DNA of 33,017 bases, from assembly GCA_012841375.1 (NCBI GenBank), contig DUUV01000117.1, forward strand, positions 1-33,017, written 5' to 3'. Positions within the stretch are counted from its first letter, which is position 1. Each line of letters starts with the position of its first letter. The translations under genes and the position numbers were made by a program. The notes under the pieces were generated by a model. It saw only the letters and a program-made list of their open reading frames with translations. It did no database searches and was not told where the DNA came from. This document shows positions 1 to 33,017 of the stretch, in pieces. The DNA comes from Candidatus Fermentithermobacillaceae bacterium (GTDB lineage Bacteria; Bacillota; Sulfobacillia; Fermentithermobacillales; Fermentithermobacillaceae).

Positions 1-12
1 GATCTAAATTGA

Positions 13-44
13 AAGCCCCGCTTGTGGCGACATGAGCGGGGCTT
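13..44. terminator. Rho-independent-type hairpin at window start
   Basis: A perfect 10-bp stem (AAGCCCCGCT at 13-22 pairing with AGCGGGGCTT at 35-44) closes a 12-nt loop. No long T-run follows on the plus strand. On the minus strand the hairpin is followed by a T/A-rich stretch. It probably ends a transcript entering from the left edge and separates it from the decarboxylase operon. Confidence 0.55.
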
Positions 45-198
45 CTGCATGCTTTGCCTTGGAGGGTAGCCCGATTGTCGTGTTCACCGGAGGGCTTTGA
101 CCGGTAGTCGACATGCACTGTCCGGCGTGGTACCTTAAGGCGTACGAAAAACGCAAGACACCCAGAAGTCGATTCATGCCAGCGCCTGTTGACAACTC

Positions 199-227
199 TG
201 GGGATAAGTGGCAGATCTTGTGGATAA
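199..227 (-). promoter_or_regulatory. Pair of DnaA-box-like 9-mers upstream of the decarboxylase
   Basis: TGTGGATAA at 219-227 is an exact minus-strand match to the bacterial DnaA box TTATCCACA. TGGGGATAA at 199-207, same orientation and 20 bp away, differs at one position. The pair lies 45-73 bp before the decarboxylase start codon. The resemblance is seen directly; binding by DnaA is inference. A TTGACA at 189-194 overlaps the area but has no convincing -10 partner. Confidence 0.4.
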
Positions 228-271
228 AGCTGGCAGGATACCAAGAATCCAGGAGGAACTAACGGCGAAAG

Positions 272-1834
272 ATGGACAACGGGATCATAAGAGCAGCATG
301 CTCCTATGCAAGTCACAATCCGGTCAGGCTGCATATGCCGGGACACAAGGGTCGGAGGGCCTTCCCCGGCAGCACTACACTCATTGAAGGCTCGCCCGGG
401 TGGGCCGGGGCTCTCCTTGACGCGGTCCGGGCTCTTGACATGACGGAAGCGCCGGGTCTGGACAACCTGCATTACCCGACCGGATGCATCAGAGAATCAG
501 AGAGGCGGGCCGAAGCGCTGTTCGGCTCCGAACGCAGTCACTTTCTGGTGAACGGCGCTACCGCAGGCATCCAGGCAGCGCTGTTGGCTGCCAGGATGAC
601 TCTCGGAGAAGGCACCGTGGTCCTCCCTAGAAATGTGCACAAGTCGCTGGTCTCGGCCATGGTCATTTCGGGGTTGGAGCCGGTCTTCGCATGGCCCGAG
701 TACAGCCCTGAGTTCAGCGTGCATATGCCGCTTGACTGGCCCTGTCTTGAGAGCACTCTGGAGGAGATCGAGAGGCGGGGCGAACCTTCACCCAAGGCAG
801 TTTTTCTCATAAACCCGACATACTCGGGGTTCTCAAGGGATATGTCGCGAATAGCCGAAGAGGTGCACGCCAGAGGGATGGTTCTCATCGTTGACGAGGC
901 TCACGGATCCCACTTCGCTGTCGGCAAGGGCCTGCCTCGTCCTGCGCTCAGATGCGGGGCCGATCTGATCATCCATGGGCTGCATAAGACTACCGTAGCC
1001 TACACGCAGACGGCCATGCTCCATCTGGGTAAGGGGGCCAACTCCCGTTTTTCGGGGCTCTCAGATGCCGTTGAAGAGGCTCTCAGGGCCGTTCAGACCA
1101 CCTCGCCTTCCTACATCCTCATGTCTTCGATTGAGCAAGCAGTCGAAGTCCTCGGAAAGGACGGGGGCGATTGGGTCAACCGCGGCACCGAGACGGCGTT
1201 GGAGTTGGCCAGGCGTCTTTCTTCCATCCCGGGGCTGGTCGTCGCGGGATATGGGGAACAGGGCGCCACACCGAACGACGTCAAGCATGATCCCTCCAAG
1301 CTCATGGTGATCCTGAGCGGGCTGTCCGTAACCGGTCCCGAAGCCGCCAAGTTCATGATTAGAGAGCGCAACATCGTGCCCGAGATGACGGGGCCCAACT
1401 ATGTGCTGATGCTCATTTCAGGTTCCCACGGGCCGGCCGATGTTGAGGCCATCGAGAATGCTTTCATTGCCTTGGCCGAGCGGTTCCCGGCCGGACACGA
1501 GAGTACCCCAGCGGAAGAGGCTGTAGGTACCGGCACGGTTGACGTCTCTTCCCTCATGAGAGCCATGCCCCGTCCGGCGAGAACCATGCCACTCAGGGAA
1601 GCTTTCCTTTCCGTGGCCCGGCCGGTCCCTGTAGAACAGGCTGCCGGCAAGGTCTCGGCGGATACCATCGTCATCTATCCTCCGGGATCACCTCTCCTGA
1701 CCCCCGGTGAGAGGATAGACCCCGAGGTTGTGGAATACATCGTCAATGCTCGACGAGCCGGGCTCAATGTGCTGGGGCGCGGAATCAGGGGCGGCGAAGG
1801 TGAGATGAGGGTATATTGCGTGGCGTCTTCATAA
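272..1834 (+). CDS. Orn/Lys/Arg decarboxylase family PLP enzyme (YaaO-like)
   Basis: This is a fold-type I PLP-dependent decarboxylase of the Orn/Lys/Arg group, 520 aa. Visible landmarks are HMPGHKG (residues 21-27), NGATAGI (94-100, cofactor phosphate region), VDEAH (207-211, the Asp that contacts the PLP pyridine nitrogen) and HGLHKT (235-240), where K239 is the expected Schiff-base lysine. The C-terminal part carries the PPGSPLLTPGE motif typical of the family's small domain. Such enzymes make cadaverine, putrescine or agmatine for polyamine synthesis; the exact substrate cannot be read from sequence. An AGGAGG lies at 251-256, a long 15 nt before the ATG, so translation initiation may be weak. 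It occupies the B. subtilis yaaO position, directly before tmk, with a 19-nt overlap. Confidence 0.93.
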   Translation: MDNGIIRAACSYASHNPVRLHMPGHKGRRAFPGSTTLIEGSPGWAGALLDAVRALDMTEAPGLDNLHYPTGCIRESERRAEALFGSERSHFLVNGATAGIQAALLAARMTLGEGTVVLPRNVHKSLVSAMVISGLEPVFAWPEYSPEFSVHMPLDWPCLESTLEEIERRGEPSPKAVFLINPTYSGFSRDMSRIAEEVHARGMVLIVDEAHGSHFAVGKGLPRPALRCGADLIIHGLHKTTVAYTQTAMLHLGKGANSRFSGLSDAVEEALRAVQTTSPSYILMSSIEQAVEVLGKDGGDWVNRGTETALELARRLSSIPGLVVAGYGEQGATPNDVKHDPSKLMVILSGLSVTGPEAAKFMIRERNIVPEMTGPNYVLMLISGSHGPADVEAIENAFIALAERFPAGHESTPAEEAVGTGTVDVSSLMRAMPRPARTMPLREAFLSVARPVPVEQAAGKVSADTIVIYPPGSPLLTPGERIDPEVVEYIVNARRAGLNVLGRGIRGGEGEMRVYCVASS

Positions 1835-2451
1835 CGTTTGAGGGTTGTGATGGGTCGGGGAAGTCGACCCAGATTAAGCGTGTCTCCGGGGCTCTCCGGG
1901 ATCGAGGCATTGACGTGCTGGTTACCCGCGAGCCCGGAGGAACGCCTTTTGGCGAAATAGTGAGGTCGGTACTCCTGGACCCGAACGGTCCTGAGAGGAC
2001 AGGATTGGCCGAGATGCTCATGTACTCGGCCGCTCGTGCTGAGATTGTGTCGCAGGTGATACGCCCGGCGCTCATCCAAGGACGAGTTGTGCTGTCCGAG
2101 AGGTTCTACGATTCCACCACCGTCTATCAGGGGTATGCGGGAGGAATCCATATTCCAGATATAGAAGCAATTAATAGGATCTCAACAGGAGACCTGGCTC
2201 CGGACCTGACGTTTGTGCTTGACCTGAATGATCCTCAAGTGTTTCACGCCCGGATGAGGCCGAAGAAGAAAGACAAGATCGAATCACGGAGCGACGAGTA
2301 CCACGAGAGGGTCAGGCAAGGCTACAGGGACCTCGCCCTCAGGTATCCTGAACGGATACATGTCATTGACGCGTCATTGACCGAAGACGAAGTCTTCCAA
2401 GCCGTGATGTCTGTGATTTCGGGGTTCATGGACAAGGCTAGAGAGAGGTGA
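1816..2451 (+). CDS. tmk: Thymidylate kinase
   Basis: The product phosphorylates dTMP to dTDP for DNA synthesis and has the usual length of 211 aa. The Walker A loop GCDGSGKST is at residues 10-18, TREPGGTP follows near 37-44, and the lid/acceptor region reads DKIESR...YHERVRQGY. The start is TTG at 1816, inside the 3' end of the decarboxylase gene (19-nt overlap), with AAGGTGAG upstream as ribosome binding site. This implies translational coupling. One oddity is that the usual DR(Y/F/H) motif after strand 3 reads LSERFYDSTTVYQGY, so Glu replaces the common Asp. The conservative change probably leaves the enzyme active. The tmk-yaaQ-holB order matches Bacillota. Confidence 0.95.
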   Translation: MRGVFITFEGCDGSGKSTQIKRVSGALRDRGIDVLVTREPGGTPFGEIVRSVLLDPNGPERTGLAEMLMYSAARAEIVSQVIRPALIQGRVVLSERFYDSTTVYQGYAGGIHIPDIEAINRISTGDLAPDLTFVLDLNDPQVFHARMRPKKKDKIESRSDEYHERVRQGYRDLALRYPERIHVIDASLTEDEVFQAVMSVISGFMDKARER

Positions 2452-2457
2452 CGCTAT

Positions 2458-2784
2458 TTGAAACTAATAGTAGCGGTCATACAAGACAAGGACGCTCCCA
2501 GGCTTATGGAGAGCCTGGTAAAGGCCCGATACAGTGCCACAAAGCTCGCGTCTACAGGTGGGTTTCTCCGTGAAGGCAACTCGACAATCCTAATAGGAGT
2601 TGAGAACGGAGAGACCGAGAACGTGCTGGACATAATCAAGAAGACGTGCCGTGCCAGGGAGCAACTGGTGACCCCGGTCACGCCCGTGGGTCCCGGCGAA
2701 TCGTACGTCCCCTACCCGATTGGAGTAACGGTCGGAGGCGCTACGGTGTTCATAGTACCCGTGGACAGATTCTTGAAGATCTAA
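2458..2784 (+). CDS. darA: Cyclic-di-AMP receptor DarA (YaaQ/PstA, PII-like)
   Basis: A small PII-like protein of 108 aa. In Bacillota this family forms trimers that bind cyclic di-AMP at the subunit interfaces. The N-terminus MKLIVAVIQDKD and the motif TGGFL (residues 33-37) are diagnostic. T28 and N41, at positions known to contact the nucleotide in the B. subtilis protein, are present. The start is TTG at 2458 with GAGAGGTGA upstream. It sits six nt after tmk and shares one base with the next start (TAATG), so tmk-darA-holB is one transcription unit. The downstream target of DarA is unknown in the family. The yaaR gene that follows it in B. subtilis is absent. Confidence 0.93.
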   Translation: MKLIVAVIQDKDAPRLMESLVKARYSATKLASTGGFLREGNSTILIGVENGETENVLDIIKKTCRAREQLVTPVTPVGPGESYVPYPIGVTVGGATVFIVPVDRFLKI

Positions 2785-3734
2785 TGGCGGATGTTCCTTC
2801 GGCGCGCAGTGTCCCCGAAGAACTATTGCCCGGCAATGAGGTTGCGCTCAGGCTGATCACCCGCGCTGCCTCCTCCGGACGGATCTCCAATGCCTACCTG
2901 TTCAAGGGTCCAAAGGGCTCGCCCAAGGACTTGATTGCCAGGCGGTTTGCCTCGGTTCTCTTGTGCGAGTCCGACTCAGAAAGCGGCCGTGCCTGCGGAG
3001 TATGCAGGTCCTGCCGGCTTCTTGCAGCCGGCGAGCATCCCGATTTCTACCTGGCCGAAAAGGAAGGCGCCAGCATAAAGATCAGGAAGTCTCACGAAAT
3101 GCTCCGTGAAGCGCTCCTCAGGCCCTACCAGTCCTCGCGCAAGGTGTTTCTGATTTCGGATGCGGATGACATGACGATTGAGGCCTCCAACGCGCTCCTC
3201 AAGATACTTGAGGAGCCGCCGCCGTATGTCACTTTTCTCCTTACCACATCCAACCCCGGGGCCATTCCGGACACCATACTCTCAAGGTGTCAGGTCGTAC
3301 CGGTGAGGGCTCTGAGCCCCGCTGCCCTCCGGCAGTTGTTGTCCGACGAAGGAGCCGACCCGCAGAGAGCCGGTGAAATTGCGGAGCTTTCCGGCGGAAA
3401 CCTGGAGCGGGCTAGGAAGATGTTGAGAGGCGAAGGCAAGTTCCAGAGAGGAGCGGAGAGGCTTGAGGAGATACTCTCATCGTCGCCGGTGGAAGCCGCT
3501 CAGAAGTGCTCGAAGATGGACCTCTCCCAGCGCCTGGATTTCGTCGACGACCTGGAGATAGAATTGGTTAGAAGGTTGAGATCATCCGAAGGTCCGGCCG
3601 CGTCCTACCTTGAGGCGCTCAAGGCGGTCCTCAAGGCCAGAGAGAGGCTGTCCAAGAACGTCAACGCGTTCCTGGTATTCGCGGTCTTGTTCGTGGATCT
3701 ATCACGGGTGCTGAAACACACAACGGTGACATAA
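2784..3734 (+). CDS. holB: DNA polymerase III delta-prime subunit
   Basis: A 316-aa AAA+ clamp-loader subunit that helps load the beta clamp onto primed DNA. Four cysteines at residues 61, 71, 74 and 77 form the zinc module of DnaX/HolB proteins. SNALLKILEEPP (135-146) and the arginine-finger motif SRC (167-169) are present. The Walker A region reads GPKGSPKD (42-49), missing the Gly-Lys-Thr signature, so this subunit should not bind ATP in the normal way. Degeneration is common for delta-prime. I chose ATG 2784, which overlaps the darA stop (TAATG). The open frame continues upstream to 2646, but that part only shadows darA. The next gene is ricT. Confidence 0.92.
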   Translation: MADVPSARSVPEELLPGNEVALRLITRAASSGRISNAYLFKGPKGSPKDLIARRFASVLLCESDSESGRACGVCRSCRLLAAGEHPDFYLAEKEGASIKIRKSHEMLREALLRPYQSSRKVFLISDADDMTIEASNALLKILEEPPPYVTFLLTTSNPGAIPDTILSRCQVVPVRALSPAALRQLLSDEGADPQRAGEIAELSGGNLERARKMLRGEGKFQRGAERLEEILSSSPVEAAQKCSKMDLSQRLDFVDDLEIELVRRLRSSEGPAASYLEALKAVLKARERLSKNVNAFLVFAVLFVDLSRVLKHTTVT

Positions 3735-3747
3735 GGGGAGTTCACAT

Positions 3748-4551
3748 ATGCCGGTGGTAGTTGGAGTTCGTTTTAAGGAAAGGGGCAAGATCTACTACTT
3801 CGACCCGGGCGACATCCGGGTGAACCAGGACGACCGGGTTTTGGTCGAGACGGTGAGGGGCATTGAACTGGGGTTTGTAGCGCTTGGCCCCAAGGATGTG
3901 CCGCCCGAGCGTCTCGTCTTGCCGCTCAAGAAGGTAATCCGCTTGGCCACTCCGGAAGACCTCGTAACCCACGAAGCCAACCGGAAGAAGGCCCTGGATG
4001 CCATGGAGACCGCAAGGGCCAAGATAGCCGATCACGGGCTTGAGATGCGTCTTGTGGATGCAGAGTTCACCTTTGACGGGTCAAGGGTGGTCTTGTACTT
4101 CACGGCTGACGGCCGTATCGATTTCAGAGAGTTGGTCAAGGACTTGGCTTCGACGCTCCGGACCCGCGTGGAGCTGCGCCAGATTGGAGTAAGAGACCAG
4201 GCCAAGCTGACGGGCGGGATAGGTCCATGCGGCAGGCCACTCTGCTGCGCCAGTTTTCTCAATGACTTCCTGCCTGTATCCATCAAGATGGCCAAGGAAC
4301 AGAACCTGTCGCTCAATCCCACGAAGATTTCCGGGACATGCGGTAGGCTATTGTGCTGCCTCCGGTTTGAGTGCGAGCACTATGAAGACGCCAAGAGTAC
4401 GTTGCCTCCGGTCGGCGCGAAGGTGATTACTCCTGAGGGCGAAGGCAAAGTTGTCGCCCAGAATGCCCTGAAGTCATCTCTATCGGTGGAACTGGAGGGC
4501 GGGAAGGTTCAGGAGTTCCCTGCCGAAGAGGTGGAGGAGAAAAAGGCGTGA
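3748..4551 (+). CDS. ricT: RicT / YaaT, PSP1-domain regulator of RNase Y and sporulation
   Basis: PSP1-family protein, 267 aa. In B. subtilis RicT (YaaT) works with RicA and RicF in a complex carrying iron-sulfur clusters. That complex supports RNase Y-dependent mRNA maturation, sporulation, competence and biofilm formation. The cysteine-rich motifs are clear: GPCGRPLCC (C161, C166, C167) and GTCGRLLCC...EC (C198, C203, C204, C209). A KOW-like tail with PPVGAKVITPEGEGKVV follows. An AGGGGAG ribosome binding site lies before ATG 3748. The stop overlaps the rsmI GTG by 4 nt. It occupies the same holB-yaaT slot as in B. subtilis, but yabA and trmN6 are missing after it. Confidence 0.93.
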   Translation: MPVVVGVRFKERGKIYYFDPGDIRVNQDDRVLVETVRGIELGFVALGPKDVPPERLVLPLKKVIRLATPEDLVTHEANRKKALDAMETARAKIADHGLEMRLVDAEFTFDGSRVVLYFTADGRIDFRELVKDLASTLRTRVELRQIGVRDQAKLTGGIGPCGRPLCCASFLNDFLPVSIKMAKEQNLSLNPTKISGTCGRLLCCLRFECEHYEDAKSTLPPVGAKVITPEGEGKVVAQNALKSSLSVELEGGKVQEFPAEEVEEKKA

Positions 4552-5234
4552 GCCAGGATGACCTCCGGGGAGTCTTCTACGTCTGCGGTACGCCTATAGG
4601 CAACCTCAAGGACGCTACCTTTCGACTGATCGAGACACTGGCTGCGGCAGACCTTGTCGCTTGCGAAGACACCAGGCGGACCCTCAAACTGTTGTCCCAC
4701 TATGGCCTCAAGAAGCCCGTAGTCTCAATCTACAAACACGTGGAGCGCGGGCGCGTGGAAGTCGTGCTGGATGCTCTCTCCAGAGGCAAGTCAGTGGTAT
4801 ATGTATCCGACGCGGGGATGCCTTCTGTCTCGGACCCGGGCGCCCGTTTAGTTGAGGCCGTCAGAGAGGCCGGATTCGACGTTAGAGTTGTCCCGGGTCC
4901 GTCGGCGGTGACCTCTGCTCTGTCGCTCAGCGGGTTTCCGGGCGACAAGTTTGTGTTTGGAGGTTTCATTCCCCGAAAGAGCAGCCAGCGGCAGTCGTTC
5001 TTTCAGGAATGGGTGAGGCCGGGGATAACGACCGTGTTTTTCGAGTCGCCGCACAGGCTCGCCAAATCCATTTCAGACCTGGCCTTGGTGTTCCCCGATG
5101 CCGAGGTCTGCCTGTGTCACGAGATGACCAAGGTCCACGAAAGTGTGCTCGCTGGAACGGCTGCTCAATTGGCAGAGCGCCTTCCAAACGAGAAGGTGCT
5201 CGGTGAGTGGGTCGCGGTGGTACGAGTTCCGTGA
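4548..5234 (+). CDS. rsmI: 16S rRNA (cytidine1402-2'-O)-methyltransferase RsmI
   Basis: A SAM-dependent enzyme of the tetrapyrrole-methylase fold that 2'-O-methylates C1402 in the ribosomal P site. Motifs seen are GTPIGNL (14-20), ACEDTRRT, VSDAGMPSVSDPG and VPGPSA. The GTG start at 4548 overlaps the ricT stop (GTGA), with GGTGGAGGAG before it. At 228 aa it is about 50 residues shorter than common RsmI proteins. It ends right after the catalytic fold at GEWVAVVRVP and lacks the C-terminal helical extension. No frameshifted remnant is visible downstream, so this looks like a natural short form. It converges with abrB. Confidence 0.92.
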   Translation: MSQDDLRGVFYVCGTPIGNLKDATFRLIETLAAADLVACEDTRRTLKLLSHYGLKKPVVSIYKHVERGRVEVVLDALSRGKSVVYVSDAGMPSVSDPGARLVEAVREAGFDVRVVPGPSAVTSALSLSGFPGDKFVFGGFIPRKSSQRQSFFQEWVRPGITTVFFESPHRLAKSISDLALVFPDAEVCLCHEMTKVHESVLAGTAAQLAERLPNEKVLGEWVAVVRVP

Positions 5235-5282
5235 ATGTCGGGAGCAACCAGCAGGGCCCGGAGGATGCCACAAGAATCAAGA

Positions 5283-5305
5283 GGAGGCCGGTTCCCCGAG
5301 CCTCC
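5283..5305 (-). terminator. Possible abrB terminator hairpin
   Basis: GGAGGC (5283-5288) can pair with GCCTCC (5300-5305) around an 11-nt loop in the convergent rsmI/abrB gap. Read on the minus strand, it is followed by a moderately T-rich stretch. Stem and tail are both modest. Confidence 0.25.
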
Positions 5306-5375
5306 AACAGATCAAGGTGATACCTGCTCTCCGCTTTCTCTCTCGCTTGTCTTTCAGTGCTTATTGAACCGAGTG

Positions 5376-5627
5376 CTACTTCATTACCCTCGAAAGTTCT
5401 TCCAGGCACTGCTTGCAGACGCGCCTTCCCTTGTATATCTCTACATCAGCCGCATTGCCGCAAAACACACAGGCAGGCTCATACTTCTTCAGGATGATAC
5501 TCTCGCCGTCCACATAGATCTCCAGCGAGTCCTTTTCACCGATATCGAGCGTCCTACGGAGCTCGATTGGAATAACGACTCTGCCCAGTTCATCAACCTT
5601 TCTGACGACCCCCGTTGATTTCATCAT
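5376..5627 (-). CDS. abrB: Transition-state regulator AbrB with C-terminal four-cysteine module
   Basis: An 83-aa DNA-binding regulator. Residues 2-52 match the AbrB swapped-hairpin domain (STGVVRKVDELGRVVIPIELRRTL...LEIYVDGESIILKKYEP). In Bacillota this domain represses stationary-phase and biofilm genes during growth. The rest differs from B. subtilis AbrB: CVFC (C53, C56) and CKQC (C71, C74) make a compact zinc-ribbon-like tail, seen in many clostridial AbrB proteins. A very strong GGAGGTGAT lies 8 nt before the ATG at 5627; a second ATG at 5624 is possible. It is transcribed against its neighbours and divergent from metG, exactly as in B. subtilis. Confidence 0.94.
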   Translation of the reverse strand: MMKSTGVVRKVDELGRVVIPIELRRTLDIGEKDSLEIYVDGESIILKKYEPACVFCGNAADVEIYKGRRVCKQCLEELSRVMK

Positions 5628-5683
5628 GCCAGGAAATCACCTCCCGCCGATTTCTCCACCTTTCGACAACAGGTATCATAGAA

Positions 5684-5712
5684 CAGATACCAAAAGTGCC
5701 AGAAACCGTCAA
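5684..5712 (-). promoter_or_regulatory. Predicted sigma-A promoter of abrB
   Basis: On the minus strand TTGACG (5712-5707) and TATCTG (5689-5684) are separated by 17 bp. They lie about 60 bp before the abrB start. The inverted repeat GGTATC/GATACC (5672-5677 and 5686-5691, 8-nt spacer) overlaps the -10 and predicted start of transcription. It could be an operator, possibly for AbrB itself. Confidence 0.5.
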
Positions 5713-5738
5713 GAGATTTCAGGGAAACTTCTATGTTT

Positions 5739-5768
5739 TTGGATGGGAAGGGCAAACTTTCATATTAA
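5739..5768 (+). promoter_or_regulatory. Possible metG promoter
   Basis: TTGGAT (5739-5744) and TATTAA (5763-5768) are 18 bp apart and precede the chosen metG start by about 50 bp. The match is moderate. I see no T-box leader: the space between promoter and start codon is too short. Confidence 0.3.
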
Positions 5769-5820
5769 GGATCGGAGTGTTAGAATGTCCAAAAGCATTC
5801 GTGTCAGGGAGGCGCTGCTC

Positions 5821-7911
5821 TTGCGCAAGACCTATTATATAACAACACCCATATACTACGCATCAGGCGACCTACATATAGGACATTCTTACACGACCCT
5901 GGCCGCCGACGCGATCTCCAGGTACAAGCGGCTTAGAGGGTATGAAGTGTTCTTTTTGACAGGCACCGACGAGCACGGCCTGAAGATCCAGCGCAAGGCC
6001 GAGTCGGTAGGACTTGAGCCTAAAGAATTTGTCGATGGAATAGTCGCCAAGATCAAAGACCTCTGGCGGGTCTTGGATGTGAGATACGATGGGTTCATCC
6101 GGACCACCGACGATGAGCACAAGAGAACCGTCCAGTGGGTCTTCAAGCAACTCTACGACAACGGAGATATATACAAGCGGAACTACGAGAGCTGGTATTG
6201 CGTGGGCTGCGAATCCTTCTATACAGAGACCCAAGCCCGCTCGTTCCCGGAGATGGTGTGCCCGGATCACGGGAAGCCGCTGGAAAGGGTCAAGGAGGAG
6301 AGCTATTTCTTCCGCCTGTCAAAGTACGCAGACAGGCTCCTCCGGCATATCGAGGAGAACCCTGACTTCATCCAGCCGGTGTCAAGGAGAAACGAAGTCG
6401 TCCAGTTCGTGAAGATGGGGTTGGAGGATCTGTGCATCTCCAGGACCACATTCAGGTGGGGGATCCCCGTACCCTTTGACCCGGGCAGCGTTGTCTATGT
6501 TTGGATTGACGCTCTCACCAACTACATCTCGGCCATGGGATATCCGTTCGACATGGAGAGGTTCGAGAAGTGGTGGCCGGCAGACGTTCACCTTATCGGC
6601 AAGGAGATCCTCAGGTTCCACGCCGTAATCTGGCCGATACTGCTCATGGCCCTCGACCTTCCGCTTCCGAAGCAGGTGTTCGCCCACGGTTGGCTCAATT
6701 TGGGTGGTAAGAAAATGTCGAAGACCATGGGGAATGTCGTGGATCCCATCGAGCTCTCGCGCAAGTATTCTCTCGATGCCGTGAGGTACTTCGTCTTGCG
6801 GGAGGTACCCTTTGGAGCCGACGGGGACTATACCGAAGAAGCCCTGGTCGCCAGGATAAACTCGGATTTGGCTAACGATCTGGGGAACCTTGTGTACCGG
6901 ACCCTCACCATGGTGAGGAGATTCACCGAATCCAGGGTTCCCGAGCCGGGCAGGGAGGAACCGGTGGACAAGGAGTTCAAGGACAGGTGCCTCGCCCTGA
7001 AGCAAGCGGTTGAGGAGGAAATGGACCGGCTCCGCCTCTCCTCGGCACTGGAACGTGTCATGGATGTCGTGGGGAAGGCCAACAAGTACATTGATGAAGT
7101 CAGTCCGTGGGACCTGGCCAAGAACGATGCTTCGAGGCTAGGCACCGCGCTCTACTACCTGTGCGAAGGGTTGCGGATCACCGCGTCTGTCCTCCGGCCG
7201 TTCCTTGTGAACACGCCTTCACTCATCTGGAGCGCTCTCGGTATGCCCGAGTCTATGGACAATTACTCCTGGGACAGCGCCGGCGATTGGGGAATCGTGC
7301 GTCCGGGACAGGTAACCAGGCGGGGCAAGCCCCTGTTTCCGCGCATCGAGTTTGAGGATGCCACGGATGGTTCAGATGCTGAAAGCGCAGAGGTAAGCGC
7401 CAAGAGGAAAGCCGCCGGAGAGGCCGGGACGGAAGCCGTCGGGTCTCAGGCCGGCCGAGGGAAGGAAAGAGGTTTGGCGGAAAGAGCAGGCGGACAAACA
7501 GGAACAAAGGAGGCCGTGGCGGTGGCACAAGATAAGCTGTCCCAGGGGGCAGACATGCAGGTTGGCGCATCTCAGAAGGACGAGGCCAATGTAATCACTA
7601 TAGACCAATTCCGTCAGGTGGAGCTCAGAGTCGCTCAGGTGCTCTCGGCGGAGAAGGTGCAGGGGGCCGACAAGCTCTTGAGACTAAAGGTGAGCCTGGG
7701 GGATGAAGAAAGGCAGATAGTCGCCGGGATTGCCCAGCACTATGACCCGCAGGAGCTCGTGGGCAAGCAGATCGTCATAGCGTACAACCTGAAGCCTGCG
7801 GTGATACGGGGAGTCGAGTCGAAAGGGATGCTCTTGGCCTCCAAGGACGACGAGACGCTCGCGGTCCTCACCGTTGACAGGAAAGTGAAGAATGGAAGCC
7901 CTGTATCCTGA
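5821..7911 (+). CDS. metG: Methionyl-tRNA synthetase with C-terminal tRNA-binding domain
   Basis: A class I synthetase that charges tRNA-Met. HIGH is at residues 19-22 and the KMSKS loop reads KMSKT (298-302). A zinc knuckle with CVGC and CPDH is visible in between. A linker of roughly 80 residues (about 510-590), rich in Ala, Gly, Glu, Lys and Gln, leads to an EMAP-II/Trbp111-like domain (about 593-696) used for tRNA binding and dimerisation. I place the start at TTG 5821, giving 696 aa. AGGGAGG lies 8 nt upstream, and the protein then begins LRKTYYITTPIYY, as family members do. An ATG at 5785 is the alternative; longer extensions overlap the abrB promoter and look non-coding. The 3' end overlaps tatD by 20 nt. 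Confidence 0.95.
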   Translation: MRKTYYITTPIYYASGDLHIGHSYTTLAADAISRYKRLRGYEVFFLTGTDEHGLKIQRKAESVGLEPKEFVDGIVAKIKDLWRVLDVRYDGFIRTTDDEHKRTVQWVFKQLYDNGDIYKRNYESWYCVGCESFYTETQARSFPEMVCPDHGKPLERVKEESYFFRLSKYADRLLRHIEENPDFIQPVSRRNEVVQFVKMGLEDLCISRTTFRWGIPVPFDPGSVVYVWIDALTNYISAMGYPFDMERFEKWWPADVHLIGKEILRFHAVIWPILLMALDLPLPKQVFAHGWLNLGGKKMSKTMGNVVDPIELSRKYSLDAVRYFVLREVPFGADGDYTEEALVARINSDLANDLGNLVYRTLTMVRRFTESRVPEPGREEPVDKEFKDRCLALKQAVEEEMDRLRLSSALERVMDVVGKANKYIDEVSPWDLAKNDASRLGTALYYLCEGLRITASVLRPFLVNTPSLIWSALGMPESMDNYSWDSAGDWGIVRPGQVTRRGKPLFPRIEFEDATDGSDAESAEVSAKRKAAGEAGTEAVGSQAGRGKERGLAERAGGQTGTKEAVAVAQDKLSQGADMQVGASQKDEANVITIDQFRQVELRVAQVLSAEKVQGADKLLRLKVSLGDEERQIVAGIAQHYDPQELVGKQIVIAYNLKPAVIRGVESKGMLLASKDDETLAVLTVDRKVKNGSPVS

Positions 7912-8698
7912 CCTGATAGACACGCATGCTCACGTCTCGGGTCCTGAGTTTGACGGCGACAGACAAGCCGTAATCGAGCGGGCTCGCGGCGCAGGCACAG
8001 GCTTCATAGAAGTCGGGTTTGATGTTGAATCGTCCATACGGTCGATCGCCCTTGCAGCATCAGGCGCCCTTGCGGCGGCAATAGGTATTCACCCCCATAA
8101 CGCGCTGGACTATCGGGACAACTTGCGGGAGGCATGGCGCGATATCGCAGGCCTGATCTCAAGACAATGCCCCGTAAAGGCTCCTGAACCCCCGGTAGTG
8201 GCCATAGGAGAGATCGGCCTGGACTACTTCCGAGATCTTTCTCCCAGACCTCTGCAGGCGGAGTGCTTCGAGATGGGGCTTGAACTCGCCAAAGACAACA
8301 ACTTACCCGTCATAATCCACCAAAGGGACGCCGAGGACGATACCATCGACATATTGCGCAATCACCGGATTGGCCGCCCGGTTATATTCCACTGCTTCGG
8401 GGGAGATCGTCTCTATGCCCGCAAGTGTCTTGACCTAGGGGGCTACTTGGGCGTTGGCGGCACCGTCACATACCCGAAGAACAGTGAGCTTCGAGACCTA
8501 TTGAAGTACATTCCCTTGGACCGTATGCTTCTTGAGACCGACGCCCCTTATCTTTCTCCCCAGAGCCGGCGTGGCCGCAGAAACGAGCCTGCGTACATGA
8601 GGGAGACGCTGGCCGTTGTGGCCGCGGCTCTCGGAAAGGAAGAGGGGGCCGTGGGGAGGATAGCCCGGGACAACGCCCTAATGGCATTCGGGCTCTGA
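7892..8698 (+). CDS. tatD: TatD-family metal-dependent DNase (YabD)
   Basis: A TIM-barrel hydrolase, 268 aa. All metal ligands are present: THAH (H12, H14), GEIGLDY (E107), IIHQR (H143), FHCFGG (H167) and ETDAPY (D217). Family members are 3'-5' exonucleases or deoxyribonucleases linked to DNA repair or quality control. The ATG at 7892 lies inside the 3' end of metG (20-nt overlap), so the two genes are translated from one message, as metS-yabD are in B. subtilis. The rnmV gene that often follows in Bacillota is absent. Confidence 0.93.
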   Translation: MEALYPDLIDTHAHVSGPEFDGDRQAVIERARGAGTGFIEVGFDVESSIRSIALAASGALAAAIGIHPHNALDYRDNLREAWRDIAGLISRQCPVKAPEPPVVAIGEIGLDYFRDLSPRPLQAECFEMGLELAKDNNLPVIIHQRDAEDDTIDILRNHRIGRPVIFHCFGGDRLYARKCLDLGGYLGVGGTVTYPKNSELRDLLKYIPLDRMLLETDAPYLSPQSRRGRRNEPAYMRETLAVVAAALGKEEGAVGRIARDNALMAFGL

Positions 8699-8835
8699 GG
8701 CTTGATGGCTCGACCTGGCGCATAACACCCTTGTCTTTGCGTAGAATAGGGTAACAGATGGGGCTGTAAGTTCTTGGAAGCGACCGAGGCAGGAGTCCGG
8801 CTACGGACGCCGAACATTGTCAAAGGAGGGATGAT

Positions 8836-9858
8836 ATGCAGCGCTGGGCCAAAACTGTCAAGTCACGAAGTCGCGAGAACTCCTGGCGCTTGGCCTTCAT
8901 CGCTCTTCTTCTCTTCTCGCTGTTGGCCGCCTCTTGCGCCCTCATAGCCCGCACCGGGAGTCACACCGTTACGGTCACCGCATGGGACAGAGTTGTCCGG
9001 CTCGAGACGTCTTCCCGTACTGTAGGCGACGCGCTGAGAGAAGCCAATGTGGTCCTCGGACCACACGATTACTGTCTGCCCGGTCCGGAGGCTCCTCTCA
9101 CTCAAGGACTCGACATCAAGGTCGTAAGGGCATCCCTCGCTTTCATCTATGATGGCGGGAAGGTGCATTCGATTGTGACCGCCAAGCATACCGTGGATGA
9201 ACTCCTGTCGCAGGCGAGCATTCAGGTTGGCGCCGATGACACGGTTATCCCCGCTCTGGCAGAGCCTGTGCCTGCAGACGGCCGTGTTAGGGTTGTGCGC
9301 GTCACCTATTCTCAGGTAGTTGAAGAAGAGACCGTTCCGTACACCATTGAACGCCGGAACGACACCTCTCTCGAAGCCGGTCTGGTCAGGGTTTACAAGC
9401 ACGGCACCGAAGGCCTTGCGCAGGTTACTTTCAATGTCCGTTACGAGGACGGAGTCGAAGTGTCCCGTCAGCAAGTCTCCAGAGAACAGGTTAGGGAGCC
9501 ATCTCCCCAAGTACTCTTGGTCGGCACCCTTCAGGAAGTGACCCGTGGGGCCGACAATATACGCTTCGAGCGGGCCGTCGAGGCAGTCGCGACCGCTTAT
9601 TGCCCCTGCACCAAGTGCTGCGGCCCCTATGCCAAGGGCGTCACGAGCAGCGGACTTCCGGCCGAGCGAGGGGCTATCGCCGTAGACCCGAGAGTTATAC
9701 CCCTGGGATCCAGGGTATATGTGGACGGTTACGGATTCGCTGTTGCCGCCGACACCGGGAGCGCCATAAAGGGGAACCGTGTGGACGTTTGTTTTTCCTC
9801 CCACGAAGAAGCTCTCAGGTGGGGCAGGAAGCAGGTCAAAGTATACGTGATCGAGTGA
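8836..9858 (+). CDS. yabE: YabE-like cell-wall protein: DUF348, G5 and 3D domains
   Basis: A 340-aa secreted or membrane-anchored protein resembling resuscitation-promoting factors. Residues 19-40 form one hydrophobic segment (signal anchor). Two DUF348-type repeats follow (about 42-90 and 98-145), then a G5 domain (about 150-230), which binds glycans. The C-terminal 3D domain (about 245-340) has the conserved Asp residues, including ADTGSAIKGNRVDVCF. 3D domains are lytic-transglycosylase-like folds that cut peptidoglycan. The motif CPCTKCCG carries four cysteines. AAAGGAGGG lies before ATG 8836. Its stop shares one base with the rsmA start (TGATG). YabE before rsmA matches B. subtilis order except for the missing rnmV. 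Confidence 0.92.
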   Translation: MQRWAKTVKSRSRENSWRLAFIALLLFSLLAASCALIARTGSHTVTVTAWDRVVRLETSSRTVGDALREANVVLGPHDYCLPGPEAPLTQGLDIKVVRASLAFIYDGGKVHSIVTAKHTVDELLSQASIQVGADDTVIPALAEPVPADGRVRVVRVTYSQVVEEETVPYTIERRNDTSLEAGLVRVYKHGTEGLAQVTFNVRYEDGVEVSRQQVSREQVREPSPQVLLVGTLQEVTRGADNIRFERAVEAVATAYCPCTKCCGPYAKGVTSSGLPAERGAIAVDPRVIPLGSRVYVDGYGFAVAADTGSAIKGNRVDVCFSSHEEALRWGRKQVKVYVIE

Positions 9859-10739
9859 TGACCTCCCGACAAGGCTACGGTCAGATACTGCGGGAATTCG
9901 AGGTAAGCCCCAAGAAGAGGCTGGGCCAACACTTCATGATCGACCCCGGTCTATTACGGACAGTGGCCACCCTGATGCTTCCGGACGGCTTCGCATGGGT
10001 CGCTTTGGAACTGGGCTCCGGTATAGGGACGCTCACAAGGGAGCTGTGCGGTAGGGCAGAGTGGGTCTATGCTGTTGAGAAGGACCGCGACCTGTCCGGA
10101 GCCGCCGCGCGAATGACCGGTTCTCTGCCAAACCTCACCTGGATCTGGGGAGACGCCCTCGAGGCAGATCTCACGGGAGACGGATTGCGGCAGGACCATC
10201 CCGAAAGTGAACTGGCCCTTGTCGGGAACCTCCCCTACTACCTCACTTCCGACCTGCTCTACCGGGCTCTGATCCCGCGGACTCCTTGGCGCAGGCTGGC
10301 TTTCGTGGTCCAAGAAGAGGTTGGCGAGCGCATGGCCGGACGAGCCGGGACCGGGGATTTCGGGAGGCTCTCTCTGTGGTGCCAGTACCGAGCGGAGATT
10401 ACCTTGGAGAAGCGTCTTCCCGCCGGTTGTTTCGTCCCAAAGCCGGACGTCGGCTCATGCGTAGTGTCGCTCGACATGAGCGACTACTTTCCCCTTTCCG
10501 AAGAGCGGGAGGGCTTCTTGGACGCGGTATCACGCTCGGCTTTCTCCAAGAGGCGGAAGACCCTTGCCAACGGTCTGACAGAAGTCATACCGGACAAAGA
10601 GGCCGTGATAGCGGCGCTGAAGAACGCCGGCGTAGATCCTGCCGCGCGTCCTCAAGACCTGGGAGTTGAGGGCTTCGTGGCCGTTGTCGAAGCCTTATGG
10701 CCCCTCAGACATCTCTCCAACCGGAACTCATTGTCCTGA
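9858..10739 (+). CDS. rsmA: 16S rRNA dimethyladenosine transferase RsmA/KsgA
   Basis: The enzyme dimethylates A1518 and A1519 of 16S rRNA, a late step in 30S assembly. Sequence marks are KKRLGQHFMID (19-29), the SAM-binding ELGSGIGTLT (51-60), and catalytic motif NLPYY (124-128), followed by FVVQEEVGERM. The C-terminal helical domain ends near 293 aa, the normal size. I take ATG 9858 (TGATG overlap with yabE) because the protein then starts shortly before the conserved LGQHF motif. The open frame extends back to 9600, but that part only shadows yabE. Confidence 0.95.
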   Translation: MTSRQGYGQILREFEVSPKKRLGQHFMIDPGLLRTVATLMLPDGFAWVALELGSGIGTLTRELCGRAEWVYAVEKDRDLSGAAARMTGSLPNLTWIWGDALEADLTGDGLRQDHPESELALVGNLPYYLTSDLLYRALIPRTPWRRLAFVVQEEVGERMAGRAGTGDFGRLSLWCQYRAEITLEKRLPAGCFVPKPDVGSCVVSLDMSDYFPLSEEREGFLDAVSRSAFSKRRKTLANGLTEVIPDKEAVIAALKNAGVDPAARPQDLGVEGFVAVVEALWPLRHLSNRNSLS

Positions 10740-10817
10740 GCCTCAGCCTTCGGCGTTTCCCCCGACACGTTCCACCAAAAATAAGCCCTCTTGCTGGGGC
10801 TATAATTGTCAGTCAAT

Positions 10818-10846
10818 TTGCCGCAAGACTGGATAAGTGGTAAGAT
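10818..10846 (+). promoter_or_regulatory. Predicted sigma-A promoter of the ykuK-like/veg operon
   Basis: TTGCCG (10818-10823) and TAAGAT (10841-10846) are separated by 17 bp, with an extended -10 TG at 10838-10839. Transcription would begin near 10853. This makes the ATG at 10853 a poor start and supports ATG 10877. A second TATAAT lies at 10801-10806 without a clear -35. Confidence 0.55.
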
Positions 10847-10876
10847 TGATTCATGGCGGGGAAGGAGGGGAAGAGG

Positions 10877-11347
10877 ATGTACTTCGTGAGTCCGACCAAA
10901 GGACCCATGTCTTTCGACACGATGTTTGAGGACATTTGCGGGTACATGACCGAAGACCCTCATGCTACGTATAAGCTCATAGTCGGAAGTGACTCTCAAG
11001 CCCGAGACGATATATGTTTTGTGACGGCTGTGGTGATCCACAGGTTGGGTAAGGGCGGAAGGTACTTCTTCACCAGAAGCCATGTAAAGAAAATGCCCAG
11101 TTTGAGGCAGCGGATCTTCTACGAGGCCCACCTTAGCCTCGATTTGGCGTCACGGCTTGCGGAGGAGATTTCCCGGAACGGGCACTCGGATCTGAACATT
11201 GAGATCCACTTGGATGTGGGTAGAAACGGTGAAACGAAAACCATGATCCGTGATCTGGTCCAGGAGATCGTAGGCAGCGGGTTTGCCGCGAAGATCAAGC
11301 CGGATGCGTACGGGGCTTCTCAGGTGGCCGACAAGCACTCCAAATAG
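10877..11347 (+). CDS. YkuK-like DUF458 protein (RNase H-like fold)
   Basis: A 156-aa protein of the DUF458/YkuK family, whose biochemical role is unknown. The family pattern is visible: F/Y-VSPTKGPMSFD at the N-terminus, then YKLIVGSDSQ (32-41) with an acidic pair in an RNase H-like context, and HLDVGRNGETKTMI later. The start is ATG 10877: AAGGAGGGG ends 6-8 nt before it, and the upstream ATG at 10853 would coincide with the predicted transcription start. It sits between rsmA and veg, where B. subtilis has the spore protease gene yabG. The 22-nt gap to veg implies one operon, ended by the terminator at 11652. Confidence 0.85.
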   Translation: MYFVSPTKGPMSFDTMFEDICGYMTEDPHATYKLIVGSDSQARDDICFVTAVVIHRLGKGGRYFFTRSHVKKMPSLRQRIFYEAHLSLDLASRLAEEISRNGHSDLNIEIHLDVGRNGETKTMIRDLVQEIVGSGFAAKIKPDAYGASQVADKHSK

Positions 11348-11369
11348 GAGTTGGACGGAGGGATAGCCG

Positions 11370-11615
11370 GTGGCTCAGAGGAATCGGATTGAGGCTATCC
11401 GGGAAGAGCTGGATAGCCATCTCGGTAAAAGGGTAAAGGTTAGGGCAAGCGAGGGCCGCAGGAGGGTATTCGAACGAGAAGGAGTCTTGGAGAAGACTTA
11501 TCCTTCCATCTTCGTGATAAGGTTCGAAGACGAGGAATCACGTTGTGCATCGTGGAGTTACATCGATGTCCTGACCGACTCGGTTGAACTTGAGTTCGCT
11601 GCCGGTGACAACTAA
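11370..11615 (+). CDS. veg: Veg protein
   Basis: An 81-aa homologue of B. subtilis Veg, a small, highly expressed protein that stimulates biofilm formation by counteracting SinR. The conserved core reads LGKRVKVRASEGRRRVFEREGVLEKTYPSIFVI, then FSYIDVLT-like SYIDVLTDSVEL. The start is GTG 11370 with CGGAGGGAT upstream. Veg next to rsmA and ispE is typical of Bacillota. A strong terminator lies 37 nt after the stop. Confidence 0.93.
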   Translation: MAQRNRIEAIREELDSHLGKRVKVRASEGRRRVFEREGVLEKTYPSIFVIRFEDEESRCASWSYIDVLTDSVELEFAAGDN

Positions 11616-11651
11616 GTAGTAGGCAGACCGGCGGCTAGACTGAGGACCCAG

Positions 11652-11682
11652 AAGGGATCCCGGATGCCGGGGTCCCTTTTTT
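11652..11682 (+). terminator. Strong intrinsic terminator after veg
   Basis: A 12-bp stem (AAGGGATCCCGG at 11652-11663 with CCGGGGTCCCTT at 11667-11678, one G-T pair) has a 3-nt loop and ends in six T residues (11677-11682). It is the clearest terminator in the window. It ends the ykuK-like/veg operon and isolates the protease gene that follows. Confidence 0.92.
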
Positions 11683-11885
11683 CATTTCTGGCACCGGTCA
11701 GCGTCTTCCCATCTCGACTCGGCGGCCGTCCATTCCGGATGGCGCCTTGCCTGTCTATACGCGGCGGTCTTCCGACCCACTTAGGCCTCCCCTATCCCAC
11801 TTGGTGATTGTCCATCGTAACCTCCTGAATCCATGCGACATAAGGTGTTTACACATGCCTTACGCAGGAGAATGGAGGGAGGGCT

Positions 11886-12890
11886 ATGGACGCTGTACTG
11901 CAGGCTCTCCGAGTGTCAACACCGAAGATCCTCGGGTTGCCCAATGTAGTTGGAGTGGGGAAAGGCCAGAAGCACGTGTGTGGGCAGTGCACCGGAAAGC
12001 CGACAGTCACGGTCCTTGTGACAAAGAAACTCCCCAAGAGGGAACTGGGGTCTTCGCAGATCGTTCCCAGGAGCATAGCCGATGCCGATACCGACGTTAT
12101 CGAAGTGGGAGACGTCAGAGCTCTGGCCAGAACCGAGAGACTGAGACCTGTGAGGCCGGGCAGCAGCGTAGGCCACTACAAGATCACCGCAGGTACCTTT
12201 GGGGCCATGGTATATGACGTCAAGACAGGCGAACCTCTCATACTGTCCAACAACCATGTCTTGGCCAACTCCACCAACGGCAGGGACGGGAGAGCCAAGA
12301 TCGGCGACCCCATCTTGCAGCCCGGGCGCCACGACGCGGGGCGTGACCCCAAAGATGTCATCGGGCACCTGTACCGCTTCGTCCCGATAACGATGGCCGT
12401 CGGAACCTCAGATTGCCGCGTCGCTTCGGCCGTGGAGAGGCTTCTGAACACGGTCGTCAGGCGGTTCAGGAAGAACTACTCGCTCAGGATTTTCAAGAAG
12501 TACGGATCTGAAAACCTCGTCGATGCTGCGGTCGCCAAACCCGTATCAGCCGACATAATCATCCCGGACATAATCGATCTAGGAGTCCCCAAAGGAGCAG
12601 CAGAGGTCACGGTGGGGGAGAGAGTCTCTAAGAGCGGGCGAACTACCGGGACGAACAGCGGCGAAGTAAAGGTTGTGCAGGCCACGATCAAGATCAGCAT
12701 GGGCGATACAGGAGACGCGGTGTTTTCGGATCAGGTCGTTACTTCGCACATGGCCGAACCCGGCGACAGCGGGTCAGTTGTGCTGAACCAGAAAGGGCAG
12801 GTAGTAGGCCTCCTCTCAGCCGGGTCCGACACGGTCTCCATATTTGCCCGTATCCAGAACGTGTTGAATCTGCTCCAGGTGAGATTCTAG
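11886..12890 (+). CDS. Leaderless trypsin-fold serine protease (NAL1-like family)
   Basis: A 334-aa protein with a chymotrypsin-type triad in the right order: H124 in LSNNHV, D213 in LVDAAVAKP, and S295 in PGDSGSVV. GRTTGTNSG (251-259) matches the substrate-pocket strand of this group. The N-terminal block (about 15-60: LGLPNVVGVGKG...VTVLVTKKLPKREL) is an extra domain found in NAL1-like bacterial proteins, where it pairs with the protease. There is no signal peptide or membrane segment, so it should be cytoplasmic. The start is ATG 11886 after GGAGGGAGGG. It lies alone between the veg terminator and ispE, the slot of sspF in B. subtilis. Its substrate is unknown, and a sporulation role is only a guess from position. 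Confidence 0.82.
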   Translation: MDAVLQALRVSTPKILGLPNVVGVGKGQKHVCGQCTGKPTVTVLVTKKLPKRELGSSQIVPRSIADADTDVIEVGDVRALARTERLRPVRPGSSVGHYKITAGTFGAMVYDVKTGEPLILSNNHVLANSTNGRDGRAKIGDPILQPGRHDAGRDPKDVIGHLYRFVPITMAVGTSDCRVASAVERLLNTVVRRFRKNYSLRIFKKYGSENLVDAAVAKPVSADIIIPDIIDLGVPKGAAEVTVGERVSKSGRTTGTNSGEVKVVQATIKISMGDTGDAVFSDQVVTSHMAEPGDSGSVVLNQKGQVVGLLSAGSDTVSIFARIQNVLNLLQVRF

Positions 12891-12915
12891 AGACACCTTC
12901 ACTCGCGGAGGGAAT

Positions 12916-13959
12916 GTGCCCGCGAGTGACGAAATCATGCGCGTGAGCAAGGAGAACAGAACCGTTAAGTACAGGGCATATGCCAAGGTCAATCTGGCGT
13001 TGGCTGTCGGGAAGCCAAGGGCCGACGGCTATCATGACGTATACACCGTGATGGTGCCCGTCAGGTTGTGTGACTACGTTACAGTTGGAGCCGGGCCGTG
13101 GGATTCTGGGCAGGAGCCACGGCCGGGCTCCTCTTCGTCGTCAACGGATGGCACGAGCCGGATCCACCTGTCTTGTCCGGCCCTTCCCGAACTGCCTGAG
13201 CACAAGAACCTTGCCTACATAGCGGCCGCCGCTTTTCTCACAAAGACCGGAGTCCGGTCGGATGTGCATATAACGGTGGACAAGCGGATACCTTGGGGTT
13301 CAGGCATGGGAGGGGGAAGCTCAGACGCCGCGGCTGTGCTCTTGGCTCTAAACGGACTACTTCCCCCGGAAAGGGCCCTTGATATCGATGACCTCGTCTC
13401 TTTAGCCACTTCAATCGGCGCCGATGTGCCGTTCTTCGTTGGATGCAACGCCGTGCCGCCTCTGTGGAAAGGGGCGCAATGCGAAGGAATTGGAGAGAAG
13501 GTTACTCCCGTGGATGTCCCGGACATGTGGCTTGTGCTCGCCTTCCCAGAGGTACCCGTCGACACCGGGAAGGCCTACGCTCGTCTGGATGACCTTAGGT
13601 CATCCAAAGGGCTGGAAGCGACCGAGGATTCTTCCTTCGGAGACAGGACTGAAGGTCTTGACGCGGCGCTCGCTGCGGGCGATGTCGAGGAGATCGGCCG
13701 GAGGCTGTTCAACGATCTGGAAGAAGCCGCAGTGAGCTTCTGTCCTGAGATCGGCCGTCTCAAGAGGATGTTCTATGAGTGCGGGGCGCTGGGTGCGGCC
13801 ATGACGGGCAGCGGGTCGGCCGTCTTTGGGATAGCCGGTTCAGAGCGCGAGGCGCTAGACCTGGCGTCAATACTGGACAGGATGATACGGTCGGTTTCGG
13901 AGATAAGAGTGAGAGAGATAATCGTGGCGAGGACGGGAGTGGACCGAAATGGCTGTTGA
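12916..13959 (+). CDS. ispE: 4-diphosphocytidyl-2-C-methyl-D-erythritol kinase
   Basis: GHMP kinase of the MEP isoprenoid pathway. AKVNLALAV (23-31), the ATP loop PWGSGMGGGSSDAA (126-139) and SIGADVPFF (166-174, catalytic Asp) are present, plus the GHMP C-terminal motif GAAMTGSGSAVFG. With GTG 12916 (GGAGGGAAT just upstream) it has 347 aa, clearly above the usual 280-300. The excess comes from a Ser/Gly/Pro-rich insert at about 60-80 and a second one near 230-255. ATG 12937 is an alternative start. It overlaps the following nucleotidyltransferase gene by 11 nt. Confidence 0.92.
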   Translation: MPASDEIMRVSKENRTVKYRAYAKVNLALAVGKPRADGYHDVYTVMVPVRLCDYVTVGAGPWDSGQEPRPGSSSSSTDGTSRIHLSCPALPELPEHKNLAYIAAAAFLTKTGVRSDVHITVDKRIPWGSGMGGGSSDAAAVLLALNGLLPPERALDIDDLVSLATSIGADVPFFVGCNAVPPLWKGAQCEGIGEKVTPVDVPDMWLVLAFPEVPVDTGKAYARLDDLRSSKGLEATEDSSFGDRTEGLDAALAAGDVEEIGRRLFNDLEEAAVSFCPEIGRLKRMFYECGALGAAMTGSGSAVFGIAGSEREALDLASILDRMIRSVSEIRVREIIVARTGVDRNGC

Positions 13960-14698
13960 CGCAGTGGTGTTGGCAGGCCGGGAGAACACAGGGAAGCTTC
14001 GGGAAGCGAGCCCCGAGAAGTGGGAGGCCAATATTGAGATAGCCGGCAGGCCGATGGTGACGTACATCCTGGACGCTTTGAAGGCGGTACCAAAGATAGG
14101 TACCATCTACCTCATAGGGCCGGAAGAAGCCGTGGGCCGCTATGCGTGTTCAAAGGTCCGGGTGGTTGAGCCGGGCGGCGGGTTGTTGGAGAACGTGAGA
14201 AAAGGTTTGTCGGCCGCGAGGAGCGAGTGTGTTCTCGTATGCGCCTCCGATATTCCCCTGGTCACGGCGGAGATCGTGGGAGACCTTATCGACCGTTGCC
14301 TGGAATCGGGGGCCGATTTCTGCTACCCCGTGTCCTCTAAAGATGATTGCGACAGGGCGTTCTCCGGCGTCAAGCGGACATATGTGACGCTGCGGGAGGG
14401 CACCTATACCGGGGGCAACGTGTTTTTGGTGAGGAAGTCGGCCGTAGAGAGAGCATGGCCAATGGCCGAGAAGATGATCGGCTATCGCAAATCACCTGCC
14501 AAGATGGTCGCTGTTCTGGGGCCCGGGCTCCTCCTCAAGTTCGTTCTCAAGCTGGCGTCGGTGGCCGATCTGGAGCGGAAAGTCGCCGGACTTCTGGACC
14601 TCAAGCCCAGAGCCATACTAAACGCAAGTCCGGAGATTGGGGTCGACGTTGACAAGCCGTCGGACTTGGAACTTTGCCGCCGTGAACTCGCAAAGTGA
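13949..14698 (+). CDS. Nucleotidyltransferase of MobA/GlmU-N type, substrate unknown
   Basis: A 249-aa GT-A-fold NTP transferase. AVVLAGRENTGKL (5-17) is a modified LAGGxGxRM nucleotide loop in which the second Gly and the Arg are not conserved. EIAGRPMVTYILDAL follows, and CASDIPLVTAEIV (98-110) gives the metal-binding Asp101. It is not GlmU, because it lacks the left-handed helix. It resembles the uncharacterised 'NTP transferase domain' proteins found between ispE and glmU in clostridia. Position suggests sugar-nucleotide or cofactor work for the envelope, but nothing in the sequence fixes the substrate. It starts at ATG 13949 inside ispE, so it is co-translated, and replaces purR-ridA-spoVG of B. 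subtilis. Confidence 0.8.
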   Translation: MAVDAVVLAGRENTGKLREASPEKWEANIEIAGRPMVTYILDALKAVPKIGTIYLIGPEEAVGRYACSKVRVVEPGGGLLENVRKGLSAARSECVLVCASDIPLVTAEIVGDLIDRCLESGADFCYPVSSKDDCDRAFSGVKRTYVTLREGTYTGGNVFLVRKSAVERAWPMAEKMIGYRKSPAKMVAVLGPGLLLKFVLKLASVADLERKVAGLLDLKPRAILNASPEIGVDVDKPSDLELCRRELAK

Positions 14699-14704
14699 TA
14701 TAAT
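14696..14704 (+). promoter_or_regulatory. Extended -10 promoter of glmU
   Basis: TGATATAAT (14696-14704) is a perfect extended -10 element, overlapping the stop of the preceding gene. TTGCCG at 14674-14679 is a possible -35 at a long 19-bp spacing. It would give glmU-prs-rplY-pth their own transcription start about 10-15 nt before the glmU ATG, a short leader. Confidence 0.5.
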
Positions 14705-14722
14705 GCCCGGGGAGCGATTGAG

Positions 14723-16147
14723 ATGCCATGTAAGGATAGCCTCTCAGTAATCATACTGGCGGCCGGCCAAGGAACCCGGATGAAGTCAGAAGCCGCTAAA
14801 GTGCTGTTTCCCATGTGCGGCCGTCCGATGCTCGGTTACGTGCTGGACGCGGCGGCAGCATTGGGACCTCAGAGGATCGTCGTCGTTGTGGGGCACAAGG
14901 GCGAGGATGTCATAGGTTCGATTAACCGCGCCTGGATTCCGGACAACCCCCCGGGCGGGAGGCCCGCCGCACTTGAGTTTGCCTGGCAGAGGGAGCAAAG
15001 GGGTACCGGACACGCAGTGCTCTGCGCCAAGGAGGCCCTGGGCGACCTGAGGGGTGACGTGCTCGTCCTCTACGGAGATACTCCGCTAATCACCTCAGAC
15101 CTTCTGTCGGCATTTCGCAAAGACCACAAGGAGAAGAACGCCGCGTTATCGCTTATATCGTTCAGCCCGGAAGATATGGGCGCTTACGGAAGGGTAGTCA
15201 GGGATCCTGAAGGCGGAGTAGAACGGATCGTCGAGGCAAAGGACCTTACCCCGTCTGAAGCAGGCATCCGCGAAGCCAACGCAGGGATGTACCTGGCAGA
15301 CCATGAGTTGATGTATGAGCTGCTCAGTGAGGTCAAGAACGACAACGCCAAGGGCGAGTACTACCTGACCGACATAGTCCATATCGCCAGAGGCAAGGGC
15401 ATGAAAGTGTCGGCCTTCATGGCGCCAGACGCTCTGGCCGTACAGGGGATTAACGACCGCTACGCTTTGGCTCTGGCCGAAGGGGTCATGCGAAAGGAAA
15501 TCCTCCGCAAGATGTGTTTGGAGGGGGTAACCGTAAGGGATCCCTCGTCCACCTACATCGATTTTGGCGTGAAGGTAGGTCCCGACACCGTGATTGAGCC
15601 CCAGACCTATCTCAGAGGGGCCACCGAGATAGGGTCAGGGTGCGTGATAGGTCCCGGGACAGAGGTACTGGACTCCACCGTTGGAGATGGCTCCAGGGTA
15701 TGGCGTTCGGTTGTAGAACAGTCTTTCGTGGGCAAGGACGTCCAGATCGGGCCTTATTCACACATCCGCCCCAACGCTACTTTGGAGGAAGGAGCCTTGG
15801 TCGGCAACTTCGCCGAAGTCAAGAACACGATAGTCGGCAGGGGAACCAAGGCGCATCACCACTGCTACCTGGGAGATACTACCATTGGGCCGGGAGTAAA
15901 CATAGGCGCAGGCACGGTTACCGTCAATTACGACGGGACCAAGAAGCACAGGACAATCATCGAAGACGGTTCATTCATAGGGTGCAACGCCAACCTCATC
16001 GCTCCGGTCACCATAGGCAAAGGCGCTTACGTGGCGGCCGGTTCAACCGTTACTGACGATGTCCCGCCTCTTTCGCTGGCCATTGCCCGCGAGAGACAGG
16101 TCGTCAAAGAGGGCTGGGTCACGCGAAGAAAAGAACAGGGGAGGTAG
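14723..16147 (+). CDS. glmU: Bifunctional GlmU (GlcN-1-P acetyltransferase / UDP-GlcNAc pyrophosphorylase)
   Basis: Makes UDP-GlcNAc for peptidoglycan in two steps; 474 aa. The N-terminal uridylyltransferase domain has LAAGQGTRMKSEAAKVLFP (family consensus has Pro before KVL), QRGTGHAV and YGDTPLIT. The C-terminal left-handed beta-helix has many hexapeptide turns and the acetyltransferase motif KAHHHCYLGD, with H379 at the catalytic His position. NIGAGTVTVNYDG and IGCNANLIAPVTIG complete it. ATG 14723 follows GGGGAG. It lies directly upstream of prs, as in B. subtilis, where the two are co-transcribed. Confidence 0.96.
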   Translation: MPCKDSLSVIILAAGQGTRMKSEAAKVLFPMCGRPMLGYVLDAAAALGPQRIVVVVGHKGEDVIGSINRAWIPDNPPGGRPAALEFAWQREQRGTGHAVLCAKEALGDLRGDVLVLYGDTPLITSDLLSAFRKDHKEKNAALSLISFSPEDMGAYGRVVRDPEGGVERIVEAKDLTPSEAGIREANAGMYLADHELMYELLSEVKNDNAKGEYYLTDIVHIARGKGMKVSAFMAPDALAVQGINDRYALALAEGVMRKEILRKMCLEGVTVRDPSSTYIDFGVKVGPDTVIEPQTYLRGATEIGSGCVIGPGTEVLDSTVGDGSRVWRSVVEQSFVGKDVQIGPYSHIRPNATLEEGALVGNFAEVKNTIVGRGTKAHHHCYLGDTTIGPGVNIGAGTVTVNYDGTKKHRTIIEDGSFIGCNANLIAPVTIGKGAYVAAGSTVTDDVPPLSLAIARERQVVKEGWVTRRKEQGR

Positions 16148-16153
16148 AAGCAG

Positions 16154-17101
16154 TTGTCGCCTTACGGAGACAAGAGGCTACAGGTGTTTTCCGGAACCAC
16201 AAACAGAGCACTGGGCGAAGAGATCTGCAAGCACATTGGGGTCCCCCTGGCGGACACAGAAGTCAGCACGTTCTCGGACGGTGAGATTAAGGTAATCATC
16301 AACGAGAACGTCCGGGGCTCCGACGCTTTTGTCGTGCAGTCCACCTGCACCCCGGTGAACGACAGCATCATGGAGCTCCTCATACTCATTGACGCCCTGA
16401 AGAGGGCGTCGGCAGACCGCATCACCGCCGTGATACCTTACTACGGGTATGCCAGGCAAGACCGCAAGACGCGGGGCCGGGAGCCGATTACCGCCAAGCT
16501 GGTCGCCAACCTCCTCACCAATGCCGGTGCCAACCGGGTGCTGGCCATTGACCTTCACTCAGGTCAGATACAGGGCTTCTTTGACATCCCGGTGGATCAC
16601 CTGACCGCCATCGGCCTTCTCTCTGATTACCTGAAGGAAAAAGACCTGACCGATTACGTTGTGGTATCGCCGGACGCCGGGAGCATCCCCAGAGCCAGAG
16701 ATATGGCTGAAAGGCTCAAGCTGCCCGTCGCGTTCATAGACAAGCGGCGGCCCCAGCCCAACGTGGCCGAGGTCATGAATATAGTCGGCAAGGTGGCGGA
16801 CCGTCATGCCATACTGCTTGACGACATGATAGACACCGGTGGAAGCCTCCTGCAGGCCACAATGGCTCTCCGCAACATGGGTGCCAAGTCCGTCCTCGCC
16901 TGCGCCACCCACGCGGTGTTTTCCGGAAAGGCGAAAATGAACATCGAGAAGTGCGGTTTCTCAGAACTGATTGTCACCAACACGATTCCCATTGAACCGG
17001 AGATAGCTCCTCTGGTAAAAGTATTATCTGTGGCACCGCTTCTGGGAGACGCTATCATCAGGATTCACGAAGGACGCTCTGTCTCAGAGATGTTCAAGTG
17101 A
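16154..17101 (+). CDS. prs: Ribose-phosphate pyrophosphokinase (PRPP synthetase)
   Basis: Makes PRPP from ribose 5-phosphate and ATP, for purine, pyrimidine, NAD, His and Trp synthesis. It has 315 aa, the class I size. GTTNRALGEEI, PYYGYARQDRK (95-105), DLHSGQIQGFF (H135) and the PRPP signature LLDDMIDTGGS (221-231) are intact. One difference is that the family's VSPDHGGVTRAR loop reads VSPDAGSIPRAR (171-182). The loop's role in nucleotide or ribose phosphate binding may be affected only mildly. The start is TTG 16154, with GGGGAGGT upstream, 6 nt after glmU. Confidence 0.95.
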   Translation: MSPYGDKRLQVFSGTTNRALGEEICKHIGVPLADTEVSTFSDGEIKVIINENVRGSDAFVVQSTCTPVNDSIMELLILIDALKRASADRITAVIPYYGYARQDRKTRGREPITAKLVANLLTNAGANRVLAIDLHSGQIQGFFDIPVDHLTAIGLLSDYLKEKDLTDYVVVSPDAGSIPRARDMAERLKLPVAFIDKRRPQPNVAEVMNIVGKVADRHAILLDDMIDTGGSLLQATMALRNMGAKSVLACATHAVFSGKAKMNIEKCGFSELIVTNTIPIEPEIAPLVKVLSVAPLLGDAIIRIHEGRSVSEMFK

Positions 17102-17122
17102 GTGTCGAAAGGGTGAAGTATT

Positions 17123-17749
17123 ATGGCTGAAGCCTCCATCGTACTCAAGCCGAGAGAAGTTGGACGTACTGCCGCGCGAAGGTGTCGCCGGGAGGGGCTT
17201 GTCCCCGGGATCATCTACGGCAGAGCGATTGAGCCCATACCGGTTGCGCTCGATTCCAAGGCCTTGAGGAGACTCACGGGAGGAGCCGGTTCTCATGTCC
17301 ACCGTGTGTCGGTCGAGGATTCCGGATTCGAGGGCAACGTCATGATTCAGGAAGTGGTGTATGAACCGCTCACGGGAAATCCGATCCATATCGACCTGCA
17401 CAACATATCTATGACCCAGAAAGTTAAGGCTGAGGTAACCATCGCGGTCTTGGGCGAGGAAGCAATGGAGAAGCGGGGACTCATTCTGCAGCGCCAGCTC
17501 AGGCAGATCACGGTCGAGTCCTTGCCGGGCGATATCCCTGCCAGTGTCTCGGTGGATGTCTCCAACCTGCAGTACGGTGAGTCGGTGACCGCAGGTGAAA
17601 TCGCGCTACCGGAAGATGTTAAGTTGGTTACCGATCCCGCCGAAGTGGTCGTGGTTGCGGTCGCGCCGAGGGTGATCACGGAGACAACGGAAGAGGAAGA
17701 GTCTTCTGAGGAGGCCGGGCCGGCGGAGGAGCCGCAAGGTTCGGTCTAA
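17123..17749 (+). CDS. rplY: 50S ribosomal protein L25 / general stress protein Ctc
   Basis: A 208-aa TL5/Ctc-type L25 that binds 5S rRNA. Residues 1-92 form the L25 domain (ASIVLKPREVGRTAARRCRREGLVPGIIYGR...HIDLHNI). A beta-rich TL5 domain follows (about 95-185). The tail (186-208) is a run of Glu and Ser/Pro with low complexity, common in this family. ATG 17123 is 21 nt after prs, so it belongs to the same operon. In B. subtilis ctc lies in the same place and is also induced by sigma-B. I see no such promoter here. Confidence 0.94.
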   Translation: MAEASIVLKPREVGRTAARRCRREGLVPGIIYGRAIEPIPVALDSKALRRLTGGAGSHVHRVSVEDSGFEGNVMIQEVVYEPLTGNPIHIDLHNISMTQKVKAEVTIAVLGEEAMEKRGLILQRQLRQITVESLPGDIPASVSVDVSNLQYGESVTAGEIALPEDVKLVTDPAEVVVVAVAPRVITETTEEEESSEEAGPAEEPQGSV

Positions 17750-17784
17750 AGAACCCCGAGAAAAGGAACCGGTGAACCCAGAGA

Positions 17785-18381
17785 ATGAAATGCATTGTTG
17801 GGCTGGGCAATCCCGGCAAGAAATACAGAAACACCCGGCATAACGTGGGGTACATGGTACTCGACGAGATTGCCGGGCGGTTTCGTATTCGCTGGGCCGA
17901 CACAGGGTTCTCTGAGACGGCCCTGGTTACTTTGTCTCTTGACGAGAGCGTAGACGTTCTCCTGGTACGTCCCCTGACATACATGAACTTGAGCGGCCTT
18001 GCCGTCAAGGACGTCATGGCTCAACACGCTGTTCAGGCCGAGGACGTGCTTGTGATACACGACGATATGGACCTTCCCCTGGGGAAGGTGAGGCTCCGAA
18101 GGAAAGGAAGCTCGGGTGGTCACAGGGGCATCGAATCCATCATTGGAGAGACGGGGCTCTGCGAGTTTCCAAGGCTCAAAGTGGGCATAGGGAGACCGCC
18201 CGAGGGTGTGGAGCCTTCCGACCATGTGCTGGCCGGATTCTCCACCGGAGACCAAGAGGTCCTGAGGGAAGTCGTGAGATTGGCGGCCGCCGCCGCGCTG
18301 GACGTCGTATCCAAAGGGATAGAGTGGGCGATGTCCTTTTACAACGGTCTGGACGTGACCGGCGAAAGCGGTGGGCGTTGA
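17785..18381 (+). CDS. pth: Peptidyl-tRNA hydrolase
   Basis: Frees tRNA from peptidyl-tRNAs that fall off ribosomes. It has 198 aa and the full active site: LGNPGKKYRNTRHNVGY with H19 and N20, YMNLSG with N68, and IHDDMDLP with D93. GSSGGHRGI follows. ATG 17785 is preceded by AACCCAGAG, a weak ribosome binding site. The stop shares one base with the mfd ATG (TGATG). The B. subtilis order ctc-spoVC(pth)-fin-mfd is kept except for the missing fin. Confidence 0.96.
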   Translation: MKCIVGLGNPGKKYRNTRHNVGYMVLDEIAGRFRIRWADTGFSETALVTLSLDESVDVLLVRPLTYMNLSGLAVKDVMAQHAVQAEDVLVIHDDMDLPLGKVRLRRKGSSGGHRGIESIIGETGLCEFPRLKVGIGRPPEGVEPSDHVLAGFSTGDQEVLREVVRLAAAAALDVVSKGIEWAMSFYNGLDVTGESGGR

Positions 18382-21300
18382 TGGCTCATCCCGGGCTGCT
18401 GGACCTGATCGCGCGAAGCGACGGCACATCCAGACTTGTGAGGGCAGTCCAGGACGGGACAACTCCGGCCCAGGTGATCGGCGCCCAAGGTTACGCTCGT
18501 CTGGCAGTGGCCGCCGCACTGTTCCACAAGGTCTCCAAGCCGGCCCTCTTCGTGTTTCCCAGCCCTGAGGAAGCCGTCACGGCTAAGCGAGACCTCGGGG
18601 ACCTCTTGGGTGCCGAGAGGGTCCTCCTATTCCCTGCCCGAGAGGTCATGCCCTTCGAGACCGAGACGAACAAGGAATCCCTATGGATGCGCATCCACTG
18701 CTTGACGCGGCTTTGCGGCCTCCCGGGAGAGCCTCCGGTAGTTGTTATGCCGGCGACGGCGATGGTGCGAGGCGTGATGAGTCCCGGGCGGTTCCGGCAG
18801 GGGTGTCGCAGGTATGCCAAGGGCGACTCGGTAAACCCGCTGGACGTTGTCAGGGACCTGGTGGAGGCAGGCTATGAGCGGGTTTTCTCTGTTGAAGGGA
18901 AGGGGCAATTGGCGCTTAGGGGCGGCATTTTAGACATCTTTCCGCCACCTGCCGAGACGCCCTACCGTCTCGAGTTCGCCTTCGACGAGATAGAGTCCAT
19001 CCGAACTTTTGACGTCGAAAGCCAGGTCTCCTTGGATTCGGTGACGGAAGTCGTGGTCACTCCGGCCACTGATTCTCCCGACAAGCAGGACCAAGCGTCA
19101 GGAGACTCTGACGAGGGCTCACGCATGGGCTTCACCGTTCTGGATTATCTGGGGGCCTGCGGCCTCGTCATGGTAGACCGTATAGACAAATGCCGGGACG
19201 TCGTGACTGAGTTCGAGAAGATCGGCGCAGAGATCGCTTCTGCCCGGATGATAGCGGGCACCATGGGAGCCAAGGAAGCATCGGTTTACCTGCCGTCTCC
19301 CCTCGTGCACAACCTCCTCGAGAAGGGCCACGTCATGTTTTCGCCGCTCCTGCGCGCGACGGAAGGAGTCTTGTACCGGGCCATAATCGAATCGGACACT
19401 TCGTCCCAGATTGGATTTGCGGGACGCTGGGCCGATTTCCTGGGAGAGGTCAGGGAACTCTTGGCGCGAGACAAGAGAGTGGTCATCCTGGCAGGCAACA
19501 GAGACCGGATGGCCATGCTGAAGCGGTTTCTGGACCGCCAGGAAGTGTGGAACCGGTCCCTGGATTCGGTTGATTCGGAGCCCAAGCCGGGGTTAGTGAC
19601 AATTGCTCTGGGCAGCGGAGAAAGCGGCTTTAACGTTGAGGCGACGGACCTTTGCGTCTTCACCGAGACGGAGGTGTACGGCAGGACTCACGTCCGGCAG
19701 CGCCGGGCCAGGGCCAAGAAGGCGGGACTGGACTGGCGGGAGCTCTCGGCAGGCGATTACGTTGTGCACGCTTCTCACGGTATCGGGCAGTTCATGGGCA
19801 TGAAGACGATGACGGTCAACAACGTCACACGGGACTACTTGTACCTCCGGTATGCCGGGAGCGACGCGCTGTACGTGCCGGTTGATCAGGTTGACCTGAT
19901 CGAGAGATACAGCGGCCCCGAAGGCAAGCCGCCGCAGCTCCAGAAACTAGGTACGGGTGAGTGGGCGCGGATCAAGGCCAGAGTCAAGGCTTCCGTCGAG
20001 GACATGGCCAGGAGGCTTCTGACCCTTGAGGCAAAGCGAAAGTCCAGGACAGGGTATGCGTTTGGGCCCGATACCCCGTGGCAAAGAGAGTTTGAGGATG
20101 CCTTTGAGTATGAAGACACTGAGGATCAGGCAAGAGCAACGGAGGAGATCAAACGGGATATGGAAGCTGCCGTGCCCATGGACCGCCTCCTCTGCGGGGA
20201 CGTAGGTTTCGGCAAGACCGAAGTGGCCATGAGGTGCGCCTTCAAAGCGGTGATGGATGGGAAGCAGGTCGGAGTACTGGTCCCCACGACCATCTTGGCG
20301 GAGCAGCATTACGCTACTTTCGTCAGGAGATTCGCCGAACACCCGGTGACGATCCACTGCTTGTCAAGGTTCAGAACTCCCGGGGAAACCAGAAAGATAG
20401 TCGCCGACATCCAGAGCGGCTCGGCCGACATAGTCATTGGAACCCACAGACTTCTCAGCAAGGACGTCTCGTTCAAGAACCTGGGCCTTCTGATTGTGGA
20501 TGAAGAGCACAGGTTCGGGGTTGCTCAGAAGGAGCGACTCAAAGAGCTCTCTGAGAACTGCGATGTCCTCACTCTCACGGCCACCCCCATCCCCCGGACT
20601 CTGAACATGGCCCTCTCGGGGATTCGCGACATCAGCGTTATCGAGACCCCGCCCGAGGGCAGGTTCCCGGTTGAGACATACGTTGTCCCGATGAATCCTT
20701 CCCTCTTGTCCCAGGCGATCCGGCGGGAGATGCGCCGGGGGGGCCAGGTGTTCTACGTCTACAACCGTATACGCTCCATTGGGCGCGTGCTCCAGAGAGT
20801 TCAGGCCATGGTTCCTGAGGCACGCATAGCGGTTGCGCACGGGCGCATGAATGAGCACGAGCTTTCCCGCACGATGCAGGACTTTCTCCAGGGACGGTAC
20901 GACATCCTCATTTCCACTACCATCATTGAGTCGGGCCTGGACCTCCCAAACGTGAACACGCTCATCGTCGAGGAGGCCGATAAGCTTGGTTTGGCCCAAC
21001 TCTACCAGTTGAGAGGTCGTGTGGGGCGCTCCAACCGCATTGCCTATGCCTATTTCACCTACAGGCACGACCGTTCGATGACCTACATCGCGGAGCAACG
21101 GCTGAACGCCCTTCGAGACTTCACTACGATGGGTTCGGGTTTCAAACTGGCCATGAGAGATATGGAGATAAGGGGGGCCGGCAACCTGTTAGGCGCCGAG
21201 CAGCACGGGTTCATGGTGCAAGTAGGATACGAGATGTACGTCAACCTGCTCGACAAAGCGGTGCGGAGCCTTAGGGGCCAGAAGGTCGAGAGGGTTGAAC

Positions 21301-21764
21301 GCATATTGACCGCGGTCGAGGTACCCGTAGACGCTTTTATCCCCGAGTCTTACATCAACAACACTAAAGAACGGTTCGCGTTCTACAAGAGGATAGCCGG
21401 CGCGGAGAACGAGAAGATCCTCGGCGATCTCGAGGAGGAACTGGTCGACCGCTACGGGCAGCTGCCTTCTCAGGTAAGGAACCTGCTGGACGTCGCAAGG
21501 TTGAGGCTCTTTTCAGGATCGATCGGCGTTACTCAAGTCACCGTAGCCAAAGAGGACGTGGTCCTCGGGCGCAAGAAGATCATTTTCAAGGTGGAAGTCC
21601 CGCATTTGTTTCCGGTAGACAAGGTGGCCGTGCTGCACAGGAGGTTCCCCGGCGCCGAGTTCGACAGGAGGGCTCAAGCCCTGTCTGTGCCCCTTTCGCA
21701 GTCCGGAGCGACTCCCTTAGAACAAGGTCTTACACTGGCTCTACACCTTTCCCGCGGTGAATAA
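18381..21764 (+). CDS. mfd: Transcription-repair coupling factor Mfd
   Basis: An 1127-aa ATP-driven translocase that removes stalled RNA polymerase and recruits UvrA. The UvrB-like N-terminal part leads to the RNA polymerase interaction domain (about 459-555; YVVHASHGIGQFMGM). The RecG-like motor follows, with Walker A GDVGFGKT (606-613) and DEEH (707-710). Motif VI QLRGRVGRS and the TRG motif (GAGNLLGAEQHG) are clear, then the C-terminal TRCF domain. ATG 18381 overlaps the pth stop; the frame extending back to 18324 shadows pth. The TGAATA that forms the -35 of the spoVT promoter overlaps its last codons. Confidence 0.97.
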   Translation: MAHPGLLDLIARSDGTSRLVRAVQDGTTPAQVIGAQGYARLAVAAALFHKVSKPALFVFPSPEEAVTAKRDLGDLLGAERVLLFPAREVMPFETETNKESLWMRIHCLTRLCGLPGEPPVVVMPATAMVRGVMSPGRFRQGCRRYAKGDSVNPLDVVRDLVEAGYERVFSVEGKGQLALRGGILDIFPPPAETPYRLEFAFDEIESIRTFDVESQVSLDSVTEVVVTPATDSPDKQDQASGDSDEGSRMGFTVLDYLGACGLVMVDRIDKCRDVVTEFEKIGAEIASARMIAGTMGAKEASVYLPSPLVHNLLEKGHVMFSPLLRATEGVLYRAIIESDTSSQIGFAGRWADFLGEVRELLARDKRVVILAGNRDRMAMLKRFLDRQEVWNRSLDSVDSEPKPGLVTIALGSGESGFNVEATDLCVFTETEVYGRTHVRQRRARAKKAGLDWRELSAGDYVVHASHGIGQFMGMKTMTVNNVTRDYLYLRYAGSDALYVPVDQVDLIERYSGPEGKPPQLQKLGTGEWARIKARVKASVEDMARRLLTLEAKRKSRTGYAFGPDTPWQREFEDAFEYEDTEDQARATEEIKRDMEAAVPMDRLLCGDVGFGKTEVAMRCAFKAVMDGKQVGVLVPTTILAEQHYATFVRRFAEHPVTIHCLSRFRTPGETRKIVADIQSGSADIVIGTHRLLSKDVSFKNLGLLIVDEEHRFGVAQKERLKELSENCDVLTLTATPIPRTLNMALSGIRDISVIETPPEGRFPVETYVVPMNPSLLSQAIRREMRRGGQVFYVYNRIRSIGRVLQRVQAMVPEARIAVAHGRMNEHELSRTMQDFLQGRYDILISTTIIESGLDLPNVNTLIVEEADKLGLAQLYQLRGRVGRSNRIAYAYFTYRHDRSMTYIAEQRLNALRDFTTMGSGFKLAMRDMEIRGAGNLLGAEQHGFMVQVGYEMYVNLLDKAVRSLRGQKVERVERILTAVEVPVDAFIPESYINNTKERFAFYKRIAGAENEKILGDLEEELVDRYGQLPSQVRNLLDVARLRLFSGSIGVTQVTVAKEDVVLGRKKIIFKVEVPHLFPVDKVAVLHRRFPGAEFDRRAQALSVPLSQSGATPLEQGLTLALHLSRGE

Positions 21765-21788
21765 CCATCCCAAAACGCCTATATACTA
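21758..21788 (+). promoter_or_regulatory. Predicted sigma-G (forespore) promoter of spoVT
   Basis: TGAATA (21758-21763) and TATACTA (21782-21788) are 18 bp apart, close to the sigma-G pattern GMATR-N18-CATNNTA with one mismatch (T for C at the start of the -10). The element overlaps the stop of mfd and lies 40 nt before the spoVT start. In B. subtilis spoVT is sigma-G dependent, which supports the call. Confidence 0.6.
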
Positions 21789-21827
21789 GAAAGCGACAGG
21801 CGTGACCTGCGAGGGGGTGGTAGACAC

Positions 21828-22388
21828 GTGAAGGCAACTGGCATAGTCAGGCGTATCGACGACCTGGGAAGGGTCGTTATCCCCAAGGAAATCCGGCGGA
21901 CCCTCAGGATCAGAGAAGGAGATCCCCTGGAGATTTTTGTCGACCGTGACGGTGAGGTCATCCTTAAGAAGTATTCACCCATAGGTGAACTGGGGGATTT
22001 CGCTAAGGAGTATACAGACTCGCTGGCCGAGGCCACGGGTCACATCGCAATGATAGCCGACCGGGATTCGGTCATAGCGGTATCAGGAGCACCCAAGAAG
22101 GAGTTCCTAAACAAGCGCATTTCGCCTGCTGTGGAAAGGATCATGGAAGACAGAAAGCCCGTCCTCATCACTAAGCCCGGCGACGACCGTTACTGCAAGG
22201 AATGCATAACCGACGATGAGGCCGGCTGCAAGTTCACCTCGGAAGTGATAGCCCCCATTATTGCCGAAGGAGACCCCATTGGCGCAGTCATCATATGTAC
22301 GAGAGAACCGGGAGCAACTGTCGGCGAGCTGGAACTGAAGCTGGCGGAGACAGCAGCCGGGTTCTTGGCCAAGCAGATGGAAGAGTAG
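21828..22388 (+). CDS. spoVT: Stage V sporulation regulator SpoVT
   Basis: A 186-aa DNA-binding protein that adjusts forespore gene expression in B. subtilis. Residues 1-50 are the AbrB-like swapped-hairpin domain (KATGIVRRIDDLGRVVIPKEIRRTLRIREGDPLEIFVD). Residues about 56-186 form the GAF domain with CKEC (C-rich loop) and the dimerising C-terminal helices. The start is GTG 21828 after GAGGGGGTGG. It has the same domain as AbrB (5376-5627) but not the four-cysteine tail. Position after mfd is as in B. subtilis. Confidence 0.95.
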   Translation: MKATGIVRRIDDLGRVVIPKEIRRTLRIREGDPLEIFVDRDGEVILKKYSPIGELGDFAKEYTDSLAEATGHIAMIADRDSVIAVSGAPKKEFLNKRISPAVERIMEDRKPVLITKPGDDRYCKECITDDEAGCKFTSEVIAPIIAEGDPIGAVIICTREPGATVGELELKLAETAAGFLAKQMEE

Positions 22389-22488
22389 TGGATTGCGTAG
22401 AGGGTTCAGTTTGAACCGCAGCCTCATGTAGTGTAGTATGAGAGCGTGCGGCACGTGAACGCAGCACGTACTTTGACGCGCACGAAGG

Positions 22489-22513
22489 GAAGGTGGCGCA
22501 ATTTGCCACCTTC
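22489..22513. terminator. Hairpin between spoVT and spoVB
   Basis: A perfect 9-bp stem (GAAGGTGGC at 22489-22497, GCCACCTTC at 22505-22513) with a 7-nt loop is followed by only a few scattered T residues. It lies 23 nt before the spoVB start. It could end the spoVT message or act as a leader hairpin. Confidence 0.45.
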
Positions 22514-22535
22514 ATTCATATTGAGGTAGAAGCCG

Positions 22536-24164
22536 ATGGGAACTCAAGATACCAAGTTTGTGAAGGGCGCCTTCATCCTCACCGCAGCCGGTCTAGTCGT
22601 CAAACTCATCGGGGCCCTATACCGCATCCCGCTCTACTCTATCTTGGGGAGCGAAGGGATCGGTCTCTACCAGATGGGGTACCCCATCTATGCCATACTT
22701 CTCACCGTGTCCTCGTCGGGGCTGAACGTTGCCATCTCGAAGGTTGTCGCTGAACGATGGGCCCAGGGGAAGAGGTCGGGCGCTCTGGCGGCTTTCCGCG
22801 TTTCGCTTGTGCTCATGAGCATTCTCGGCATCGCCGGTTCCGTGGCTTTGTTTAGGGCGGCGCCCTGGATCGCGACCAATATGGGCCACGACCCCAGAGC
22901 CACCCTGTCGATCCAGGCCATATCCCCTGCTTTGTTCCTGGCTTCGGTCCTGTCGGCCTTCCGGGGCTGGTTCCAAGGGATCGAAGAGATGACGGTACCT
23001 GCCGCGTCACAGGTCTTGGAGGCTCTAGGCCGGCTTGTGACCATGCTTCTCTTGGCAGGTGCCCTTATTCCGAAGGGTATTGAGCACGCAGCCGCGGGGG
23101 CGACATTCGGAGCGGCGGTAGGGGCAGGCGTCGGAGTCTTGTTTACCGCTCTGGCTTACTGGTCGGGAGGACGGCGCGCCCGGCAGAGAGTCCCGCATCG
23201 GCGGTCACCGAGATCTGAGGACGGCTCCCGAGTGGCGACCGGGGATTCGGGCGAGTTCACTTGGGGGGAGACGGCGCGCGCCATAGCCTCAATCGCGCTT
23301 CCCATCTCTTTGGCCTCGGCAGTGTTCGGCATAACCGAGATCATTGACCTGAGCCTCGTACCGGGGCGCCTCCACGCCGCGGGGTTTGCCACAGAGGAGG
23401 CCACCCGTCTCTTTGGGCAGCTTACTGCGGGAGCAATGCCGCTCGTGAATATACCGACAGTGTTCACAGGAGCGCTTCAGATGGCGATCGTCCCTTCGGT
23501 TTCCGCGGCACTGGCTCTGCGTGACCGCGCCGCCATAGGCCGCCGGGTCAAGAAGGCCTTGGCGCTGACGTATGCCCTTGGACTCCCCGCATCGTTGGGG
23601 ATTTTGGTCTTGTCGAGACAGATACCCGTGCTTCTCTACAATGACCCTGGAGTAGGGCCGTCTCTCATGGCTTCGGCTCCGGCAGTGCTCTTTCTGTCAC
23701 TCCAGCAGGTAAGCTCGGGAGTCCTCCAGGGGATAGGCAAAGTCACTGTCCCGCTGGTGAACCTCATGTGGGCGGCGGCAGTGAAAGCGGCCGTCACGTA
23801 TGTCCTGGTAGGTATCCCGACCATCGGCGTAGTTGGAGCCGGTATAGCAACGTCTCTCCACTTCGGTGTGGCCGCTGTCCTCAACCTCCTGGCGATCAGG
23901 CGGCATTTGGGACCCGTCAGCGAACCCGGGTCCATGCTGAGGGTGTCTGCCGCAGGCGGCGGGATGGGCGTCATCGCCGGGCTCAGTTACCGCCTGTTGG
24001 AGCCTTTCTCCGGATTGAAGGTTGCCACGGTTGGGGCCGTCGCCGCCGGTGCGCTCGCCTACCTCATCCTCGCGGTCGTTTTCAGGGTGTTCACTACCGA
24101 GGACTTGGCCTCTCTACCGGTCGTCGGGCGCGCTCTCAGCAGGTTATCCAAGCCGCGCAGGTGA
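22536..24164 (+). CDS. spoVB: SpoVB-like MATE/MurJ superfamily flippase
   Basis: A 542-aa integral membrane protein of the polysaccharide-export/MVF group with roughly 14 hydrophobic segments. It opens with KFVKGAFILTAAGLVVKLIGALYRIPL, the SpoVB/YtgP signature, and keeps GLYQMGYPIY. In B. subtilis SpoVB is needed for spore cortex synthesis, probably as a lipid II flippase during sporulation. A basic loop with RRARQRVPHRRSPR (about 210-225) marks the cytosolic mid-protein loop. The ATG is at 22536 after TTGAGGTAG. It lies between spoVT and mazG as in B. subtilis (yabM). Confidence 0.9.
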   Translation: MGTQDTKFVKGAFILTAAGLVVKLIGALYRIPLYSILGSEGIGLYQMGYPIYAILLTVSSSGLNVAISKVVAERWAQGKRSGALAAFRVSLVLMSILGIAGSVALFRAAPWIATNMGHDPRATLSIQAISPALFLASVLSAFRGWFQGIEEMTVPAASQVLEALGRLVTMLLLAGALIPKGIEHAAAGATFGAAVGAGVGVLFTALAYWSGGRRARQRVPHRRSPRSEDGSRVATGDSGEFTWGETARAIASIALPISLASAVFGITEIIDLSLVPGRLHAAGFATEEATRLFGQLTAGAMPLVNIPTVFTGALQMAIVPSVSAALALRDRAAIGRRVKKALALTYALGLPASLGILVLSRQIPVLLYNDPGVGPSLMASAPAVLFLSLQQVSSGVLQGIGKVTVPLVNLMWAAAVKAAVTYVLVGIPTIGVVGAGIATSLHFGVAAVLNLLAIRRHLGPVSEPGSMLRVSAAGGGMGVIAGLSYRLLEPFSGLKVATVGAVAAGALAYLILAVVFRVFTTEDLASLPVVGRALSRLSKPRR

Positions 24165-24199
24165 ACATATGAGCAACCAACTGGATGGAGGCAAGGTCG

Positions 24200-25000
24200 A
24201 TGGTTGAACCGGGTACGAACGAAAGAGCGTGGTCCAGATTCTTGGCCGTTGTCGAAGCCTTAAGAGGAGAGCGCGGTTGTCCCTGGGACAGGGAACAGAC
24301 TTATGAGAGTCTCACGCGATACGTCCTGGAAGAGGCCAACGAACTCGTCTCCGCGGTTCTGGAAAAAGATGTGGATAAGCTCAAAGAGGAGTTGGGAGAC
24401 TTGCTCTTGGAGATCGGGCTCTACTGCCAGATCGCCAAGGAGCGAGGAGACTTCTTGCCCGGCGATGTGCTGGAGGGGATAACGGAGAAACTGGTGAGAC
24501 GACATCCTCACGTTTTTGGAGATGAGACACTGAGGACGCCGGACCAGGTGAGGGAGCGTTGGGAGGAGATAAAGAGAAAGGAGCCCGGCAGGTATCGAAA
24601 GGACCACTCTCTCATGGACGAGGTACAGAAAGGCCTTCCGGCACTCATGCAGGCAGAGAGACAGCAGGCCCTGGCGGCCGAGGTGGGGTTTGACTGGGAC
24701 TCACCGGAACCGGTGTTCCTAAAGGTTGAAGAGGAACTCAGGGAGGTAAGCCAGGCGCAGAGCAGCGGCGACCGGGAGGCGGTCAAGGCTGAATTAGGCG
24801 ATTTACTGTATGCCTGCGTCAACCTGGCCCGCAAACTGGGGGTTGACGCCGAGACCTCGCTCTTGGGGGCTGTCGGGAAGTTCTCAAGACGTTTCAGGCA
24901 GGTAGAAGAAGAGGTCCGGAGTAGGGGCCTGGAAATGAAGGAACAGGGTTTGGAATACCTGGATAGCCTGTGGGAGCAAGCTAAGAGCAGAGAGAAGTGA
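24200..25000 (+). CDS. mazG: Nucleoside triphosphate pyrophosphohydrolase MazG
   Basis: Two tandem MazG domains, 266 aa. The first has CPWDREQTYESLTRYVLEEANELVSAV...LKEELGDLLLEI, with the E-E-x-x-E and E-x-x-D metal ligands. The second, degenerate copy ends with VKAELGDLLYACVNLARKLG. The enzyme hydrolyses (d)NTPs and can limit mutagenic or alarmone-like nucleotides. I chose ATG 24200, because GGAGG ends 8 nt before it; ATG 24185 is possible. B. subtilis YabN at this place also has an N-terminal tetrapyrrole-methylase domain. That domain is missing here, so the gene is of the E. coli length and type. Confidence 0.93.
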   Translation: MVEPGTNERAWSRFLAVVEALRGERGCPWDREQTYESLTRYVLEEANELVSAVLEKDVDKLKEELGDLLLEIGLYCQIAKERGDFLPGDVLEGITEKLVRRHPHVFGDETLRTPDQVRERWEEIKRKEPGRYRKDHSLMDEVQKGLPALMQAERQQALAAEVGFDWDSPEPVFLKVEEELREVSQAQSSGDREAVKAELGDLLYACVNLARKLGVDAETSLLGAVGKFSRRFRQVEEEVRSRGLEMKEQGLEYLDSLWEQAKSREK

Positions 25001-25064
25001 GAGAGTCCTGCGACCGGAGGAGACGAAGCACAGAGACTTGAACAACCGATCGGGAGGGTCAATT

Positions 25065-25349
25065 TTGAACAAGACGGAACTCATCGCGAAAGTGGCCGAG
25101 CAGGCCAATATGACCAAGAAGGATACAGAGAGATTCGTCAACACTTTCATTGAGGTCGTAGAGGACGCTCTGGCGCAGGGTGACACCGTCGCAATCCTCG
25201 GATTCGGCACATTCCTTGCCCGGGAACGGCCTGCTAGAGAAGGCCGGAACCCGAGGACGGGCGAGCCGATTCAGATTCCGGCCTCGAAAGTCCCGGTCTT
25301 CAGGCCCGGACGCGGGTTGCGCGACTCGGTGACCGGCGGAGTGCAGTAA
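25065..25349 (+). CDS. hup: DNA-binding protein HU
   Basis: A 94-aa histone-like protein that bends DNA and compacts the nucleoid. It starts at TTG 25065 after GGGAGGG with a 6-nt spacer, giving LNKTELIAKVAEQANMTKKD. The saddle and arm motif GFGTFLARERPAREGRNPRTGEPIQIPASKVPVFRPG is intact. TTG 25038 would add nine residues that the family does not have. It is 64 nt after mazG, probably co-transcribed. In many clostridia hup lies between mazG and the S4 gene, as here. Confidence 0.95.
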   Translation: MNKTELIAKVAEQANMTKKDTERFVNTFIEVVEDALAQGDTVAILGFGTFLARERPAREGRNPRTGEPIQIPASKVPVFRPGRGLRDSVTGGVQ

Positions 25350-25391
25350 GGGTCTTTTGGAACGCGATTTGGGTAGAGAAACCAACAGCGA

Positions 25392-25445
25392 GTGTGATAC
25401 GGAGCGGTTCCCCGGTCTTTGAAGGGCCGGGGAACCGTATTACAC
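25392..25445 (+). repeat. Long bulged hairpin between hup and rqcP
   Basis: CGGTTCCCCGG (25405-25415) pairs perfectly with CCGGGGAACCG (25427-25437) around an 11-nt loop. An outer 8-bp stem (GTGTGATA at 25392-25399 with TATTACAC at 25438-25445, one wobble) continues the structure after a 5-nt bulge. No T-run follows, so it is not a classic terminator. It ends 8 nt before the rqcP ribosome binding site (25453-25459) and may affect its translation or protect the hup message. Confidence 0.6.
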
Positions 25446-25466
25446 TTGGATAAAGGGGGAATCACG

Positions 25467-25781
25467 GTGCCTGAGCGGTCTTCGGTCCAAACTGCCCGAG
25501 AAGAGATGCGCCTCGACAAGTTCTTGAAGGTCAGCCGCATCATCAAGCGCAGGACGCTGGCTCAGGAGATCTGCTTGGGAGGCCGCGTCAAGAAGAATGG
25601 CCGGACTGCCAAACCCTCAACTACTGTGGGAGCAGGCGACGTCATTGAGATCGCGTTTGGCGCAAGGACGCTGACGGTCAGGGTGCTGAAGGTTGCCGCG
25701 TCGGCCGACAAAAAGAGTGCCGGCGAGATGTACGAGACCATCTCCGGCACTGGAGAGGGAGAAAACGACAACCGCGCCTAA
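25467..25781 (+). CDS. rqcP: RqcP / YabO, S4-domain ribosome quality-control protein
   Basis: A short S4 RNA-binding protein, 104 aa. MRLDKFLKVSRIIKRRTLAQEICLGGRVKKNG, then AKPSTTVGAGDVIEIAFGARTLTVRVL, is the full Hsp15/YabO fold. In B. subtilis RqcP works with RqcH to add alanine tails to stalled nascent chains on the 50S subunit. I chose GTG 25467 because AAAGGGGG lies 7 nt before it. ATG 25506 would begin exactly at the conserved core and is an alternative. The TAA stop sits in the loop of the terminator at 25771-25789. The next genes (divIC onward) face the other way. Confidence 0.9.
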   Translation: MPERSSVQTAREEMRLDKFLKVSRIIKRRTLAQEICLGGRVKKNGRTAKPSTTVGAGDVIEIAFGARTLTVRVLKVAASADKKSAGEMYETISGTGEGENDNRA

Positions 25782-25789
25782 GGCGCGGT
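25771..25789. terminator. Bidirectional terminator between rqcP and divIC
   Basis: ACCGCGCC (25771-25778) pairs with GGCGCGGT (25782-25789); the three-base loop is the rqcP stop codon TAA. Read on the minus strand a TGTCGTTTTC tail follows, suitable for ending the divIC transcript. On the plus strand the tail is weaker. Confidence 0.65.
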
Positions 25790-25808
25790 GCTTCTGTGCC
25801 CATGTGTC

Positions 25809-26102
25809 CTATTCGTTTATCGTGACGAGCATGTACTGCACTTCTCCAGGCAATACAAGCCCCAGTTTTTCTCTGGCGGTTTTCTCGATATGCTCCGGGC
25901 TCTTCAGTCTCTCGGCCTGCTCTACCAACGCTTCGTTCATCGCCCGGTAGTATTCGATCTCCCTCTCCACGTCAGCCAAGCGCCTTCGAGCGGCCATGAC
26001 CTCCGCCTGCCGGACGCAGAAGGAGATAACGACTGCCAGCAACAAGACTGCGCCCACTATTCCCGGAAGAAGCCGCCTAGGTCGCTTTGCATTGTCTTTC
26101 AC
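25809..26102 (-). CDS. divIC: Septum formation initiator DivIC/FtsB-like
   Basis: A 97-aa bitopic division protein. A basic N-terminus (KRPRR) is followed by one transmembrane segment (about 11-29), a coiled coil (about 35-70: RRRLADVEREIEYYRAMNEALVEQAERL), and the conserved block SPEHIEKTAREKLGLVLPGEVQYML. DivIC/FtsB joins FtsL and DivIB in the complex that activates septal peptidoglycan synthesis. Its ATG overlaps the stop of the upstream helix-turn-helix gene by 4 nt. In B. subtilis it is co-oriented with its neighbours after yabQ; here the block is inverted. Confidence 0.92.
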   Translation of the reverse strand: MKDNAKRPRRLLPGIVGAVLLLAVVISFCVRQAEVMAARRRLADVEREIEYYRAMNEALVEQAERLKSPEHIEKTAREKLGLVLPGEVQYMLVTINE

Positions 26103-26335
26103 AGGGATTCCTCCTCCGGTTCATCGCCGCCGAAGATGTTCAACGGGTCTCCTGAAATCACGATTACCACCTGATAACCTTTGTTCTTGGCCCGATTATA
26201 CAAAGTGGCCACCGTGGCCTGGCTCACTCCAAGTCTCTTCGCTATATCTTCAGCCGAGTAACCAGTCTCCTTGAGCACGACCACCTGACGCTCCCGGAAA
26301 CTCAGTCGTTCGGCGCCCCGGATCTCGATTTGCAC
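26099..26335 (-). CDS. Small helix-turn-helix protein upstream of divIC (Tfx/sigma-region-4-like)
   Basis: A 78-aa protein. Residues 11-48 (LSFRERQVVVLKETGYSAEDIAKRLGVSQATVATLYNRAK) are a textbook helix-turn-helix of the LuxR/sigma region 4/Tfx kind. A short strand (YQVVIVISGDPLNIFGG, 54-70) and an acidic tail (DEPEEESL) follow. Archaeal Tfx proteins also carry a strand-rich piece after the same motif. No known gene name fits. The start is a plain ATG; upstream lie an imperfect 30-bp palindrome (26352-26381) and a possible -10. Its stop overlaps the divIC start by 4 nt, so the two are translated together. It lies between yabQ and divIC, where B. subtilis has no gene. Confidence 0.75.
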   Translation of the reverse strand: MQIEIRGAERLSFRERQVVVLKETGYSAEDIAKRLGVSQATVATLYNRAKNKGYQVVIVISGDPLNIFGGDEPEEESL

Positions 26336-26351
26336 ACGTTGTCCCCCGGTT

Positions 26352-26381
26352 TATCCACAAATTGTGCACAATCTGTGGACA
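26352..26381. promoter_or_regulatory. 30-bp near-perfect palindrome with DnaA-box arms
   Basis: Thirteen of 15 base pairs are complementary about the centre at 26366/26367. The inner 12 bp, ATTGTGCACAAT (26361-26372), is perfect. The left arm contains an exact DnaA box TTATCCACA (26351-26359). The right arm TGTGGACAG (26374-26382) is a near box in the opposite direction, and the core TTGTGCACA also resembles one. It sits 17 bp upstream of the helix-turn-helix gene and just after a possible -10 (TAGAAT, minus strand, 26403-26398), where an operator would sit. DnaA binding or autoregulation is inference. Confidence 0.6.
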
Positions 26382-26537
26382 GAATTAGTACAACCCCATT
26401 CTACATCGATCCCAAAAGTCCTTCTTTTAAGAGGGGATTAGAGAGATCTTAGAGGTGGAGTTCGGAAAACGAGGCGAGAACATGGGGTTCCACACCTCAT
26501 CCCCAAGCCTCGACCGGCCCGGGCAGAGAGCCAGGCC

Positions 26538-27056
26538 CTACCCCGGAGGGCCGGCGGGCGGACCAGATGGACCGGGAGAGATGGGCGGCTCGGGTGGCTC
26601 CGGTGGGTCAGTAGGATCAGTAGGGTCGGGAGCGTCCGGAGCGTCAGGACGAAAGATCGTTTCCCTAACGTGCCGTACGGTGCGTCCCACAGCCGCTCTC
26701 GTGGGCGCGACTATGTGACGGTGACCCCAAGCGAGACCCTTTTTCGTGCCGGTGAAGGCCCGGAAGGCCTTCCTGTAGCACACTCCTCCCACCGCCGCAT
26801 GAGTGATGAACGCGCCCAGAGCTATCGATAGCGGGACGTACATCCTGAGTTCGCCCCAGTTGATGATGAAGACGGTAGCTCCAAGTCCGGTCAGCAAGAT
26901 AACCGCCACAAGGGCATCCAGCAGGTGGTAACCCAGGCGCTTTGGCCGGAACACGGCGCGGAAGGCCCTGAAAGACTGGAACAACAGATCGGTCGCGGCC
27001 CCTACGATGAAAAGGACCGACAACCGCCATATCTGCACTTCCACGGGTACACGCAT
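26538..27056 (-). CDS. yabQ: Spore cortex protein YabQ with proline/acidic repeat tail
   Basis: A 172-aa membrane protein. The YabQ domain covers about 1-110, with hydrophobic segments near 8-26, 45-66 and 72-90. YabQ is needed for spore cortex formation in B. subtilis and is expressed in the mother cell (sigma-E). After about residue 135 the protein has a tail of tripeptide repeats, (P/T)-(D/E)-(A/P), seven copies, then Pro/Gly-rich sequence to the end. The repeat lies in a 9-nt tandem array at 26587-26649. It sits one base after the yabP stop, so the two are co-transcribed. Tail length may vary between strains. Confidence 0.88.
   Translation of the reverse strand: MRVPVEVQIWRLSVLFIVGAATDLLFQSFRAFRAVFRPKRLGYHLLDALVAVILLTGLGATVFIINWGELRMYVPLSIALGAFITHAAVGGVCYRKAFRAFTGTKKGLAWGHRHIVAPTRAAVGRTVRHVRETIFRPDAPDAPDPTDPTDPPEPPEPPISPGPSGPPAGPPG
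26587..26649 (-). repeat. Seven-copy 9-nt minisatellite in yabQ
   Basis: Seven imperfect tandem copies of a 9-nt unit (plus-strand forms such as GGCTCGGGT, GGCTCCGGT, GGATCAGTA, GCGTCCGGA). On the coding minus strand each encodes one (P/T)-(D/E)-(A/P) tripeptide. The unit length keeps the frame, so copy number could change without breaking yabQ. Confidence 0.75.
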
Positions 27057-27057
27057 G

Positions 27058-27348
27058 TCAGCGGAAGAGGCGCTGCAGGAACCCTTTGTCCCTTTGTCTC
27101 ATCTTGGCTCTATCCAAGCCGGAGTATTCCAGTCCCGTAAAGGCCCCTTCCAGGATCATCAGGCCTTTATCCAGATCCAGACTGGTGATATGGAACTCCT
27201 CACCGACCATGGTCAACATCCCGAGATCGGTCTCTACCACGACTTGGCGTTCATCGAAACTCTCCACGTGGATTACGCCCTGTATCTTTATTTGCTCCCG
27301 CTGAAAGATCTCAATGCGATGTTCCTTTTCCAGTTCAAATTCGTCCAA
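27058..27348 (-). CDS. yabP: Sporulation protein YabP
   Basis: A 96-aa YabP-family protein: HRIEIFQREQIKIQGVIHVESFDERQVVVETDLGMLTMVGEEFHITSLDLDKGLMILEGAFTGLEYS is the complete fold. YabP, like YabQ, is expressed under sigma-E in the mother cell in B. subtilis. I place the start at TTG 27348, because AGGGGGAT lies about 8 nt upstream and the family rarely has more residues before the core. The frame also opens at a TTG at 27405 but without a ribosome binding site. It is the first gene of the inverted yabP-yabQ block and diverges from yabR. YabP and yabQ are separated by a single base. Confidence 0.85.
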   Translation of the reverse strand: MDEFELEKEHRIEIFQREQIKIQGVIHVESFDERQVVVETDLGMLTMVGEEFHITSLDLDKGLMILEGAFTGLEYSGLDRAKMRQRDKGFLQRLFR

Positions 27349-27470
27349 CGCCCTATCCCCCTTGTGGCGCTTTCGGACCGGACTTTGTCCAAAGGCCGGC
27401 CACAAAGGATAGCTATGCGAGAAGCCTTGAGATATGCGTTCTCGAGGCCATCGTGTCTAGATTCCGTTTC

Positions 27471-27500
27471 TTGACACTAAAAAACGGCATAACCTATAAT
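27471..27500 (+). promoter_or_regulatory. Consensus sigma-A promoter of yabR
   Basis: TTGACA (27471-27476) and TATAAT (27495-27500) both match the consensus perfectly, with an 18-bp spacer. They lie 47 nt before the yabR start and drive it away from the divergent yabP. It is the best sigma-A promoter in the window, so yabR should be strongly expressed in growing cells. Confidence 0.85.
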
Positions 27501-27546
27501 GAGCTTTGCCTGGTAATTAACAAAATGCAGGAGGAATGTCGGAGGT

Positions 27547-27936
27547 ATGGCGCTCGAGGTCGGAGCGATCGTTGAGGGCGTGGTAACGGGAATTACGAAT
27601 TTTGGCGCATTCGTGAGCCTGCCGGACGGAAAGACCGGCTTGGTTCACATCTCAGAGATCGCAGACGCATACGTAAAAGACATCAACGACTACGTCAAGA
27701 AGAACGACACAGTAAAAGTCAAAGTACTGTCGGTTGACCCTTCGGGCAAGATCGGACTATCTATCAAGCAGGCCAGCCCCACTTACCGTCCACGAAGCGC
27801 CAGTGACTTCCGGAGAAGCAGAGCGAACTTCGAGGATAGACTCGCACGCTTCCTGAAAGAGAGCGACGAGAGACTCGCTGACCTGAGGAAGAGCACAGAC
27901 TCTAAGCGGGGAGGACGGGGTTCGCCGAGAGGTTAA
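27547..27936 (+). CDS. yabR: S1-domain RNA-binding protein YabR
   Basis: A 129-aa protein with one S1 OB-fold at residues 1-72: LEVGAIVEGVVTGITNFGAFVSLPDGKTGLVHISEIADAYVKDINDYVKKNDTVKVKVLSVDPSGKIGLSIKQ. A basic, Arg/Ser-rich tail follows (about 80-129), suited to RNA or ribosome contact. Homologues (YabR, general stress protein 13, CvfD) associate with ribosomes and regulate translation in some Bacillota. A GGAGG lies before ATG 27547. In B. subtilis spoIIE follows; here the conserved order ends. Confidence 0.93.
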   Translation: MALEVGAIVEGVVTGITNFGAFVSLPDGKTGLVHISEIADAYVKDINDYVKKNDTVKVKVLSVDPSGKIGLSIKQASPTYRPRSASDFRRSRANFEDRLARFLKESDERLADLRKSTDSKRGGRGSPRG

Positions 27937-27972
27937 CGAATTCAAGAGCGCCGGGCCGACCTGCTTACCTCC

Positions 27973-27993
27973 AAACGGGCGGCTCCCGCGTTT
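27973..27993 (+). terminator. Possible yabR terminator
   Basis: AAACGGG (27973-27979) pairs with CCCGCGTTT (27985-27993) with a single bulged G, 37 nt after the yabR stop. The T-tail is only three bases, so this is a weak candidate. Confidence 0.35.
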
Positions 27994-28207
27994 GCGAGCA
28001 TACTATATCGGGCCGGTCATGAGACCACGGTACTGCCTGAACAGCGAGATGGTTCCCGCCAATTTGCCGCACCCGGCATTCCGCAGCATGACCCTACGAG
28101 TTGCCTATATTGTGAAGTTTACCGCCCACTTCCCTTGACGGAGGAAGGGTTCTTCACCGTGAGTGAGGCGCCTTCACCCTTCCAGCCTGTTGTTGGCCTT
28201 GGACTGC

Positions 28208-28216
28208 TGGTATAAT
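28208..28216 (+). promoter_or_regulatory. Extended -10 promoter of tRNA-Leu
   Basis: TGGTATAAT (28208-28216) is a perfect extended -10. TTGTTG at 28190-28195 is a possible -35 with a short 15-bp spacer. Transcription would start near 28223, leaving about 80 nt of 5' leader to be removed from the tRNA. Confidence 0.55.
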
Positions 28217-28304
28217 ATTCAGTGATGCCTGACGGGGCGAGTTCGACGGAGCTCCTTGGGCCTTCGTCGCGAAGCGAGAGTCCGGAGTATAGAGCGCAGA
28301 ATAT

Positions 28305-28392
28305 GCCGGGATGTTGGAATCGGTAGACAATGGGGACTTAAAATCCCTTGGGCCGTAGGCCCGTGCGGGTTCGACTCCCGCTCCCGGCACCA
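28305..28392 (+). tRNA. tRNA-Leu (anticodon UAA)
   Basis: The acceptor arms GCCGGGA (28305-28311) and TCCCGGC (28382-28388) pair fully. The anticodon loop CTTAAAA carries TAA at 28339-28341 and is closed by GGGGA/TCCCT (one wobble pair). A long class II variable arm (GGGCC gta GGCCC) and the T-arm GCGGG-TTCGACT-CCCGC follow, and CCA is encoded. The long variable arm and anticodon fix it as the tRNA reading UUA (and UUG) leucine codons. A single tRNA gene stands alone here. Confidence 0.95.
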
Positions 28393-28406
28393 CCCTCCGC
28401 TCTGTT

Positions 28407-29225
28407 CTACCGCCTGATATAGACCCCATCCTCAGGGCGAGCCGCAAAGGGATTGAACAGCGTCGTGCGGGTCTCACCATCTGCGTATACGACAGTGACC
28501 TCAATATCCTTAAGCCCGGCCGGGTAGAAGGAATAGAACACGTTCCCCGCCGCCGAGTTCGGGGTCAGGGTGATTTCCTGAGGTGTGTTTTTGTCGATTT
28601 TCAGGGTCACCTCGGCGATCCGGAACGCTTCGATCTTGGGCGTTCCGTAACGGCCACTAACCATTATGCGTCCCTGTTTGGTGTCGGGGAGAACCACGTC
28701 ATCCAAGGAAATGTCTCCGTTTCCGCCAAGAAGGTAGAGGACCGAGTCCTTCAGGCTTCGCGATGCGTGAACGACTTCTCCGTCCAGCACCTGCTCTAGC
28801 CTGTACTCGAAGTCGGGATGGGATAGATCCACCGGAACGCTGGCTGTGAACACCAACGGGTCATCCGGCGTTGATGTCATCTGCGTGCGCCGCCACTCTT
28901 GCTCATCGTGGCTCCGATACGCAAGCAGAACCGTTGCGCCGGGAACCTTGTTCGCGATATGGAAGGAAGCAATCACGCCGGCCTCTCCTTGCGCCGCAAG
29001 GTCCATATCCGCGCTAATAGATGATGCTAGGACACCATCGGGCGGTGGAGTGTAGCGGCTGGATCCGGAGCAGCTCACGCTGATTGGCAATCGGTCGTCA
29101 AGCCTGTTGAGACGAGATATGGTCCATCCGAGCGTAACGAGATTTGTGATCAGAAGGACTCCGAGGAGAATGAAGACGCCCACCTGGAACTCCTTGAACC
29201 TAGCCAGTAGTTCCTTTGTTTCCAT
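28407..29225 (-). CDS. Membrane-anchored protein of unknown function
   Basis: A 272-aa protein not recognised as any named family. It has a short basic/amphipathic N-terminus (ELLARFKEFQ), one transmembrane segment (about 14-36) and then an extracytoplasmic part of about 230 residues. That part is rich in alternating hydrophobic and polar strands (for example AGVIASFHIANKVPGATVLLAYRS, and FEYRLEQVLDGEVVHAS). This looks like beta-sandwich (Ig-like) modules. GAGAGGTGG stands before the ATG. It ends 15 nt from the tRNA, convergent with it. Nearest neighbours give no functional clue. Confidence 0.75.
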   Translation of the reverse strand: METKELLARFKEFQVGVFILLGVLLITNLVTLGWTISRLNRLDDRLPISVSCSGSSRYTPPPDGVLASSISADMDLAAQGEAGVIASFHIANKVPGATVLLAYRSHDEQEWRRTQMTSTPDDPLVFTASVPVDLSHPDFEYRLEQVLDGEVVHASRSLKDSVLYLLGGNGDISLDDVVLPDTKQGRIMVSGRYGTPKIEAFRIAEVTLKIDKNTPQEITLTPNSAAGNVFYSFYPAGLKDIEVTVVYADGETRTTLFNPFAARPEDGVYIRR

Positions 29226-29428
29226 TTCTGACCACCTCTCTTCTCTCCTTGTACCACAGTAATATGCTTTCTCCTCCTGTCCATCGCCGGAAGGTTCTCC
29301 TCAGGAACCAACCTGTCGCCTGCCGCCTGGGAGGTGATGGTGTTCCTCAGGTTACAGTAGCCAAAAAGGGAGACTCCATGGCTGGCAAGAATGAAAGCCC
29401 GGCGGTTGTATAGCGGATCCCCCTAGCC

Positions 29429-29457
29429 TTGACGGAGCATCGGGCTGAAAGTACTAT
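29429..29457 (+). promoter_or_regulatory. Predicted sigma-A promoter of mntA-hepT
   Basis: TTGACG (29429-29434) and TACTAT (29452-29457) are 17 bp apart, placing transcription start about 30 nt before mntA. The rest of the 29226-29496 gap holds no gene. A micro-frame at 29379-29412 (11 codons after AAGGGAG) is too short to call. Confidence 0.5.
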
Positions 29458-29496
29458 GGTGGCAGTTTCAGGAAAAGGGGCGTTATTGGGCTGAGA

Positions 29497-29961
29497 ATGT
29501 CAGGCAGGACCGAGAAGATCGATATCGACGAGTGCATCCCCAGCCTGGTCAAGTACCTGGACCAACAGGAAGATGTCCTGGCGGCAATGATCTACGGTTC
29601 TTACGGCACCGAGTTTCAGACGCCGCTCAGCGATGTTGATCTCGCAATCTTGTTCTATCGAGATAGAAAGCCCAGTGTGGAGCGATTACTTGCTCTTGAA
29701 GCCGGGATCGTTGCCATTTGCCGGGAAGATGATATCAACGTGCTTTGTCTCAACGATGTCGATGTCATGCTGCAGTTTAGGGTCATTGAAACAGGAAGGC
29801 TGATCTTCCAAAGGGATCCGGTCGCGCTCTCAGACTTCCGCGAGTACGTGTTCAAGATCTATGGGGATTTCGCGCCTTTTTACCGGCAAGCGAGCCGGGA
29901 GTACGACAAATCTCTGAGGGAGGCATACGTTCGTGATAGACCTAGACAAGGTCAGGGATAA
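29497..29961 (+). CDS. mntA: MntA-type nucleotidyltransferase antitoxin
   Basis: A 154-aa minimal nucleotidyltransferase. The MNT core IYGSYGTEFQTPLSDVDLAILF (32-53) has the GS motif (G34, S35) and the metal-binding pair D46-x-D48. In type VII toxin-antitoxin systems MntA adds AMP to a tyrosine of HepT and so neutralises it. The next gene overlaps its 3' end by 29 nt and encodes HepT, the normal order for a subset of these pairs. ATG 29497 has only a weak ribosome binding site, so levels may be limiting. Confidence 0.88.
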   Translation: MSGRTEKIDIDECIPSLVKYLDQQEDVLAAMIYGSYGTEFQTPLSDVDLAILFYRDRKPSVERLLALEAGIVAICREDDINVLCLNDVDVMLQFRVIETGRLIFQRDPVALSDFREYVFKIYGDFAPFYRQASREYDKSLREAYVRDRPRQGQG

Positions 29962-30352
29962 GGTAGCCTTTATCCGAAGGAACCTGGATATGCTGCGCAG
30001 ACTGGCAGATACCCCACGGGATGCGTTCTCAGAGAGGTCAATCCACTTTCACGCGGCTATTCGATTGCTGCAGACATCGGTTGAGGCGATGATCGACACG
30101 GGAAGCCATATTGTTGCTAGGGAAGGCCTAGGTTCGCCCAAGAGCTATGGAGAGGTCTTCGACGTGCTTGCGTCGGCAGGGGCAATCCCGCCAGAGTTTC
30201 TCGATAGGGTCAAGGCGATGGTGAGATTCAGGAACAGAGCGGTTCACCTCTACGGCGAGATCGACGTAGACCATGTGTATTCCATCTTGCAGAACGACTT
30301 GCGGGATTTCGACGCTTTCATAGGCTTTATCGTGAGGAAGTATCTTCTCTAA
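29933..30352 (+). CDS. hepT: HepT-type HEPN ribonuclease toxin
   Basis: A 139-aa all-helical HEPN protein. The catalytic motif R-x4-H-x-Y is intact: RNRAVHLY at 100-107, with R100, H105 and Y107. HepT toxins cleave RNA and are inactivated when MntA adenylylates the tyrosine of this motif. The start is GTG 29933 after GAGGGAGG, overlapping mntA by 29 nt, so the toxin is translationally coupled to its antitoxin. The pair stands between the unknown membrane protein and an ABC transporter, in the accessory part of the window. Confidence 0.9.
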   Translation: MIDLDKVRDKVAFIRRNLDMLRRLADTPRDAFSERSIHFHAAIRLLQTSVEAMIDTGSHIVAREGLGSPKSYGEVFDVLASAGAIPPEFLDRVKAMVRFRNRAVHLYGEIDVDHVYSILQNDLRDFDAFIGFIVRKYLL

Positions 30353-30467
30353 GGATTCTGCCCTGGTTCGGCTCATTCAGGACCTTAGACAAATGTCAGT
30401 CTGCTTCTTCTCTCATGATTCCATGTACCGAAACCCTCGTTATACGTGTCTTCCAAAGAATGAACAC

Positions 30468-30487
30468 CCATGAGGCGGTGCTCATGG
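30468..30487. terminator. Hairpin between hepT and the ABC transporter
   Basis: CCATGAG (30468-30474) and CTCATGG (30481-30487) form a 7-bp stem with a 6-nt loop in the convergent gap. No T-run is seen, so it may terminate weakly either way. Confidence 0.35.
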
Positions 30488-30524
30488 ATCGCTGAAGTCG
30501 CCCGACATCAGGCCTCATAGCCCT

Positions 30525-31247
30525 TCACAGTACGCGGCTTAGGAATGCCCTGGTTCGCTCGTGCCTGGGGTTCCCAAAAAACTCGGCGGGAGAACCGTCT
30601 TCCAGAATCAGACCGCCGTCCATTAGCACGACGCGGTCGGCAACTTCGCGGGCGAAACCCATTTCGTGACTCACGACAATCATCGTCATGCCTTCCTGAG
30701 CGAGCGCCTTCATTACTCCGAGCACTTCACCTATCATCTCGGGGTCGAGGGCGGAGGTAGGCTCGTCAAACAGCATGACCTTCGGGCGCATTGCCAAGGC
30801 TCGAGCGATGGCCACTCTTTGCTTCTGCCCGCCTGAGAGCTGGCTCGGGTACTGATCACACTTATCTGCCAGCCCAACTTTGCTTAGGAGCTCCATCGCC
30901 TGCTCGTCGGCAGCCTCAGCCGCCATGCCCATCACCTTGCGCGGAGCTAGTGTCACGTTCTTAAGTACCGTAAGGTGAGGAAACAGGTTGAAGAGCTGGA
31001 ACACCATCCCGACCGTCCGCCTCACGCGGTTTATGTCGGTGCCGGGTTCGCCTAATCGTACTCCATCAATGGTGACTGTCCCGCTCGTAGGCTTCTCTAG
31101 ATAGTTGAGGCACCGGAGGAAAGTGGATTTCCCCGAGCCGCTCGGCCCAATGATGACCACAACCTGGCCCTTCTCTACCTGTAAGTCGATCCCGCGCAGT
31201 ACTTGGAGCGTACCGAAGTCCTTGTGAAGGTTCTCAACTATGACCAC
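30525..31247 (-). CDS. glnQ: Polar amino acid ABC transporter ATPase (GlnQ-like)
   Basis: A 240-aa ATPase that powers import of a polar amino acid. Walker A is GPSGSGKST (34-42), the signature LSGGQKQR (137-144) and Walker B VMLFDEP (157-163), with SALD and the switch His in VVSHEMGFA. It is typical of the GlnQ/HisP group (PAAT family). Glutamine versus another amino acid cannot be told from sequence. The start is a GTG at 31247 after GGGGAGGATG, overlapping the permease by 14 nt. It is the last gene of the three-gene minus-strand operon. Confidence 0.95.
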
Positions 31248-31896
31248 TCTTCATCCTCCCCTCAAGGTGATTGACTACGCGGGCGAACCCCAAGGTAAGC
31301 GCGAGGTAGATCAGGGCAACGGTGAAGTAGGCCTCGAAGGGCCTGAAGCTCCGGCCTGCCATCATATTCGCGCGCATCATGAGGTCCTCAAGCCCTATGA
31401 CGGATACGAGCGCAGACTCTTTCAGCAGAGCGATGAACTCGTTGCCCAGCGGAGGGATGGCCCTACGGAAAGCCTGCGGCAGCACAACCTCTCTCATAGC
31501 CTGCGCGTAGGTCATTCCGAGTGACCGAGCGGCCTCCATCTGCCCCCTATCAATGGACTCAATGGATCCCCGCCAAATCTCCGCGATATAGGCGCCTGCA
31601 TTCAAGCTAAGCGCGACCAATGCGTCTACAACGCCGTTAGGCCTGTAATGGAGCACCTGCGGAAGCCCGAAGTGTATGAGGTACACCTGTGCCAAGAGCG
31701 GCGTGCCCCGGATGAAGTTCGTGTACCAGATACACGGGTACCGGAGGGCCGGGCTTCGCCCAACCCGGCCCAACGCAACAAGTAATCCCAGCCCCAACCC
31801 TACAATAAAGGCAATTACGGTGAATACCAGGGTGACCTCGATCCCCTTGGCCAGAAAGGGGAAATACTTGGCTACAATCTCTACGCTGTAGGTCAT
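31234..31896 (-). CDS. glnP: Polar amino acid ABC transporter permease (GlnP-like)
   Basis: A 220-aa inner-membrane permease with about five hydrophobic segments. It has the EAA loop [42 protein letters not shown] that docks on the ATPase. [13 protein letters not shown] and [21 protein letters not shown] match His/Glu/Gln-type permeases. ATG 31896 is 5 nt after the binding-protein stop. Only one permease gene is seen, so it would act as a homodimer. Confidence 0.94.
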
Positions 31897-31901
31897 GATT
31901 C

Positions 31902-32723
31902 CTAAGGTTGCTTCCCAAAGTACTTCTCGTAGATCTCGTCGTACGTGCCGTCAGCCTTGATCTTGGCAAGTCCCTTGTTGACCAGATCATGGATTTCCTT
32001 GTCGGCCTTACGCATAGCGATGCCGTAATACTCGACTGTGAAAGCCGGCTCGGGAATTAGGATCTCGTCCTCCGGGTTGTTCTTGAGATACTCCTGGATT
32101 ACTGGCAGATCGCAGATGATCGCGTCCACGGCTCCTGTCTTCAGCTCATTGAAGACGTCCGCAGCGTTCTTCAGACGCTTTATGTTAATGCCCTTCTGGT
32201 TTTCTCCGGTGAACTTCTCATGAAGTGTCTGAGCAGCATAGTCAGCTGTTGTATTGATCTGCACTGCTATGGATTTTCCCGACAGGTCCGAGAGCTGCTT
32301 TATGGGGGAGTTCTTCGGAACGGCCCAAGCCTGGCCGGACGTGAAGTAAGGGTCTGAGAAGGTGACCTCCAGTGCCCTCTCGTCGGTAACGGTCATGCCG
32401 GAAACTATAAGGTCGGCCTCTTTGTTCTGAAGGGCGGGGATGAGGCTATTCCAGTCAATGTTCTTGTACTCAACATCAAAGCCTGAAGCTTCGCCTATGG
32501 CCTTGATGAGATCTACGTCAAACCCTGTGGGCTTGTTAGTGGTAATATCCATGTATTCAAATGGGGCGAATGTTGCTTCGCCAACGGCCACCAACTTCAT
32601 CTTGGGTGGTTCAGAGGTCTCTCCCGTTATTTCTTCGTTGTTGGGCTCCGGCTTTGAGCATGCGGTCAGCCCTAAGGAGAGACACACCAGTATCCCCAGC
32701 AAAACGAGAAAAGCTTTTTTCAC
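31902..32723 (-). CDS. glnH: Amino acid-binding lipoprotein of the ABC transporter
   Basis: A 273-aa periplasmic-type solute-binding protein of family 3. The signal peptide ends in the lipobox LTAC with lipidated C22. A short linker (PEPNNEEITGETSEPP) leads to the domain. The ligand site follows the family: APFEYMD, PTGFDVDLIKAIGEASGFDVEYKNIDWNSLIPAL and VSGMTVTDERALEVTFSDPYF. GTG 32723 has AAAGGAG upstream at a long spacing. It is first in the operon, followed by permease and ATPase. Ligand is probably a polar amino acid. Confidence 0.94.
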   Translation of the reverse strand: MKKAFLVLLGILVCLSLGLTACSKPEPNNEEITGETSEPPKMKLVAVGEATFAPFEYMDITTNKPTGFDVDLIKAIGEASGFDVEYKNIDWNSLIPALQNKEADLIVSGMTVTDERALEVTFSDPYFTSGQAWAVPKNSPIKQLSDLSGKSIAVQINTTADYAAQTLHEKFTGENQKGINIKRLKNAADVFNELKTGAVDAIICDLPVIQEYLKNNPEDEILIPEPAFTVEYYGIAMRKADKEIHDLVNKGLAKIKADGTYDEIYEKYFGKQP

Positions 32724-32750
32724 GGTATTCTCGACTCCTTTCCCCTATCG

Positions 32751-32760
32751 GGTCTAGACC
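32751..32760. promoter_or_regulatory. 10-bp palindrome in the glnH leader
   Basis: GGTCTAGACC (32751-32760) is a perfect palindrome 27 bp upstream of the glnH start. It lies next to one of two 8-bp direct repeats, CCTATCGG, at 32744-32751 and 32791-32798. The layout suggests an operator or a leader structure, but no known motif fits. Confidence 0.35.
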
Positions 32761-32855
32761 TGGCAGAGCAGAGTCTCCGGTCAGGACTCGCCTATCGGAG
32801 GTTTCATTCATCCTATTTCGAGTGAAGCCTCTCAATTCCGGCCTAGCGATGCATA

Positions 32856-32884
32856 ATTATACACGTCATATTGAATTTAGCCAA
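32856..32884 (-). promoter_or_regulatory. Sigma-A promoter of the amino acid transporter operon
   Basis: On the minus strand TTGGCT (32884-32879) and TATAAT (32861-32856, perfect) are 17 bp apart. A leader of about 125 nt separates it from glnH. The bases from 32885 to the window end show no gene I can support. Confidence 0.65.
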
Positions 32885-33017
32885 CAGGATTTCTATGTGC
32901 GGGTCAAGCAGGATCCCGCGAATCGCAGTAGAGGCTCTTGGCTAGACGATCCTCAGTTCCTACCCTTTGCCATTAGGAATTCTCCGCAATCAACCATGCT
33001 TGACATCCGGTAAACCC

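Follow-up and report, generated by a model that had tools for sequence, protein, structure and literature searches.

The window analysed here, a 33,017-nucleotide stretch of contig DUUV01000117.1 from a Candidatus Fermentithermobacillaceae bacterium, carries on its minus strand a gene for a 78-aa helix-turn-helix (HTH) protein, followed by divIC, the second gene of the operon (Table 1). The divIC gene overlaps the stop codon of the HTH gene, so that the coupling of the two genes described in a sequence-only reading of this DNA is borne out. Between the HTH gene and yabQ/yabP lies a 30-bp palindrome, which that reading had taken as its object. The palindrome spans three units of a row of four tandem direct repeats, TGTNNANAA-NT, with an 11-bp step (26351-26392, minus strand), and a predicted sigma-H-type promoter is located just upstream of this array.

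The remainder of the window contains a MntA-HepT type VII toxin-antitoxin pair (29497-30352, plus strand; NCBIfam MntA_antitoxin, Pfam HepT-like), a three-gene amino-acid-type ABC importer consisting of an ATPase, a permease and a family 3 solute-binding protein (30525-32723, minus strand), and a 272-aa open reading frame (28407-29225, minus strand) that has no Pfam or NCBIfam match and may or may not be a gene.

Table 1. Features of the hth-divIC promoter region, with positions numbered as in the window.
Feature	Positions	Strand	Remarks
yabQ/yabP	26538-27056 and 27058-27405	-	on the other side of the palindrome from the HTH gene
-35 element GAAGGACTT, sigma-H-type promoter	26416-26424	-	consensus fit
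-10 element GTAGAAT, sigma-H-type promoter	26398-26404	-	11-bp spacer to -35
Array unit 1	26384-26392	-	TGTACTAAT; promoter-proximal, expected near +1
Array unit 2	26373-26381	-	TGTCCACAG
Array unit 3	26362-26370	-	TGTGCACAA; centre of the reported palindrome
Array unit 4	26351-26359	-	TGTGGATAA, an exact DnaA box TTATCCACA on the plus strand; most conserved unit
Reported 30-bp palindrome	26352-26381	none	spans array units 2 to 4
78-aa HTH protein gene	26099-26335	-	Pfam Sigma70_r4_2, 1.3e-9; proposed array reader
divIC	25809-26102	-	Pfam DivIC, 1.7e-12; overlaps the HTH stop codon

Promoter and HTH protein of the operon

In the window, the promoter GAAGGACTT-N11-GTAGAAT (26398-26424) departs by one base in each element from the sigma-H consensus (A/G)(A/C)AGG(A/G)(A/T)3-N11-12-(A/G)(A/G)(A/C)GAA(A/T), and GAAGGACTT itself is given as a sigma-H -35 element (PMC4754846). 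With a -35 and a -10 element at the N11-12 spacing, it is a predicted sigma-H promoter. The possible -10 previously noticed just upstream of the palindrome is present, but it is of the sigma-H type. A sigma-H score of at least 10/11 is attained by 43 of the 90 orthologous regions but by only about 2% of shuffled sequences, and the spacing is conserved, with an identical total length in 43 of the 50 regular-expression matches. The first array unit follows the -10 by a few bases in the window and its near relatives, a position that fits an autoregulatory operator. Since the sigma-H-type promoter lies just upstream, the array begins at about the expected transcription start, and it extends from there to before the hth-divIC operon. 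In six orthologous regions (L022, L024, L027, L029, L033 and L056) the -10 is of the TATAAT type instead, with the array still downstream of it; the position of the array relative to the promoter is therefore independent of the sigma type.

The HTH protein consists of a sigma-70 region 4/LuxR-type HTH between two beta strands. In the AlphaFold2 model (mean pLDDT 87.9), a strand at residues 2-6 is followed by three helices (13-52) and a second strand (55-59). Foldseek matches it best to sigma region 4 domains and to HTHs of the NarL/RcsB/GerE type, with high probability over about 45 residues but E-values no better than 0.02, and a profile search links the protein weakly to the HTH of B. subtilis DeoR and to NarL. 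Conservation is strongest in the N-terminal strand and helix region (MQIEIRGAERLSFRERQVV) and in the segment RAKxKGYQVV. One suggestion is that TTGT, as a target of this sigma-4-like HTH, would parallel the TTG of -35 elements. The HTH gene occurs once per genome, and divIC lies downstream of it in at least 71 of 90 loci by an automatic test, with more found on inspection. In three genomes (G037, G164 and G322) the match to the gene falls in two frames, is a 38-aa remnant, or contains an internal stop, which points to decay or sequencing error in some lineages.

The palindrome and the conserved 11-bp repeat

HTH orthologs are found in 131 of 151 relatives and on 80 named genome contigs (including Moorella, Desulforamulus, Carboxydothermus and Syntrophomonas), and the upstream DNA compared comprises about 90 distinct sequences, with 75 alignable sites. 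The palindrome reads TATCCACAAATTGTG followed by CACAATCTGTGGACA in the window and is real as claimed: 13 of its 15 pairs are complementary, the 12-bp core ATTGTGCACAAT (26361-26372) is perfect, and a repeat search finds the identical palindrome. Its left arm holds the exact DnaA box TTATCCACA, and its right arm a near-box in reverse, CTGTCCACA, with two mismatches to TTATCCACA, both as originally reported. Loss of the palindrome upstream of the orthologous gene had been named as one part of the refuting observation, and this is what the alignment gives: among the 75 aligned sites the perfect core occurs only in the window (1/75), and pairing within the 30-mer varies from 3 to 14 of 15. The core is not conserved because unit 3 reads TGTGCATA in all of the 15 nearest orthologs but one, which has TGTGGATA. 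The dyad of the window arises from a self-symmetric unit 3 flanked by units 2 and 4, which are near-complements by happenstance. The palindrome is rejected as a functional unit, its core not being conserved; the conserved object is the 11-bp direct repeat, not the palindromic symmetry.

The core 11-mer TTGTGCACAAT is found at one further place in the 2.37-Mb genome, on contig C5 (L001:1440-1540, about 25201), as part of another conserved site that precedes an XRE-type gene. This site, TTGTACACAA-GA-TTGTGCACAA, has a 12-bp pitch, lies right after the -10 of the XRE-type regulator gene (orthologs L236-L252) and is nearly invariant within genus and family. It has the core in common with the window palindrome and is probably the operator of the XRE-type gene itself.

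Across the orthologous upstream regions the unit consensus is TGT[A/G/C][C/G]A[C/T/A]AA, adjacent units are 2 bp apart, an array has three to about seven of them, and the repeat step corresponds to about one DNA turn. A gradient runs along the array, from a first unit that is TGTACTAAT or TGTAGTAAT through middle units of TGTCCACA, TGTACACA or TGTGCATA to a last unit that is mostly TGTGGATAA. Counting TGT-TGT pairs in the 150 nt upstream of about 90 orthologs gives 240 at lag 11, with a further 166 and 95 at lags 22 and 33, against 0-17 at other lags (4 at lag 12); the distal control is flat. At least three phased xGT are present in 83 of 89 upstream regions, against about 3 of 89 in shuffles, and at least three strict units in 74 of 90 distinct regions. 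Few features of the promoter are as well conserved as the array. In one locus (L095), the array upstream of the HTH gene is apparently expanded to many near-identical 11-bp copies, CTTGGGGTAAC/CTTGGGATAAG.

Other sites were sought by sequence-pattern searches of whole genomes. A genome-wide regulon was rejected: the strict four-unit pattern has a single occurrence in the window's genome, and a two-unit pattern gave oriC, coding sequence and chance matches. In relatives, most strict matches are directly upstream of the HTH gene and strict arrays elsewhere are rare; most genomes have no second site of the kind. Among 398 genomes sampled from the phylum, 150 contain the HTH gene and 42 the strict four-unit pattern, which by coordinate count adjoins the HTH gene upstream in 33 of the 42; eight strict matches in HTH-less genomes are without the unit types of the array, and several of them are simple repeats. 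Two genomes, G056 and G077, have a four-unit TGT row of DnaA-like units (TGTGGACAACTTGTGGATA...) outside the HTH locus (L233:1500-1570 and L235:240-300), upstream of an acetyl-CoA acetyltransferase-like (thiolase) gene. A literature search for divIC/yabQ with DnaA boxes or HTH returned nothing on an hth-divIC operator.

The array follows the HTH gene, not divIC. In 20 HTH-less genomes scored, divIC was found in 14, and none of these 14 loci has an array near divIC, the longest chain being two units. Set against 74 of 90 HTH regions, this gives 2e-9 in a Fisher test, a comparison that ignores kinship and uses an HTH-less set that is small and partly clustered in families. Several of the array-less divIC loci (for example L152, L153, L157 and L163) keep an AGGA...GAA promoter of sigma-H type. 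Three loci with the HTH gene and no detectable divIC downstream (L054, L069 and L059) carry arrays of 7, 5 and 3 units, respectively, and in G145, scored as HTH-less with an array, a contig end cuts the HTH gene at codon 11. The sequence-only reading had offered either a DnaA-type site linking replication to septation or an operator through which the HTH protein regulates itself. The latter is the better fit, the array being present with the HTH gene and absent without it; a direct link to divIC is weakened, since no array accompanies divIC where the HTH gene is missing.

Candidate readers of the array

The preferred interpretation, held with moderate confidence from comparison of the sequences, is that the array serves as a multi-unit cooperative autoregulatory operator of the 78-aa HTH protein family. 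The comparison itself establishes the array with its conservation and pitch, the match to the promoter consensus, the operon, and the occurrence of array and HTH gene together. We infer a cycle in which sigma-H would start hth-divIC transcription at the transition to sporulation, and the accumulating HTH protein would fill the array cooperatively, head-to-tail, from strong to weak units. Bound protein would then repress its own sigma-H-driven operon by blocking promoter escape, and this shut-off would cap the supply of DivIC at the sporulation transition. Head-to-tail oligomers are suggested by analogy, and in the structural model the two strands of the HTH protein could join neighbours in the row. 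DnaA may compete or help at unit 4, the perfect DnaA box. Against an HTH operator stand the frequency of an exact DnaA box as the last unit, higher than a site for the HTH protein alone would require, and the 16 orthologs of 90 in which strict units number fewer than three.

A somewhat unlikely but serious alternative assigns the array to DnaA, which would nucleate at unit 4 and extend from there across the weaker units, 2 bp apart, in the manner of oriC arrays; the DnaA-ATP level would then control the hth-divIC operon. Consistent with this, the arrays of most lineages contain at least one consensus box, the last unit TGTGGATAA, and several of the unit classes recur at oriC of these genomes, including that of the window's genome (TTGTCCACA-TGCGTCCACA-GTCCGTCCACA). 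Units of the TGTCCACA type match TTGTCCACA, the known DnaA box of high-GC bacteria (PMC4285127). In T. maritima, DnaA dimerises best on boxes of like orientation with a 2-bp gap (PMC10316083), and the ftsL promoter region of B. subtilis is among the sites that DnaA binds (PMC8203912). On sequence, DnaA is a possible reader also because TGTNCACA units, read forward, are one-mismatch DnaA boxes (TTGTNCACA). The comparison with oriC points both ways. In favour of DnaA, the oriC flanks of 26 of the genomes compared are rich in TGTGGATAA, TGTCCACA and TGTGCATAA and contain phased TGTs; the array units that resemble the oriC boxes of the same genomes are TGTCCACA, TGTGCATAA and TGTGGACAA, and essentially not the promoter-proximal types TGTACTAA, TGTAGTAA and TGTAATAA, which have one occurrence in all at the oriC flanks. 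Against DnaA, the hth arrays hold to a pitch of 11, where oriC mixes 11 and 12: lags 11 and 12 stand at 240:4 in the arrays and at 57:49 at the oriC flanks (p about 3e-25, the pairs not being independent), and the spacing is not that of oriC in the same genomes. Only 34% of units have at position 4 the G that the DnaA box has there. Loss of the HTH gene goes with loss of the array, though dnaA is present in every genome tested.

Joint reading of the array by both proteins is distinctly unlikely. The two would compete for it, and the HTH protein would also touch oriC, linking sporulation-time division to replication. Such sharing agrees with the way the units change along the array, from non-DnaA types next to the promoter to a perfect DnaA box as the last unit, and with the similar-type sites at oriC; against it stand the rarity of strict arrays outside the hth promoter and the hypothetical nature of any HTH action at oriC. 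It is very improbable that the units act as hairpins in the 5' untranslated RNA. The window leader folds into one long hairpin (z -2.3), but the structures of eight orthologs differ, with z from +0.8 to -5, and conserved covarying hairpins were not seen in this informal comparison. The exact helical pitch points to DNA, and a leader RNA structure was rejected as inconsistent across orthologs. Next to no weight falls on a chance palindrome without function: the perfect core is unique to the window, yet the underlying array is highly conserved, and chance describes only the perfect symmetry. A composite proposal, rather unlikely as it stands, is that a promoter-borne DnaA filament array, conserved in many lineages of Bacillota, senses the state of replication initiation and adjusts the sigma-H-driven operon of HTH and DivIC, while the HTH protein competes for its sites.

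Further DnaA-like sites are found in the same genome. At the dnaA locus (L195), the oriC flanks have sites at a 10-12 bp pitch both upstream of and after dnaA, such as TTGTCCACATGCGTCCACAGTCCGTCCACA and TTATCCACACCTGTTGATATCTTTGTGCATAACCTGTGGG. The window contains two more exact DnaA boxes (219-227 and 24370-24378, both on the minus strand), and its boxes with up to one mismatch number 9, against 3.7 expected from shuffles.

Significance and relation to known systems

The array gives a widespread, uncharacterised HTH family a candidate operator that is sharply conserved and helically phased; in many spore-formers outside Bacillus the genes of this family share an operon with that of the divisome protein DivIC. 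Should the HTH protein be the reader, it would be an additional septation regulator at the onset of sporulation and the array a clean model of cooperative direct-repeat binding. If DnaA is the reader, replication initiation would be linked to division by a conserved element at the level of the promoter; a DnaA filament array with HTH competition, if true, would tie replication initiation directly, at the level of transcription, to sporulation septation. According to a 2021 review, no major effect of DnaA transcriptional activity on the timing of cytokinesis has been shown in any bacterium (PMC8203912).

The promoter resembles the sigma-H promoters of Listeria and Bacillus in its -35 GAAGGACTT and in the -10 GTAGAAT at N11, and differs in that one group of relatives has a TATAAT-type -10 while the array stays. 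GerE, a sporulation regulator HTH of Bacillus subtilis, is a stand-alone LuxR-type HTH (Foldseek match 1fse) that is similar to the window's HTH protein in size, HTH fold and sporulation setting; the latter has extra N- and C-terminal beta strands, and we know of no array of the hth-divIC kind among GerE sites. The low-affinity DnaA arrays of E. coli oriC and the 2-bp-spaced boxes of T. maritima likewise form a same-orientation row anchored by a strong box (PMC4285127, PMC10316083). Compared with these, the hth array is located at a promoter, is tied to the HTH gene, keeps a strict 11-bp pitch and has units far from the DnaA consensus. BldC, a small HTH-only protein, binds direct repeats of variable number head-to-tail, and its Streptomyces operators (whiI and smeA-sffA) share with the array the imperfect direct repeats of variable number and, on the preferred interpretation, a role in developmental control (PMC5859096). 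Pfam places the window's HTH near sigma region 4/LuxR and not MerR/BldC, which counts against the analogy; its best models are Sigma70_r4_2 and GerE, with no MerR model listed. BldC is MerR-like and recognises 9-bp repeats, whereas the window's HTH protein is sigma-region-4/LuxR-like and is associated with repeats at an 11-bp pitch.
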